Below the pieces are notes generated by a model. It was not told the DNA's origin. It ran no database searches and was given only the letters and a program-made list of their open reading frames with translations. Below, piece by piece: positions 1 through 64,000 of a stretch of DNA of 64,000 nucleotides. Every line of letters starts with the position of its first letter. Position 1 is the stretch's first letter. Origin of the DNA: an uncultured delta proteobacterium (GTDB taxonomy: Bacteria > Myxococcota > Myxococcia > Myxococcales > 40CM-4-68-19); contig CAIWCD010000001.1 of NCBI GenBank assembly GCA_903911145.1, positions 62,001-126,000 on the forward strand, given 5' to 3'. Both the position numbers and the translations under genes were made by a program.

Positions 1-576
1 CGCGCGGCAATCATCTGCCTCTTCGTCTTCGCCGCAATTGCCGTCGTCGCGGCCGCACAACCGTTCGCCGACGCGCTTGTCTCGGGCGGACGTGCGCTGG
101 GCCTCGACGAGTTTCTGCTCGTGCAGTGGCTTGCGCCGCTGGCGTCGGAGGCACCTGAGTTTCTCGTCGCCGCGATTCTCGCGCTGCGCGGCAACGGAAA
201 CGCTGCCATCGGCGCCCTGCTCTCCTCGAAGGTGAATCAATGGACGATGCTCGTCGGCAGCCTGCCGCTCGCCCACCTTGCCGGCGGCGGCACCGGCTCG
301 CTCCCTCTTGATGAGCGCCAGTTCGGCGAGCTCTTATTAACTGCAACGCAGGCGCTGCTTGGCTTCGCGGTTCTCTGCGACCTGCGGTTGCGCGTCGGCG
401 AAGCGCTGCTGCTCGTCTCACTCTTCGTCTCGCAACTTTGCTTCCACCAGACGAACGTGCGGCTTGGATTCTCCGCTGCCTATCTAATCGCCGCGCTGGT
501 TATCCTCGCGACCAAGCCGCGCGAACTTCGTGATATCGCGCGGGCCGCCGTGCACACGACGACCTCAAGCCAATGA
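1..576 (+). CDS. Sodium/calcium exchanger family protein, C-terminal part
   Basis: The frame is open from the first base, so the gene begins outside the window and 191 residues are seen. The chain is a series of hydrophobic helices. It carries the segment SEAPEFLVAAILA, which resembles the alpha-repeat signature of the Ca2+:cation antiporter superfamily, where the Pro-Glu pair lines the ion path. This is therefore probably the second alpha repeat and the last helices of an inner-membrane Na+(H+)/Ca2+ antiporter. The stop codon overlaps the end of the convergent glycosyltransferase gene by 12 bases. Ion specificity cannot be told from this half. Confidence 0.7.
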   Translation, partial: RAAIICLFVFAAIAVVAAAQPFADALVSGGRALGLDEFLLVQWLAPLASEAPEFLVAAILALRGNGNAAIGALLSSKVNQWTMLVGSLPLAHLAGGGTGSLPLDERQFGELLLTATQALLGFAVLCDLRLRVGEALLLVSLFVSQLCFHQTNVRLGFSAAYLIAALVILATKPRELRDIARAAVHTTTSSQ

Positions 577-1680
577 GTTCTCGTCCTCGTCCTCGCCAAA
601 CCGATCTCGCTTGAACGCCGCTTCGAGCGTCTCGTCGAGCTTCGCCAATAGATCGCGATTCCCGTCCTGCGAATAGCGCTCAAGGTTGTGCTCGAATTCG
701 GGAATGCGCGAGAGGAACTCCGAGAGCTTCTCGCGGGTCAACTGCTCCGCGCAGAGACCATATCCCTCTGCCTCGAGATATCGCGCGTTCAAGACCTGCT
801 CGAACTGCTTCTGCACCGGCACCGAGAGCATCGGCCGACGCAGATAGACCGCCTCGCCCATCAACGTAAATCCGCCGCCCGAGATCACGCCGCGCGCCGT
901 GCGGAGATCGTCGATAAACCCCTGCTCGCTAAATGGGCGATAGAGCAGTTTTCCATCGCGCAGATCCTCCTTGAGTTCGCGCTTGACGCCATAGATGCGG
1001 CACTCAATATTCGCCGCCTTGAGAATCTCGGGCAGCTCAGTATTGGTCGTATAGGTCTGATAGACCAGCAGGTGCTCGCCCGGTTCCGCCTTCGCCGCGA
1101 GGATCTCCGGGCGCAGGATGGGCGGGTGCAGAGTCGTGCGCTTCTTGCGGATCGGCGGATAGAAGAACGTGCTGATTAAGTAGTGATAAGCGCCAGGAAC
1201 CTTGCTCTTAATGATCCCCTTGGCCGTCTGAAACTCGGCCTCGTGGCCCGCCATGATGCTTGGCTCGTGCTGGCAGCGATTGATGATCTGCATATTGTCG
1301 ACCGAGATGATCGGCAGGCGGTGATTCTTCCCGAAGAGATAGCTCCAGCTCTCGAAATCGGAGATCACCACGTCCGGCTTGAACGATGAGGCCAGGTCGA
1401 AATAGGCGCGGATATTCTGCGGCCAGCCACCCGAAAAGGCCCCCTTTACATTCTCCAACAGCGTCTTGAAATTCCGGACCTCGTTATCCTCGGTGACAAT
1501 GGTCAGGCCCCAGATCTTCTTGACGTGCAGATGCTCATTGGCGCGCTTGGCGAGGTAATCGTGCGCCCGCCCGGAGACGACAACCTGCACGTCGTGCTTC
1601 TTCACCAGTTCGTCGAGGATCACGCGCGACCGGATCGCGTGGCCCATTCCTTCTCCGACGACGCCATAGAGAATTCGCAT
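565..1680 (-). CDS. GT-B fold glycosyltransferase, MurG/GT28-like
   Basis: A 371-residue protein with two Rossmann-like halves. The N-terminal half opens with MRILYGVVGEGMGHAIRSR, the Gly-rich loop and GHxxR arrangement of MurG-type and UDP-glycosyltransferases. The C-terminal half holds ISGGGFTLMGEAVYLRRP, typical of the nucleotide-sugar binding site. Family knowledge supports transfer of a sugar to a lipid or polysaccharide acceptor at the inner membrane; donor and acceptor are unknown. I chose the ATG at 1680 because GAGG lies 6 bases upstream and the fold begins directly there; an in-frame start 30 bases earlier adds only unconserved residues. No obvious pathway partner is adjacent. Confidence 0.72.
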   Translation of the reverse strand: MRILYGVVGEGMGHAIRSRVILDELVKKHDVQVVVSGRAHDYLAKRANEHLHVKKIWGLTIVTEDNEVRNFKTLLENVKGAFSGGWPQNIRAYFDLASSFKPDVVISDFESWSYLFGKNHRLPIISVDNMQIINRCQHEPSIMAGHEAEFQTAKGIIKSKVPGAYHYLISTFFYPPIRKKRTTLHPPILRPEILAAKAEPGEHLLVYQTYTTNTELPEILKAANIECRIYGVKRELKEDLRDGKLLYRPFSEQGFIDDLRTARGVISGGGFTLMGEAVYLRRPMLSVPVQKQFEQVLNARYLEAEGYGLCAEQLTREKLSEFLSRIPEFEHNLERYSQDGNRDLLAKLDETLEAAFKRDRFGEDEDENSLA

Positions 1681-1747
1681 GCAGGACCTCGTTGATTGAT
1701 TAGACCCCACTCTACTGCAACGGCGCTTCGCGCGAGGCGTGTCTTGA

Positions 1748-3028
1748 TTAACCGCGGGCGTCTTCTATCCGATCAAGCCGCCACAATTCCGGCCAGGCGA
1801 AGCGGACGACGGCGACAACCAGAAGAGTCCCGATGCCGCCGCCAACCACCGCGGGGATCGCGCCGAAGAGCCCCGCAGCAAGGCCCGATTCGAAATCGCC
1901 CATCTCATTGGAGAGTCCAATGAAGACCCAATGGATCGCGGCAATTCTTCCTCTCAATGCATCAGGCGATACGACCTGCTCGAGCGTGCTGCGAATGACC
2001 GCGCTGACGTTATCGAACCCGCCGAGGACAGCCAGCGCGACGAGCGACAGAGGCAGCGAGCGGGACAATCCGAAGACGATCGTTGCAATGCCAAAGATCG
2101 TTACGCAGGAGAGCAGCACGCGGCCCACGTTGCGCCACGGAGGAAGTCGGGTCTGGACGAGAGCGGCCAAGAGCGCGCCGAAGGAGGGAGCTGCGCGCAA
2201 AAGTCCCAACCCGCGCGCGCCGGTGCGGAGGATATCCTTCGCGTAGATTGGCAAGAGCGCGGTCGCGCCGCCGAGCAGCACGGCGAAGAGGTCGAGCGTG
2301 ATCGCAGGCAGCAGGATTTTCGAGCGGAAGACGAAGCGCAACCCTGCGCTCAACCTCGGTTCGTCCCGGCTGCTCTTCTCGAGCGGGCGCACGGCCGAAG
2401 GAGGGATCGACGCGAGCGCGGCGACGAAGAGCATCGCGGCGGCGGCGTCGATGAAGTAGACCGCGCTCGCCCCTCCGGTCGCGGCGATGACGAACCCGCC
2501 GAGCGCAGGCCCGGCCGTCGCGCCAATCTGGAAGCCGCTGGAGAGCCAGGCGTTGGCGTGGGCAAACTCCGCGCGCGGAACCATCTGCGCAAGCAGCGAC
2601 GACATCGCCGGGCGCGAGAACGTTCCACAGACGCCCGTGAAGAAGAGCAGCGCGTAGAGCGTCCAGATCGGCGCGGTCGTCCATGACGCGAGCGCGAGGC
2701 CGAGCGCGCAGAGAGCCATCCCGCTCTGCGCGAGCATTCCCATCCGGCGGCGATCGAATCGATCGGCCGCAGCGCCCGCCGGCAGCGCAAGCAGCACGAC
2801 GGGAATCACCTGCGCGAGACCGACCATCCCGAGCGCGAACGCGCTGTGCGTGCGCGCGTAGAGTTGCCACCCGACCGCAACATCGAGCATCTGCGCGCCG
2901 AGGACGGAGATGATCCGCCCGCCGGCGAACGCGCGCACGGCCGGCCTGCGCAGTGCGCTTCCGCGTTGCTTGGCCTGTGGAGGATTGCTCTCTTCGCTCG
3001 ACGAAACAGCGCCCGGCTCAGTTGCCAA
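1748..3028 (-). CDS. MFS transporter, MFS_3/EntS-like
   Basis: A 426-residue integral membrane protein with about 12 hydrophobic segments. The loop after helix 2 reads AGAAADRFDRRRMG, the DRxxRR signature of the major facilitator superfamily. The overall pattern (LDVAVGWQLYARTHS near the start, FSRPAMSSLLAQMVP in the middle) fits the MFS_3 group that includes enterobactin exporters and drug efflux pumps, so export of a small molecule is likely; the substrate is unknown. The first in-frame start is TTG at 3028, overlapping the upstream gene by 11 bases, which suggests coupled translation; no strong ribosome binding site is visible. Confidence 0.8.
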   Translation of the reverse strand: MATEPGAVSSSEESNPPQAKQRGSALRRPAVRAFAGGRIISVLGAQMLDVAVGWQLYARTHSAFALGMVGLAQVIPVVLLALPAGAAADRFDRRRMGMLAQSGMALCALGLALASWTTAPIWTLYALLFFTGVCGTFSRPAMSSLLAQMVPRAEFAHANAWLSSGFQIGATAGPALGGFVIAATGGASAVYFIDAAAAMLFVAALASIPPSAVRPLEKSSRDEPRLSAGLRFVFRSKILLPAITLDLFAVLLGGATALLPIYAKDILRTGARGLGLLRAAPSFGALLAALVQTRLPPWRNVGRVLLSCVTIFGIATIVFGLSRSLPLSLVALAVLGGFDNVSAVIRSTLEQVVSPDALRGRIAAIHWVFIGLSNEMGDFESGLAAGLFGAIPAVVGGGIGTLLVVAVVRFAWPELWRLDRIEDARG

Positions 3029-4151
3029 ACGCGACGCCCGCCGAGAGCGTGAAGAGCGTCAGCCCGTAGCTGACAAAGTGCGCGCCGAGCTGCCCCTGCA
3101 CGCCGAAACGCCCGACAACCGGCACCGTGTACTCGAGCAGCAGCGAGCCGCCCGAGAAGTCGATGCTCGGGAGGTTGCTGGCCGAGATGGCGCCCGCCGT
3201 GTAGGTGCCGCCGAGAGTGAACTGACCGGGCACGGGTCCGAGGTGATCGACGCGCAGACCAGGCCCGATGCCTCCGTAGAGTCCTGTGCGACCCGCGACC
3301 ATCGGACTCCACGAGCCGTGCACGAGCAGCTCGATGCCGAGATGACGCGTGAGGCGGATTCCGCCCTCGCCCGAGAGGTGCATTTCGAAATCTGGCTCGC
3401 TTCCCGCGTTGAGGCGGCCGATGTCGAACTGTCCGCCGGAGCTGAACCAGGTCACCATTCCGAGCGTCAGCCCAGCGCCATAGATTGGCGTGCCGAACGA
3501 ACTCCCGGTCGAGACATCAGCGACCGGAACGAGCGGGGCTGCGACCAGCGGCGGTGGCGGCGTGATCGGCTCGAGAGGAGGCAGCGGCAGCTCATTGGGC
3601 TTGGCGGCTGTCGGCGGCGCGGGCAGCGGGGCCGCGGCGTGCGCTGGAGCCGGGACAGCAACTGGCGCTGGAGCAGGAGGAGGCGGGGCAACAGGCGGCG
3701 CAGGAGTGGGCGCAACGATCAGCTCCGGCGGGGGCGCCGGTGGACCGACTGGTGCAGCCGGGTTCGTCGCCGCAGCCGACGGTGCAGCAGCTACCGGCGC
3801 TGCTGGAGTCCATGCGGGGATCGGTGCGTCCGCGGCCTTCGTCTCTGCTGCAGCGGCGGCGCGCCTCGCCTCTGCGTCGCGAGCCGCCTCTTTGATCAGG
3901 TCGCGATGTCCGCCGGCCTTCGTCTTCTTCTTCGCAGGCGCCGCGCAGACGTGCTTCTCGCAGACGTCCTCGCCGCTGCAATCAAGGTCGCGCGTGCAGG
4001 CCCGCTTCGTCGGAGGATCGACGCATACCTTTTCGACGCAGATGCGCTCGCCCTTGCAATCGGTGTCCTTCGAACAGCCGGCGTCCTGCGCCCATGCGGG
4101 CGCACAGAACGCGAGGACAACGATGCAAGAGGCGGCGAGCGCACGCGTCAT
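3018..4151 (-). CDS. Secreted Cys-repeat protein with Pro/Ala linker and beta-rich C-terminus
   Basis: A 377-residue exported protein of unknown function. Residues 1-21 form a Sec signal peptide ending AWA. Two tandem modules follow, CSKDTDCKGERICVEKVC and CTRDLDCSGEDVCEKHVC, each with four cysteines spaced CX5CX5CX4C, like small disulfide modules common in myxobacterial surface proteins. A long Pro/Ala linker (about residues 110-210) leads to a Gly-rich, alternating hydrophobic C-terminal domain that looks like outer-membrane beta structure. GAGG lies 6 bases before the ATG. It precedes the MFS gene with an 11-base overlap. A role in outer-membrane adhesion or sensing is inference. Confidence 0.6.
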   Translation of the reverse strand: MTRALAASCIVVLAFCAPAWAQDAGCSKDTDCKGERICVEKVCVDPPTKRACTRDLDCSGEDVCEKHVCAAPAKKKTKAGGHRDLIKEAARDAEARRAAAAAETKAADAPIPAWTPAAPVAAAPSAAATNPAAPVGPPAPPPELIVAPTPAPPVAPPPPAPAPVAVPAPAHAAAPLPAPPTAAKPNELPLPPLEPITPPPPLVAAPLVPVADVSTGSSFGTPIYGAGLTLGMVTWFSSGGQFDIGRLNAGSEPDFEMHLSGEGGIRLTRHLGIELLVHGSWSPMVAGRTGLYGGIGPGLRVDHLGPVPGQFTLGGTYTAGAISASNLPSIDFSGGSLLLEYTVPVVGRFGVQGQLGAHFVSYGLTLFTLSAGVAFGN

Positions 4152-4178
4152 TCGGACCTCTGTGCAGGGCGCAGACGA

Positions 4179-5021
4179 CTACGGCTTGGGTGACCCGCCG
4201 GGACGTCCAGCACCGCGAGGAGCCCCCGGACGTGCACCGCCGCGACCGGCCGGACGAGCGCCACCCGGACCGCCCGGCTTGCGTGCACCCGGACCACCGG
4301 CGCCGCGCTCGCTCTTGCGATCCTGCGCGACCGTCTCCATCGAGAAGCTTCCCTCGAGGGACGCGTCGTTCTTGTTCTTCGTGCTCCCGCTCGGACGCTG
4401 CGGCCCACGGCGCGCGCCCTTCTCTTCCTTCGGGTCCTTGAAGACCTGCTTCATCGAAGCCGGCATCAGGTCGACGAGGTACTGGTGCTCGCCGATCTTC
4501 TTCGCGCCCGCGACGACATCCTCGCCGCCGAACACGCGCACGAGACGCACGCGCTCCGCATTGCGCCCCGCGGCCTTCACCGCATCGCGCAGGCGGGCGA
4601 GGCGATCGCCGGTCGTGCTGGTCGCCTTGGCAACTGCCTCATCGAGAATCGCCTTGACCGCGTCGGTCTCCGCGACATCGGCAGGGTCGGCCTTCGGCGC
4701 GGCCTGAACGTGCTCGAGCGCGTCGTCGACCGCGGCCTTCTCCTTCGCGGCGATCTCATCCGTCGCTTCGGTGGCCGACGAGAATGCACCCGACTCGCTC
4801 TTCTCTTCGGGGCCGCCCTCCACGTCGGGCTCACGGTGAGGCACCTCACCCGCGCCTTGCGCGTGCGACGTGGGCTGCGCCGTCACTTCGACGTCAGCAG
4901 GAATGGGGGCCGGCACCACCTGGGCGAGCTCCTTGGGGAGCGACTTCTTCGCCTCGGTCTCGGCCTTGGCGGCCATGCGGATGAGCGTGCCGGAGAATTC
5001 TGTCAGGGTTCGGATTGCCAT
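4179..5021 (-). CDS. Basic protein with Arg/Gly/Pro-rich tail, unknown function
   Basis: I do not recognise this 280-residue soluble protein. The first half is acidic and Ala/Glu-rich with possible helices. A short folded region follows near residues 155-205 (RVRLVRVFGGEDVVAGAKK and IGEHQYLVDLMP). The last 45 residues are almost only Gly, Arg, Pro and Ala with repeated RG/GG steps, like RGG-type RNA-binding tails. The ATG at 5021 was preferred over upstream in-frame starts because the extra 102 residues look like translated intergenic DNA; the ribosome site is weak. It diverges from nrdJ and shares its promoter region. Nucleic-acid binding is inference from composition. Confidence 0.5.
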   Translation of the reverse strand: MAIRTLTEFSGTLIRMAAKAETEAKKSLPKELAQVVPAPIPADVEVTAQPTSHAQGAGEVPHREPDVEGGPEEKSESGAFSSATEATDEIAAKEKAAVDDALEHVQAAPKADPADVAETDAVKAILDEAVAKATSTTGDRLARLRDAVKAAGRNAERVRLVRVFGGEDVVAGAKKIGEHQYLVDLMPASMKQVFKDPKEEKGARRGPQRPSGSTKNKNDASLEGSFSMETVAQDRKSERGAGGPGARKPGGPGGARPAGRGGARPGAPRGAGRPGGSPKP

Positions 5022-5416
5022 AGGGGGCCGGTGTCTACCAGCAACAACGCGGCAACGGAAGGGGTCTGCATGCTCATTCGATCGGCTGATGATCGGATGG
5101 GCCACCGCGACCCGCGCGCGTTCCGTTCCGATTTTCCACGATTGTTCGATGCCTTGTGCCCGATCCGCGACAATCCACAACCTGTGGACAACCCACCACC
5201 GATAGGGCCTGACGCGATGCGGCACCACTATCGGTGGGGTAATTTTCTTGACAGGTCGATGCCGCGGTGAGACTAAGCGGGGGTCCGGAGCCACCCCCGA
5301 TAGGGGTGTCCCGGGCAACAATTCCAAACCTCGAGGCCGGACGGCTCCCTCGATATACCTGCACAGGTGTATCGTGTGGGACTTCTTACCTCACAGACCA
5401 TGAAGGGGACCACTCG
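5022..5416. promoter_or_regulatory. Divergent control region upstream of nrdJ
   Basis: This 395-bp gene-free stretch holds several symmetric sites. Two DnaA-box-like nonamers face each other at 5171-5179 and 5183-5191 (TTGTCCACA on the minus strand is one base off consensus). The heptamer CCGATAG occurs at 5199 and 5297 and inverted at 5228. It sits within a 10-bp inverted repeat (5196-5205 with 5228-5237) and the palindrome 5292-5308. A TTGACA at 5248-5253 could be a -35 box for nrdJ, with only a weak -10 near 5271. I see no NrdR box and no B12 riboswitch hallmark. Confidence 0.45.
5352..5373. promoter_or_regulatory. 22-bp imperfect palindrome, operator candidate for nrdJ
   Basis: Arms of 10 bp (left GATATACCTG, right CAGGTGTATC) match at 9 of 10 positions around a central CA. 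It lies 43 bases before the nrdJ ATG, a position where a dimeric repressor would block transcription. The binding protein is not identifiable from the site. Confidence 0.4.
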
Positions 5417-8400
5417 ATGTCCAGCTCGAACAAGCCCGGCAACGTTGGCGATGCGATCGTTGGCACTGAACCGATCTCGGCCGCTCCGGCGACCGAAGGG
5501 ATGAAGAGCGGCCTCATCCGGCACTCTTCTCCTGGCATCCCCAAGTCGCAGGTGCATGGGCGCAAGGGCAAGGGCGTCCCGGTTGCACGCCGCGCGACCC
5601 GTCCGGGCCAGACCGCCGCTGAAGTTCTCGACGAGGTGACGTGGACGCACCGTCCCGCGAAGATCTCCGGCGCAGACGGCGAAGTCGTCTTCAAGATGGA
5701 CGACGCCGAGGTTCCCGAGGGCTGGTCGCAGCTCGCGACCGACGTCGCCGTTTCCAAGTATTTCCGCAAGGCGGGCGTGCCCACCAAGTCGGGCGCCGAG
5801 GAGAGCGTGCGCCAGATCGTCAAGCGCGTCGCGCACACGATGCGCACCTCGGGCGAGGAGCAGGGTGGATACTTCGCCACCGCCGAGGACGCCGAGACCT
5901 TCGAAGCCGAGCTCAGCTACTACCTCGTCAACCAGATCGGCGCGTTCAACTCGCCCGTCTGGTTCAACTGCGGCCTCTGGCACGAGTACAAGATCGCCGG
6001 CTCGGGTGGAAACTTCGCGGTCGATCTCAACACCGGCTCGGCCTACATGACGCCCGACGCGTACACGCGTCCGCAAGTGTCGGCCTGCTTCATCCAGAGT
6101 TGCAAGGACGATCTCGACTCGATCTTCAGCCTCGTCCACGACGAAGCGCGAGTCTTCAAGTATGGCTCGGGGTCCGGCACGAACTTCTCGAAGCTGCGCG
6201 GCAAGATGGAGCGCCTCTCGGGCGGCGGGACCTCGAGCGGCCTCATCAGCTTCCTCGAAGTTCTCGATCGCGCAGCCGGTGCGACCAAGTCGGGCGGCAT
6301 CACGCGCCGCGCGGCGAAGATGGTCGTCCTCGACGCGGACCACCCCGAGATCCGCGACTTCATCAGCTGGAAGGCGCGCGAGGAGAAGAAGGTCGGCGCG
6401 CTGATCGCGGGCGGCTACTCGAGCGACTTCAACGGCGAGGCCTACCGCACGGTGAGCGGACAGAACGCGAACAATTCGATTCGCGTGACCGATGCGTTCC
6501 TCGATGCGGTCACGAAGAACGGCGTCTGGGAAACGCGAGCGCGCACGACGGGCGAAGTGGTTGAGCGCCTCTCCGCGAAGGACCTCTGGGGCGAGCTCGC
6601 CGAGGCGGCCTGGAAGTGCGCCGACCCGGGCATCCAGTACGACGACACGATCAACCGGTGGCACACCTGCAAGGCGACCGACCGCATCTACGCGTCGAAT
6701 CCGTGCAGCGAGTTTGTCTTCCTCGACGACACCGCCTGCAACCTCGCCTCGCTCAACCTGCTCAAGTTCCTCGACGAGAAGACGGGAGAGTTCGACGTCG
6801 CGGGCTACCAGCACGCCTGCCGCGTCTTCTTCATGGCGCAGGAGATAGCGGTCGATCTCGCGAGCTACCCGACGCAGAAGATCGCGGAGCGCAGCCACCA
6901 GTATCGGCCGCTGGGCTTGGGCTACGCGAACCTCGGCACGCTGCTGATGGTGCAGGGTCTGCCGTACGACTCCAATGAGGGCCGCGCGGTCGCGTCGGCG
7001 CTGACGGCGGTGATGACGGGCGAGGCCTACGCGCTCTCGGCGGAGATGGCAGCGAGCAAGGGTCCGTTCGCGGGTTTCACGCAGAACCGCGAGTCGATGC
7101 TCGAGGTGATGCGGATGCACCAGGACGCCGCGCTCAAGATCGATCGCGATCTTGCGCCGAGCGAGATCCTCGCCGCCGCGCACCAGGCCTGGTCGCGCGC
7201 CGTTACGCTCGGAGAAGAGCACGGCTACCGCAACGCGCAGGCGACGGTGCTCGCGCCCACGGGCACGATCGGTCTCTTGATGGACTGCGACACGACGGGC
7301 GTCGAGCCGGACTTCGCGCTCATCAAGTTCAAGAAGCTCGCCGGTGGTGGCTCGTTCAAGATCGTCAACCAGTCGGTGCCGCGCGCGCTCAAGAAGCTCG
7401 GCTACGCGCCCGCCGAGGTGCAGGCGATCGTCGACTTCGTGCGGGGCACGGCGACGCTCAAGGGCACGCTTGACTTCACCCCGGCAGATCTGGCAGCGCG
7501 CGGACTGCTCGAGAACGAGATCGCGAAGATCGAGAAGACGCTCGAGTCGGTCTTCGATCTGCGCCAGGCCTTCTCGCCGCACATCATGGGCCCGGCCTGC
7601 CTGACGCGCCTGGGCCTCGCGGCCAACGCGAAGGGGGCCGCCGTCCTCGAGAAGCTCGGATACACGGCCGAGCAGATCGACGCCGCGAGCCTGCAGATCT
7701 GCGGACGCCAGACGGTCGAAGGCGCGCCGTTCCTCAAGGTCGAGCACTACCCGGTCTTCGACTGCGCGAATCGCTGCGGACCGCTCGGGACGCGGTACAT
7801 CGAGCCGATGGGCCACGTGCGCATGATGGCCGCGGCCCAGCCGTTCCTCTCCGGCGCGATCAGCAAGACGATCAACATGCCGTCCGACGCGACCGTGGCC
7901 GACGTGGAGAAGATCCACCTCGACTCCTGGAAGCTCGGCCTCAAGGCGATCGCGATCTATCGCGACGGCAGCAAGCTCTCGCAGCCGCTCTCTGCGGGCG
8001 ACAACGCGAAGGCCACGGGGCCAGCCCTGCCCTTGCCGCTGCCCAAGGAGGTTCCGCTCCTCGTCGCCGATCTGCAGAAGCTGCTCTCGGTCTCGCCCGA
8101 GCAGGCACAGCGCATGGCCGAGGCCTGCCTGATGCCGAAGAGCAATCTCGTCGCCGCTCCCGCGCCGTCCCCGCTGCCCGCCGCTGCGCGCCGCCGTCTG
8201 CCGGCCAAGCGCCACGGCCTCACGCAGGAGGCGAAGGTCGGTGGCAACAAGGTCTTCCTGCGCACGGGCGAGTACGAGGATGGCGCGCTCGGTGAGATCT
8301 TCATCGACATGCACAAGGAGGGCGCGGCGCTGCGCTCGGTGATGAACTGCTTCGCGATGCTCGTCTCGCTCGCGCTGCAGTACGGAGTGCCGCTGCAAGT

Positions 8401-8854
8401 GCTCGTGGAGCAGTTCGTCTTCACGCGCTTCGAGCCGCAGGGACCGGTGCAGGGCCACGATCGCGTGAAGTTCGCGACCTCGGTCATCGACTACGTCTTC
8501 CGCGCGCTCGGCGTTGAGTACCTGCACCGCGACGACCTCGCGCACGTCACGCCCGAGGCGGCCGCGACCACTCCGGCGGCCAACATGGGCTCTGAGCCCG
8601 GAAACGGCCAGGCCACGATGGCGAGCCCCGCGAGCCCGGCGATCGTCGCGAAGGCGGCGCAGAAGGCAGCGGGGACGGCCTCGCAGGTTGCCGTCGAGCG
8701 CTCGGGCGCGCGGCGTGCGGCCTCGGCGCAGGATGAGCAGCTGCGCAACATGTCGGGCGATGCCCCGTTCTGCGATGGCTGCGGCCACATCACGGTGCGC
8801 AATGGCACCTGCTACAAGTGCCTGAACTGCGGCAACAGCATGGGCTGCAGCTAG
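5417..8854 (+). CDS. nrdJ: Adenosylcobalamin-dependent ribonucleotide reductase, class II
   Basis: A 1145-residue cytoplasmic enzyme that makes deoxyribonucleotides using vitamin B12 as radical source, independent of oxygen. The barrel holds NPCSE at residues 428-432 (Cys430 is the expected thiyl radical site) and the conserved PTGTIGLLMDCDTTGVEP. The C-terminal third carries the TSCPD region (VIDYVFRALGVEYLHRDDL), and the last 28 residues are a Cys-rich tail with FCDGCGH, CYKC and CGNSMGCS that relays electrons or binds zinc. AAGGGGA lies 7 bases before the ATG at 5417; upstream in-frame codons look non-coding. It is monocistronic, with a terminator behind it. No nrdA/nrdB or nrdD is visible in the window. 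Confidence 0.95.
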   Translation: MSSSNKPGNVGDAIVGTEPISAAPATEGMKSGLIRHSSPGIPKSQVHGRKGKGVPVARRATRPGQTAAEVLDEVTWTHRPAKISGADGEVVFKMDDAEVPEGWSQLATDVAVSKYFRKAGVPTKSGAEESVRQIVKRVAHTMRTSGEEQGGYFATAEDAETFEAELSYYLVNQIGAFNSPVWFNCGLWHEYKIAGSGGNFAVDLNTGSAYMTPDAYTRPQVSACFIQSCKDDLDSIFSLVHDEARVFKYGSGSGTNFSKLRGKMERLSGGGTSSGLISFLEVLDRAAGATKSGGITRRAAKMVVLDADHPEIRDFISWKAREEKKVGALIAGGYSSDFNGEAYRTVSGQNANNSIRVTDAFLDAVTKNGVWETRARTTGEVVERLSAKDLWGELAEAAWKCADPGIQYDDTINRWHTCKATDRIYASNPCSEFVFLDDTACNLASLNLLKFLDEKTGEFDVAGYQHACRVFFMAQEIAVDLASYPTQKIAERSHQYRPLGLGYANLGTLLMVQGLPYDSNEGRAVASALTAVMTGEAYALSAEMAASKGPFAGFTQNRESMLEVMRMHQDAALKIDRDLAPSEILAAAHQAWSRAVTLGEEHGYRNAQATVLAPTGTIGLLMDCDTTGVEPDFALIKFKKLAGGGSFKIVNQSVPRALKKLGYAPAEVQAIVDFVRGTATLKGTLDFTPADLAARGLLENEIAKIEKTLESVFDLRQAFSPHIMGPACLTRLGLAANAKGAAVLEKLGYTAEQIDAASLQICGRQTVEGAPFLKVEHYPVFDCANRCGPLGTRYIEPMGHVRMMAAAQPFLSGAISKTINMPSDATVADVEKIHLDSWKLGLKAIAIYRDGSKLSQPLSAGDNAKATGPALPLPLPKEVPLLVADLQKLLSVSPEQAQRMAEACLMPKSNLVAAPAPSPLPAAARRRLPAKRHGLTQEAKVGGNKVFLRTGEYEDGALGEIFIDMHKEGAALRSVMNCFAMLVSLALQYGVPLQVLVEQFVFTRFEPQGPVQGHDRVKFATSVIDYVFRALGVEYLHRDDLAHVTPEAAATTPAANMGSEPGNGQATMASPASPAIVAKAAQKAAGTASQVAVERSGARRAASAQDEQLRNMSGDAPFCDGCGHITVRNGTCYKCLNCGNSMGCS

Positions 8855-8883
8855 TCGGCAACTCCCACGAGGGAGAACAGAAG

Positions 8884-8922
8884 GCGGCTCGCGCAGAGGA
8901 TTGCGCGGGCCGCTTTTGTTTT
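8884..8922 (+). terminator. Intrinsic terminator of nrdJ
   Basis: A 12-bp GC-rich stem (8884-8895 with 8902-8913, one G-T pair) and 6-base loop are followed by TTTTGTTTT. It starts 30 bases after the nrdJ stop. Confidence 0.85.
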
Positions 8923-8946
8923 GAGTGCCAATCATTGGCACTCAAA
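8920..8946. repeat. 27-bp perfect palindrome between convergent genes
   Basis: Arms TTTGAGTGCCAAT and ATTGGCACTCAAA are perfect 13-bp inverted copies around one base. It overlaps the T-tract of the nrdJ terminator and ends 15 bases before the stop of the NUDIX gene. It could be the hairpin ending transcription from the NUDIX side, though no T-tract follows in that direction, or a protein-binding site. Confidence 0.6.
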
Positions 8947-8961
8947 GCATCTGCTGGACGG

Positions 8962-9558
8962 TCATCGCTCGGCGAGCGTGCGCAGCTTCGCGAAGGCCCT
9001 CAGCAGCGCCGGATCGGAGTCTGCCGGTGGATTCGAGAGCGGGAACCAGTCGAGCGCGCGGCTCTCCTCGGAAAGCCGCGCGGCCGCGCCCAGCCTGGCT
9101 ACGAACGCGAAGCGAAGATCGAGGTGATCGTGGGCTGGCTCGTTGGGCCGAGCAGGAATGACGTGGATGTCGACATCGAAGAGTGTCGCGATCGAGGCCG
9201 GTCCATCGTGGGGAACGAGTGCCCGCAGATCCTGTTGCGCGAGGCCGGTCTCCTCCTCGACTTCGCGCAGCGCGATCTCCCGCGGGTCGAGTTCGCCCTC
9301 TCCATGACCGCCCGGCTGGAGCCAGCGCTTGAGCTTTCCGTGATGGAGCAGCAGCACCCGATCGCGCGCGTCGTTGAGGACAAAGGCCGAGCCGGTGAGG
9401 TGCCCAAGAGGCTGGCTGCGCAGGTGCGCATCGACAGGATGCGCACGCAGAAAAGAGCGGACGCGGGCAACATCTTCGGCCTCGCGCGCATCAAGACAGG
9501 GATGGGCGAGCAGCGCCCGATCAAGCGCGGACCAGTCTGGCGTGTTCGCAGGATCCAT
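8962..9558 (-). CDS. NUDIX hydrolase
   Basis: A 198-residue cytoplasmic hydrolase. The NUDIX box is complete: GGHGEGELDPREIALREVEE followed by ETGL, giving the GX5EX7REUXEEXGU pattern whose glutamates bind Mg2+. The family cleaves nucleoside diphosphates linked to another group; the substrate here is unknown, and the extra N-terminal 45 residues resemble longer ADP-ribose/NADH-type members only loosely. I chose the ATG at 9558. A TTG at 9594 overlapping the upstream kinase stop (TTGA) is possible, but its GAGGA site abuts the codon. It is last in a minus-strand group behind a kinase-like gene. Confidence 0.8.
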   Translation of the reverse strand: MDPANTPDWSALDRALLAHPCLDAREAEDVARVRSFLRAHPVDAHLRSQPLGHLTGSAFVLNDARDRVLLLHHGKLKRWLQPGGHGEGELDPREIALREVEEETGLAQQDLRALVPHDGPASIATLFDVDIHVIPARPNEPAHDHLDLRFAFVARLGAAARLSEESRALDWFPLSNPPADSDPALLRAFAKLRTLAER

Positions 9559-9590
9559 TCGGGAGACAGTTAGCACCGAAGCAGCGACGC

Positions 9591-10652
9591 TCAATCCTCG
9601 ACCATCTCCATCTCGACGAGGTTGCCGCCGCCCTCGAGCGACGACAGACGGACCGAACCTCCGTGCTCACGCGCGATGCGCTCGACCACGGCCAGCGCGA
9701 GTCCGCTGCCCCGCGCCCGGCTGGGGTTGAAGGGAACGAACGCCTGCTTGCGCGCCTCGACGGAGAGAGTGCGGCCGGGATCGCGCACGGACAGGATCCA
9801 GCGGCGCGACGTGCGGGACGCGACACGCGGGACCACGTTCAGCGAGACCAGCACTTCACCGCCGCCCGCCTCTTCCGCGGCGAGCGCACCAAGTCGAACC
9901 AGCAGTCTCACCGCGGTCTCGACGCGCGTTGGATCCGCGTGCACCGGGACCATCCTCTCAGGCACAGAGCAGCGCACCAGCACGCCCCGCTCGGCCCACT
10001 GCACGGAGAGCTGGCCTGCGACCTCAAGCACCGGACCGCGCGGATCGATCGGCACGCGCGAGAGCGTCGGTGGCCGCGCAAACTCGAGCACCTCGCTCAG
10101 CAGCAGCTCGATGTTGCCGACCTCGCGGATCGCGATCTCCGCGCGGCGAAGATCGTTCGGCTGCAATCGGCCATGCCGCTCGAGCGTCTGCAGCGCGATC
10201 TTCACGGCCGAGAGCGGATTGCGAACCTCGTGCGCAAGCAACGAGGCGAAGCGCGCGAGATCGGCAGCCCGCTCGTTTGCATCGACTTCGATCGACGCAG
10301 CCGAAAGATCGATGACGAGCGCAACCGTTCCCGCAGCGGCCCGGTGCAACTCGAGGCGCGCGGGAAACTGCCGCGCAGCCTCCGGGCCACCAGCGCGCAC
10401 GAGCAGCCGCGAGACCGAGCTCTGTGCGGCGTCCGCGAGATCGCGTGCGGTGCGCTCTCCGCCGACAAACAGCGTGCCCACGGACTGCCCGAGCAGCTCC
10501 TTGTCGCTGACGCCGAAGACGTTCTCGCACGCGCCAGACGCGCCCGCGATGAGCGGCGATCCCGCACGACCCCACGCGATCGCACACGCATCCGTCGACG
10601 TCGAAAGGAACAGTCCGAGCCCGCTGGCGAGCTGCTGCAGCGTCGGCGTCAT
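9591..10652 (-). CDS. Degenerate PAS sensor histidine kinase
   Basis: A 353-residue soluble protein. Residues 1-120 resemble a PAS sensor fold. The HisKA helix holds LLAHEVRNPLSAVK with the phospho-acceptor His141. The ATPase domain is altered: where the N-box asparagine belongs the chain reads TAVRLLVRLGALA (about 247-258), and the G1 box is DPGRT instead of DxGxG. The G2 box GSGLALAVVERIAREHGG is kept. Loss of the N-box Asn, which coordinates Mg2+-ATP, suggests weak or no kinase activity and perhaps a phosphatase or scaffold role. GGTGGAG lies 9 bases before the ATG at 10652. No response regulator is adjacent. Confidence 0.75.
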   Translation of the reverse strand: MTPTLQQLASGLGLFLSTSTDACAIAWGRAGSPLIAGASGACENVFGVSDKELLGQSVGTLFVGGERTARDLADAAQSSVSRLLVRAGGPEAARQFPARLELHRAAAGTVALVIDLSAASIEVDANERAADLARFASLLAHEVRNPLSAVKIALQTLERHGRLQPNDLRRAEIAIREVGNIELLLSEVLEFARPPTLSRVPIDPRGPVLEVAGQLSVQWAERGVLVRCSVPERMVPVHADPTRVETAVRLLVRLGALAAEEAGGGEVLVSLNVVPRVASRTSRRWILSVRDPGRTLSVEARKQAFVPFNPSRARGSGLALAVVERIAREHGGSVRLSSLEGGGNLVEMEMVED

Positions 10653-10689
10653 CGCGCGCGACTCCACCGGCGAGAGAATTTCGGCGCGC

Positions 10690-11823
10690 TCAAAAGAGGC
10701 CGAGCAGACCAACCGTCGCGCCGTGCGGAACCGGAGCAGCCGAGAACGCGATCGCCGCGCTGGGAGCCGCATCCCGTGCTGTTGCCGCGACGGGTCCCTG
10801 CTCTCGATAGCCGTCGTACCGGTGCGGATCGTCGCCCGCGATCCAGAACCAGGTCGCAAACCCGGCCGCGACGACCGCAGTGCCGAGCGCGACGCGTGCA
10901 CCAAGCACCTCGTTCGACCCCTTCTGGCTGAGCGAGTTGAGCTGCGCGAGTGTGACGGCGCCGGTGTTGTTCACGTACTGCGTGCGCTCGCCCTGGAACT
11001 TGCTCTCCGTCGACGCCGAGAGCTGGTTGAAGAGGATCGCGAGGCCGCCGGCCGCCACCACCGTCCCCGTCGCGATCCATGCGCCGAGCCGCATTTTGCG
11101 CGCCGACGAGTCATACGCCCCGATGAAGTCGCTCGACGGAACGAGCGCGACGCTGCGCGCGAGCACCTGCTTGTTGGGGATCGAAATGTCCTCGCTCGAC
11201 GTGACGAAACCGACCTTCTCCACCTCGAGCAGGTGCGGCCCCCACGAGAGAGCCAGCCGACCCGGGAGCGGAGTCGAGCCGCGGATCTGTCCGTCGATCT
11301 TCACGGACGCTCCCGCCTCGCTCGACGTGAGCACCAGCCACCCCTCGCGGCCTTTCAGGATCTTCGAGACGACCATCTGCGCATCGCGCGCGACCGCCGC
11401 GACGATCTGCTCCTGCTTCGCCACCGTCTCGCTGACCCGATTCTCCACCTGTGCAGTCTTGGTGCTGCTCAGAACGAGGCTGAGCAGAAACGCGTCGCCC
11501 ACTTTGGCGAGCGAACCGGCCACGGTGTAGTCGACTCCGAGCGCGCCACCGATCTCCGCAAGGCAGGCCTGGTCTGCGTCGCAGCCAAGCACCTGCTTGT
11601 CCTTCTCGAACTGAAGCATGCTGCGGATGTCCTCGCGGGAGACGACGCGGAAGACATCGAGCTTCTGCAGCTCGCTCGCGACCAGGCTGGTGGCGCCCGC
11701 GGCGAGCGACTTGTCCACGCCGTTGGCCTGCAGATCGAGCACCGCGATCTTGACCTTGCTCTCCGCCGCGAGCACCGACGAGCTGGCAAGAAGGATCAGG
11801 AGAGCAACAAAGAGGGAGCGCAT
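10690..11823 (-). CDS. Exported PEGA-domain protein with CsgG-like N-terminus
   Basis: A 377-residue envelope protein. A signal peptide (residues 1-19, MRSLFVALLILLASSSVLA) is followed by KIAVLDLQANGVDKSLA and a predicted Rossmann-like region resembling the TolB/CsgG N-terminal fold. The PEGA domain lies near residues 165-225 (GASVKIDGQIRGSTPL, HLLEVEKVGF). Two hydrophobic segments follow near 245-265 and 305-325. The PEGA domain is thought to mediate surface attachment. GAGGA lies just before the ATG at 11823. The degenerate kinase gene follows 37 bases downstream, so the two may be co-expressed. Function is unknown. Confidence 0.65.
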   Translation of the reverse strand: MRSLFVALLILLASSSVLAAESKVKIAVLDLQANGVDKSLAAGATSLVASELQKLDVFRVVSREDIRSMLQFEKDKQVLGCDADQACLAEIGGALGVDYTVAGSLAKVGDAFLLSLVLSSTKTAQVENRVSETVAKQEQIVAAVARDAQMVVSKILKGREGWLVLTSSEAGASVKIDGQIRGSTPLPGRLALSWGPHLLEVEKVGFVTSSEDISIPNKQVLARSVALVPSSDFIGAYDSSARKMRLGAWIATGTVVAAGGLAILFNQLSASTESKFQGERTQYVNNTGAVTLAQLNSLSQKGSNEVLGARVALGTAVVAAGFATWFWIAGDDPHRYDGYREQGPVAATARDAAPSAAIAFSAAPVPHGATVGLLGLF

Positions 11824-12090
11824 GCGTCCTCGAGCGTGCAATGGAGGGGCGAGAAGCTAGTCCCTCGCGCGGCGCTGTTCAAGCAGCACCGCCAGGGACA
11901 TGTCCGCGCGAGTGATGCGCAGCGCCGCTTGACGCAGAGTGAGCAAGCGGGCGAGTCTAAACGTTCGGCTTGCAGGGATGGACGGCGACGCGCGCAGTGC
12001 TCGGGCAGCCGACCGATGGAGCCGCGGACCGTTCGGGGCGTACGATTTTCCAGACCGCAGTCAACACTCGCAACAAACAAGGAGCACCTC

Positions 12091-12336
12091 ATGCGCCGCT
12101 TTCTCCGGAAGATGAAGAGCCAGCTCGGCCAGGGTATGTCCGAGTACCTGATCATCGTCGCCCTGATCGCGATCGCGGCCATCGGCGTGGTCTCGGTGTT
12201 CGGCACCGACATCCGCGACCTCTTCGGCGCATCGACGGGCGCGCTCTCGGGAAATCCGACGGCGACCACGGGCGCGAAGAAGGCGACCATCAGCACGAAG
12301 GACCTCAAGAACTTCGGCAACACGAACGCGCAGTAG
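12091..12336 (+). CDS. Flp/class III-like pilin
   Basis: An 81-residue prepilin. After a basic leader the chain reads LGQGMSEYLIIVALIAI; cleavage between Gly13 and Gln14 would leave Glu at +5, the rule for type IV and Flp pilins. A 20-residue hydrophobic helix and a short Ala/Thr-rich tail follow. AAGGAG lies 7 bases before the ATG, a strong ribosome site. No tad/flp assembly genes are nearby, so assembly would need machinery encoded elsewhere, possibly the type II pseudopilus system at 27-41 kb. The gene stands alone with a terminator-like hairpin behind it. Confidence 0.75.
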   Translation: MRRFLRKMKSQLGQGMSEYLIIVALIAIAAIGVVSVFGTDIRDLFGASTGALSGNPTATTGAKKATISTKDLKNFGNTNAQ

Positions 12337-12361
12337 CAAACGCGTTTCGCGACCCGCATGG

Positions 12362-12400
12362 CGAGGGCGTTCCGGGCCGCAGAGGCTTTGGGCGCCCTCG
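12362..12400 (+). terminator. Probable terminator after the pilin gene
   Basis: Perfect 8-bp arms CGAGGGCG and CGCCCTCG enclose 23 bases and are followed by TTTGCGTTT. It lies 25 bases after the pilin stop. Confidence 0.5.
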
Positions 12401-12467
12401 TTTGCGTTTGGAGGGTGCGCGCCCTGCGTCCTGCTCGCGGTGAAGCGATCGTGCTAGATCAGCGCGC

Positions 12468-13295
12468 ATGAGCGGCAAAGGGCGCGACGGCAAAGGCAAG
12501 GCGGATCAGCACAACGAGCGCGGGATCGAGCTGGCCGATCGCGGCTGGGTCGACGAGGCGGCGAAGGAGTTCCGCAAGGCGATCGAGCTCGATCCCGACG
12601 GCGCGCACGCGCACGACAACCTCGCGACGGTGCTTGCCGAGAAGAAGCAGTACAAGGAAGCGCTCACCGAATATCTGACCGCGCTGCGTCTCGAGCCGGA
12701 GAGCGCGACGGCCCATTACAATCTCGCCTGCTTTCTCTCCACGCACGCAGGAGAGATGTCGGTCGAGCAGTACAAAGAGGCGATCGAGCTCGACCCCGAT
12801 TATGCCGACGCGCACCTGAATCTCGGAATGACGTACGCGGATCTCGAGCGGAGGGACGAGGCAAAGAAGGAGCTGCAGATCGCCATCAACATCGATCCGC
12901 AGGACCCGGTCGCGCGCCACGAGCTGGCCGCGCTGCATATGGACGACGGTGATTATCGCGCTGCCATCGCGCTGCTCAACGACGTCACGCGGCTGGAGCC
13001 GAAGAACAACGAGGCCTGGCTCGACCTCGGGATCTGCTACGCGCAGAAGGGATTCTACGAGGAGGCGGAGCGCTGCTACGGCAAGGCGAGAGAGCTGACG
13101 CCGGACGATCTGCTGCTCAACTACAATGTCGCGGCGCTCTATGCGCTCTGGGGGAAGCCGATGCTCGCCCTGCCCCCGCTCAAGCTCGCGCTCGAGAAGG
13201 ACCCCGCCAAAGTGCGCGCGTGGCTGGCGGCCGATCCGATGTTCGACACGCTCAAGACTGTTCCGGAGTTCGAGCAGCTCGTCGCGCTGCAGTAG
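12468..13295 (+). CDS. TPR-repeat protein
   Basis: A 275-residue soluble protein made of about six tetratricopeptide repeats, for example AAKEFRKAIELDPDGAHAH, EQYKEAIELDPDYADAHLN and EEAERCYGKARELTPDD. There is no signal peptide or membrane helix. TPR superhelices bind other proteins, so it is likely an adaptor; the partner is unknown. The short last segment (DPMFDTLKTVPEFEQLV) is common at the end of bacterial TPR proteins. It has no tight operon partner. Confidence 0.8.
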   Translation: MSGKGRDGKGKADQHNERGIELADRGWVDEAAKEFRKAIELDPDGAHAHDNLATVLAEKKQYKEALTEYLTALRLEPESATAHYNLACFLSTHAGEMSVEQYKEAIELDPDYADAHLNLGMTYADLERRDEAKKELQIAINIDPQDPVARHELAALHMDDGDYRAAIALLNDVTRLEPKNNEAWLDLGICYAQKGFYEEAERCYGKARELTPDDLLLNYNVAALYALWGKPMLALPPLKLALEKDPAKVRAWLAADPMFDTLKTVPEFEQLVALQ

Positions 13296-13430
13296 GCCCG
13301 CTCGCGATGGGGTTGGGCCCCGCCAGATCGGTGCAGAGTTGAAAGCCTGATTTCAGTTCTGAAACGCCCAGAAGCCGGTGGCCGCGGCGGTTCTCGAGTG
13401 AGAGCGGGCAGAAACAGGGTGTTGAGCAGC

Positions 13431-13446
13431 TGGCACGACAACTGCT
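13431..13446 (+). promoter_or_regulatory. Sigma-54-like promoter with no plus-strand gene behind it
   Basis: TGGCACG-N4-CTGCT is one base from the sigma-54 consensus TGGCACG-N4-TTGCW with correct spacing. Transcription would start near 13457 and meet the hairpin at 13529-13560. The 294-bp gap 13296-13589 is otherwise free of visible genes. Confidence 0.25.
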
Positions 13447-13528
13447 TTGTAGTTCTGTCGAAGCGTAGTCTCTGACTCGGTGTTGGTCCCCCCCCGCCAC
13501 CTCGGCAGACTCTGCGCTTCACTTTTAT

Positions 13529-13560
13529 CGGGCCCCAATCGCAGACGCGGTTGGGGCCCG
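13529..13560. terminator. Strong hairpin at the end of the PH/FHA transcription unit
   Basis: A perfect 10-bp stem (CGGGCCCCAA with TTGGGGCCCG) and 12-base loop lie 30 bases beyond the stop of the minus-strand PH-domain gene. No clear T-tract follows on either strand, so it may act with Rho or simply protect RNA ends. Confidence 0.5.
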
Positions 13561-13589
13561 AACCTTTTGGCGGCACGTCGCCGCGGCCG

Positions 13590-14153
13590 CTACCGATCGA
13601 GCTGAACGACGCGCTGCTGGCGCGCATGGGCCGCGGCGTCGCGGAGCTTCTCGTAGAGAGCCTGCGCATCAGGGAGCGACGCCAGAGCCAGCGTCGGCGC
13701 GACCTGATCGGTCGAGTAGAGAGTGATCGTCCCGAGCCCGCGCATCCGCTCGACGAACGACTGATCAAGGACGACATCGCGGACGCGGAAGAGGTCGATG
13801 CTCTCCCGTCGGCGCGCGAAGAGGCCGCGCTCGATCTCGAGACGCTGCGACGAAAGCGTGTAGCGGATGGCGGCGCGGCGCAGCCAGATCAGCGCGGCCC
13901 AGGCGCCTTGCGCGAGGAGCAGCACTGCCGCGCCCGCAAGCGCGAGCCTCAGCGGCCCGTGGTCTCGCACTGGTCCCTCGTAATCGCCGACGTCATCGGG
14001 AGACCTGAGCAGAAAGCTGGCAAGCCCAAGCGCCGCCGCCACGAGGAGCGAGCCCTGGGTCACCCTTGCCGGGACCCGCCGGTCGGGCGCGAACTTCGTG
14101 CTCGCCTCGACGTCGTCTGCATTGCCGTTGACCAACCGCAGTTCAGGAGCCAT
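13590..14153 (-). CDS. Membrane PH-like domain protein (bPH2/DUF304 type)
   Basis: A 187-residue inner-membrane protein. Two hydrophobic segments (about residues 35-50 and 65-90) precede the domain signature IRYTLSSQRLEIERGLFARR and ESIDLFRVRDVVLDQSFVERM, which matches the bacterial PH-like DUF304 pattern where a helix pair anchors a beta-sandwich at the membrane. The role of the family is poorly defined. The ATG at 14153 has GAGGAG 11 bases upstream; a GTG at 14165 overlapping the FHA gene stop (GTGA) is the alternative. Either way it is translated right after the FHA gene. Confidence 0.7.
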   Translation of the reverse strand: MAPELRLVNGNADDVEASTKFAPDRRVPARVTQGSLLVAAALGLASFLLRSPDDVGDYEGPVRDHGPLRLALAGAAVLLLAQGAWAALIWLRRAAIRYTLSSQRLEIERGLFARRRESIDLFRVRDVVLDQSFVERMRGLGTITLYSTDQVAPTLALASLPDAQALYEKLRDAAAHARQQRVVQLDR

Positions 14154-14161
14154 GTCTCGAT

Positions 14162-15247
14162 TCACTCCTCGGCGAGTCCGTTGATCGCGCCCTCAGCGCC
14201 CGCATTGGTGCGCGAGAGGTCGGTGCGGCAAGAGGCAAGCTGCTCGGTGGCACTCCTGGCCGCGAAGCGGAAGGCGGCCAGGTCGGGTGCGCGCAGGCCC
14301 TCGCCGCGCAGGTCCACGGACTCGACCAACTCGGCAAAGTGCTGCGCCTCCTTGGTCAGCGCAGTCAGTCCCGCAAGCAGCTGCTCGCTGCGCGCCATGC
14401 GATCAACCAGCTGCGCCTGCGCGAAGTAGGCGATCTTGCGGTCCTGCACATTGACGAGGCGAGCGGCAGCACGGCTGGCCTTCTCGAACGCATCGCGCTC
14501 CTTCTGCTGTTCGACCGTGAGCGCCTGCGTCGCCTGCGCGCTCGCGTCGGCTTTGAGTCGATAGAGGCCGAGCAGATCGAGCACCATCTGCCTCGCCGAA
14601 GCGGGAAGTTTCTGCCCCGGTGCGGCGATCGGAACGGGGCGACCTGCGATACGCGCATCGAGCTGCCCGAGGACCGTCACCTGGGGCGCGAGAGCCGCAC
14701 AGGGATCGATTTGGAGCAAGGCCCGCACCTCTGATGCGTAGCGACTGCGCAGCTGCGCATCATTCGCAAGCTGCGTCTGGCGCAGATAGACCGCGGCCCC
14801 CGTCAAGCAGAGCGCGATCGCACCCGCGGCCAGCCAGAGCCAGTGCCGCCGCGCGCTCTCGAGCGACCAGAAGCTCACTCCGCGCACATCGCCGTGGAGC
14901 GCGATGGTGATGCGCGTCTCGCCCATCGACACCACATCGCCATCGCGCAGTCGGGCCTCGGAGACGCGCTGGTCATTGACGAACGTGCCGTTGACGCTCC
15001 CGAGATCGCGGACGACGAACCAGCCGCCTTCGAGCACAAACTCGCAGTGGGTCGACGAGACGCCTTGATCCGGCAGACTCAAATCGTTGTCACGCTTGCG
15101 GCCGACGAGCACACGCGGCGGGCGAAACGGCAAGCTCGTGCGATGGCCACCTGGCCCCTCGACGTCGAGCAGCGCCGTGAACCGCGGCCTGCCTTCCTGA
15201 GAGCGGAACTGTCCGCGCGGCTTCTCCACGCCGAGACCGTACCTCAC
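14162..15247 (-). CDS. FHA-domain membrane protein
   Basis: About 361 residues. The N-terminal FHA domain is canonical: LVGRKRDNDLSLPDQGVSS, HCEFVLEGGW and DLGSVNGTFVNDQRV with the Gly-Arg, Ser-Ser-x-His and Asn-Gly residues that bind phosphothreonine. One transmembrane helix follows (LWLAAGAIALCLTGAAVYL), then about 190 residues of Ala/Gln-rich helix, probably periplasmic and coiled. It would link Thr-phosphorylation in the cytoplasm to the envelope. The start is uncertain: GTG at 15247 with GAGGA too close, or GTG at 15229. It diverges from smc across about 100 bp, so the two may share a control region. Confidence 0.78.
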   Translation of the reverse strand: MRYGLGVEKPRGQFRSQEGRPRFTALLDVEGPGGHRTSLPFRPPRVLVGRKRDNDLSLPDQGVSSTHCEFVLEGGWFVVRDLGSVNGTFVNDQRVSEARLRDGDVVSMGETRITIALHGDVRGVSFWSLESARRHWLWLAAGAIALCLTGAAVYLRQTQLANDAQLRSRYASEVRALLQIDPCAALAPQVTVLGQLDARIAGRPVPIAAPGQKLPASARQMVLDLLGLYRLKADASAQATQALTVEQQKERDAFEKASRAAARLVNVQDRKIAYFAQAQLVDRMARSEQLLAGLTALTKEAQHFAELVESVDLRGEGLRAPDLAAFRFAARSATEQLASCRTDLSRTNAGAEGAINGLAEE

Positions 15248-15350
15248 TCCTCGGCCAAAGAGCGCGCCGGTCGTTTGACATCGGTGAGTTTCCGGACCGT
15301 GCGCGTAGCTCTTGCGACCAACCCCGACTTCTGTGCAGATCCCGCGCCCC

Positions 15351-18959
<3,609 letters not shown>

Positions 18960-18966
18960 ACTGGGC

Positions 18967-19215
18967 GGCGCGCGGGGGGCCGGGGAGCGGTGGGGCGAAC
19001 ACGCTCTGCGCTGTCTCGGGGCGCGGCGAGGATGTCGAGGCGGGGAGCATGCGGAGGCGCGGCCGTTGCGCGAGAGAACATGCTCCGCATGCGGGTCGCG
19101 CCTTTTGCTCCCGGAGCCGGGCGCTGTCGAAACCCGATGCGCGTGCTGGGCGAAACTCGCGCGTGATGGGCTGAGCGAAATGTTCGCCCCACCGCTCCCC
19201 GGCCCCGCGCGCGCC
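18967..19215. repeat. MITE-like palindromic element, copy 1
   Basis: A 249-bp element with 35-bp terminal inverted repeats (18967-19001 and 19181-19215) that match at 34 of 35 positions. It begins 8 bases after the smc stop and contains no open gene. Its right inner edge (AACATTTCGCTCAGCCCATC, read on the minus strand) resembles the left inner edge of the second element, so the two are related and inverted to each other. No transposase is nearby. The transcript could fold into a very long hairpin, so it may also end smc transcription. Confidence 0.75.
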
Positions 19216-19404
19216 TCTCGAGATATCTGGACGACGTCCCGACTGCAAAGTGGCGTCACGCTCGACGCTCGGTCATCGAGCGCCCGTCTTTCGCGACGCC
19301 AAAGTGCGCATGGCTTTTGACCGGTCACATCCTCGAGGAGAAACGAACGGTCGCGCAGGACGCACAGATTCCCTGCTGCACGCTCGCAACTCTTGATCGT
19401 CGCA

Positions 19405-19645
19405 GGAGCCCGGGGCGGTGGGGAGCGGGCGGCCAACATTTCGCTCCGACCATCACGGTGCTCAATCATGAGACGCGCCCCAGGTGCGTAGCGGCGCGCT
19501 CCGGGAGCGCAGCCGCGCTCGCGTGCGGAACCCATCTCTCTCCGCGCGATCACGCGTTCCGCGCACTCCACGCTGATCCATCACGCATCGCGCACGGAGC
19601 GCACAGGCGCGTGTTGGCCGCCCGATCCCCACCGCCCCGGGCTCC
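19405..19645. repeat. MITE-like palindromic element, copy 2
   Basis: A 241-bp element with 34-bp terminal inverted repeats (19405-19438 and 19612-19645) matching at 33 of 34 positions. Like the first copy it has a G-rich arm containing CGGTGGGG and an inner edge AACATTTCGCTCCGACCATC. The 189 bp between the copies (19216-19404) show no gene or clear site. The element ends 52 bases before the next gene and may carry part of its promoter. Confidence 0.75.
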
Positions 19646-19697
19646 GTCACTGCACTCGAAGATTGCGATAAATCCCGCAGCAGATAATCTGCGCGCC

Positions 19698-21011
19698 ATG
19701 CGCTCAACACGACTCGTCTTGCTCCTCGCAACGCTTCTCGCTCCCCTCGCGGCCCGCGCCGACGACACCAAACCGCCGGCGATCGGCGAGGTGAAGGCCT
19801 CGCAGAAGGGCGGCAAGGTCTCGATCGAAGCCAAGATCACCGATGAGACCGGCGTGCTCTCGGCGACCTGCTCGCACCGGAAGATGGGCGCGGCGAAGTT
19901 TGAAGATTCGCCGATGGTGAAGAACGACTACGACGACACGTTCAAGGTTTCTTTCAACGGTGGCGCCGACACCGAGTACTTCATCCAGTCGACCGACCTC
20001 CTCGGCAACGGCCCGAGCGCGTATGGGTCGGCGAGCAAGCCGATGTCGCTTGGAGGCAAGGCGACGGCGGTGGCCTCGAACGAGCCCGCGCAACCCGCCC
20101 AGCCTGCGCAGCCGACAAAGCCGGCAACGCCCAAGGAGCCGGCCACGCCGAAGGAGCCGATCGCGAAGAACGATCCGCCGCCGGCGCCGAAGGAGCCGCG
20201 CACGCCGCCGCCGCCGAAGCACGGCAAGACACCGAAGGCCGAGTCGACGCCGCCGAGCATCCAGCACCGCAAGCCGAGCGTGGCGCTGCTCGAGGGGCAG
20301 GAGTTCAAGCTGCGCGCGCGCATCGTCGCGGCCGATGGAGTGAAGGACGCGGTTCTCTTCGTGCGCCCGCAGGGCTACACCGAGAGCGCGTACAAGGTGA
20401 AGATCCCGCTCGTCAGCACGGGAGGCGAGGCCTACGAGGTCACGGTTCCCGCCGACGTCGCGCACGCCACGATCGAGTACTACCTGATGGCGCTCGACAA
20501 CTCGGGACACAAGGCTGGCCTCGGCGATCCGGACAACGACCACTGGTTCTCGATCAGCTTCAAGGCCGCGGGTGGTGCGGGCGAGCAGTCGCTCGTCATC
20601 TCGCACAACGCGCTGTCGAAGGTGCTGCCCAACAAGCCGATCCACATCCGTGCGCAGGCGACGCTGCCCAACTCGGCAGAGCTGAATGAGCAGGAGGCCG
20701 CGGATGCCGAGACGAAGATGGCGACCGCCACGGCGAAGATTCTCTACCGCGCGCAGGATGCGGGCGACCAGGTGATGGATATGGCCGGAGACATGAGCGG
20801 CGGTCTCGGCGGCTTCTCGGCCGATCTGCCGGCGGCGGAAGATGGCCACCCCGTCTACTACCAAATCGTCGTCTGCCTCGCGGACAAGTGCTCGATCGAC
20901 ACCGGCAGCAAGCACAAGTGGAACGGCGTGACGGCGACCAACGGCGATCCCGTCCCGACGGCCGCGATCAATGCGGTCAGCTCCAAGGCCCCGGCGGGTC
21001 TGCCCGAGTAG
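19698..21011 (+). CDS. Exported protein with Pro/Lys-rich linker, unknown function
   Basis: A 437-residue secreted or periplasmic protein I cannot assign. A signal peptide (MRSTRLVLLLATLLAPLAARA) is followed by a beta-sandwich-like region (residues 30-115), a linker of repeated Pro-Ala-Lys-Glu (about 125-195), and a second beta-rich domain (from about 205) with AHATIEYYLMALDNSGH, reminiscent of Ig-like or FixH-type sandwiches. The pattern of two beta domains, each ending in a tyrosine-rich strand (DTEYFIQSTD, PVYYQIVVC), suggests a duplicated fold. No strong ribosome site precedes the ATG at 19698. It lies directly behind the palindromic elements. Confidence 0.6.
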   Translation: MRSTRLVLLLATLLAPLAARADDTKPPAIGEVKASQKGGKVSIEAKITDETGVLSATCSHRKMGAAKFEDSPMVKNDYDDTFKVSFNGGADTEYFIQSTDLLGNGPSAYGSASKPMSLGGKATAVASNEPAQPAQPAQPTKPATPKEPATPKEPIAKNDPPPAPKEPRTPPPPKHGKTPKAESTPPSIQHRKPSVALLEGQEFKLRARIVAADGVKDAVLFVRPQGYTESAYKVKIPLVSTGGEAYEVTVPADVAHATIEYYLMALDNSGHKAGLGDPDNDHWFSISFKAAGGAGEQSLVISHNALSKVLPNKPIHIRAQATLPNSAELNEQEAADAETKMATATAKILYRAQDAGDQVMDMAGDMSGGLGGFSADLPAAEDGHPVYYQIVVCLADKCSIDTGSKHKWNGVTATNGDPVPTAAINAVSSKAPAGLPE

Positions 21012-21144
21012 CCAGTCGACCAATTGCGCCTCAGGCGCGCTGCGCGTAGAGGATTTCGCGCAGCGCACTCTGCAGGCGTGTGCGTGAGCAAATCCGTTCG
21101 ACGCGGGTCGACATGCTCAAAGCGAGGCCAGGGACTTGCCGCAG

Positions 21145-22236
21145 ATGCCCGATGACAATGCGCAGGCGTACGACGCGTCCGCGCTGATCGGGTCGCGCAA
21201 GAAGCTGCCTTCCCTGCTCCTGCGCTCGTTCGCCGGACTCGCAGGTGGGGTCGCCGTCGCCGCGGTCGCAGGACATTTCCTCGACGTGCGTGCCAGCGAC
21301 GTTCTTCGCGCCATGGCCGCGGCTCCGCTCTGGGCGACGCTCTTCTGCGTTGGCTCCTCATTCGTCATGCTCGCGCTGCAGTCGCTGCGCTGGCACCGCG
21401 TGATGGGGCCGCTGCTCGACCTGCGCTATGCCGATGCGTTCCGAGCGCAGATCGTCGGCTTCCTCTTCAATGCACTCCTCCCCGCGCGCGGCGGAGATCT
21501 GCTGCGTGTGCAGTATCTCGGCCGCCGCACCGGCAAGAGCCGCGCGACCATTCTCGGCACCGAGCTCGTCGATCGCTGGCTCGACTTCTGGGGATGGATT
21601 CCGACGTTCCTCGTCTTCGCACTCGTGAGCAATCCGCCCTCGTGGCTCTACAAAGCGCTGGCCGTCTTCGGCGCGCTGCTGACGGCGTGGGTCACTGCGA
21701 TGATCGTGCTCACGCGCGTCGGATGGACCCCGCGCGAGGAGACCCTGATTGGCAGACTGCTCGGCAAGCTCTTCGCTGCGCTGCGAGCGGGAATGCTGGC
21801 GTTTCGCGACCGCCGGATCTGGGTCACTGCGTTCGTGATCGCGCCGCTGCCCTGGCTCTGGGAGGCCTGCGCGCTCACCATCGCGGGACATGCGTTCGGC
21901 TGCGACTTGTCACTCGTGCAGGCTTTCAGCGTGATGATCGCGTTCAACCTCGCGACCATCGTGCCCTCGCCCGGCGGCGTCGGAACCATCGAGTCGGGCG
22001 GACTGCTGGCGCTCGATTTCTTCGGCATCAACCACGCGAGCGCCGCAGCTTTCATCACCGTCTATCACTTCAGCCAGCTCATCCCCGGCATCATCGGCGG
22101 CGCAGCGGTGCTGCTCTTCGAGGGCGAACACCTCTTCGGCAGCCCGTCGGGGTCACGCAAAGCAACGAGCGGCTCCGAGGCGGATGCACTGCTCGCCGAA
22201 GACGTGCCCAGCCCGGCCACTGCGCTCGCCGAGTAG
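21145..22236 (+). CDS. Flippase-like membrane protein (LPG synthase TM / UPF0104 family)
   Basis: A 363-residue protein with about eight membrane helices. Signature stretches RWHRVMGPLLDLRYADAF, QIVGFLFNALLPARGGDLLR and IVPSPGGVGTIESGGLLAL match the AglD/MprF N-terminal flippase-like family that moves lipids or lipid-linked sugars across the inner membrane. No aminoacyl-transferase domain follows, so it is the stand-alone type. I chose the ATG at 21145, with AGGGA about 10 bases upstream, over a TTG nine bases earlier. The substrate is unknown; no lipid-synthesis gene is adjacent. Confidence 0.8.
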   Translation: MPDDNAQAYDASALIGSRKKLPSLLLRSFAGLAGGVAVAAVAGHFLDVRASDVLRAMAAAPLWATLFCVGSSFVMLALQSLRWHRVMGPLLDLRYADAFRAQIVGFLFNALLPARGGDLLRVQYLGRRTGKSRATILGTELVDRWLDFWGWIPTFLVFALVSNPPSWLYKALAVFGALLTAWVTAMIVLTRVGWTPREETLIGRLLGKLFAALRAGMLAFRDRRIWVTAFVIAPLPWLWEACALTIAGHAFGCDLSLVQAFSVMIAFNLATIVPSPGGVGTIESGGLLALDFFGINHASAAAFITVYHFSQLIPGIIGGAAVLLFEGEHLFGSPSGSRKATSGSEADALLAEDVPSPATALAE

Positions 22237-22246
22237 CCGCGGACGA

Positions 22247-22921
22247 CTAGCCACCGAAGAGCCGCGACAGCTCCTCGTGCTCGGCCGCGCTGCAATAGCT
22301 CGTCTGCTTGCCTCCCGCCGCGAGCTCGATCTGCAGCTCGATGCGACCGTTCGGCTGCGGAATCGCCGCGTGATTCTTCGAGAGCTTGAGCAGGCCGAGC
22401 AGCTGCGCCACGCGTGGCGTTGACGGACGACCCGCGGGTCGACTGCGATAGCCCATGCGAAGCATGCGGACCGCGCTGCGGGCGAGCGAGGGAAGCACGG
22501 CAAACTCCTCGAGCACGCGCTGCGTCTGATCGTCGAGCTCGCCGCCGCCCCATGTCTCAGATGGATCATCGAAGTCGAGTTCGCGCCCTTCGGCGTCGCG
22601 CAGCTCGCCGTCGGGAGTGGCAAGGAACGCGGCGGCGCGAAAGCGGCTCTGCTTGCCGCCGTTGGTGCCGATGACTTCGAAGAGCTCGACCTTCACCGAA
22701 GCGCGCTTCGCCACAGCCCGCGCGGCCCGGCGCGCGAGCGCGGTCTTCTCGAGACGCAGCACGCAGCCGGCCTCGCCGCGATCGAAGACGGTGATCTGCC
22801 CGTCGCTGGCGTTGTCGTCGTGCACGAGCCCGAGCGCCTCAAGCGCCCCCGGCAGGATCTCCACCAGACGCTTCCAATCGAGCTGCGAAGAGCGAAGAAC
22901 GGCGATCTCGGTTCGTTGCAT
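22247..22921 (-). CDS. Conserved-looking cytoplasmic protein, unknown function
   Basis: A 224-residue protein with no signal peptide or membrane helix that I do not recognise. The middle is beta-rich with charged loops (AGCVLRLEKTALARRAARAV, KVELFEVIGTNGGKQSRFR), and the C-terminal part has RIELQIELAAGGKQTSYC. Codon usage, with G or C in nearly all third positions, is like that of neighbouring real genes. It converges on the flippase gene (10 bp apart) and diverges from ftsY. The ATG at 22921 is preferred to a start 42 bases earlier. Confidence 0.55.
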   Translation of the reverse strand: MQRTEIAVLRSSQLDWKRLVEILPGALEALGLVHDDNASDGQITVFDRGEAGCVLRLEKTALARRAARAVAKRASVKVELFEVIGTNGGKQSRFRAAAFLATPDGELRDAEGRELDFDDPSETWGGGELDDQTQRVLEEFAVLPSLARSAVRMLRMGYRSRPAGRPSTPRVAQLLGLLKLSKNHAAIPQPNGRIELQIELAAGGKQTSYCSAAEHEELSRLFGG

Positions 22922-23025
22922 GGCGCGCACCCTATCAGGGCAACGGCGCGCGGCCGCAATCATCGCGCATCGCGCGCGAACCGCCGCTTGACAGTCACGC
23001 CCTCCGCTCGCAACTTGCGCCCCTC

Positions 23026-24606
<1,581 letters not shown>

Positions 24607-24619
24607 CGAAATGATCGAT

Positions 24620-24649
24620 TCGGTAATTTTCGATTACCGATTTTTGTTT
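24620..24649 (+). terminator. Intrinsic terminator of ftsY
   Basis: Stem TCGGTAAT/ATTACCGA with a 5-base loop is followed by TTTTTGTTT, 14 bases after the ftsY stop. Confidence 0.92.
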
Positions 24650-24718
24650 GAATGTCCGCCCGCCGTCCCGTGTTGCTGATGGCAACCCGCTCCCCGGCTC
24701 CCGTGTCGAGACGTCCAG

Positions 24719-26128
24719 ATGGCTGATCCGACTTCCCCTCCCCGCGCCACGCTGCTGCTCGTCGACGACGAGCCGGCCAACCTCGATTCTCTCGAGCGCA
24801 TCTTCTCGCGCGAAGGCCACCGCGTGCTGCTCGCCGCGAGTGCGCAGGCGGCCATCGAGCAGCTGCGCAAAGAGCCGGTCGACGTCGTGCTGACGGATCT
24901 GATGATGCCGGGGATGAGCGGACAGGAACTCCTGCGCGCGGTACGGGCGGTCGCGCCGGAGACGGAAGTCGTGCTGATGACCGCGTACGGCACGGTCGAG
25001 GCGGCCGTCGCGGCGATGAAAGACGGCGCGTACGATTTTCTCACCAAGCCGCTCAAGCGACACGCGGTGATGAAGAGCGTCGCGCAGGCGTTCGAGAAGC
25101 GGCGGCTGCTGCAGGAAAACCGGCAGCTCAAGGCGCGCCTCGCTGGGCTTCCCACGCCCGTGTCGATCGTCGGCCAGTCGCAGGCGCTGCGCGCAACGCT
25201 CGACGTGATCCGGCAGGCGGCGGCTTCGTCGGCGACGGTGCTCCTGCTCGGCGAGAGCGGCACCGGCAAGGAGCTCTTCGCGCGCGCGCTGCACGACAAC
25301 TCTCCGCGCGCGCACGGCCCGTTCGTCGCGATCAACTGCGCCGCGATCCCCGAGTCGATCCTCGAGTCGGAGCTGTTCGGCTACGAGCGCGGAGCCTTTA
25401 CCGGCGCGGTCCAGCGCAAAGAGGGACGCTTCGAGCGGGCAAGCGGCGGCACGCTCCTGCTTGATGAAGTTGGAGAGCTGCCCGCGTCGGTGCAGGCGAA
25501 GCTATTGCGCGTTCTGCAGGAGGGAGAGATCGAGCGGCTCGGAGGGACGCAGGTGGTGCGCGTCGACTGCCGCGTGGTCGCCGCCACCAATCGCGATCTC
25601 GCAACGCTCGTGCGTGACGGGCGCTTCCGCGAGGATCTCTACTATCGGCTCAACGTGATCCAGGTGACGCTGCCGCCGCTGCGCGATCGTCCCGAGGACA
25701 TTCCCGTGCTCGCCAATCACTTCCTCGCGCGGGCTGCGACGAAGAATCAGAAGACGCTGCGGGGTGCGACGGCGGCGGCGATGAGCGCGCTCGAGGCCTA
25801 CGCGTGGCCGGGAAATGTGCGCGAGTTGGAGAATGCGATCGAGCGCGCAGTTGTGCTCTCGCGCGATCCCGAGATCGACATCGACGATCTGCCCGAGTCG
25901 GTGAGGGCGGCCGCATCGCGCGCGGGTGCCCAGGGACAGCTCGCCGCGCTCGGTCTCGAGGGACGGATGCTGACGATTCCGCTCGGCACCACGATGGACG
26001 ATCTCGAACTGCGCGTGATCCGTGAGACGCTGCGGCACACCAAGGGAGACAAGAATCTCGCAGCGACGCTCCTGGGGATAGCGGCCCGCACCATCTATCG
26101 CAAGCTCGAGAAAGAGGGAGAGAAGTGA
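24719..26128 (+). CDS. NtrC-family sigma-54-dependent response regulator
   Basis: A 469-residue activator. The receiver domain has the acidic pair Asp16-Asp17, phospho-acceptor Asp60 (VVLTDLMMPGMSG) and the TKP lysine. The AAA+ domain has GESGTGKE (from 178) and the intact sigma-54 contact loop GAFTGA (225-230), plus WPGNVRELENAIERAV. The C-terminal Fis-type helix-turn-helix reads GDKNLAATLLGIAARTIYRKL. So it opens sigma-54 promoters after phosphorylation. No partner kinase is adjacent. It overlaps the next gene (GTGA), and a sigma-54-type site stands before gspC downstream, making the secretion operon a plausible target. Confidence 0.92.
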   Translation: MADPTSPPRATLLLVDDEPANLDSLERIFSREGHRVLLAASAQAAIEQLRKEPVDVVLTDLMMPGMSGQELLRAVRAVAPETEVVLMTAYGTVEAAVAAMKDGAYDFLTKPLKRHAVMKSVAQAFEKRRLLQENRQLKARLAGLPTPVSIVGQSQALRATLDVIRQAAASSATVLLLGESGTGKELFARALHDNSPRAHGPFVAINCAAIPESILESELFGYERGAFTGAVQRKEGRFERASGGTLLLDEVGELPASVQAKLLRVLQEGEIERLGGTQVVRVDCRVVAATNRDLATLVRDGRFREDLYYRLNVIQVTLPPLRDRPEDIPVLANHFLARAATKNQKTLRGATAAAMSALEAYAWPGNVRELENAIERAVVLSRDPEIDIDDLPESVRAAASRAGAQGQLAALGLEGRMLTIPLGTTMDDLELRVIRETLRHTKGDKNLAATLLGIAARTIYRKLEKEGEK

Positions 26129-26607
26129 AGCGCTGGCTGTTCGTCGCGATCGCGCCGGTCGTGTTTCTCACTGCAGCGCTCTGGGTGGTCAGCAAGGCCG
26201 GAGCGGGCGCGCTGCCGGTCGAGAGCTACGCGAGCCGCGCCGAGGCCGAAGCGCACGGTGCATTCTCCAGTGTGCCAAAGGGCTGGATGCCGGCCTTCAT
26301 CCCCGAGGGCGCGACCGCGCTGCATGCGGTGCACAACGCCTCGACGCGCCAGACCTGGGGCGCGTTCGAGACGCCGCATGCGGGCTGGCTTCCCGCGCTG
26401 GCCTCGAAGAGTCCGCCGGGAGACATGATGCTCGCAGGCGCGCCGGTGGCGCTCGACTGGTGGCCGGAGGTGATGAGAGGGAGCGTCTCTTCGAGCGACC
26501 TGGTGGCGAAGGGCTATCGCTTCGCGTTTCTCGACAACGAGCGCAGTCCGGTGATCGTCGCGGTGCATGGAACGCAGGTCTACTGGTGGCGGCTCGCGCG
26601 GCAGTGA
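26125..26607 (+). CDS. Small exported or membrane-anchored protein, unknown function
   Basis: A 160-residue protein. An N-terminal hydrophobic segment (residues 4-23) is either a signal peptide or an anchor; the rest is a small domain with several tryptophans (KGWMPAFIPEGATAL, PVALDWWPEVM, GTQVYWWRLAR). I do not know the family with confidence. The GTG start overlaps the stop of the regulator gene, so translation is coupled and the two belong to one transcript. It may be a sensor or target linked to that regulator; this is inference from position only. Confidence 0.6.
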   Translation: MKRWLFVAIAPVVFLTAALWVVSKAGAGALPVESYASRAEAEAHGAFSSVPKGWMPAFIPEGATALHAVHNASTRQTWGAFETPHAGWLPALASKSPPGDMMLAGAPVALDWWPEVMRGSVSSSDLVAKGYRFAFLDNERSPVIVAVHGTQVYWWRLARQ

Positions 26608-26621
26608 CGTGCTTGCGGCGC

Positions 26622-26799
26622 ACGTTTCCGACGTTTCCGGAAAAGACACAGTGGCAAAGGAGCCGCGCGCGATTTGACAATTTGTCAGCGCGGGTGCAGG
26701 GCGCGCGAAGAGTCTCCTCGACGAACAGCGCGCTCCCCCTCTCCCGCTCTCGATTCAGGCCGATCCGGACGCCGACGCGCCGCTGGCACAAGCGTTGCT
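26622..26799 (+). promoter_or_regulatory. Control region of the type II secretion operon
   Basis: Three sites lie between the small exported protein and gspC. A direct repeat ACGTTTCCG occurs at 26622-26630 and 26631-26639. The perfect 13-bp palindrome TGACAATTTGTCA lies at 26675-26687. At 26784-26799 TGGCACA-AGCG-TTGCT matches the sigma-54 -24/-12 pattern with exact spacing. Its predicted start (about 26810) is only 3 bases before the gspC ATG, which would make a nearly leaderless mRNA; that weakens the promoter call. Confidence 0.4.
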
Positions 26800-26812
26800 C
26801 TTCCCTCTGCAT

Positions 26813-27730
26813 ATGGAGCTCGTCCTTCAGCGCTGGTCCTGGGTCGCAACCGCAGTCGCCGCGGTCCTGTCCGCGTTTTTCGTCGCGCGCACGGTGAACA
26901 CGCTGGCCGGCTCCGCGATCGCGCCCAGGCCAGGGCTCTCGACGGGCGCAGGCGATCGGCCGCGCGGCAACACCGCTCCGCACACAGACTTCGACGCTGA
27001 CCGCTTCGCCAAGGCATTCGACCTCCCGGTCCCCAAGCCGCCAGTCGAGATCGCCTCGGCTGCTGCCGCCGCTGCTCAAGCCGAGGCCGCCGCGGCCGCG
27101 CGTCCGGGCTGGAATGACGAGCCGGTCCGCTCTCCCCTGCACGGCCTGCTCGCGGGCACCGCCATCGCCTCGCCCGAGCGCTGGTCGCTCTGCCAGCTCA
27201 CCGACACCGACGCGAATCTCACCATGGTCTACGCGCTCGGCGACACCTTCCTCTCCGCGCGCATCTACAAGATCGAGAAGGCCCGCGTGCTGATCAACAA
27301 CGAGGGGAAGAACGAGTTCATCGACGCCAATCCGCCGGGTGGACCGAATACGCCGGCGATGCCTGTTCCCGTCGCAGCTGGAGGCGGCGATGGCGTGAAG
27401 CAGACGGGCGACAACCACTACACGGTCTCGAAGAAGGAGATCGACAATGCGCTCGCGAACCTCTCCGACCTCGCGACCAAGGCGCGCATCGTGCCGTCGT
27501 TCAAGAACGGCGCGCCCAACGGCTTCAAGCTCTTCTCGATCGTTCCCGACTCGCTCTACTCGAAGATCGGGGTCCAGAACGGCGACGTGATCCACAAGAT
27601 CAACGGCTACGAGATGAACAGCCCCGACAAGGCGCTGGAGATCTACCAGAAGCTTCGCGACGCGACCCGCATCGACATCGAACTCGAGCGGCGCGGCGAC
27701 ATCATCAACAAGCAGTACACGATCGAATAG
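26813..27730 (+). CDS. gspC: Type II secretion system protein GspC
   Basis: A 305-residue inner-membrane clamp protein that links the inner platform to the GspD secretin. A short cytoplasmic N-terminus, one membrane helix (about residues 9-25), a Pro/Ala linker and an HR-like region (about 100-165) lead to a C-terminal PDZ domain (about 225-305; FSIVPDSLYSKIGVQNGDVI and ING). This is the GspC layout. No Shine-Dalgarno site is visible before the ATG at 26813; a TTG 18 bases upstream is the alternative. It is the first gene of the gspC-N operon, 33 bases from gspD. Confidence 0.9.
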   Translation: MELVLQRWSWVATAVAAVLSAFFVARTVNTLAGSAIAPRPGLSTGAGDRPRGNTAPHTDFDADRFAKAFDLPVPKPPVEIASAAAAAAQAEAAAAARPGWNDEPVRSPLHGLLAGTAIASPERWSLCQLTDTDANLTMVYALGDTFLSARIYKIEKARVLINNEGKNEFIDANPPGGPNTPAMPVPVAAGGGDGVKQTGDNHYTVSKKEIDNALANLSDLATKARIVPSFKNGAPNGFKLFSIVPDSLYSKIGVQNGDVIHKINGYEMNSPDKALEIYQKLRDATRIDIELERRGDIINKQYTIE

Positions 27731-27763
27731 CTGCACCTCACGGCGCCAGGAGACAGCTCCTTC

Positions 27764-30703
27764 ATGCACGCATCACTTCGTTCCATCGGTCCGCGGACGG
27801 TCTCGCTCGCGCTGCTCGCTTCGGGCGCGCTCGCCGCGGCGCTCTGCTTCTCGACGGCCGCGCGCGCGCAGGACGACGAGCTCCAGCCGCCCATCGGGAC
27901 CGGGACAGACGCGCCGATCGCACCCGCGCCTGGCGCGCTCCCGCTGCTCCCCGGCCAACGACCGAACCGCAAGGGTCCGGGCATCCATCCGATGCCGCAC
28001 CAGCCAACCTTTCCGCACCCGGGAAATCCGAACCTCAAGGGTCCGCCGGCGCAGCCAGCGCAGGTCGTTCCTCCGCCGCCGGTCGCCAAGCGCGCGTCGA
28101 TCGCGCCTGAGGCCGCAACGGGTACAGGCACGCGCGTGGTGACGCCTCAGAAGCAGCCGCCCCCGGACAAGATCGTCAAGGCGACGAAGGGGAAGGAAGG
28201 TCCGCCCGATTTCGAGAGCGGAGACAAGAAGGAGGCAGGCAAGAACGCCAAGCTCTGGTCGCTCACCTACGACAAGCGCGAGCTCGCGGAGGTCATCCAG
28301 TACGTCGCCGACATCACGCAGCGCAACTTCATCCTCCCCGAGCGCGTGAGCGGGAAGATCACCATTCTCACCAACACGCCAGTGCCGGCCGATGAGGTGT
28401 GGAACGTCTTCCTCGCCGCGCTCGATGCGAACAACTGGGCGGTCTATCCGGTCGGGCACTACTGGAAGCTCTCGGAGAAGAAGCAGTCGTCGCACGCGAA
28501 CATCCCGACGCTGCTTGCGCCGGGAGACGAGCCGATGCCGAACGAGCAGATGGTGACCAAGCTCTTCAAGCTCCACTACGTCGAAGCAGAGCAGATGAAG
28601 AACACCATCAGCCAGTTCACCACGCGCGACTCCGACATCGTCATCTTCCCGCCGGACACGCTGATCATCAGCGACCTCGGACTGAACATGCTGCGCCTCG
28701 AGCGCTTGCTCGCGACGCTCGATCAGCCGGGCGGCAGCGAAGAGGTGCACATCGTGCAGGCCAAGTACGGAGGCGCGGCTGAGCTGGCGCAGAAGCTGAC
28801 CGAGGTGTTCGCGGCGCAGCAGCAGAAGACGCCGGGCGGGCAGCGGCAGCTGGGCGTGGCCGAGCCGCAGATGCCGGGCATGCCGCCGAATCCGGCGAAT
28901 ACGAACAACCCGGCGGGCACGGCCAACAACGCGCAGGGCCCCGTGCAGGTGAGCAAAGTGATCGCGGAGGAGCGCACCAACAAGCTCATCATCATTGCCA
29001 GCGCCAAGTCGTTCCAGCGCGTGCTCGATCTGCTCCAGCAGCTCGATGTGCCGGGCGGCGAGAGCGGCGTGCACGTCTTCTATCTGGAGAACGCGAAGGC
29101 CGAGGATCTGGCGGCGACGATGCAGGCGCTCGCCCAGGGCGTGAGCGCGAAGAAAAAGACGGGCGCGGGAGGAGCGCCTGGTGCGCCGAATCCAGCTGGT
29201 GGCCAGCCGGGCAGCGCTGATCTCTTCACGGGCGACGTGAAGATCACGGCCGATAAGAACACCAACGCGCTCGTTATCACCGCGTCGAACTCCGACTACC
29301 GCAATGTCGTCAAGGTCATCCAGCAACTCGATATCCGGCGCCGCCAGGTCTTCGTCGAAGCGGTGATCATGGAGATCAGCCTGCAGGACGATCTCAACGT
29401 CGGCGCGTCGCTGCACGGTGGGAAGCTCGTGAGCGACAACGGCAATCAACTTCCGCTCGTGTTCGGTAGCGAGCTCGGCAGCCTCAATTCACTCGGCGGC
29501 GTGACCTCGCTTGCTTCGCTCAACGGATTTCTCGCCGGCCTTCAAGGTCCGCCGCTGACCATCCCCGGCCTCAACCTCAACATCCCCAGCTTCGGCGTGC
29601 TGCTCAATGCGCTGCAGAGCTCGAGCGACGTCAACGTCGTCTCGACGCCGACGATCATCATGACCGACAACAGCGAGGGGGAGATCACAGTCGGACAGAA
29701 CGTGCCGTTCCAGGCCGGCTACTCGCCCGGCGGCGGCTTGAGCAGCCTTGCGAGCGCGGCGGCCGGCTCGACGACCAGCGGCGCGACCGGCAGCATCCTC
29801 GGCAGCTCGCTCGGCCTCGGCGGACTCGGCTCGCTCTACGCGCCCATCCAGCGCCAGAACGTCGAGCTGAATCTGAAGATCAAGCCGCAGATCAACGACG
29901 GCGATTACGTGCGGCTCGAGGTCGACGAGAAGACGGAAGAGATCGCCTCGACCGATCCGACACTGGGGCCGACCACCAGCAAGCGCTCGGCGAAGACCAC
30001 GGTCGTCGCGATGGATCAGGAGACGGTGATCATCGGCGGTCTGATCCAGGAGCGGACAATCAAGGGCGTGAGCAAGACGCCGATCCTCGGCTCGATCCCC
30101 GTGCTCGGCTGGCTCTTCCGCAACGAGACGACGAAGAAGACGAAGACGAATCTCCTGCTCTTCCTCACGCCGTACATCATCCGCGACCAGAGCGACTACC
30201 GGCGCATCTTCGAGCGCAAGATGGCGGAGCGCGCGGAGTTCGTGAAGCGGTTCACCGGGCTCGACACCAAGTACGAAGCGGCGATCGATTACGGGCGCAA
30301 GCCGAGTCCGCTCGCGCGCGTGTCGCGCACGGTCGACCTCGAGCTCAACAAGGTCGAGAACGGCGGGCCCGGGATCTCGGGAGAGCGCGTGATCCAACCG
30401 GCGAGCACGAACGCAACGTTGCCGGGCAAGGATCCGGCGTCGACGACCGGCGCGCCGCTGAACGGGGCTGCCGCGGCTCCTGCGAGCAGCGTGGCCGCCC
30501 CCAGCGCGGGCAAGACGTCGCCTGCGGCTTCGGCGCCACGAACAGAGAGTGGGCCCGACGCAGCTTCTCCGGCCCAGTCCGGCGCGCCAGCACCCGCCGC
30601 GATCGTCCCCGCGGTGGAGCCCGGAAGCATTCCGCCCGACCAGGGGCTGGAGAATCCGGTCAAGCCGCTCGAGCCGCCGATGCCGCCCGAGATCCAGAAA
30701 TAA
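27764..30703 (+). CDS. gspD: Type II secretion secretin GspD
   Basis: A 979-residue outer-membrane channel subunit. A signal peptide ends near residue 36 (ARA). A Pro-rich stretch precedes the N0 domain (LTYDKRELAEVIQYVADITQ), followed by N1-N3 repeats (KLFKLHYVEAEQMKNTISQF, EERTNKLIIIAS, DKNTNALVITASN). The secretin core has VFVEAVIMEIS, VVSTPTIIMTDN and GGLIQERTIKGVSKTPILG. The last 130 residues are a Pro/Ala/Ser tail, much longer than a usual S domain. It is longer than the roughly 650-700 residues of E. coli/Klebsiella-type GspD, the extra length being in the N-terminal linker, two low-complexity inserts and the tail. Confidence 0.95.
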   Translation: MHASLRSIGPRTVSLALLASGALAAALCFSTAARAQDDELQPPIGTGTDAPIAPAPGALPLLPGQRPNRKGPGIHPMPHQPTFPHPGNPNLKGPPAQPAQVVPPPPVAKRASIAPEAATGTGTRVVTPQKQPPPDKIVKATKGKEGPPDFESGDKKEAGKNAKLWSLTYDKRELAEVIQYVADITQRNFILPERVSGKITILTNTPVPADEVWNVFLAALDANNWAVYPVGHYWKLSEKKQSSHANIPTLLAPGDEPMPNEQMVTKLFKLHYVEAEQMKNTISQFTTRDSDIVIFPPDTLIISDLGLNMLRLERLLATLDQPGGSEEVHIVQAKYGGAAELAQKLTEVFAAQQQKTPGGQRQLGVAEPQMPGMPPNPANTNNPAGTANNAQGPVQVSKVIAEERTNKLIIIASAKSFQRVLDLLQQLDVPGGESGVHVFYLENAKAEDLAATMQALAQGVSAKKKTGAGGAPGAPNPAGGQPGSADLFTGDVKITADKNTNALVITASNSDYRNVVKVIQQLDIRRRQVFVEAVIMEISLQDDLNVGASLHGGKLVSDNGNQLPLVFGSELGSLNSLGGVTSLASLNGFLAGLQGPPLTIPGLNLNIPSFGVLLNALQSSSDVNVVSTPTIIMTDNSEGEITVGQNVPFQAGYSPGGGLSSLASAAAGSTTSGATGSILGSSLGLGGLGSLYAPIQRQNVELNLKIKPQINDGDYVRLEVDEKTEEIASTDPTLGPTTSKRSAKTTVVAMDQETVIIGGLIQERTIKGVSKTPILGSIPVLGWLFRNETTKKTKTNLLLFLTPYIIRDQSDYRRIFERKMAERAEFVKRFTGLDTKYEAAIDYGRKPSPLARVSRTVDLELNKVENGGPGISGERVIQPASTNATLPGKDPASTTGAPLNGAAAAPASSVAAPSAGKTSPAASAPRTESGPDAASPAQSGAPAPAAIVPAVEPGSIPPDQGLENPVKPLEPPMPPEIQK

Positions 30704-30706
30704 CGA

Positions 30707-30726
30707 GCGTTCTAATTTTAGAACGC
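30707..30726 (+). other. Hairpin between gspD and gspE
   Basis: Perfect 9-bp arms GCGTTCTAA and TTAGAACGC with a 2-base loop start 4 bases after the gspD stop. No T-tract follows, so a processing or stability signal, or a weak attenuator, is more likely than a terminator. Confidence 0.5.
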
Positions 30727-30765
30727 CCGTTCGAATCGCAGCAGTTGCAGCTCAGGAGACGTGAG

Positions 30766-32589
30766 ATGGAGATGCCGATGGACACCGAGCCTGCGATTGC
30801 GCCCGTGACCGTGGTGGCCGCAGCGCCGCGTCCCCGCGCACGCTCGCTCGCGGGTCGCCCGCTCGGCGAGATCCTTCTCGCGCACGCGGCGATCGCTCCC
30901 GCCAAGCTCGAAGAAGCGCTCAAGCTGCAGACGGAAAAGGGCGGCCGCATCGGCGAGCTGCTCATCCAGCTCAAGGCCTGTGGCGAAGAGCAGATCCTCA
31001 AGGCGCTCGCCGCGCAGCTCGAATTGCCCTACCAGGTGCGCATCGCCAACGACGAGATCTCGCCCGAGATGATCAAGCGGGTGCCGATCAATTTCGCCAA
31101 ACAGACGAAGCTGTTGCCGCTGCGCTACGAGCCCGCGGGCGAAGGCGGGATCCCCCTGCCCGACTCGATGGCGATTGTCGCGATGGCCGACCCGCTCGAT
31201 ATGAGCGGTCTCGATCACGCGCGCCTACTCACCGGCGCGCCTGTCTCGCCGCTGCTGGTTCCCTCGCAAGCGATCCTCGACTGCATCAACGCCGTCTACG
31301 ATCGCGCGAAGAACGAGGCAGAGCAGCTCGTCGACGATCTCGAAGAGGCCGATCTCGACACCGTCGCGCACGAACTCGAGGAGCCGCAGGACCTCCTCGA
31401 CTCGAGTGACGAAGCGCCGATCATCCGCCTCGTCAACTCGCTGCTCTTCCGCGCCGCCAAAGAGCGCGCGAGCGACATCCACATCGAACCGCAGGAGCGC
31501 GACATCTGCGTGCGCTTCCGCGTCGACGGCGTGCTGCAGGAAGTGATTCGCCCGCCCAAGCGATTCCAGAATTCGATCGTCTCGCGCGTGAAGATCATGG
31601 GCGGTCTGAACATCGCGGAGAAGCGGCTGCCGCAGGACGGCCGCATCCGCGTGAAGCTCGCCGGCCGCGACATCGACATCCGCCTCTCGACCACGCCCAC
31701 GGTGTACGGCGAGCGCATCGTGATGCGTCTGCTCGACAAGAGCAGCGTGCTCCTCGATCTCGCCGACATCGGACTCGATCCGAACCAGCTGAAGATCATC
31801 GATTCGCTCATCCACCGCTCGCACGGCATCGTGCTGGTCACGGGTCCCACCGGCTCCGGCAAGACGACGACGCTCTACGCGGCGCTCTCGAAGATCAACA
31901 CGATCGATCTCAACATCATGACCATCGAGGACCCGGTCGAGTACCAGCTCAAGGGGATCTCGCAGACGCCGGTGAATCCGAAGATTGAGCTGACGTTCGC
32001 GAATGGGCTGCGCAGCTTTCTGCGACAGGACCCCGACGTGATCATGGTCGGCGAAATCCGCGACGTCGAGACCGCCGAGATCGCGATCCAGGCCTCGCTC
32101 ACGGGCCACCTCGTCTTCTCCACGGTGCACACCAACGACGCGGCCGGCGCGATCACGCGACTCGTCGACATGGGCGTCGAGCCGTTCCTCGTCGCGAGCT
32201 CGCTGATGGGCTCGATGGCGCAGCGCCTCATCCGCATCCTCTGCAAGGAGTGCCGCGAGCCGTACATGCCGACGCCCGAAGAGCTCAAGGAGGTCGGACT
32301 GACGATGGAGATGGTGCGCGCAGAAACGGGCGGGATGCTCTACAAGCCGGTCGGCTGCGAGGCGTGCAACAAGACCGGCTACCGCGGCCGCAAGGGAATC
32401 TACGAGCTGATGGTGCTCGACGATGAGATTCGCCAGCTCACGCTGAAGAAGGCCGACAGCGGCAGCATCAAGCGGGCTGCGGTCGCCAAGGGCATGAGCA
32501 CGCTGCTCGAGGACGGCGCGCGCAAGATCCTGCGCGGCTGGACCAGCGTCGCGGAAGTGCTCTCCGTCATTCAAGAGGACGTCGCTTAA
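30766..32589 (+). CDS. gspE: Type II secretion ATPase GspE
   Basis: A 607-residue hexameric ATPase on the cytoplasmic side of the secretion platform. The N1E region carries GRPLGEILLAHAAIAPAKL. The motor has GPTGSGKTTTLYAAL (Walker A, 360-367), MTIEDPVEYQ (Asp box), DPDVIMVGEIRDVETA (Walker B) and HLVFSTVHTNDA (His box). A C4 zinc site is complete: Cys493, Cys496, Cys531 and Cys534. AGGAG lies 7 bases before the ATG at 30766. A hairpin separates it from gspD; gspF follows 15 bases later. Confidence 0.96.
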   Translation: MEMPMDTEPAIAPVTVVAAAPRPRARSLAGRPLGEILLAHAAIAPAKLEEALKLQTEKGGRIGELLIQLKACGEEQILKALAAQLELPYQVRIANDEISPEMIKRVPINFAKQTKLLPLRYEPAGEGGIPLPDSMAIVAMADPLDMSGLDHARLLTGAPVSPLLVPSQAILDCINAVYDRAKNEAEQLVDDLEEADLDTVAHELEEPQDLLDSSDEAPIIRLVNSLLFRAAKERASDIHIEPQERDICVRFRVDGVLQEVIRPPKRFQNSIVSRVKIMGGLNIAEKRLPQDGRIRVKLAGRDIDIRLSTTPTVYGERIVMRLLDKSSVLLDLADIGLDPNQLKIIDSLIHRSHGIVLVTGPTGSGKTTTLYAALSKINTIDLNIMTIEDPVEYQLKGISQTPVNPKIELTFANGLRSFLRQDPDVIMVGEIRDVETAEIAIQASLTGHLVFSTVHTNDAAGAITRLVDMGVEPFLVASSLMGSMAQRLIRILCKECREPYMPTPEELKEVGLTMEMVRAETGGMLYKPVGCEACNKTGYRGRKGIYELMVLDDEIRQLTLKKADSGSIKRAAVAKGMSTLLEDGARKILRGWTSVAEVLSVIQEDVA

Positions 32590-32604
32590 AGCGCGCGCGC
32601 CACC

Positions 32605-33858
32605 ATGCCGGTCTTCGAATACAGCGGGCTCACGGAAGCCGGGAAAAACGTCCGCGGACTCAAGGACGCCGAGAGCGCGAAGATGCTCCGGGCCTTGCTG
32701 CGCAAGGACGGCGTCTACCTCACTGAATCTCGCGCGGCCGAAGCTGGGTCGGAAGCAACGGGCGCGACGAGCGGCACCGGCCTCTCGCGCGAAGTCGATC
32801 TCAGCAAGATCTTCGGCGTGCGGATCTCGACGCAGGAGCTCGCGATCGCGACGCGCCAGCTCGCGACGCTGATCGGCGCGGGCATTCCGCTCGTCGAATC
32901 CCTCACCGCACTCGTCGAGCAGGTCGAGCACCGCCAGCTGAAGAGAATTCTCGGCGCGGTGAAGCAGAAAGTGAACGAAGGCGGCTCGCTCGCCGACGCG
33001 CTCGCTGAGCACCCGAAGGCCTTCAGCACGCTCTACATCAACATGATCCGCGCGGGCGAAAGCTCGGGCGCGCTCGACGTCGTGCTCACGCGCCTCGCCG
33101 ACTTCACCGAGAGCTCGGCCGCGCTGCGCAGCAAGATCATCGGCGCGCTCGTCTACCCGGCGATCATGGTGCTCGTCGGTCTCTGCATCGTGACGATCCT
33201 CTTTGCCGTCGTCATCCCGAAGGTCACCAAGATCTTCGACGACATGAACGTCACGCTGCCGTGGACGACGCGCTCGCTGATCGCGATCTCCGACTTCGTC
33301 CGCGACGACTGGTACGTCGTGCTCGTCGGCGTGCCGCTCATGCTCTACGGCATCAATCGCTTCCTTAATTCGAAGCGCGGCAGCGCCTGGTTTGATCGCA
33401 CGCAGTTGAAAATTCCGGTCGTCGGAGACCTCGTCCGCATGATCGCGATCGGCCGCTTCGCCAAGACGCTCGCGACGCTTCTCTCCTCGGGCGTGCCGCT
33501 GCTCACGGCCCTCGACATCGTCAAGAACATCGTGAAGAACCAGACGCTCTCGAAGGTGATCGAGGACGCGCGCGACGCCATCCGCGAGGGCGAGAGCATC
33601 GCCGCGCCGCTCAAGCGCTCGGGACAATTCCCGCCACTCGTCTTCCACATGATCGCCATCGGTGAGCGCTCGGGCCAGCTCGAGGAGATGCTCACCAACG
33701 TCGCCCGCGCCTACGACCAGCAGGTCGACGTGCGCATCGCGGCCTTCACCAGCCTGCTCGAGCCGCTGATGATCGTGCTGATGGGCGGCGGCGTCGCGTT
33801 CATCGTCTTCTCGATCCTCATGCCGATCATGCAGCTCAACACGTTTGTTCCTCAGTAA
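32605..33858 (+). CDS. gspF: Type II secretion inner-membrane platform protein GspF
   Basis: A 417-residue membrane protein with the duplicated GspF domain: copy one near residues 75-195 (ATRQLATLIGAGIPLVESL), copy two near 275-400 (IGRFAKTLATLLSSGVPLL). Three hydrophobic helices lie near 175-205, 225-250 and 385-410. It anchors the GspE motor and the pseudopilus base. The start at 32605 gives the usual MPVFEYSGL; the ribosome site is weak, so translation may depend on coupling to gspE. Confidence 0.95.
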   Translation: MPVFEYSGLTEAGKNVRGLKDAESAKMLRALLRKDGVYLTESRAAEAGSEATGATSGTGLSREVDLSKIFGVRISTQELAIATRQLATLIGAGIPLVESLTALVEQVEHRQLKRILGAVKQKVNEGGSLADALAEHPKAFSTLYINMIRAGESSGALDVVLTRLADFTESSAALRSKIIGALVYPAIMVLVGLCIVTILFAVVIPKVTKIFDDMNVTLPWTTRSLIAISDFVRDDWYVVLVGVPLMLYGINRFLNSKRGSAWFDRTQLKIPVVGDLVRMIAIGRFAKTLATLLSSGVPLLTALDIVKNIVKNQTLSKVIEDARDAIREGESIAAPLKRSGQFPPLVFHMIAIGERSGQLEEMLTNVARAYDQQVDVRIAAFTSLLEPLMIVLMGGGVAFIVFSILMPIMQLNTFVPQ

Positions 33859-33873
33859 CGAAAGGCAGTCGCC

Positions 33874-34293
33874 ATGAACACCATCGACACCGCAGTGAAT
33901 GAGCTGAAGAAGAAGCGCGCGGCCGCGCGGGGCATGACGCTCATCGAGATCATGGTCGTGCTCGTGATCCTCGGCCTCATCGCCAGCGCGATTGGCTACA
34001 ACGTCTTCAACCAGCTCGGCGAGGCGCAGAAGAAGACGGCGACGCTCGACCTGACGGCCATCTCCAACGGCGTCGACCTCTTCCATGTCGAGACCGGCCA
34101 GTGGCCCGACTCGCTGACGCAGCTGGTGCCGAAGTTCGTCAAGGAGGTCCACAAGGATCCGTGGGGCTCCGATTACGTCTACGTCCGCAACGGCGACGGC
34201 TACGAGATTTACTCGTACGGCAAGGACAAGGCGCAGGGCGGCGGCGACGACATCACGGTGCACGGCGGAGAAAGCGCGGCCGGCCAGCACTAG
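33874..34293 (+). CDS. gspG: Major pseudopilin GspG
   Basis: A 139-residue pseudopilin. After a 20-residue basic leader, longer than usual, cleavage at RG/MTLIEIMVV leaves Glu at +5. The C-terminal domain has the GspG signature WPDSLTQLVPKFVKEVHKDPWGSDYVY and ends with Ca2+-loop-like GKDKAQGGGDDITVHG. It polymerises into the pseudopilus that pushes substrates through GspD. AAAGG precedes the ATG. The maturing peptidase GspO is not in the window. Confidence 0.95.
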   Translation: MNTIDTAVNELKKKRAAARGMTLIEIMVVLVILGLIASAIGYNVFNQLGEAQKKTATLDLTAISNGVDLFHVETGQWPDSLTQLVPKFVKEVHKDPWGSDYVYVRNGDGYEIYSYGKDKAQGGGDDITVHGGESAAGQH

Positions 34294-34353
34294 TTCCCGC
34301 TCTACACGCGCACACCCTGCTCTTGAATCCACCTCGAACCGAACGGAGGGCCC

Positions 34354-35034
34354 ATGCGAAGCGCTGCGACGATCGCGTTCTGCGTGCGGCCCGTTCGCGC
34401 TCGAGGAATGACGCTGATTGAGATCTGCATCGCAATCGGAATCGCGGCCGGTCTCGTCGCGATCGCGATCCCGGCGGTCTCGAGCATCACGCGCGCGCAG
34501 CTGCGGCAGAAGAGCGGGCAGCTCGCGGGAGGTCTGCGCTCGCTCTACGGCGCGTCGGCGCTGCGCTCGGCGACCTGCCGGCTCGTCCTTGATCTCGACG
34601 AAGGGAGCTACCAGTCGGAGTGCGCGAAGAGCACCGTGCGGCTCTCTGCCGAGGGAGAGAAGTCGCAGAACGGTCATCGCGAGGCGAGCAAGGATGAGGC
34701 GCTTCTCGCGGAGAAGAACCAGCAGGGTCTCTCCGATCAGGAGAAGGCGAAACTGGAGCTTCTGCAGAAGAGCAGCTTCTCGCCCACGCCCGATGTGCCC
34801 AAGACGCTGCTCGGGAAAGACGTGCACTTCGTCTCAGTCTGGGCCGAGCACCAGCCAGAGCGATACACGACGGGCCAGGCGTTTCTCTACTACTGGCCGA
34901 GCGGGATCGCGGAGCGCGCGAGCATCCAGCTCGGGCAAGGCGACGACTCGGTGATGAGCCTGATCGTCTCGCCGCTGACGGGACGCGTGCAGGTGATGAC
35001 GGGCGCGCACGACGCGACCGGAGAGAAGCCGTGA
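34354..35034 (+). CDS. gspH: Minor pseudopilin GspH
   Basis: A 226-residue minor pseudopilin. Cleavage at ARG/MTLIEICIAI (after Gly18) gives Glu at +5, followed by a 20-residue helix. The globular part contains TCRLVLDLDEGSYQSEC and a later PSGIAERASIQLG and SPLTGRVQVMTG, the beta-rich GspH pattern. A charged insert of about 60 residues near 100-160 (Lys/Glu/Gln-rich) makes it longer than usual. GGAGGG lies upstream of the ATG. Its stop overlaps the gspI start (GTGA). Confidence 0.85.
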   Translation: MRSAATIAFCVRPVRARGMTLIEICIAIGIAAGLVAIAIPAVSSITRAQLRQKSGQLAGGLRSLYGASALRSATCRLVLDLDEGSYQSECAKSTVRLSAEGEKSQNGHREASKDEALLAEKNQQGLSDQEKAKLELLQKSSFSPTPDVPKTLLGKDVHFVSVWAEHQPERYTTGQAFLYYWPSGIAERASIQLGQGDDSVMSLIVSPLTGRVQVMTGAHDATGEKP

Positions 35035-35840
35035 GCGCGCGCGGGTTCACGCTGCTCGAGGTGATGATCTCGCTGGCCATCCTCGCGATCGGCCTCGTCG
35101 CGATCGCGGATCTCAACGGCGGCGCGGTGCAGATGCATGCGTATGCGCGGCGCGCGAGTGAGGCCTCGCTGCTCTTGCGCGGGAAGATGCTCGACGTCGA
35201 GGAGCTGCTGCACAAGGACGGCTTCACCGATTACGACGACGAGAAGCACGGCGACTTCGATGCCGAGCAGGCTCCCGACTACAAGTGGAGCGCGGAGATC
35301 CTCAAGCCGGACATCAAGCTCGATCCGTCGCAGCTGATCGGGATGATGGGAGGCGCCGGCGATTCGAGCAGCTCCTCGTCGTCGAGCTCGTCGTCAAGCT
35401 CTTCGAGCGGCGGCCTCGGCAGCATCTTGAGCGCGATCGGTGGCGGGGGCGGACTCGCGTCGCTGCTCGGCGGCAGCAGCGGAAGTTCAAGCGGCATCAG
35501 CTCGGGAAGTCCGGGCGGCGCGGCCGGGCTCGCATCGGCCGGACCGTTCGCGGGGATCATCCAGGGCCAGGCCAAGCAGTTCGTCGAGACGATCAAGCAG
35601 AGCGTGCGCGAGATCCGCCTGACCGTGACGTGGAAGGACGGCAACGTCGATCGCAGCATCAGCGCATCGCAGATCATCGTTGTGCTTCCGGACTCAGTCG
35701 GCGCCGCCGGACAGACGCAGCAGATGACGCCGCAGCAGATCGCGCAGCAGGCGCAGCAGCAGGCCCAGAGCGCGCAGCAGGGGCAGCCGGCGAAGCAGCT
35801 CGGCACCTTGAATGTCTCCGGCGATGGAGACAGCAAATGA
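35031..35840 (+). CDS. gspI: Minor pseudopilin GspI with low-complexity insert
   Basis: A 269-residue pseudopilin; most GspI are about 120-130. Cleavage at ARG/FTLLEVMISLAILAIG gives Glu at +5. The fold resumes near 185-220 with VREIRLTVTWKDGNVDRSIS, the end of a normal GspI. Between them lies an insert of about 90 residues, including an unbroken run of 15 serines from residue 111 and Gly-rich stretches, and the C-terminus is Gln-rich. The insert would sit at the pseudopilus tip, where GspI pairs with GspJ and GspK. GTG start, coupled to gspH; ATGA overlap with gspJ. Confidence 0.88.
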   Translation: MSARGFTLLEVMISLAILAIGLVAIADLNGGAVQMHAYARRASEASLLLRGKMLDVEELLHKDGFTDYDDEKHGDFDAEQAPDYKWSAEILKPDIKLDPSQLIGMMGGAGDSSSSSSSSSSSSSSSGGLGSILSAIGGGGGLASLLGGSSGSSSGISSGSPGGAAGLASAGPFAGIIQGQAKQFVETIKQSVREIRLTVTWKDGNVDRSISASQIIVVLPDSVGAAGQTQQMTPQQIAQQAQQQAQSAQQGQPAKQLGTLNVSGDGDSK

Positions 35841-36526
35841 CGCTCGCCCGCGCCCAGCAAGGCCGAGCGCGTGGTTTCACGCTGCTCGAGGTCCTGATCG
35901 CCGTCGCCGTGCTCGGCCTGATCGGCGGCATCACCTACAAGGCGTTCGACGGCGCCAACGATCTCAAGTCGCGCATCGAGAAGGCTGAGGATCGCGATCA
36001 GATGATGCGCTCGGCTCTCTCGCGCATGGCCCGCGAGATCGAGATGGCCTACCTCTCGAATCATTACGATACGAAGCGCTACCGCACGCGGCCCACCATC
36101 TTCCGGATCAAGGATGGGCGGCGCGAAGCCGATCTGCTTTTCACCTCGTTTGCGAACGAGCGACTGCACACAGACGTGAAGGCCTCCGACGAAGCGGCCT
36201 TCGAATATTCGCTCGGCAACGCGGACGACGGGAGCGGTGGGACCAACCTCTTCCGGCGCGTGAAGCCGGTCATCGACGAGGACATCGAGCGCGACGGAGA
36301 CAAGCAGGTGCTCGCGGAGAATGTCATCTCGCTGCTCATCGAGGCGTGGGATCCGAAGGAGCGCGAGTGGCGCGACGAGTGGGATTCCAACTCGACCACG
36401 CAGACCGGCAATGTGCTCATCCCGCCGCGCGTGAAGCTCGCGCTCACCTTCAAGGACGAGTCGGGCAAGGAGAAGACGCTCACCACGCAAGCGAAGATCT
36501 TCCTCGGCCAACCGCTGGACTTCTGA
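35837..36526 (+). CDS. gspJ: Minor pseudopilin GspJ
   Basis: A 229-residue tip pseudopilin. Cleavage at ARG/FTLLEVLIAVAVLGLI (after Gly13) leaves Glu at +5. The GspJ body shows MMRSALSRMAREIEMAYLSN, ADLLFTSFANERLH and LLIEAWDPKEREWRDEWDS. It forms the tip complex with GspI and GspK. The ATG overlaps the gspI stop (ATGA) and its stop overlaps the gspK start (TGATG), so the three minor pseudopilins are made together. Confidence 0.92.
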   Translation: MTLARAQQGRARGFTLLEVLIAVAVLGLIGGITYKAFDGANDLKSRIEKAEDRDQMMRSALSRMAREIEMAYLSNHYDTKRYRTRPTIFRIKDGRREADLLFTSFANERLHTDVKASDEAAFEYSLGNADDGSGGTNLFRRVKPVIDEDIERDGDKQVLAENVISLLIEAWDPKEREWRDEWDSNSTTQTGNVLIPPRVKLALTFKDESGKEKTLTTQAKIFLGQPLDF

Positions 36527-38007
36527 TGGATGCTTTGAACACCAACGATCTCGTCCCGACCGCTCCTGGCGCGGCTGCACGCGCGCGGCCAGGAACGAAG
36601 TCGTCCCGCAAGGGCATGCGGCGGCGCGATCGGGGCGGTGGCGCGCGGCGAGGCGTGGCGCTGATTCTCGTGCTCACGACGCTGGCGATCCTCACCTCTC
36701 TTGGCGTCGACTTCAGCTACTCGACGCGCGTCAACCTCAAGCTCGCGGAGAATCTGCGCGACGAGCTGCGCGCGTATTACATGGCGCGGTCGGCGATCAG
36801 CCTGACGCGCATGCTGCTGCACTTCCAGAAGCAGCTCGACTCGGTCGGCGGCGCGGCCATCGCAGGACTGCAGCAGATGATGTCGAAGATGCCGGGCGCG
36901 GCGGGGGCCACGGGCGCGCCGGGAGCCTCGGGCAGCACTGCTGGAGCGGCACCGCCCGCGAGCAGCGGCGGTCTCGGCATCCGGCTCTGGGAGCTGATCC
37001 CGATCGACTCGAATGCGTTTGGAATGCTGCTCGGCGGAGGCTCGCTGTCGGATATGGACCCGACTGCGATGGGCGCGGATCGCGACCCGGCCGATCTCGC
37101 CAAGCGCGCGAAGGAGCTCGCGGGGCTGCAGGGATTGGCGCACGAACGCCCGCCCGGCGCGCCGCCTCTCGACAAGCCGCTGCATGCCTTCTCGAGCTTC
37201 GATGGAAGCTACTCCGCGAAGATCACCGACGAGAACAGCCGCATCAATGTCATCGGCCTCGACGGACTCGGCGGCCAGCCGATGGCTGCGCTCACCCAGT
37301 TGCGCGCGATGATGGCGCCACCCAAATACGACTTCATCTTCAACGAGGACGATGCCAACCGTGATCGGGTCCAGCGCGACGACGTGATCATCGCGATGAA
37401 GGATTGGATCGATCAGGACGAGATCGGCACCGGCATCGATCCGACCAATCTGCGCAGCCCCTTTGTCAGCGCATTCTCCGACGAGAACGGGGCATATGAT
37501 CGATATACGCCTCGATATAAGGCGAAGAACGCCCGCTTCGACAGCCTGCAAGAGCTCTACATGGTGCGGGGCGTGAACGATCGCTTCATGGCTGCGTTCG
37601 GCGATCGCCTCACCATCTGGCCGGATATCAATTCCAAGCTCAATATCAACACGTCCGATCCGCAGCAGATGATGACCAACATCCTCATCGCCGCGGCCAA
37701 TCCGAACGACTATCGGCTCCAGGATCCACTCCTGCTCAAGACGATCCTGCAGGAGATCCAGATGCGGAAGATGTTCTCGTTCTTCGGCCTGTCGTCGGCC
37801 GATTTCGTCGGCGTGCTCGTCGCGAACGGCGTGCAGGTGCGTCCTGAATTGCAGCAGGCCAACAGCCCGCTCAACTTTCTCGGCTCGCAGAGCGACACGT
37901 TTCGCATCGCGGCCACGGGGCGATGGGGACGCGTGGAGAAGAGGATCACTGCGGTCGTGCGCTACGACGATCTGCTCGGCAAGCTGCTCTACTGGAAGGA
38001 AGAGTAA
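36526..38007 (+). CDS. gspK: Minor pseudopilin GspK
   Basis: A 493-residue tip pseudopilin, larger than its relatives as expected for GspK. The prepilin helix RRG/VALILVLTTLAILTSLG lacks the +5 glutamate, the hallmark that caps the pseudopilus. The large domain contains DENSRINVIGLDGLGGQPM, AMKDWIDQDEIGTG, DSLQELYMVRGVNDRFM and KLNINTSDPQQMMTNIL. The leader before the cleavage site is unusually long (43 residues, basic). A Gly/Ala/Pro-rich stretch lies near 120-150. Start and stop overlap gspJ and gspL. Confidence 0.93.
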   Translation: MDALNTNDLVPTAPGAAARARPGTKSSRKGMRRRDRGGGARRGVALILVLTTLAILTSLGVDFSYSTRVNLKLAENLRDELRAYYMARSAISLTRMLLHFQKQLDSVGGAAIAGLQQMMSKMPGAAGATGAPGASGSTAGAAPPASSGGLGIRLWELIPIDSNAFGMLLGGGSLSDMDPTAMGADRDPADLAKRAKELAGLQGLAHERPPGAPPLDKPLHAFSSFDGSYSAKITDENSRINVIGLDGLGGQPMAALTQLRAMMAPPKYDFIFNEDDANRDRVQRDDVIIAMKDWIDQDEIGTGIDPTNLRSPFVSAFSDENGAYDRYTPRYKAKNARFDSLQELYMVRGVNDRFMAAFGDRLTIWPDINSKLNINTSDPQQMMTNILIAAANPNDYRLQDPLLLKTILQEIQMRKMFSFFGLSSADFVGVLVANGVQVRPELQQANSPLNFLGSQSDTFRIAATGRWGRVEKRITAVVRYDDLLGKLLYWKEE

Positions 38008-39119
38008 TGCATCGAATTGTCGGACTGGATGTCTCGCCTGAGGCGGTGCGGCTCGTCGCGCTGGAGAGCGGCTTTCGCGGCTTTCGCGTGCTCGACGCCC
38101 AGAGCGTCGCGCTCGGCGAAGGTGGGCTTTCGGGCGAGGCGCTCACGGCCGCGCTCAAGCAACTCGGCCTGTCGCTGAGCGACGATTCAGTCGCCATCGC
38201 GCTGCCCGCTTCGCAGGTCGCAAGCCACCTCTTCACCCTGCCCTTCACCGATCCGCGCCGCATCGAGCAGGTGCTGCCCGCCGAGGTGGAAGGCGCGATT
38301 CCGTTCGAGATGGACGACGTGATCTGGGACCACTGCGTGCTCTCGCAAGAGGGCGGCAAGAGCCAGGTGCTCGTCGCGGTGGTGCAGAAGAGCGTGCTGC
38401 AGAAGGCACTCGATGATCTCAAGGCCGTCGGCGTCGAGCCGCGCTCGGTGACGTGCGCGCCGATGGCGCTCGCGGCGCTCGAGGAGAAGAAGCTGCTCGC
38501 GCTCGCTCCCGCTGGCAGCGATGCGGTCACGGGCGCGCCGGCGAACTCGGTGCTGCTGCTCGAGGCTGGTCCCGATCGCGCAAGCGTGACGCTGATGTAC
38601 AACGGGATGATCGAACTCGCCCGATCGCTCTCGGCCGCGCCAGTGGCGCTCTGGAGCGCTGCGACAGCTGGAGACGCGAACGCGCTCGACCGGCTGCTTG
38701 GGCCTCTCGCGCGCGATCTGAAACTCGCGCTGCGCTCGCGCGCGCTCACCGGACCGAAGGCGCCGACGCGCGTGCTGCTCGTCGGCCCGATAGCATCGCT
38801 CCCGAACGTCGTCGCGCAGCTCGCGGAGCTCCTGCCGTTTCGCGCCGAGCCGCTCACCCTCGATGCTGCGGCCCAGTTGCCCGCCAACACGCCGCCCTCG
38901 TCGGAGATCGCGCTCGCGCTCTCGCTCGCTCTGCGCGCGCAGAATCCACGCGGCCACATCAACTTCCGCAAGGGGGGAGATGGCCTTCACCAAGGATCTC
39001 TCGCAGGCGCGTGGCCAGCTCATGCGCGTCGCGATCGCCGCGGGAATCGTCCTTGTGCTCGCGCTCATCAGCAGCATCGCGAAACTCTCCGCGCTCTCGC
39101 GCCAGACCGCCTCGTATGA
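38007..39119 (+). CDS. gspL: GspL, cytoplasmic actin-like part (frame broken near its end)
   Basis: The first 322 codons encode the GspL cytoplasmic domain with the PilM/FtsA-like fold: MHRIVGLDVSPEAVRLVALE, IALPASQVASHLFTLPFTD, VEGAIPFEMDDVIWD and RVLLVGPIASLPNVV. It couples GspE to the membrane platform. At INFRK the reading frame enters a run of six G (38972-38977). In this frame the next 47 residues are Arg/Ala-rich and unrelated to the family, up to the stop at 39119. With one G fewer, the sequence continues as INFRKGEMAFTKDL into the membrane and periplasmic part given next. The start overlaps the gspK stop (TAATG) behind GGAAGG. Confidence 0.88.
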   Translation: MHRIVGLDVSPEAVRLVALESGFRGFRVLDAQSVALGEGGLSGEALTAALKQLGLSLSDDSVAIALPASQVASHLFTLPFTDPRRIEQVLPAEVEGAIPFEMDDVIWDHCVLSQEGGKSQVLVAVVQKSVLQKALDDLKAVGVEPRSVTCAPMALAALEEKKLLALAPAGSDAVTGAPANSVLLLEAGPDRASVTLMYNGMIELARSLSAAPVALWSAATAGDANALDRLLGPLARDLKLALRSRALTGPKAPTRVLLVGPIASLPNVVAQLAELLPFRAEPLTLDAAAQLPANTPPSSEIALALSLALRAQNPRGHINFRKGGDGLHQGSLAGAWPAHARRDRRGNRPCARAHQQHRETLRALAPDRLV

Positions 39120-39507
39120 CGATGCGCTCTGCGCTGCGACCAAGAAGACGCTCGGCAACTGCGTGACCGACTACAAGGTCGCGGTCTCGCAGATGTCGGG
39201 AGGCAGCTCGAAGGCCGCCGGCGTACCGCGCGTCTCCGGCAGCGAGGTGCTGGCCGAGGTGCTCAAGAATCTGCCGGAAGCGGTCGTGCCGCTGCTCGAG
39301 GACATCGAGGTGACGACCACCAGCGTGCGCCTCAAAGGGATCGCGGACGGATTCGCTGCCGTCGATCAGATCGTCGCTGGCCTCAAGGTCGACAAGTGCT
39401 TCGGCGAGATCAAGCAGTCGCGTGTCGAGAAGCAGAAGGACAGCCAGAAGATCGGGTTCGCTCTCGACTTCGCGTACAGCTGCTCCGGCGAAACGGGAGG
39501 CACGTAA
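38980..39507 (+). CDS. gspL: GspL, membrane and periplasmic part (PilN-like), in the shifted frame
   Basis: This 175-residue frame holds what should be the rest of GspL: a charged juxtamembrane stretch (MAFTKDLSQARGQLMR), one membrane helix (VAIAAGIVLVLALISSIAKL) and a ferredoxin-like periplasmic domain (VLKNLPEAVVPLLEDIEV, VRLKGIADGFAAVDQIVAGL). An ATG at 38980 follows AAGGGGGGAG closely, so it could also be translated alone, like the separate PilM and PilN of type IV pili. The alternatives are a sequencing error in the G run, or slippage that restores one fused protein. Its stop overlaps the gspM start. Confidence 0.8.
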   Translation: MAFTKDLSQARGQLMRVAIAAGIVLVLALISSIAKLSALSRQTASYDDALCAATKKTLGNCVTDYKVAVSQMSGGSSKAAGVPRVSGSEVLAEVLKNLPEAVVPLLEDIEVTTTSVRLKGIADGFAAVDQIVAGLKVDKCFGEIKQSRVEKQKDSQKIGFALDFAYSCSGETGGT

Positions 39508-40064
39508 TGGAGAAGCTCAAGCGCCTCTTGCGCGACGCCTCGGAGTATCTCGCCGCGGCATCTCCGCGCGAGAAGCGGCTGGTGCTGCTCGCGGCGAGCG
39601 CCGTCATCGGGATGATTCTCTTCATCACGTTCGCGAGCATCTCCTCGGCGATCCAGAAGAAGCAGGATTCTCTCGAAGAGAAGCAGCTCGCGTTCGAGAA
39701 GGTGCGCCGCCTTGCCGCCGACTACAGCGTGCGCGAGCAGGAGCGGCAGATGCTGGAGGCGAAATTGCGCCAGAGCCCACCAGCACTGATGAGCTTCGTC
39801 GACGGACTCGCCAAGAGCGAGGGCATCGAGATCGGCAGCATGAGCAACAACGGCGTTGTCAGCGGAGGCAAGGACGGCAAGCCGCGCGAGAACTCGGTCG
39901 AGGTGAATCTCGGGAAGATCCCGCAGGAGAAGCTCACGCACCTGCTCGACGCGATCGAGAAGAGCCCGGGCGTGGTGCGCGTGCGCCGCCTGCGCGTTCG
40001 CAAGTCGTCGGACAACAAAGAGACGCTCGACGTGACCTTACGAATTTCCAGCTGGGGTGAGTAA
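39507..40064 (+). CDS. gspM: Type II secretion protein GspM (PilO-like)
   Basis: A 185-residue inner-membrane protein. A basic cytoplasmic start (MEKLKRLLRDASEYLAAASP) precedes one membrane helix (LVLLAASAVIGMILFITFAS), a short coiled coil (residues 48-85) and a ferredoxin-like domain (SFVDGLAKSEGIEIGSMS, VEVNLGKIPQEKLTHLL). This is the GspM/PilO plan, which pairs with the GspL periplasmic domain. The ATG overlaps the gspL stop (TAATG). Confidence 0.9.
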   Translation: MEKLKRLLRDASEYLAAASPREKRLVLLAASAVIGMILFITFASISSAIQKKQDSLEEKQLAFEKVRRLAADYSVREQERQMLEAKLRQSPPALMSFVDGLAKSEGIEIGSMSNNGVVSGGKDGKPRENSVEVNLGKIPQEKLTHLLDAIEKSPGVVRVRRLRVRKSSDNKETLDVTLRISSWGE

Positions 40065-40983
40065 CGTGGTCGACACCGCCGCTCCATTCCTCGCGCGCAG
40101 TCCACGGTTGCGCAAGGCACTCGCGCCGCTGCTCTTCGTCGTCGCGCTGCTCTTCTTTCTCTTCCAGACGTTTCCCTACGAGACGCTCTCGCAGCGCATC
40201 GTGAGCGAAGCGCGCACGGCCGGATACGACCTCTCGATTGGCACCCTCTCGCACGCGGGGCTGCTCGGGCTGTCGGCGACCGACGTGCACATCAAGTCGA
40301 TCAACGCCGACGCACCGGGCGGTCCGCTGGAGCTCAAGCTCGAGAAGCTGGTGCTCAAGCCGGAGCTGCTCGGCCTGGTCCTGCGGCGCACGGCTGTCGC
40401 ATTCAATGTCGAGGCCTACGGCGGCAACGCCCACGGGCTTGTGCGTGTCTCGAACGATCCGAAAGCGCCGGGCCTGAGCGCGCTCCAGCTCACTGCCGAT
40501 GCGTTCGATCTCAAGTCGCTGCCGCCCTCTCTCGTCGAGGGGATCGAGATGATCGGCCAGCTCGGCATCCAGGCTGACGTCTCGTCGCTGCAGGCGCTCG
40601 AAGGATCGGCCGGCACCATCTCGTTTGCACTCAAAGGATCGGCGCTGGTCAAGGGAATGGTGATGGGCTTCCCGCTTCCCAAGGTGATGCTCGGAGATCT
40701 GACGGGGAGCATGGCGATCGACAAGGGACTCGCGAAGCTCGAGAAGATGCAGCTGCGCGGCGGAGACGTCGACGCGGAGTTCGAGGGGAGCGTCCGCCTC
40801 AAGCCGCTGCTGATGGCATCGCAGGCCGACCTCAAAGTGCATCTCAAGCCGAAGGACAGCTGGCTCGATGCCAATCCGCTCGTCAAAGGCAGCATGGGAT
40901 TTCTCGGTCCCAAGCAGGGCGACGGCTACTGGGTCACCGTGACCGGACCGCTCTCGCACATGACGCCGCGGCCGGGCAAGTAA
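40057..40983 (+). CDS. gspN: Type II secretion protein GspN
   Basis: A 308-residue inner-membrane protein with one N-terminal helix (LAPLLFVVALLFFLFQTFP) and a periplasmic beta-rich domain with AsmA/GspN-like repeats (LELKLEKLVLKPELLGLVL, FALKGSALVKGMVMGFPLP, DLTGSMAIDKGLAKLEKM). GspN is present in only some type II systems; this longer type is found in deltaproteobacterial operons. The GTG at 40057 overlaps the gspM end by 8 bases. It is the last gene of the operon, followed by a hairpin. Confidence 0.85.
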   Translation: MSNVVDTAAPFLARSPRLRKALAPLLFVVALLFFLFQTFPYETLSQRIVSEARTAGYDLSIGTLSHAGLLGLSATDVHIKSINADAPGGPLELKLEKLVLKPELLGLVLRRTAVAFNVEAYGGNAHGLVRVSNDPKAPGLSALQLTADAFDLKSLPPSLVEGIEMIGQLGIQADVSSLQALEGSAGTISFALKGSALVKGMVMGFPLPKVMLGDLTGSMAIDKGLAKLEKMQLRGGDVDAEFEGSVRLKPLLMASQADLKVHLKPKDSWLDANPLVKGSMGFLGPKQGDGYWVTVTGPLSHMTPRPGK

Positions 40984-40985
40984 TG

Positions 40986-41014
40986 CGCAAGGCCGCGCCC
41001 AGAGCGGCTTTGCG
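40986..41014 (+). terminator. Hairpin at the end of the gsp operon
   Basis: Arms CGCAAGGCCGC and GCGGCTTTGCG (11 bp with one G-T pair) enclose 7 bases, 3 bases after the gspN stop. No T-tract follows, so the termination role is uncertain. Confidence 0.5.
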
Positions 41015-41041
41015 GGATTCGGCGAGACACACGTCTTCTCG

Positions 41042-42013
41042 ATGAACCACGACGACGAGAGCGGACTCAAGGCGATCGCCGCGGCAGCATCCGTGCGCAG
41101 CGTCGCGCCGCCAGCGCTCTGCGGGCCGTTGCGCGTCGAGGTGAGCGACCGGACGTTTCACGATCCAGGCCGTTCGCGCGACGTGCCCGCGAGGATCCAT
41201 CTTCCCGTCTGCACGGCGCCGGTTCCTCTCGTCATCTTCTCGCACGGCCTCGGAGGCTCCCGCACAGGCTACGCGCAGCTCGCCCGGGCCTGGGCCTCGC
41301 ACGGGATCGCGGTCGTGCTCCCGTCGCACGCGGGGAGCGATGGAGCGATCTTCCAGAAGCTGCGTTCACCCGCGAAGGTGATGCGGGCCGCGCTTGAAGA
41401 CACGAAGAACTGGGAAGCGCGACCGGCCGACATCTCCTTCGTCATCGACGAACTGACGCGCTTGACCTTGCTGGGCGCGGACGAGCCGCTCGCCGGCAGG
41501 TTCGACCTCTCGCGCATCGGTGTCGGCGGCCACTCGTTCGGCGCCTGGACCGTCTCTGCCGTCGCCGGAGCGCGTGTGACATTTCCGGGTGAACTGTCAC
41601 ATCGCGCGCTGGCCGACCCGAGACCAGTCGCATTCCTCGCGATGTCGCCGACGGTCTACGACGAGCGCGGCCAGTCGTCAGGTTCGTGGGGCTCAATCGA
41701 GAGGCCGCTGCTGGTGATGACCGGGACGAAGGACAACACCCTCGACGGGCAGAGCTACGAAGAGAGGCTCGTGCCGTTCCGCGATCTTCCTGCAGGCGAC
41801 AAGTGGCTGCTGGTCATCGAGGGAGCCGAGCACCTCACGTTCTCCGGCGGCACCGCGTTCAAGCCCGTGAGCGCGCCGATGGAGCGGGCGATTGAAGAGG
41901 CGAGTCTGGCGTTCTGGGATGCCGAACTGCGCGCCGATGATCGCGCCCGCGCGCTCCTCCAGCCTGCGTCTCTCTCGGCGGAGGGTGTTCGAGTCCACGT
42001 CGAAACGAAGTGA
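41042..42013 (+). CDS. Alpha/beta hydrolase (dienelactone hydrolase / PAF acetylhydrolase-like)
   Basis: A 323-residue hydrolase. The oxyanion region VPLVIFSHGLGGSRTGY and nucleophile elbow GVGGHSFGAW (Ser165) match the platelet-activating-factor acetylhydrolase-like/dienelactone group. The acid is likely Asp in MTGTKDNTL and the base His in EGAEHLTFSG. There is no clear signal peptide, so it is probably cytoplasmic and not a substrate of the secretion system just upstream. It would cleave an ester; the substrate is unknown. It begins 58 bases after gspN and converges on pyrF. Confidence 0.82.
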   Translation: MNHDDESGLKAIAAAASVRSVAPPALCGPLRVEVSDRTFHDPGRSRDVPARIHLPVCTAPVPLVIFSHGLGGSRTGYAQLARAWASHGIAVVLPSHAGSDGAIFQKLRSPAKVMRAALEDTKNWEARPADISFVIDELTRLTLLGADEPLAGRFDLSRIGVGGHSFGAWTVSAVAGARVTFPGELSHRALADPRPVAFLAMSPTVYDERGQSSGSWGSIERPLLVMTGTKDNTLDGQSYEERLVPFRDLPAGDKWLLVIEGAEHLTFSGGTAFKPVSAPMERAIEEASLAFWDAELRADDRARALLQPASLSAEGVRVHVETK

Positions 42014-42027
42014 ACGTTGGCTTCAGT

Positions 42028-42042
42028 ATTCAAACTTTGAAT
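42028..42042. terminator. AT-rich hairpin between convergent genes
   Basis: Perfect arms ATTCAAA and TTTGAAT flank one base in the 47-bp gap between the hydrolase and pyrF. It may end either transcript, but it lacks a GC core and T-tract. Confidence 0.3.
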
Positions 42043-42060
42043 CCAGATTCACTTCAAGCT

Positions 42061-42828
42061 CTACGCCGCGGAGATCTCCTGCGCAATCGCCTCTGCGGCC
42101 GCAGCAGGATCGCTCGCATCGCGAAGCGGCCGGCCGATCACCAGCCAGTCCGCTCCAGCGCGCACAGTCTCTGCGGGCGTTCCGACGCGCTTCTGATCGC
42201 CGAGCGCCGCGCCCACAGGACGCACTCCCGGCACCACCAGCAGAGGGTCCCGCCCGAGCTCCGCGCGCAGCAGCGCAACCTCGTGCGGCGAACAGACGAG
42301 GCCATCGGCGCCGGCTCTCACCGCGAGTCGCGCGAGCCGCAAAGCCGCGTCCCGCGCGGGCGCGCGCATGCCGATCGAATCCAGCTCGGCATCTCCGAGC
42401 GAGGTGAGCACCGTGACCGCGAGCAACTTCGGTGTCGGAAGATTGGCTGCGCGCGCGCCTGCCTCGAGCCCCCGCTTCGCGGCCGCAATCATCTCCGCGC
42501 CGCCGCTGGCGTGAATCGTCACCAAAGCCGCGCCCAGTGCACCGGCGCCGCGCGACGCGCTCTCCACCGTCTGCGGAATGTCGTGCAGCTTGAGGTCGAG
42601 AAAGATCGGCGTGCCGAACTTCGCAAGCGCATCGATCGAGGCGCGGCCGTGCGCCACGAACAGCTCGAGACCGACCTTGAAGAGCCCGACCTTCCCGGCA
42701 AGCTTCTGGGCAAGCACGGCCGCACTCTGCGGATCGGGAAGATCAAGCGCAGCGCAGATGCGCGCGTGCGCGTCTGTCGGACGAACGAGAGCTGCGCGGC
42801 CGGTCTCACTCTGCGATGCGCTGCCCAT
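42061..42828 (-). CDS. pyrF: Orotidine 5'-phosphate decarboxylase
   Basis: A 255-residue TIM-barrel enzyme that makes UMP from OMP, the last step of pyrimidine synthesis. The catalytic tetrad motif is intact: DLKLHDIP with Asp78, Lys80 and Asp83. [23 protein letters not shown] and [11 protein letters not shown] are the other conserved strands. GAGG lies 8 bases before the ATG. It follows proS by 18 bases on the same strand, so the two are probably co-transcribed. Confidence 0.95.
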
Positions 42829-42846
42829 CGATCGGCCTCTGGCTCG

Positions 42847-44595
42847 CTAGACCGACGCGAGCTTGCCGCCACCGGCGATCACCGCGGCCTTCGCCTTCGC
42901 GACCACCTCCGCGAGAGGAACGAGCGCGACCTCCTTCTCGCCGCGCACCTTCCACTCGATTTTTCCCTCGGCGAGCCCCTTCTTGCCGACGGCGAGTCGC
43001 ACAGGAAGACCGACGAGATCGGCGTCCTTGAACTTCACGCCGGCGCGCTCATCGCGATCATCGAGCAGCACCTCGACACCCGCGGCCGTGAGCTCGCGAT
43101 AGAGCGTCTCGGCCGCGTTGCGCACCTCTTCGTCCTGCATCTGCAGCGGCAACAGCGCGAGATGAAACGGCGCAATGCTCATCGGCCAGCGGATGCCGTC
43201 AGCATCGTGATGCAGCTCGACCGCACCTGCGAGGATGCGCTCGACGCCGATGCCGTAGCTCCCCATGATGATCGGCTGCTCCTTGCCCGCCTCATCGAGG
43301 ACCTTGGCGCCCATGCTCTCCGAGTAGCGCGTGCCGAGCTTGAAGATGTGGCCGACCTCGAGCGCCTTGCCGACGACGAGTGCCTTGCCGCACTTCGGGC
43401 ACCCTTCTCCCTCGAGAACCTGGCGCAGATCGAACGACGTCGCGTGCTTGAGATCGCGCACGACAGAGACGTTGCGCAAGTGGAACCCGTCCTTGTTCGC
43501 GCCCGTCACCATCCCCGACAGGCCCGCGAGGCGAGCGTCGATGAAGACGCGCAGATCGTTTGTGTTCAAACCAATTCCGCCGAGCGATCCAGGCTTCGCG
43601 CCCATCCACTTGACGATCTCTTCGGGATGCGCCGGACGCACCTCGCTCGCGCCAGAGGCCGTCTGCAGCTTCGCCTCGTTGAGCTGATCGTCGCCGCGGA
43701 TGATCGCGACGAGCGGCTTTCCATCGCCGACGTAGACGAGCGACTTGAGCTGCTTGCGCGCACCGTGCCCGTACGGCTGGCGCTGCAGCGCTTCGATGGT
43801 CACCACGCCCGGCGTCGCAAACTCCTCGAGCGGCAAGAGCGCGCCATCCGGTGCGGCGTAGACGTCGGGCGTCTCGATCTTGCTCGTCGCCTTCTCGGTG
43901 TTCGCCGCGTAGCCGCAATCCGAGCAGCTCGCGATCAGATCCTCGCCCGCGTCGGTGCGCACCATGAACTCGGTCGAGCCGCTGCCGCCCATCGCTCCCG
44001 AGTGCGCATCGACCTGCACCGTCTGCAAGCCGCAGCGCCCGAAGATCTTCTCGTACGCATGCCGGTGCGCCTCGAACGACGCATCGAGCCCCTCGCGCGT
44101 CAGGTCGAACGAGTAGCTGTCCTTCATCGTGAACTGCCGCACGCGCAAGAGCCCGCTCTTCGGTCGCGCCTCGTCGCGGAACTTCGTCTGGATCTGGTAC
44201 CAGCTCTGCGGCAGCTGCCGGTACGAGCGCAGCTCCGTGCGCGCGATGAAGGTGAAGACCTCCTCGTGCGTCATCGCCAGACAGAAGTCGGCGCCCTTGC
44301 GATCCTTGAGGCGGAACATGTTGTCGCCCATCACCGACCAGCGCCCCGACTCCTCCCAGATCTCTCGAGGAGAGAGCGCGGGCAGATAGAACTCCTGCGC
44401 GCCGATCGCGTTCATCTCGCTGCGCACGATCTCGGTGATCTTGAGCAGAGCGCGCTGCGCGAGCGGCAGCATCGAGTAGATGCCCGCCGAGAGCTGGCGG
44501 ATGAACCCGCCGCGCACGAGCAACTGGTGGCTGACGACCTGCGCGTCAGTGGGAACTTCCTTGAGCGTCGGGACGAACGATTTCGAGAGACGCAT
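42847..44595 (-). CDS. proS: Prolyl-tRNA synthetase, bacterial type with editing domain
   Basis: A 582-residue class II synthetase. The start [19 protein letters not shown] is typical. Motif 2 lies in [23 protein letters not shown] cut short here as [13 protein letters not shown] and QFTMKDSY; motif 3 is [11 protein letters not shown]. Between them sits the YbaK-type insertion that clears mischarged Ala-tRNA (about residues 235-390). The C-terminal anticodon-binding domain has [26 protein letters not shown] lies 6 bases before the ATG at 44595. It starts 3 bases after the stop of the thioredoxin lipoprotein gene, so the two are coupled. Confidence 0.97.
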
Positions 44596-44597
44596 GA

Positions 44598-45683
44598 TTA
44601 CCCTCCCGCGATTTCGCGATCGATCACGACCTTGAACTCCTCGAACGGCACCGCGCCGTTGATGAACTGGCCGTTGACGAAGTAGGCCGGAGTCCCCTCG
44701 ACGCCCGCTTCGCTGCCGGCCTTCTGATCGAGCGCGACCGCGGCCTTCTTCGCACCGCCGTCGAGGCAGGCATCGAACTTCGCCGCGTCGAGGCCCGCGA
44801 TTGCGTGCGCCGTAGCCTTGAGATCCTCGACAGCAAGCTTCTTCTGGTCGCCGAACATCTTGTCGTGCATCTCCCAGAACTTGCCCTGATCCGCGGCGCA
44901 CGCACCCGCCTCCGCGGCCTTCTCTGCGAACGGATGGAACGAGAGCGGGAAGTTGCGGAACACCACGCGGACCTTGCCCGGATACTCCTTGAGCAGCCGC
45001 TCCTCGGTGGGCACCGACTTCGAGCAGTACGGGCACTGGAAGTCGCTGAAGATCACCACCGTGATCTTGGCGTTGTCGGGGCCGCGCGCAGGCCCGGTCG
45101 CCTCGACTTCGATGCGCGGGAGCACGGGCGGCGCGAGCGCGAGCTTCACTCCGTGCTTGGCCTTGAGCTGATCGAGCAGCACGGTGAGCTTCTTCCGCGC
45201 CGCGTCCTTCTTCATGTAGTCGATGATCTGCCCCGACATGTCGTCGAACGAGTGGCCCTGCATCTCGGCCATGTGCTCAGCGAAGAAGGCCTTCGCGTCC
45301 GCGTCGCTCGGCGCGGGCACCGACCCGATGAAATCCTTCGCGAACCACTCGTCGAGCGACTTGCCTGCGGCCTTCGCCTCGCCCTCGAGCAGGCGATTGG
45401 AGATCAGCTCCTCGAGCGCGCCCTTGCGAAGATCGTAGACCTTCGTGAGGTACTCGGTGGTCGCCTGCCGGACCTTGCTGCCGACCGCCTTGTCAAGGTC
45501 GCCATAGGTGATCGCCTGGCCGTCGATGGTCGCGACCTGCGTGCCCAGGTCGACATCGGTGGATCCCTTCGCTGCCTGCGTCTGCGCGGGCGGCGGCGTG
45601 CGGGAGGCGTTGCTGGCGTTGCTGCAAGCGAGCGCGCCGACGAGGCAGAGCGCTGCGGCGAGGTGCAATCGGCGGCTCTTCAT
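44598..45683 (-). CDS. DsbA-type thioredoxin lipoprotein with SurA-like N-terminal domain
   Basis: A 361-residue exported protein. The signal sequence ends LCLVGALAC with Cys20 as a possible lipidation site (imperfect lipobox). Residues 45-175 resemble the N-terminal domain of SurA/PrsA-type chaperones ([37 protein letters not shown]). Residues 195-361 are a DsbA-like thioredoxin fold with the active site FQCPYCSK (Cys217, Cys220) and cis-Pro in [11 protein letters not shown]. It probably forms or shuffles disulfides and holds unfolded clients in the periplasm. GGAG precedes the ATG. It is first in the operon with proS and pyrF. Confidence 0.85.
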
Positions 45684-45712
45684 GCGATTCTCCAGAGGGA
45701 TACAGAGCAAAA

Positions 45713-45726
45713 AAGTTGGCCAACTT
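45713..45726. promoter_or_regulatory. 14-bp perfect palindrome in a divergent promoter
   Basis: AAGTTGGCCAACTT lies between the thioredoxin-proS-pyrF operon and the CoA-binding gene, 30 and 48 bases from their starts. A dimeric regulator or a shared core promoter site is possible; the factor is unknown. Confidence 0.4.
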
Positions 45727-45773
45727 AGGGGAGCGGCGAGGCCGGCGTCAACTGCTCGGAAAGTGATGGGGGC

Positions 45774-46220
45774 ATGTCGTTCCAGAACCCGGCTCCAGCT
45801 GAACTTCGCGAGCTCATCGAGCGGTGCAGGACGATCGCGGTGGTCGGCCTCTCGCTCGATCCCGATCGGCCGAGCTACAGCGTCGCGATGTACATGCAGA
45901 GCCACGGATATCGCATCGTGCCGGTGCGTCCGGGTGGCGGCACGGTGCTCGGCGAGAAGGTCTACGAACGCCTCGCCGACATTCCCTTCGCCGTCGACAT
46001 CGTCGATCTCTTCCGGGCGTCGCAGCACGCTGGCGCCCACGTTGACGAGGCGATCTCGCTGCACGCGGCGGCCGTCTGGATGCAGGAGGGCGTCATCGAC
46101 GAAGCCGCGGCAGAGAAGGCGCGTGCGGCCGGACTGACGGTGGTGATGGATCGCTGCCTGCTCAAGGAGCATCGCAAGCTGCACAGCAAAGCGCCGCTGG
46201 TTCAGACTCCGCGCACATAG
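45774..46220 (+). CDS. CoA-binding protein, YccU family
   Basis: A 148-residue Rossmann-fold protein. The segment CRTIAVVGLSLDPDRPSYSVA and YRIVPVRPGGGTVLGEKVYERL match the CoA_binding_2 family, whose members bind CoA but mostly lack a known reaction. IVDLFRASQHAGAHVDEAI and MDRCLLKEH are also conserved features. A G-rich ribosome site precedes the ATG. It diverges from the thioredoxin lipoprotein gene and stands alone. Confidence 0.85.
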   Translation: MSFQNPAPAELRELIERCRTIAVVGLSLDPDRPSYSVAMYMQSHGYRIVPVRPGGGTVLGEKVYERLADIPFAVDIVDLFRASQHAGAHVDEAISLHAAAVWMQEGVIDEAAAEKARAAGLTVVMDRCLLKEHRKLHSKAPLVQTPRT

Positions 46221-46264
46221 TTGCTTTCTACAACTGTTTTGATCGCGCTCGGTGGAGCCACTCC

Positions 46265-48847
46265 TCAGTCCGCGCCCAGTGCGGCCCGCTCCACCAGTTG
46301 CAACCTCGCCGTCTCAGCGTCAAACGGCCTGCCGAAGAGAAATCCCTGAGCGCGCTCGCACCCCAGCGCGCTCAGCTGCGCCGCCTGCGGCAGCGTCTCG
46401 ACACCTTCCGCGACAACCTCGAGGCCGAGCTGCTTTCCCAGGAGCAGAATGGTCTCGATGATGCGCCGGTTCTTCTCGTCGGTGCCCATCGTGCGCACGA
46501 ACGTCACGTCGATCTTGAGCGCGTCGACCGGCATCTGGTGCAGGTAGCTCAAGCTCGAGAAGCCCGTTCCGAAATCGTCGAGGCAGAGGCTGACGCCGAG
46601 CTCCTTCAAGCGGCTCAAGCTCCGGCGCGCCTGCAGCTCATTCTCCACCAGCACCGACTCGGTGATCTCCATCCGCAGCGACCGCGCAGCAAGGCCCGTG
46701 CGCTCGAGGATCGCCGCGACCTGCTCGGCGAGATCTGCCTGGAGTAGCTCGCGCCCGGACAGATTCACCGAAATGGTGAGCGCGGCCGTGCCCGCGTGGA
46801 TCTGCTGGAAGTCGCGCATCTGCGCGCAGGCCTCTTCGAGCACCCAGCGATCGAGGCGACCGATCAGTCCCGTCTCCTCCGCGAGCGGAATGAACTCGCT
46901 CGGAGGAATCGAGCCGCGCACGCGGTGCGGCCAGCGGCAGAGCGCCTCGAACCCGACGATGCGCTCATCGGGCAGCGCGACGATCGGCTGGAAGAATACG
47001 CGCAGCTCTTCGCGATCGATCGCGCGCCGAAGATCGCTCTCCATCTGCAGCACGCCGACGACCTGATCGTGCATTGCCACATCGAAGAGTGCGTGGTGGC
47101 CCGCGCCGTGGCTCTTGGCGCGATACATCGCGATATCGGCGTCGCGCAGCAACTCCTCGCCCGGACGCACAACTGGCCCGGGCGCGTGGAAGACGATGCC
47201 GATGCTCGCGGAGCTGAAGACCTCGGCCGGCCCGAGCTCCGCAGAGAGGTCGAACGGAACCGACAGCTCGCGATGCACGCGCTCCGCAACCCGCGCGGCA
47301 GCGGCAGCATCGGGCACGTCGTCGAAGAGCATGGCGAACTCATCTCCGCCCAGCCGCGCGATCGTATCGCTCTGTCTGCCGAGCCGCTCGAGCCGCCGCG
47401 CGATCTGCACGAGCAGCACGTCACCCGCCCGGTGGCCGAGCGAATCGTTGATGACCTTGAAGCGATCGAGATCGAGAAAGAGCACCGCAAGTCCGCGCCC
47501 AGCCTGGCCCGGAGCAGTGGCGAGCAGCTCCTGGGTGGCCCGCTCCTGCGCGACTTTCAGCCGCTCGAGAAATCGGGCGCGATTGGGAAGTCCCGTCAGT
47601 GCATCGAAGAACGCTGCGTGCCAGAGGTTCCCCTCAGCGCGCGTGCGTTCGGTGACGTCGTTCGCCACCACCAGCCGCGCCGGCGCCCCCGCAAACCCGA
47701 TCCCGTGTGCGCTCATCTCCACGTGCATCGTCTCGCCGGTGGCGGTCCGATGCCGATGCAGCCCCGCCGCGATCGGCGCACCCAGCCCATCGTCCGCAGC
47801 AGGCGCAGCAGCCGCGAGCTGCTCTTCCTCCATGCGGGAAAATTGCTCACGCGAATATCCGTAGCGCCGCACCGCCGCTTCGTTCACCGCGAGAAAACGT
47901 CCGCTCTCCTCGCTCGAGACCCACATCGGGTGCGGACTCGATTCGAACAGCGACCGGTAGCGGGCCTCGGACTGCGCGAGCTGCTCGTGCATCCGCAGCT
48001 GCTCGGTGATGTCGCGCACCGACATCCAGAGCGCGCGCTGCCCGTGATAGGCGACCGTGCCGGCGCTCACCTCGACCACGATCTGCGTCTCGTCACTGCG
48101 CCAGTGGGCCGATTCGAATCGCCCCTGCCCATCTCGCAGCGTCTCCCGCACGCGCGAACGCTCGACGCTCGGCTCATCCCAGAGTCGCGGCAAGGCCAGC
48201 CCGATGAACTCGCTGCGCGTCCAGCCGTAGATCGCGCACGCGCTCGCGTTGGCGTCGAGCACCGTCTCGCTCTCGGGGTCTGCGATGATGAAGCCATCGC
48301 GCGCGTTCTCGAAGAGCGCCCGGTACTCACTCTCGCTGCGCCGCAGCGCCTCGTCGACGGGCCGGCGCCGCAACACGCGACCGAGCTCCATGCCTCCGAA
48401 CGCGAGCAGATCAAGCATCGCATCCGCGGGGCGCTCGGCATCTGTCGAGAAGAATTCGAGCTGCGCGACCAGACTCGCAGACAGCGCGATCGACGCGGAG
48501 AAGCGAGAGCGTGCGCCTGATCGCGACGCCTCTTCGTCTGCGAGTTCGTCCCACTCCGCGTGCGCGGACAGAGCGCGTGCCGGCAGAGACTGGAGGCGAT
48601 GCGATTGCGCAGCGCGGGCGGGACCGTCGAGGTCTGGATCCACGGAGTGCCACGCAGGTGCACCGACGGGAGAACCTGCGCCATCGACAAACGACAAGCG
48701 ACCGGCGAACGATCGAGTCTGCGCACAGAGCGGAGCGAGCGCTGCGAGCAGTGCATCTCGAACTGTTGGCGCCTTGTCCGCAGCGGCGATGAGGTCCGCG
48801 ACGGCCTCGAGCCGCCGCGCTCGATCGTCACGAGCGGCACTCATCAT
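46265..48847 (-). CDS. GAF-like/PAS/PAS/GGDEF/EAL cyclic di-GMP protein
   Basis: An 860-residue signalling protein without membrane helices. An N-terminal GAF-like region is followed by two PAS domains (RRSESEYRALFENARDGF, QSEARYRSLFESSPHPMW). The cyclase domain has RLGGDEFAML with the catalytic GGDEF intact. The phosphodiesterase domain has GFEALCRWPH, DDFGTGFSSLSYL and EVVAEGVET, so both activities may be present; one often controls the other. It could set c-di-GMP level in response to a small ligand, redox state or light. The tandem ATG at 48847/48844 was preferred to a GTG at 48877. The gene lies 146 bases downstream of lpxC on the same strand. Confidence 0.92.
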   Translation of the reverse strand: MMSAARDDRARRLEAVADLIAAADKAPTVRDALLAALAPLCAQTRSFAGRLSFVDGAGSPVGAPAWHSVDPDLDGPARAAQSHRLQSLPARALSAHAEWDELADEEASRSGARSRFSASIALSASLVAQLEFFSTDAERPADAMLDLLAFGGMELGRVLRRRPVDEALRRSESEYRALFENARDGFIIADPESETVLDANASACAIYGWTRSEFIGLALPRLWDEPSVERSRVRETLRDGQGRFESAHWRSDETQIVVEVSAGTVAYHGQRALWMSVRDITEQLRMHEQLAQSEARYRSLFESSPHPMWVSSEESGRFLAVNEAAVRRYGYSREQFSRMEEEQLAAAAPAADDGLGAPIAAGLHRHRTATGETMHVEMSAHGIGFAGAPARLVVANDVTERTRAEGNLWHAAFFDALTGLPNRARFLERLKVAQERATQELLATAPGQAGRGLAVLFLDLDRFKVINDSLGHRAGDVLLVQIARRLERLGRQSDTIARLGGDEFAMLFDDVPDAAAAARVAERVHRELSVPFDLSAELGPAEVFSSASIGIVFHAPGPVVRPGEELLRDADIAMYRAKSHGAGHHALFDVAMHDQVVGVLQMESDLRRAIDREELRVFFQPIVALPDERIVGFEALCRWPHRVRGSIPPSEFIPLAEETGLIGRLDRWVLEEACAQMRDFQQIHAGTAALTISVNLSGRELLQADLAEQVAAILERTGLAARSLRMEITESVLVENELQARRSLSRLKELGVSLCLDDFGTGFSSLSYLHQMPVDALKIDVTFVRTMGTDEKNRRIIETILLLGKQLGLEVVAEGVETLPQAAQLSALGCERAQGFLFGRPFDAETARLQLVERAALGAD

Positions 48848-48993
48848 GGCTGCTTCGTGATCGACGGCGTCCCGCACGAGCCCAGCTTAGACGCAGGAGC
48901 GCGCCTCGCATCAAGCCTTGTGTGAGTGAACGCCAACTTTTTTGGAGTCGTGCGCTGCGTGTTGAAATCCGTACAGCTGCAGCCAAGCCGCCT

Positions 48994-49929
48994 CTACGCG
49001 ACTTCGAGGCCCGCGAACGCCGGCACCGCTTCGTGCAGCGCCGAGAGTTCACGCTCGGCGCGAGGACGGACCACCGCACATGCGCCAGGCTCGGAGAGCG
49101 CCTTCTTCACCAGCGCGTGATTAAGCGCGTGTCCCGACTTGACGGCATCGAGGTGCCCGATGATCGGCATCCCCGCGAGCGCGAGATCGCCGACCGCGTC
49201 GAGGATCTTGTGCCGCACGAACTCGTCGGGAAAACGGAGCCCCTCGGGGTTCAGGATGTTGAAATCGTCGAGCACCACGGCGTTCGCGAGCGAACCGCCC
49301 CGGCCCAGTCCCGCTGCGTGCAGCCGCTCGACATCGCGCTTGAACCCGAATGTACGCGCTCGCGCGATCTCCTTGTGAAACGCCTTCTCGGAGAGATGCA
49401 CGCGGTGCCGCTGGTCGCTGATGAGCGGATGCTTGAAGTCGATGGTGTAGTCGATGGAGAACCGACGCGCGGGCAGCAGCCGGGCGCTCTTGTCGCCGTC
49501 CTCCACCACGATGGGCCGCTGCACGAGCAGATACCGACGCGCGTTGCGCTGCTCCTTCACTCCCGCCTCGCCGATGAGCTGAACGAAGGGAGCCGCGCTG
49601 CCGTCGAGGATGGGCAGCTCCGCGCCCTCGACTTCGATGCGCGCATTGTCGATGCCGCAACCAACGAGCGCGGCCATCAGGTGCTCAATGGTGCCGATGC
49701 GCACCTGGCCCCTGCCAAGCGAGGTGTTCAGCGTCGTGTCAACGACGTTCTCCGCGAGCGCAGGGATCTCCACGCGCGGCGACAGATCGGTCCTCTCGAA
49801 GACGATGCCGTGATCCGCTGGGGCCGGGCAGAGCGTGATGCGGACGTTCGCGCCCGAGTGGAGGCCCACGCCCTCGAGCGATGCCCGGTGCCGGAAGGTG
49901 CGCTGGCGGAACGGATGCAGGTCGAGCAA
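48994..49929 (-). CDS. lpxC: UDP-3-O-acyl-N-acetylglucosamine deacetylase
   Basis: A 311-residue zinc enzyme making the committed step of lipid A synthesis. RQRTFRHRASLEGVGLHSG opens the fold; TIEHLMAALVGCGIDNA holds one zinc His, and VRHKILDAVGDLALAG plus HALNHALV hold the other ligands and catalytic residues. No ATG fits: the TTG at 49929 has GGGGAG 7 bases upstream and begins just before the conserved region, so a TTG start is well supported. Its presence shows the cell makes lipid A. The 327 bp upstream separate it from ruvB. Confidence 0.95.
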   Translation of the reverse strand: MLDLHPFRQRTFRHRASLEGVGLHSGANVRITLCPAPADHGIVFERTDLSPRVEIPALAENVVDTTLNTSLGRGQVRIGTIEHLMAALVGCGIDNARIEVEGAELPILDGSAAPFVQLIGEAGVKEQRNARRYLLVQRPIVVEDGDKSARLLPARRFSIDYTIDFKHPLISDQRHRVHLSEKAFHKEIARARTFGFKRDVERLHAAGLGRGGSLANAVVLDDFNILNPEGLRFPDEFVRHKILDAVGDLALAGMPIIGHLDAVKSGHALNHALVKKALSEPGACAVVRPRAERELSALHEAVPAFAGLEVA

Positions 49930-50256
49930 GTCACGACTCCCCAGAGCAGAGCTGCGAAAAACCGAAAGAATCTACGCCGACGAAAAGCAAGATACGCGCC
50001 GCGTTGTAACCAGAACGTCGCGAGATCAACGTCGCCAGGACATCTGGCCTACCTATCTAGTCCCACAAAGGATTCTGCCGCTTGAGACAAAACATGATGC
50101 TCGTGGCACTGATTTGATGCTGGTCAACCTTTGCACAGCCGCTGGTCTACCCATGACAGCAATGTCGCAGTCGGCCAAGTTTGCGTCCCCTTAGCTTTCC
50201 TTGAAGAAATCCGCAAGAGACTGTTGGCGGAAGGGCGCCGCGGCACGCTCCGCGCG
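49930..50256. other. Gene-free stretch upstream of lpxC
   Basis: This 327-bp interval is less GC-rich than its surroundings and shows no convincing open frame or hairpin. It probably carries the lpxC promoter on the minus strand; I cannot assign a -35/-10 pair with confidence. Confidence 0.4.
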
Positions 50257-51321
50257 TCAGAGAAGCGTCGACTGGGCGCCGGCCGGCGCCTTTCGGCCGA
50301 GGTGCTCGTAACCTCGCGGTGTCGCCACCCGGCCTCGAGGGGTCCGGTAGAGGTAGCCCTCCATCAGCAGGAACGGTTCGTAGACATCCTCGACGGTGTC
50401 GGCCTGCTCCCCCACCGACGCCGCGATGGTGTCGAGGCCGACGGGACCGCCGCCGAACTTGTCGATCAACGTCGAGAGGATCTTACGGTCCATCGGATCG
50501 AGCCCAGCCGAATCGACCTCGAGGCGGGCGAGCGCTCGATCGGCGACCGCGCGCGTGATGCGCCCATCGCCCTCCACCTCCGCGAAGTCGCGCACGCGGC
50601 GCAGCAAACGATTGGCGATGCGCGGCGTCCCTCGTGAGCGACGTGCGATCTCGGCCGCGCCGTCCTCCGCGAGATGCACCTCCATCTTGAGCGCCGAGCG
50701 CCTGACGATCTCCTGAAGGTCGGAGGCCGGGTAGTAGTCGAGTCGGTTGACGATGCCGAACCGATCGCGCAGCGGCCCCGTGAGCAGGCCCGTCCGGGTC
50801 GTCGCGCCGACAAGAGTGAAGCGCTGCAGAGGCAGCTTGATGCCGCGCGCCCCCGCGCCCTCGCCGATCACGATGTCGAACGTGAAATCCTCCATCGCTG
50901 GATAGAGATTCTCCTCGATGGCCGGATTGAGCCTGTGGATCTCGTCGATGAAGAGAACGTCATTCTCCGCGAGGTTCGTCAGGATGCCCGCGAGGTCGCC
51001 TTTCTTCTCGAGCGCAGGCCCGCTCGTGACGTGAATCTGCGCGCCGAGCTCATGCGCGATCACGTGCGCGAGAGAGGTCTTGCCCAGCCCTGGCGGGCCG
51101 CAGAACAGCACGTGATCGAGCGGCTCTTTGCGCGCCTTGGCCGCCTGCACGAAGACGCGCAGATTGTCGAGGAGCGCCCGCTGCCCGACCACCTCCGAGA
51201 AATTGCGCGGGCGAAGCGTTCGATCAAAGCCGTTGTCTTCCGCGAGTGGCGCGGGCGTCACCTCGCGCGGGAGAGTCGTTTCGATCGGATCGGGATCAGT
51301 CTGCGGCACGCGTCGAGGCAC
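50257..51321 (-). CDS. ruvB: Holliday junction branch migration helicase RuvB
   Basis: A 354-residue AAA+ motor. [35 protein letters not shown] (Walker A), [11 protein letters not shown] (Walker B), [20 protein letters not shown] (sensor 1 and arginine finger) and [16 protein letters not shown] (sensor 2) are all present, followed by a winged helix ending [15 protein letters not shown]. It drives branch migration with RuvA. Start is GTG at 51321. It lies 40 bases downstream of ruvA, completing yebC-ruvC-ruvA-ruvB. Confidence 0.97.
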
Positions 51322-51361
51322 GGGCGTGACGGTAGCATGGCGACCCGACCCGAGCGCAGCT

Positions 51362-51970
51362 CTACGGCGTCCCCTGGATCAACTTGAGCGCCTCGCGCAG
51401 CTGCGCCTCGAGCGGCGCCGATGCGCCCAGTGCGCGCCGGACAGCGTCTGCCGTGCGCTCCGCCTGCGCGGGCTTATAGCCGAGATTCAAGAGGGCGCTG
51501 TGCAGCGCCGAGTCGCCCTGCGCGGGAGGCGGCTGGGAAGTCGAACCGCCCGCCTGCAGCAGTCCCGAGGTCTTCAGCTTGTCCTTGAGCTCGAGCACGA
51601 GCCGCTCGGCCGTCTTCTTTCCCACTCCGGGAATCTTCGTCAGCCGCGCCAGCTCCCCGCCGATCAGTGCGCGCGCCAACTCGAGCGCGGGCATTCCCGA
51701 GAGGATGTTGATCGCCAGCTTTGGCCCCACTCCGCTCGTGCCGATGAGCAGGATGAAGAGCTGCTCCTCCTCCTCGGTGGCGAAGCCATAGAGCTGCAGC
51801 GCATCCTCGCGGACATGCGTGTACGTGCGCAGCGTGACGGCCGCGCCGGGCGGGCCAAGCCGCGCCGACGATTGCGCCGAGAGCTGCACCAGGTAGCCAA
51901 CGCCGCCGACATCCACGATGGCCGCATCAGCGCGCTTCTCGAGCAACATTCCCGCGATTCGAGCGATCAC
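51362..51970 (-). CDS. ruvA: Holliday junction DNA-binding protein RuvA
   Basis: A 202-residue tetramer subunit that clamps the four-way junction. The OB domain starts [20 protein letters not shown]; two helix-hairpin-helix motifs read [19 protein letters not shown] and [19 protein letters not shown]; the C-terminal RuvB-contact domain is [19 protein letters not shown]. The GTG start at 51970 overlaps the ruvC stop (GTGA). Confidence 0.96.
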
Positions 51971-52590
51971 CGCTGCCTCCGTTTCGCCAAGCCGCGCAGA
52001 GCTGCGCTGCTCTTGTTCGATCCTGTAGTGCGCGCCTGCGCGAGCAGCCGCGCGAGATTCTCTGCCGCCGGCGTGCGTTGCGACGCGACCTTCGCTGAAC
52101 CCGACGCCGCACCGGCAGCGCGCCCACCGCGAAGCGCTCCACAGAGGGCGATCGCAAGCGCATCGGTCGCGTCCGCCCTGCTCGCAACACGGATCCCGAG
52201 CAGCGCCTCGACCATTCGCGCCACCTGCGACTTCTCCGCGCGCCCACTACCGGTCACCGCCTGCTTCACCACCGTCGCCGCGAAGCTGCGCACTTCGGCC
52301 CGCGCCAGCATCGCCGCAAGCAGCGCGACGCCACGCGCGTGGCCGAGCACCAGCGCCGATCGGGCATTGCGCGCATGAAAGATTTCCTCAATCGCGACGA
52401 TCGAGGGCCGGTGCCGAACGAGCTCTTCATTGAGTTTCTCGAACAGGACTTGCAGGCGCGCCTCGAGGGGCGCCGCCGCATCCAGAACGATCACGCCGTG
52501 CGCGACATGGCGCAGCTTGCCCGCGCCGAGATCCTCGACGACGCCGAATCCGCAGAAGCGCGAGCCGGGATCGATGCCGAGGATGCGCAG
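51967..52590 (-). CDS. ruvC: Crossover junction endonuclease RuvC, apparent CTG start
   Basis: A 207-residue Holliday junction resolvase, longer than the usual 170-180 because of a basic C-terminal tail. The four acidic residues are present: Asp in RILGIDPGSRFCGFGV, Glu in VAIEEIFHARNARSALVLG and two Asp in ADATDALAIALC. The N-terminal strand with the first Asp lies upstream of any ATG, GTG or TTG in this frame; between the yebC stop and that strand the only plausible start is CTG at 52590, with AAGGG seven bases before it. A GTG at 52494 would delete the catalytic Asp. Confidence 0.9.
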   Translation of the reverse strand: MRILGIDPGSRFCGFGVVEDLGAGKLRHVAHGVIVLDAAAPLEARLQVLFEKLNEELVRHRPSIVAIEEIFHARNARSALVLGHARGVALLAAMLARAEVRSFAATVVKQAVTGSGRAEKSQVARMVEALLGIRVASRADATDALAIALCGALRGGRAAGAASGSAKVASQRTPAAENLARLLAQARTTGSNKSSAALRGLAKRRQR

Positions 52591-52624
52591 CTGGATGCCC
52601 TTCTGCAGCGCGCGTGAGGCGCAG

Positions 52625-53371
52625 CTATTGGCTCAACGAAGCGAGCGTCGCTTCATCGATCTCGAAGTTTGCGTGGACCCGCTGCACATCGTCGTTCTCC
52701 TCGAGCGCTTCGATCAGCTTGAGGACCTTGCCAGCCGTATCGCCCTCGACATGCACCGACGTCTTCGGGAGATAGACGAGCTTGGGCGCGCCGACCGCGA
52801 GCTTCCCCTCGAGCGCCTTGTGCACGCCGTTCATGGCCGTCGGCTCAGTGCGGATCTCGAAACCGCCGTCGCCATCGGAGACGATGTCCTCGGCACCCGC
52901 GTCCAACGCGAGCTCCATCACCTGATCCTCGCTCGGCCCCACGGGCACCAGCATCACGCCCTTGCGATCGAAGAGGAATGCGACCGCACCCGAGACGGCC
53001 ATGCTGCCGCCGTACTTGATGAAGAGAGATCGGACGTCGCCCGCGCTGCGATTCTTGTTGTCGGTGAGAATCTCGAGCACCAGAGCAACACCGCCGGGAC
53101 CGTATCCCTCATAGAGCAGCTCTTCGTAGCTGACGCCCTCGAGATCTCCGGTGCCCTTGAGCACGGCGCGCTTGATCGAATCGCCCGGCATGTTCGCTTC
53201 GCGGGCCGCGAGGATCGCCGTTCGCAGGCGGGAGTTGTGATCCGGATCGCCGCCGCCAAAGCGGGCCGCGACGGTGATCTCACGGATCAGCTTTGTGAAG
53301 AGGACACCCTTGGTGCCTCCCATCGCTTCCTTCTTGCGCTTGATCTTGCTCCAGCGATTGTGGCCGGACAT
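52625..53371 (-). CDS. yebC: YebC/PmpR family protein (TACO1-like)
   Basis: A 248-residue cytoplasmic protein. MSGHNRWSKIKRKKEAMGG, the family start, plus GGGDPDHNSRLRTAILAARE, YEGYGPGGVALVLEILTDN and FDRKGVMLV identify it. Members bind nucleic acid; recent work on relatives links them to translation of polyproline-type stalls, older work to transcription control. AAGGAG lies 9 bases before the ATG. It is first in the unit with ruvC-ruvA-ruvB, an arrangement widespread in bacteria. Confidence 0.95.
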   Translation of the reverse strand: MSGHNRWSKIKRKKEAMGGTKGVLFTKLIREITVAARFGGGDPDHNSRLRTAILAAREANMPGDSIKRAVLKGTGDLEGVSYEELLYEGYGPGGVALVLEILTDNKNRSAGDVRSLFIKYGGSMAVSGAVAFLFDRKGVMLVPVGPSEDQVMELALDAGAEDIVSDGDGGFEIRTEPTAMNGVHKALEGKLAVGAPKLVYLPKTSVHVEGDTAGKVLKLIEALEENDDVQRVHANFEIDEATLASLSQ

Positions 53372-53494
53372 GCGTCGTTGACTCCTTCAAGAGCCGCGCA
53401 ATTCAGGGAGAGCGCCAGGCGGGCGGGTCATTAGCACGCGCCCAGCGCAGGCGGCAACGAGAGCGAATGCCGCCTGCGCTTGAGCGCATTCACA

Positions 53495-55309
53495 TCAAGG
53501 TGCGCGTCCGGGCGAGCCGCCAACGGCCCCGCAATTGAAGGAGTCTGCTGCGTCAGCGGAATCGATCGCGGCGCGCTCGAGGCTCACCCCGACCGGACAG
53601 TTGAACGCGCCTCCCGGAAACGAGGAGAGAGGGATCGGCGTGCCGCCGTCAGCGGCCTGCGCCACGAGCGTCATTGCCGGAGGAGATTCATCGGTGAGGC
53701 CATGCGCGAGGAGCCGCTGCGTCGATGCGCGCAGCACCGGAACGCCCGGGGGCAGGAGATAGCGCGAGGCATCGAACGAGGCGCCGACGGCAAGAGCGTA
53801 TCCTCCCGGCTCGAGAATGGGCGGAGATGGAGGCGTCGCGGCGAGAAGCGGCCGGACGACGCCGTCGGGCCCCTGAAGCCCAAGCAGCGAGAGATCGATC
53901 GCGCCGCTGCCTCCATTGTGGATCTCGACGTACTCACCCTCGTCGCGAGGCACGGGCAGAGGCGGTGAGGCCATTACTTCGTCGATGATCGCCACGGGCA
54001 GCAAGCCGAGCGTCGCGAACGGCATTGGAGAAAGCGCGCCCGTGTTGCCTTCATCGTCTTCTAGCCAGACCGAGGCGATGTAGCTCGAAGACGAGGAGAG
54101 ATCTGCAAGTTCGATGTCGAGGGCGCAGGGAGCGCTCGGCGCGGTGCAGCTTCGCGGCGCGCAGGAGGCAAAAGAGGTCACGTTGGCGATGCAGCCTGCG
54201 ACCGAACAATCGTTCGGCGCGTTGCCTGCGCTCGCAGGTCCGAGAACGAGGGTTCCAGCGTCGGCCGTGTCGGCGATTGGCGAAACCTGGACGACGACGC
54301 GCGCGGGGGAGTCGAGGGAGAGGTGGAGCAGCGCGGAGTCGTCGCGGGGCTCGAGCGCGGCAGAGAGCGCCACCGGACTCGCCGTCCGCGCGCAATCGAG
54401 CGTTGTGAACGAGGCTTGCTCGACGGGCTTTCCATCGAGTTCCAGAGAGTAGGTCTGTCCGGGAAGCAACACAGAGCACGGCGCCTCCGGGCAAATCGAC
54501 AGCACTGCTTCGCCAGGAAGAGCGGGAGCCGCGCTGGCCGCGACGAGGCCAGCGGCTCCGACGAGCGAGAGCACTCCGCCCGGAGAACCCACCGAGAACG
54601 AGACGCGCACGAAGAGCAGATTCGATGGAGCAAATGAGCCGGCCGGCGGATCGACCAGTCTGGGCGCGGCCGCGGAGCTCGCGACGGAGTAGATGAATTC
54701 TGCTCCGCCTCCCTGCATCCGCTGCCCGGCTGCACTCTTGAGACGAGGAGAAGCGAGCAGCGCATAGAACCCCGGAGCGAGTGGAGAAGTGGGCGTGAGC
54801 GTGAGGGAGAGCGCCTGATCGCCCAGCGTCGCGCGCGCCGGGATGACGAGCGCCCCCTCGGCGGCAGTCAGCCGGGAATGCTCGAGCGCGGCGGCGATGA
54901 CCTCGGCGTTGCTCTGCGCGACGAGCACGACGGTCTCGCTGCGCGCAACGTCGGAGAGAAGGAGGCTTGCGTCCATCGGCGTCGAGAACGAAACGACGAA
55001 CGAAGCGGTAGTCGAGACGTCTCCGGGAGAGGGAAATACCGAGGTGACCTTCGCGGGAGATGGCGCGAGGCCCGCATCGGCACCGGCCGTGAGATCGAGT
55101 TGCGCGCAGGCGATGATCGGAGCCAGGGCGAGCGCCGCGCAGGCGAGCAGCACCGGATGCGGCGGCCGCATCGGAGGGAGATGCGCGGGATGCGGAACGG
55201 CCCAGGGCAACGGCTTCGCGCGAGGCGCGGGACAGGCTGTTTCGGTTGGCGACGGCGGCAACGGCTTGCGCGCGCGGGGGGCGATGGGGATCGGCGGGAG
55301 TTGCGTCAC
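53495..55309 (-). CDS. Exported lamin-tail-domain surface protein with Ig-like domain
   Basis: About 604 residues. After a Pro-rich start, residues 47-70 are hydrophobic (PPHPVLLACAALALAPIIACA), a signal sequence or lipoprotein signal. A bacterial Ig-like domain follows (VTSVFPSPGDVSTTASFVVS). The last 130 residues hold a lamin-tail domain (IIDEVMASPPLPVPRDEGEY, VEIHNGGSGAIDLSLLGLQ, LEPGGYALAVG), common on myxobacterial surface proteins. Start choice: GTG at 55309 has AGGAG 8 bases upstream and overlaps the preceding stop (GTGA); the ATG at 55171 would place the signal peptide at the very N-terminus but has no ribosome site. Confidence 0.7.
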   Translation of the reverse strand: MTQLPPIPIAPRARKPLPPSPTETACPAPRAKPLPWAVPHPAHLPPMRPPHPVLLACAALALAPIIACAQLDLTAGADAGLAPSPAKVTSVFPSPGDVSTTASFVVSFSTPMDASLLLSDVARSETVVLVAQSNAEVIAAALEHSRLTAAEGALVIPARATLGDQALSLTLTPTSPLAPGFYALLASPRLKSAAGQRMQGGGAEFIYSVASSAAAPRLVDPPAGSFAPSNLLFVRVSFSVGSPGGVLSLVGAAGLVAASAAPALPGEAVLSICPEAPCSVLLPGQTYSLELDGKPVEQASFTTLDCARTASPVALSAALEPRDDSALLHLSLDSPARVVVQVSPIADTADAGTLVLGPASAGNAPNDCSVAGCIANVTSFASCAPRSCTAPSAPCALDIELADLSSSSSYIASVWLEDDEGNTGALSPMPFATLGLLPVAIIDEVMASPPLPVPRDEGEYVEIHNGGSGAIDLSLLGLQGPDGVVRPLLAATPPSPPILEPGGYALAVGASFDASRYLLPPGVPVLRASTQRLLAHGLTDESPPAMTLVAQAADGGTPIPLSSFPGGAFNCPVGVSLERAAIDSADAADSFNCGAVGGSPGRAP

Positions 55310-56004
55310 GGCGTGGGCTCCTGGGTGAGGGATTGGGTCAGTGCGTCGGCACGCGACTGCACGCGGGCGAGCGATTCGCGGAAGAGGCCGCCGGTGAGGG
55401 CATCGAGCGCGGCGGTCGTTTCGAGCAGGCCCAGCACGGCCTCGAGCTGCACCGAGCCCGCCGCGACGGCGAGCTGGCTGAGTGCAGCAATGCGTCGTCG
55501 CCGCTCCGCGTAGAGCTCGGCAGCGCGAACTGCTGCGGCCTGGCGCGTGCGGGCGAGATGGACTGTCGCGAGGGCAAGCTGGCTCTCGTCGCGCGAATAG
55601 ATCGCCTGCGGCAGGTCCCACGACAGCATCACGGACCAGGTCGTCGCGCCGCCCAGATCGGTCCAGTGGACCGGGTTCTGATTCATCGTGCCGTCGCGCG
55701 TCCGATCGCTTGCACTGCCGCCAAGCTGGCCGCGCACCGCGGGAGCCCAGTGCGCGGCCCGTGCACGAATGGCACGCGAGGCATCGTCGGACGCATCTCC
55801 TGCTGCGAGCCGTGCGGCCGCGTGCTGGCATTCCGCCAGGCTCGGCTCGCGCGCGACGACAGGCGGAAGATCGCTCCCTGCAGGCGTGGGCGACGACGCA
55901 GCATGGGACGCTCGCGAAGGAGGCGGAGGGTCAGCGGCCAGCGCCGCGTGCGTGAGGAGAGCCGCGCCCAGCAAGGCCCAGCGCGATGCGCGTATTCTCT
56001 GCAT
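55306..56004 (-). CDS. Periplasmic helical protein, TolC-like in pattern
   Basis: A 232-residue exported protein with a clean signal peptide (MQRIRASRWALLGAALLTHAALA). The second half is long amphipathic helix (SRDESQLALATVHLARTRQA, VRAAELYAERRRRIAALSQL) like one repeat of TolC-type outer-membrane factors; WSVMLSWDLPQAIY looks like the beta strand preceding it. At half the normal TolC length it could be a remnant or a structural relative. GGAGG precedes the ATG. Its stop overlaps the GTG of the lamin-tail gene, so they are translated as a pair. Confidence 0.6.
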   Translation of the reverse strand: MQRIRASRWALLGAALLTHAALAADPPPPSRASHAASSPTPAGSDLPPVVAREPSLAECQHAAARLAAGDASDDASRAIRARAAHWAPAVRGQLGGSASDRTRDGTMNQNPVHWTDLGGATTWSVMLSWDLPQAIYSRDESQLALATVHLARTRQAAAVRAAELYAERRRRIAALSQLAVAAGSVQLEAVLGLLETTAALDALTGGLFRESLARVQSRADALTQSLTQEPTP

Positions 56005-56119
56005 GGTCCCTCCAGCGCGGCGTCCATTCGCCGTGGGGGACCGTTTGCAGCGGGCGTGCCGAGGTCAGGATCCGGTGTCGCTCAGAGGAGAATCCAGTCG
56101 CGGGCAACCTCTCCGGGTC

Positions 56120-56377
56120 TCATTTCGAGACGGGGAGCGGTCCACTTTGCGACCCGCACGCCGCCTGCTCCGGCACGTTCGCGGAGGCCTTCTCGAGTCG
56201 CGCGCGCAGTTGCACGTTTTCGTCGTGCTCGTTCTCAAACGCGGCGCGGTAATGGCGCGCGCGGGACTGCTCATCGCGCAGCACCTGTTCGGGGATCCGA
56301 TCGCACGCAAACCCGCACAGGGCGCAGACGAGCGCGCACAGCGAAGCTCGCAGAAGCCAGGATGCCTTGCTCAACAC
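56120..56377 (-). CDS. Small exported coiled-coil protein
   Basis: An 85-residue frame immediately after dsbD. It begins with a hydrophobic signal (ASWLLRASLCALVCALCGFAC) of which Cys could be lipidated, although GFAC is a poor lipobox. A charged helix follows (EQVLRDEQSRARHYRAAF, HDENVQLRARLEKA) with heptad character. GGGAG stands 6 bases before the GTG at 56377, and the gene start overlaps the dsbD stop by 7 bases. Such small periplasmic helices resemble Lpp-type or thioredoxin-partner proteins; function unknown. Confidence 0.5.
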   Translation of the reverse strand: MLSKASWLLRASLCALVCALCGFACDRIPEQVLRDEQSRARHYRAAFENEHDENVQLRARLEKASANVPEQAACGSQSGPLPVSK

Positions 56378-57816
56378 CGATCTCCCGTGCAGGCGATCTG
56401 GTGCATCCGCTCGAGCATTTTCGCGGGCGGCTCGAATCCAGTGAGGCGGCCGGGACCTGCGCCTGGAGCGGAGCAGGAGGCTTGCGGTGCGACCGGAGGA
56501 GCAGGAACAGCAGCAAGCTGCTTCGCCTCGTCGCCCTTCCCTGCGCATCCAAACATCAGCACCGTGGGAAGGCCGGGCACACCATATTTGTCGGTCAGGC
56601 GATCGATCTCGTCGGTCGATTCGGTCGCGTCCACCTTGAGCGGCACGAACTTCTCGGCGATCGCGCGCTGCACGTCGGGATCCGAGAAGGTGTGCGCGTC
56701 GAGCTCCTTGCAGGCGGCGCACCAGTCGGCGAAGAAGTCGACGAGCAGCGGCTTGCCGCTCGCGCGCGCCTCGGCCAGCGCGGCCTTCTCGTCGTGCAGC
56801 CAGTGGATCTGCGGAGCGACCGGGGCTCCGAGCCAGCCGAAGCGAAAGGCGATCGCGCCCATCAGCAGCACGAGCGAGAACCCTTTCATCATCCGCTCGC
56901 GCGGCTCGTGGTGGAAGCTCAAGGAGAGCGCGCCGAGCGCCACTGCGACGAGCGAGATGCCCGCGCCGATGAGCGCAAACGCGCGCGGAGTCAGCGCGAG
57001 CGCGTGCGGGTGCGGCAGGTGCGGGAGAATCATCGAGGTCCCCGCGGCGACGAGCGCGATGCCCAGACCGCTCTTGACGATCTCCATCCAGGCACCCGAA
57101 CGCGGCAACTTCATCGAGGTCGCGCCGAGCACGAAGAAGAGCGTGCCCAGACCGATCGCGTAGGTGAAGAGCATCCAGAATCCCAGGCCCACCGAGCGGG
57201 TCTGCGCGACGAACGCGAGCACGCCCGCGAGCACAGGTCCCGTGCAAGGCGCGGCGATGACACCCGCGAGGAGCCCCATCAGGAAGGCCGGCGCGAAGCC
57301 GGCGCCGCGCACTGAAGCGAGGCGATGCTTGAGCCCTTGCGGCAGGTCGATTTCGAAGGCGCCGAACATGCTGGCCGCGAGTCCGAAGAGCAGCAGCGCG
57401 AGGAGGATCGAGACGATCGGAGCCGAGAGCGCCGTCCCGAAAGCGCGACCCGAGAGCGCCGCGAAGAGGCCCAGGCACGAGTAGGTGACGGCGATGCCGG
57501 AGACATAGATCGCCGAGAGCCCGACTGCTCGTGCGCGCGACTGCGCCCCGCGTGCGCCAAAGATGCCGACCGTGATCGGGATGAGCGGATAGACGCAGGG
57601 CGTGAGGCTCGTGAGCAGGCCCGCCGCGTAGAGGATCGCGAAGGAGCCCGCGCCGACGCCGTGCGTGAGTCCGAGGCTGCTCGAGAGATCCGCCCCGCCG
57701 CCGCCGAGCTGCAGCAGCGACGGCAATGCGGCAACCAGTGCGCCCACCGCGAGCGCGAGCAACAGGCGCGGCACCGGTACGGAGAAAACGCTGGAGTTCG
57801 AACTGGTGTCGCTCAT
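56371..57816 (-). CDS. dsbD: Thiol:disulfide interchange protein DsbD, short form
   Basis: A 481-residue inner-membrane reductant carrier that passes electrons from cytoplasmic thioredoxin to the periplasm. The transmembrane beta domain has Cys74 (LTSLTPCVYPLIPI) and Cys191 (VIAAPCTGPVLAG), the redox pair. The C-terminal gamma thioredoxin domain has WCAACKE (Cys366, Cys369). The N-terminal alpha domain of E. coli DsbD is missing, so a separate protein would deliver electrons to targets; the thioredoxin lipoprotein at 44.6 kb is one candidate, by inference only. GAGGAG precedes the ATG. About 250 bp separate it from divergent iscS. Confidence 0.92.
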   Translation of the reverse strand: MSDTSSNSSVFSVPVPRLLLALAVGALVAALPSLLQLGGGGADLSSSLGLTHGVGAGSFAILYAAGLLTSLTPCVYPLIPITVGIFGARGAQSRARAVGLSAIYVSGIAVTYSCLGLFAALSGRAFGTALSAPIVSILLALLLFGLAASMFGAFEIDLPQGLKHRLASVRGAGFAPAFLMGLLAGVIAAPCTGPVLAGVLAFVAQTRSVGLGFWMLFTYAIGLGTLFFVLGATSMKLPRSGAWMEIVKSGLGIALVAAGTSMILPHLPHPHALALTPRAFALIGAGISLVAVALGALSLSFHHEPRERMMKGFSLVLLMGAIAFRFGWLGAPVAPQIHWLHDEKAALAEARASGKPLLVDFFADWCAACKELDAHTFSDPDVQRAIAEKFVPLKVDATESTDEIDRLTDKYGVPGLPTVLMFGCAGKGDEAKQLAAVPAPPVAPQASCSAPGAGPGRLTGFEPPAKMLERMHQIACTGDRC

Positions 57817-57974
57817 GCCGGAAGGCTCCTCGATGCGCGGCGCATCCTAGTCCTGTCAGACGCGCCACGCACGCTGGCGTTACGTCTCAAGCAGGCGCGG
57901 CAAGAAGAAGACGCATGGGCGGCGGCGGCGATTCCCGACCATCGCGAATGATGCGTTCGCCGGAGGAGCGAGGC

Positions 57975-58001
57975 TTGACTTGCAGAGCGCGGATCCATAA
58001 T
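57975..58001 (+). promoter_or_regulatory. Possible iscS promoter
   Basis: TTGACT (57975-57980) and CATAAT (57996-58001) lie 15 bp apart, shorter than ideal, 68 bases before the start. TCCACATT follows at 58014-58021 and recurs upstream of iscU. No clear IscR box is seen. Confidence 0.35.
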
Positions 58002-58068
58002 AGACCGGTCCAGTCCACATTCGATCAAACGCGCCCGGACGCCACGCGCAACGCCTCTGAGGATGAGC

Positions 58069-59286
58069 ATGCTGGAATTTCCCATCTACCTCGACAACAA
58101 CGCGACCACGCCCGTCGACCCGCGCGTGCTCGACGCGATGCTGCCCTTCTTCAAGAACGTCTTCGGCAACGCCGCGAGCCGCAGCCACGCGTACGGCTGG
58201 GCCGCCGAGGAAGCGGTCGAGTATGCGCGCGAGCAGATCGGGGCGCTGATCGGCTGCTCGGACAAGGAGATCGTCTTCACCTCGGGCGCGACCGAGTCGA
58301 ACAACCTCGCGCTCAAGGGCGTCGCGGAGTTCTACGCGGACAAGGGCAATCACATCATTACGTGCCGCACCGAGCACAAGTGCATCCTCGACACCTGCAA
58401 GCGCCTCGAGCGCGAGGGGGTCAAGGTGACTTATCTCGACACCGACAAGCAGGGCCGCGTGACGGCGCAGCAAGTCCGCGAGGCGATCACCGACAAGACG
58501 ATCCTCGTCTCGATCATGTTCGCGAACAACGAGATCGGAACGGTGCAGCCCATCGCGGAGATCGGCAAGGTCTGCCGCGAGAAGGGCGTGCTCTTCCACA
58601 CCGACGCGGTTCAGGGCGTGGGCAAGCTGCCGTTCAATGTCGACGAGATGAATGTCGATCTCGTCTCGCTCTCTGCGCACAAGATCTACGGACCCAAGGG
58701 AGTCGGCGCGCTCTACGTGCGGCGCAAGCCGACGCGTGTTCGCGTGACGGCGCAGATCGACGGCGGCGGCCATGAGCGCGGGATGCGGTCGGGAACGCTG
58801 AACGTGCCGGGCATCGTCGGATTCGGGAAGGCCGCGGAGATCTGCAAAGCGGAGATGGCCGAAGAAGGAATCCGCACCGGCAAGATGCGTCTGCGGCTCC
58901 AGGACTACTTCTTCAAGCACCTCGATCACCTCGAGCTCAACGGGCATGCGGATCATCGGCTGCCGGGCAATCTGAACATCTCGTTCGCCTACGTCGAGGG
59001 CGAGGCGCTGATGATGGCGATTAAGAACGTCGCGGTGTCGAGCGGCTCGGCCTGCACGTCGGCCAGCCTCGAGCCGAGCTACGTGCTGCGCGCGTGCGGC
59101 GTCAGCGAGGAGCTCGCGCATACGTCGATCCGCTTCGGGATCGGGCGCTTCACGACCGACGAGGAGATCGATTACGTCGGGAAGTATGTCGTCGATCAGG
59201 TCGTCAAGCTGCGCGAGATGAGCCCGCTGTATGAGATGGCCAAAGAAGGCATCGATCTCAACTCGATCGAGTGGGCCGCTCATTAG
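58069..59286 (+). CDS. iscS: Cysteine desulfurase IscS
   Basis: A 405-residue PLP enzyme that takes sulfur from cysteine for Fe-S clusters. [14 protein letters not shown] opens the fold; [10 protein letters not shown] holds the PLP-stacking His, [10 protein letters not shown] the PLP lysine (Lys205), and [17 protein letters not shown] the mobile loop with catalytic Cys329. This is the IscS rather than SufS type by loop length. The ATG at 58069 has GAGG 6 bases upstream; the ATG at 58063 abuts that site. It should lead the isc operon, but iscU lies 2.5 kb downstream behind an inserted segment. Confidence 0.96.
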
Positions 59287-59300
59287 TCGGTGAGTTAATC

Positions 59301-59402
59301 GGCGAGCCGGATCGACGTGCTCGATCCGTGCTCGCTCACGGACTCCCGCGAGGGGAGTCCTAACGCTGCGCGCGGCATCGACCACGTCGACTCCGGCTCG
59401 CC
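59301..59402. repeat. 102-bp palindromic repeat, copy 1
   Basis: Begins 14 bases after the iscS stop. Outer arms GGCGAGCCGGA...TCGAC pair with GTCGA...TCCGGCTCGCC (about 22 of 24 positions), and a small central hairpin GGACTCCC/GGGGAGTCC sits at 59340-59360. The copy at 61641-61742 is about 94% identical in the opposite orientation. A transcript of either strand would fold into a cruciform-like structure, as in REP/BIME or MITE elements. Confidence 0.85.
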
Positions 59403-59558
59403 TTTGCGCTCTACAAGACTACTGAGTTCATCGAGTGAATCGCGGGATTGCTCAGCCTGAGGTTGTTCGGGCAGTTGGCTATGCGTTCGCGCTTCAGCTT
59501 AGTTCGTGCTGGATCAGGGTTGGTTAGTCTTAATCAAATTTAATTAAGGTTAATGACG

Positions 59559-59993
59559 ATGAATCCTCCTCCGAGTGGCTGGCCGCGGATCTCTTCGGCG
59601 CTCTTTTATCGGGAGCCGATTGCGGCGATCGATTGGCTCGTGCGCGCGCTGGGGTTCGAGGTGCGCATCAAGGTAGTCGGTGACGACGGAGCGCTGCACC
59701 ACTCGGAGCTGACGCGCGGGGGCGGCGTCGTGATGGTGTCGAGCGCGGCGGCGGATCCGAGCCGGCGCAGTCCAGCAGCGCTCGGTGGCGGGAATACGCA
59801 GGCGCTGATGATCTATGTCGATGGCGTGGATGCGCTCTGCCAGAGGGCGCGCGCGGCTGGCGCGAAAGTCATCAGCGAGCCGAAGGATACCGATTACGGC
59901 GCCGAGTATTGGTGCGATCGGGGATGCGAGATCGAGGATCCCGAGGGGCATCGCTTCTGGCTTGTGCAGCGGCTGCGGACGGCCGGGGAGTAG
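59559..59993 (+). CDS. VOC family (glyoxalase/bleomycin-resistance-like) protein
   Basis: A 144-residue protein with two beta-alpha-beta-beta-beta modules. RISSALFYREPIAAIDWLVRALGFE and LHHSELTRGGGVVMVSS form the first, GNTQALMIYVDGVDALCQRARAAGA and YGAEYWCDRGCEIEDPEGH the second, close to the PhnB-like VOC branch. Metal ligands may be His49-50 and the Glu/Asp of IEDPEGH; the substrate is unknown. The ATG at 59559 has AAGG 9 bases upstream; another at 59553 is too close. It is the first gene inside the segment between the two 102-bp repeats, with an AT-rich stretch (59527-59552) just upstream. Confidence 0.82.
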   Translation: MNPPPSGWPRISSALFYREPIAAIDWLVRALGFEVRIKVVGDDGALHHSELTRGGGVVMVSSAAADPSRRSPAALGGGNTQALMIYVDGVDALCQRARAAGAKVISEPKDTDYGAEYWCDRGCEIEDPEGHRFWLVQRLRTAGE

Positions 59994-60069
59994 TCAGAGC
60001 GCGGCGATGAATCGACGATCGCCGTCATCGAATCATCCGACACCTGCTCGAGTCGCTTCACGACTGAAC

Positions 60070-60702
60070 TCACAGTGCCGGCACCGTGAACTCCATCGCG
60101 TTGGACTCCACCAGGCCTTGCCAGAACGTCGGGAGCTCATCCCAGTGCGCGCGATAGTTCGCCGCTTTCTTCTCGGCAGTTTCGTTGATGCTCTCCTTCG
60201 CATCCGCACCAGTGCGCTGCGAGGGAGTCGCTGCAAGGTAGCGGGCAATCCATTGCGCGCGGGTCTGCGCGTGGAGCTCGAGACGGGCCTGCAGCTTGTA
60301 TCGTCCGGGCGCCAACGGCGCGCCACCGTACGGGACCTGAATCCACGCCCCGTTGGGATCGAACGAGACGATGTAGCTCTCGAGGACCCGGCGCTCGCCC
60401 GGACGCAGCGGCGCACTCGGCGGTGGCGGCGGCAGCGGCGGCGCGAACCCGGCCTGGTCGCGCATATCGGCGAACGCGACGCGAACTCCCGCAGCGTCGA
60501 GCAGAGTCGGCACCAGCGGCTCGGTCGGCAGTTCGACTGGCTGCGCGCTCTCGTTGATCAGCGTGAGCGTCAGCGTGATGCCGCGATAGATCGTCGTCGC
60601 CGGATTGGGCGCTTGTGTCAGCTCCAGCCGCGGTCGCGCGCTCGCGCTGATGCTTGAAGGAAGGCCGGCCACGAGCACCGCCAATGCGAGAGGAAGAATC
60701 AT
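60070..60702 (-). CDS. Exported protein, unknown function
   Basis: A 210-residue protein with a signal peptide (MILPLALAVLVAGLPSSISA) and one beta-sandwich-like domain (LELTQAPNPATTIYRGITLT, LTLINESAQPVELP, GGAPLAPGRYKLQARLEL). The pattern resembles intracellular-proteinase-inhibitor (BsuPI) or CARDB-like sandwiches, but I am not certain. The C-terminal third is helical (DAKESINETAEKKAANYRAH). It lies inside the repeat-bounded segment between iscS and iscU and reads against both. Confidence 0.55.
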   Translation of the reverse strand: MILPLALAVLVAGLPSSISASARPRLELTQAPNPATTIYRGITLTLTLINESAQPVELPTEPLVPTLLDAAGVRVAFADMRDQAGFAPPLPPPPPSAPLRPGERRVLESYIVSFDPNGAWIQVPYGGAPLAPGRYKLQARLELHAQTRAQWIARYLAATPSQRTGADAKESINETAEKKAANYRAHWDELPTFWQGLVESNAMEFTVPAL

Positions 60703-60794
60703 GGAAGCGCGAGAGTATCCCGCCTTGCGCGCAAAGTGCTCGGCTCGAACGGAGCTGTCGCCGAGCACAACGGTCTGTGCGTCGAGGAACCGAG

Positions 60795-61487
60795 CTAATC
60801 GTCTCCGCGTCGCGTGAGCGTCGGGTCCTGCATGAAACGATACGTCGGCCCAGCGGGCGCGTCGTCGGGCGGCGACCAGAGCAGCGTGGTGGGCGTCTCG
60901 AGAAAATCAGGCGGCAGCAGTTCGCGCCGCTCGACGGCGATCGGATCGCCGCTGAACTCAATCCCGAGATTCATTCCCTCGACGCTTCGAGCGAAACGAA
61001 TGCGCGCGCGCCACTGCGCATCGGTGATGGCGTACGAGGACCAGTCCTCCTCGGCGATCGCGAGCCACGAGCCATCGACGAGCTGAAGGAGAAACCAGAC
61101 GACGCCGTCGCCATTCTCGTCGGTCGCGGTCAGGATGCGCTTGACGTCGATCGTCTCGTCGGTTGCGTGGCGCAGCTGCCGCTCTTCGTCGCGCGCGATC
61201 TCAGCGAGCCGCTCTTCAAGATTCGCTTGCGCTCGTCTCATCCCGAGAATGCCGGCCGCCAATATGACCAGCGCGGCAACTGCGAGCGCGACGAGGAGTG
61301 GCGGACTTTGCGTTGCGGCAGCGCCGACGACAAGCCCGACGAACATGAGTGAGTGCGAGATCAGCGCGTCTTTGCGTGCGACGTCGCGGCGTTGCTTCGC
61401 GATTGCGCGCCGCATCTCGTAGTACCTCGTCACGACGGCGCGCTCGGCATCCGTGAGCGGGCGAGGCAATGCGGACATGCTGCTCAT
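60795..61487 (-). CDS. Membrane protein with two helices, unknown function
   Basis: A 230-residue protein. A charged N-terminal helix (AVVTRYYEMRRAIAKQRRDV) precedes two hydrophobic helices (LISHSLMFVGLVVGAAA, LLVALAVAALVILAAGI) and a cytoplasmic domain (TDETIDVKRILTATDENGDG, WFLLQLVDGSWLAIAEEDW). I do not recognise the family. It is transcribed with the exported protein downstream (93 bp gap) and lies within the repeat-bounded segment. The ATG at 61487 may give way to one 9 bases later. Confidence 0.55.
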   Translation of the reverse strand: MSSMSALPRPLTDAERAVVTRYYEMRRAIAKQRRDVARKDALISHSLMFVGLVVGAAATQSPPLLVALAVAALVILAAGILGMRRAQANLEERLAEIARDEERQLRHATDETIDVKRILTATDENGDGVVWFLLQLVDGSWLAIAEEDWSSYAITDAQWRARIRFARSVEGMNLGIEFSGDPIAVERRELLPPDFLETPTTLLWSPPDDAPAGPTYRFMQDPTLTRRGDD

Positions 61488-61640
61488 CGCTCAACCGTAT
61501 CGCACGAAGCGATTCATCGAGCGCAGCCGGTCGGGCCGAAGCGCGCCGAGCCGAATCGTGAATCACGCTCGACAAATCATCCGCGCGACATCCGAGCCAA
61601 TCACCCGTCCCCCGCGTCCACATTGCAAGAGCGCACGATA

Positions 61641-61742
61641 GGCGAGCCGGAGTCGACTTGGTCGATGCCGCGCGCAGCGATGGACTCCCCTCGCGGGAGT
61701 CCGTGAGCGAGCACGCCATCGAGCAAGTCGATCCGGCTCGCC
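61641..61742. repeat. 102-bp palindromic repeat, copy 2 (inverted)
   Basis: Inverted copy of the element behind iscS, same length, differing at about six positions including two compensating single-base indels. It ends 95 bases before iscU. Together the copies bound 59403-61640. I did not see further copies in the window. Confidence 0.85.
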
Positions 61743-61759
61743 GATACCTCCGCGAATTG

Positions 61760-61784
61760 AATGTGGACTCAACCCATCCACATT
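61760..61784 (+). promoter_or_regulatory. Inverted repeat upstream of iscU
   Basis: AATGTGGA (61760-61767) and TCCACATT (61777-61784) are perfect 8-bp arms 9 bases apart, 54 bases before iscU. TCCACATT also stands before iscS. This may be an operator for a local iscU promoter made necessary by the inserted segment. The rest of the 350-bp gap 61488-61837 holds the repeat copy and no gene. Confidence 0.4.
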
Positions 61785-61837
61785 TGCTAGATCCCGCGTT
61801 GCGACTGCGTTAGATCAAGCCGCACCGGAGGCATTTC

Positions 61838-62254
61838 ATGGCGTACGGCGACAAGGTCCTGGACCACTACGAGAACCCGCGCAACGTCGGGACGATGGAC
61901 AAGAACGATCCCAGCGTCGGGACCGGACTCGTCGGCGCGCCAGCTTGCGGCGACGTGATGCGGCTGCAGATTCGCATCGCGGACAACGGGCAGATCGAGG
62001 ACGCCAAGTTCAAGACGTTTGGATGCGGCTCGGCGATCGCATCGAGCTCGCTGGTCACCGAGTGGGTCAAGGGCAAGTCGGTCGACGAGGCGATGACGAT
62101 CAGCAACAAGCAGATCGCCAAGGAGCTCGCGCTGCCGCCGGTGAAGATCCACTGCTCGGTGCTCGCGGAAGACGCGATCCGCGCGGCCATCGCGGACTGG
62201 CGCAAGAAGAAGGGCATCGCGGAGCCGGCCGAAGCCAGCGCGGCGGCCCACTAG
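61838..62254 (+). CDS. iscU: Fe-S cluster scaffold IscU
   Basis: A 138-residue scaffold on which IscS builds [2Fe-2S] clusters. Start MAYGDKVLDHYENPRNVG, ligands Cys37 (GAPACGDVM), Cys63 (FGCGSAIASSS) and Cys106 (HCSVLAEDAI), and LPPVK at 99-103, the tag recognised by the HscA chaperone, are all present. Asp39 that tunes cluster release is kept. GGAGG lies upstream of the ATG. iscA, hscB and hscA follow closely. Confidence 0.97.
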   Translation: MAYGDKVLDHYENPRNVGTMDKNDPSVGTGLVGAPACGDVMRLQIRIADNGQIEDAKFKTFGCGSAIASSSLVTEWVKGKSVDEAMTISNKQIAKELALPPVKIHCSVLAEDAIRAAIADWRKKKGIAEPAEASAAAH

Positions 62255-62294
62255 CTCGCGCGATCAACACGCGCAGCGAATGAGAGGAACGACG

Positions 62295-62684
62295 GTGCAG
62301 ACGATGACCTCCGAGACTGAATCGCAGAGCGCGCCGGCCGCCAAGAGCGAGCCGACGATGCACCTCTCGCCGCTCGCTGCGAAGAAGATCCGCGCGCAGA
62401 TTGAACAGCGTGCGGCGACGCAGGCGACGGCGGGAATTCGCGTCGGCGTCAAGGGCGGCGGCTGCTCGGGCCTCTCGTATGTGATCGAATTCTGCGACGC
62501 GCCTCGACCGCGCGACACGCTGATCGAGCTCGACGGCGCGAAGGTCTACGTCGATCCGAAGAGCCTCATCTATCTGAACGGCACGACGCTCGACTACGTC
62601 GACACCTTCCAGCAGAAGGGGTTCAAGTTCGTCAACCCGCAGCAGAAGTCGGAGTGCGGCTGCGGCGAATCCTTCTCTGTCTAG
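62295..62684 (+). CDS. iscA: A-type Fe-S carrier IscA
   Basis: About 129 residues. The core HLSPLAAKKIRAQIE and GIRVGVKGGGCSGLSYVIEF with the C-terminal CGCGESFSV gives the three conserved cysteines that hold iron or a cluster in transit to target proteins. A Thr/Ser/Ala-rich N-terminal extension of about 20 residues is unusual. GAGGA stands 6 bases before a GTG at 62295; an ATG at 62280 lacks a ribosome site, and an ATG at 62304 is a third option. It follows iscU by 40 bases. Confidence 0.92.
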   Translation: MQTMTSETESQSAPAAKSEPTMHLSPLAAKKIRAQIEQRAATQATAGIRVGVKGGGCSGLSYVIEFCDAPRPRDTLIELDGAKVYVDPKSLIYLNGTTLDYVDTFQQKGFKFVNPQQKSECGCGESFSV

Positions 62685-62705
62685 CTCCGGCTCGGATCGC
62701 GCGCG

Positions 62706-63383
62706 ATGAACGGACAGGCCGCATGTTGGAGCTGCGGCGCGGCTCATCGCGTCGATGCACCTCTCTGTGAAGCGTGCGGCAAGGTGCAGCCTGTTCCGCC
62801 GCATCGCCCCGGTGAAGCGCGCACGAGCGACAAGTTCGCCATGCTCGCCCTGCCCCGCTCGTTCGACCTCGACGACGAAGCGCTCTCGACTGCGTTCCGC
62901 GCGCTCTCGCGCAAGCTGCATCCCGATCGCTTCGCGCGTGCGACTCCTCAAGAGCGCCGCTTTGCGCTCGAGCAGACGACGCGGCTCAACGACGCGCACC
63001 GCACACTGCGCACTCCCGCCAAGCGCGCGGAGCATCTGCTCGAACTGCGCGGCATTCATCTCGCGGGCGAGCGCGAGAGCGCGCACCAGTTGCCCGTGCA
63101 GCAGCCGCTGCAGATGTCGATGGAGTTCCTCGAGGAGATGATGGAGGAGCGCGAGGCGCTGCTCGAGGCGAAGCACGGCGGAGGCGGCGCGGAGGCGATC
63201 GCGAAACTCGCGGCCGCGATGGAGTTGAAGCAGGCAACGACACTTGCGCGCGTGGGCGAGATGCTGCGCGGACTCGACGCGCCGGGTGCCGCGAGCATCG
63301 AGTCTGTCGCTGAGCAGATCGCGCGGTTGCGCTATTACGAGCGCTATCTGGACGAGGCGCACGGGCGCGGCGCGGAAGGCTGA
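62706..63383 (+). CDS. hscB: Co-chaperone HscB with N-terminal zinc finger
   Basis: A 225-residue J-protein that hands IscU to HscA. The J domain has [19 protein letters not shown] and the HPD motif (His72-Pro73-Asp74) that triggers HscA ATPase; the C-terminal helical bundle that binds IscU follows ([36 protein letters not shown]). An added N-terminal module CWSC...CEAC (Cys7, Cys10, Cys21, Cys24) looks like a rubredoxin-type zinc finger, absent from E. coli HscB but known in eukaryotic HSC20. It lies between iscA and hscA. Confidence 0.93.
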
Positions 63384-63390
63384 GAAGAGC

Positions 63391-64000
63391 ATGCTGTTCG
63401 AGATTGCAGAGCCGGGCGCGAGCCGCACGAAGGAAGCCTGCGCGGTGGTTGCGCTGGGCATCGATCTGGGCACGACCAATTCGCTCGTCGCTGTCGTGCA
63501 GGCGGACGAGGCTGGGAGCGGCGCGCCGCGTTGCCTCTCCATCGACGAGGGATCCGCCCTGCTGCCGAGCGTCGTCCATTACGCGAGCGGATCATCGGAC
63601 ACACAGCCACTCGTCGGACGCGCTGCGCGCAGGCTGCTCGCCTCGTCGCCGCGCGACACGCTCGCGTCGGTCAAGCGCTTCATGGGCAAGTCGGGGAGCG
63701 ATGCAGAGACGCGCCGGCTGACCTCGTATGAGTTCGCAAAGCCGCTCCCAGCGCAGTCCGGAGCATCATCAGACGATTCCGGATCGGTTCGATTTCTCTT
63801 GAGCGACGGCCGCGAGGTGACCCCCGTCGAGGCCTCGGCGGAGATCCTGCGCACGCTGAAATCCCGGGCCGAAGAGGCGCTCGGACAGAGCGTGAAGCAG
63901 GCCGTGATCACTGTGCCCGCCTACTTCGACGATGCGCAGCGCCAGGCGACCAAAGATGCGGGGCGCCTTGCTGGACTTGATGTTCTGCGCCTGCTCAACG
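63391..64000 (+). CDS. hscA: Hsp70 chaperone HscA, N-terminal part
   Basis: The frame is open to the window end, giving the first 203 residues of an Hsp70. [18 protein letters not shown] is the phosphate-1 motif, VKRFMGKSG and [20 protein letters not shown] are the next ATPase signatures. The position behind hscB and the short N-terminal extension ([16 protein letters not shown]) identify HscA rather than DnaK. It uses ATP to open IscU for cluster transfer. It starts 7 bases after the hscB stop. The rest, and any fdx, lie beyond the window. Confidence 0.93.

Follow-up and report, generated by a model that had tools for sequence, protein, structure and literature searches.

Why do iscS and iscU stand apart in this genome, and what are the two palindromic repeats at the edges of the DNA between them? 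The window, which is the whole stretch of 64,000 nucleotides analysed, contains iscS (58063–59286, plus strand; Pfam aminotransferase V) and iscU (61838–62254, plus strand; Pfam NifU_N). A reading made from the sequence only had placed three genes between them, and the open reading frames and Pfam matches bear out both the genes and their coordinates: a VOC/glyoxalase-type gene (59553–59993, plus strand; PF00903) and two genes without a Pfam family, one for a 232-aa protein (60070–60768, minus strand) and one for a 230-aa protein with a hydrophobic segment (60795–61487, minus strand). The same reading had described two 102-bp imperfect palindromes, and these were found as described, inverted relative to each other and identical in 97 of 103 aligned columns (94%). 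Copy 1 (59301–59402, plus strand) starts 14 nt past the iscS stop codon and copy 2 (61641–61742, minus strand) ends 95 nt ahead of iscU; both belong to the type named A below. According to folding, each is one long imperfect hairpin, with an MFE of −77.3 kcal/mol and z = −8.8 for copy 1 as RNA and z = −8.9 for copy 2 as DNA, and in neither case was any shuffled sequence equally stable.

The element is present elsewhere in the genome as a dispersed family. In this assembly (G000; 5.3 Mb, 53 contigs), at least 57 copies were found, 29 of C type and about 28 of A/B type. BLAST with one copy reaches about ten places; the covariance model R1 gives 35 matches, which include some copies matched a second time on the opposite strand. 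The A/B pattern matches 31 times and its reversed control 5 times; a few of the 31 were taken as chance in the count of about 28. The C pattern gives 29 matches and the controls none. Copy 1 scores 91.2 bits with R1 (E 6.7e-17), being itself part of that model. Within the class the family is restricted, as far as searched, to this genome: the C pattern is absent from all 146 other class genomes searched, the same-genus genome G001 included, R1 has no match in 39 relatives, and no copy was found in G001, the assembly of which is 88% complete and consists of 1070 contigs. Elsewhere in the phylum the A/B pattern gives 8 single matches in 194 genomes, which is chance level. The family is known mainly from one assembly, and plasmid searches with one B-type and one C-type copy gave no match. 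R1, built from G000 alone, finds four copies in the gammaproteobacterial MAG JACPSH01 (E 1e-5 to 8e-4), a weak match in Nitrospira RSF151 (E 0.02), and matches with E of 0.06 or worse in Chromobacterium, Uliginosibacterium, and Niveibacterium. A pattern scan of named genomes returned at least 117 stretches, mostly GC-rich chance, from which those with palindromic arms were kept; among the matches listed are structured relatives with the same core in JACPSH01 and look-alikes in Nitrospira RSF151, Niveibacterium, Uliginosibacterium, and Chromobacterium, those of the last three genera being possibly members of a different family. A further JACPSH01 copy (L088:2184-2272) escaped the pattern and was caught by the covariance model. 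Niveibacterium sp. 24ML carries near-identical repeats of about 114 bp (CTGAATAAGTGGCTGCGACGG...; L093, two copies in L123, and L129) with the same GTGCTCGCT/CTGCGCGCG core, which are probably another family. Three matches from a scan of IMG/VR were rejected as family members since they have no hairpin.

The copies are not placed at random. Genes were called with a simple purpose-written codon-usage caller, in whose calls some copies partly overlap a gene. Of 55 copies, 31 are found −4 to 22 nt, mostly 1–8 nt, away from the stop of a gene on their own strand; a random intergenic point with random orientation would do so in 7.2% of cases (p about 1e-21). The copy behind iscS is one of the 31. 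The iscU-side copy has no same-strand stop ahead of it and is an exception, one of the 24 copies of 55 that lack such a stop within this distance. The tagged genes are ordinary (IscS, LexA, MreB, UDP-glucose dehydrogenase, acyl-CoA dehydrogenases, a sigma-54 activator, a Lon-type domain), and most copies stand singly behind such core genes, with no recognisable cargo. Copies are dispersed in both genome orientations and form no arrays, and several adjacent facing pairs turn out to be convergent genes, each with its own tail. Only one close pair in direct orientation was seen (C14:111105 and 111770), and the apical hairpins of its two members are nearly the same. Outside this genome, the copies checked (three in the gammaproteobacterial MAG and one in Nitrospira) all lie −1 to 42 nt behind a same-strand gene.

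The element is non-coding and 99–134 nt long, and what is constant across the family is an asymmetric core, CCGTGCTC...CTGCGCGCGG, set in helices that are specific to each copy yet Watson–Crick complementary. In copy 1 the left half of the core, CCGTGCTCGCT, occupies 59326–59336 (plus strand); GTGCTCGCT is invariant in A1, and CGTGCTC is also found in C-type copies. The right half, GCTGCGCGCGG (59365–59375, plus strand), faces the left half with a conserved T.G wobble, a T/C mismatch, and an unpaired T. Between the two halves stands the apical hairpin GGACTCCC-GCGAG-GGGAGTCC (59340–59360, plus strand), with a stem sequence that varies among copies, and in many A/B copies the apical loop is GCGA or GCAA, of GNRA type. 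In the 3′ arm one C stays unpaired (TCGA-C-TCC; position 59391, plus strand), a feature of most A and B copies and of many C copies. The C-type interior is a longer conserved stretch, ACATGCATCCGCGGC ... GGCCGCTCCTGAACTGCGCGCGG. The 3′ flanks of the copies hold CTTGGWCCGGACGAAAAG-like sequence and a recurring CCGGAC-AAAAG-like stretch; a T-run behind the hairpin was not found in them. Rfam covariance models had no match in the window copies, in a sample of A, B, and C copies, or in the outside relatives.

The stems around this core differ from copy to copy and still pair. In A1, 97.4% of cells pair; 39 cells show two-sided changes and none a one-sided change, the values for shuffles and slid controls being far lower. 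The 25 C-type copies compared have 25 distinct stems; in the ten positions outward of the core, 95% are Watson–Crick within a copy’s own arms versus 46% when arms are swapped between copies, with G.T and A.C at 0.8% each. In the outer stems of 54 copies, a strand-symmetric count gave G.U frequencies of 1.8% (21 pairs) for the sense and 2.2% (25 pairs) for the antisense strand; it replaced a first count, 44 G.U versus 13 A.C, that was due to a folding bias. The idea that the variable stems were copied from adjoining DNA was rejected, as the longest matches were 8.0 versus 7.7 with swapped loci. A G.T frequency of about 2%, the same on both strands, points to a process at the DNA level. Template switching is described as a maker of perfect stems (PMC8794818), and arm-to-arm copying via template switching in replication would explain stems that are copy-specific and Watson–Crick. 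Since the mismatches of the core stay “uncorrected,” we infer that something must select for them.

Which kind of element has such features? We consider it probable that this is a dispersed non-coding palindromic family, REP- or MITE-like, which has spread in this genome and is met with preferentially just past stop codons, in one orientation. Each stop-side copy would give its gene a large 3′-terminal hairpin. The copies presumably spread by mobility, with an enzyme that may recognise folded DNA, single-stranded or cruciform, through the conserved mismatches and unpaired bases, and replication template switching may rewrite the stems arm to arm, so that complementarity is kept while the sequence drifts. 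For the iscS mRNA, protection of the 3′ end, termination, and slowed ribosome release are candidate effects, and these would be secondary. No transposase, recombinase, or target-site duplication was tied to the element. REP sequences with their GTAG and CGTC families, REPINs, and BIMEs are dispersed intergenic palindromes with many copies per genome, often just past stops and sometimes in inverted pairs (PMC3733652, PMC12306157), and the element described here is similar in all these respects. However, it is 99–134 nt long, against 20–40 bp for REP, it has several helices with conserved internal mismatches, and each copy within a subfamily has a stem sequence of its own. No match to the Y1/RAYT (IS200) transposase (PF01797) was found in the genome, while control genomes were positive. 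As for the GTAG tag, a TAG often precedes C-type copies and is the stop codon of the gene, and A/B copies vary. ERIC/RU-1, RU-2, RU-3, and other bacterial MITE-like elements measure 103–168 bp (PMC2759123). They resemble the element in their length near 100–130 bp, their intergenic position, and their presumed non-autonomous mobility, and its dispersed, non-coding, lineage-specific copies are as in MITEs; the conserved core, the strongly diversified complementary stems, and the same-strand position behind stops set it apart from ERIC/RU by description. Its behaviour is closest to that of a giant REP or MITE settling just past stop codons. Literature searches on the core sequence and on palindromes at stop codons led to papers about REP, ERIC/RU, and template switching, and none of these recognisably describes this element.

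A broader proposal, which we hold only tentatively, is that these copies represent an undescribed class of large structured DNA repeat present in unrelated phyla, in which an enzyme that reads a folded strand would place copies behind stops, and the stems would be rewritten, near-perfect in each copy, around a fixed asymmetric core. Rather improbable is that the copies are functional 3′-UTR RNA hairpins (terminators, shields against RNase, or the mark of a protein-binding regulon), which are selected on the transcript and have the core as their RNA-binding site. The same-strand orientation at −4 to 22 nt from stop codons, the very stable fold, and the GNRA-type loops would suit such a role, and REPs of E. 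coli at 15 nt or less from a stop are reported to stall ribosomes (PMC12306157). Like intrinsic terminators, the element is a strong GC-rich hairpin directly behind the stop codon. However, no T-run follows, it is far longer than a terminator, it shares a sequence core among copies, and it is absent from all relatives searched; the many copies located elsewhere than behind stops also speak against function in a 3′-UTR. In stems under selection as RNA, G.U intermediates would be expected on the transcribed strand, and the rarity of G.U here, no commoner on sense than on antisense, is contrary to this.

The copies might also be folded-DNA recombination sites, used by an integron-like or another structure-guided recombinase in cassettes of a gene plus a site. 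An attC site is an imperfect palindrome in which extrahelical bases are conserved and stems vary, and its orientation is gene-then-site. The element shares this logic, its conserved mismatches included; yet the RYYYAAC/GTTRRRY boxes are absent from the conserved columns of A1 and A2, copies are dispersed in place of arrays, and the neighbours are core housekeeping genes. No integron integrase was found among the ten tyrosine recombinase loci scanned, several weaker PF00589 loci being left out: all were below the TIGR02249 cut-off, the best score being 148 against 265 for a protein that is XerD. As candidates for an integron integrase, the tyrosine recombinases scanned were rejected, since they are of XerC/XerD and phage type only. 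We regard this explanation as improbable. For this element, neither the length and RAYT transposase of REP systems nor the boxes and integrase of attC sites were found. We class it with the dispersed palindromic repeats, as a new form of these.

What remains is the split of the operon itself. In nearly all readable contexts of the family and order, iscU follows iscS directly, at roughly 13–170 bp, and the readable iscS neighbourhoods of these relatives lack all three extra genes (VOC, 232-aa, 230-aa); the segment is therefore new in this lineage, and the two closely related copies stand at the edges of a lineage-specific insertion. In G001, a convergent sensor-kinase/response-regulator gene lies next to iscS and no iscU is present within 1.5 kb; iscU is on another contig, behind unrelated genes and without the repeat. 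Since G001 has the two genes apart with no copy found, the repeats are not required for the split. Just behind iscS, G001 has a different palindrome, CACCGCAGAGACGCGGAAACGCAGA...TCTGCGCCTCTGCGGTGA (L189:1380-1445). Ahead of iscU, both genomes share TGGACT-N18-TAGATC (61764–61793, plus strand, with an extended −10 TGC), although the upstream genes are wholly different; it is judged promoter-like by sequence comparison, and its conservation in G001 argues against the suggestion that the repeat forces iscU onto its own promoter. One other locus was checked in relatives. The DctM and citrate synthase genes are overlapping and convergent in the family relatives G004 and G006, and in this genome 2.26 kb of DNA holding two additional genes and two elements separates them (C52:31200-33458; L272:11200-13458). 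No clean empty site was found at this locus, where another 2.3 kb of DNA accompanies the elements; here again they sit in newly inserted DNA, which they may or may not have brought. The proposal that the window copies enclose a composite mobile unit or an invertible segment is supported in that the repeat occurs elsewhere and that the segment, missing between iscS and iscU in family relatives, is new, and the two copies (92–94% alike) are much closer to each other than copy 1 is to its next BLAST matches (about 79–82%, over shorter or equal stretches). But with no recombinase gene between them, neither an integron integrase nor a Y1 transposase detected in the genome, iscS and iscU apart in G001 as well, most copies bounding no recognisable cargo, and facing pairs that are tails of convergent genes, it is the least likely of the explanations considered and very improbable.

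The locus carries a warning that repeats beside an operon break need not have caused the break. The family itself offers about 57 natural replicates in one genome, in which both arms of the stems have changed and G.T intermediates are almost absent, beside mismatches that are conserved. Such replicates allow a direct test between compensatory change by template switching in DNA and selection on RNA, and they allow asking about the nature of the enzyme that would set hairpins just past stops.
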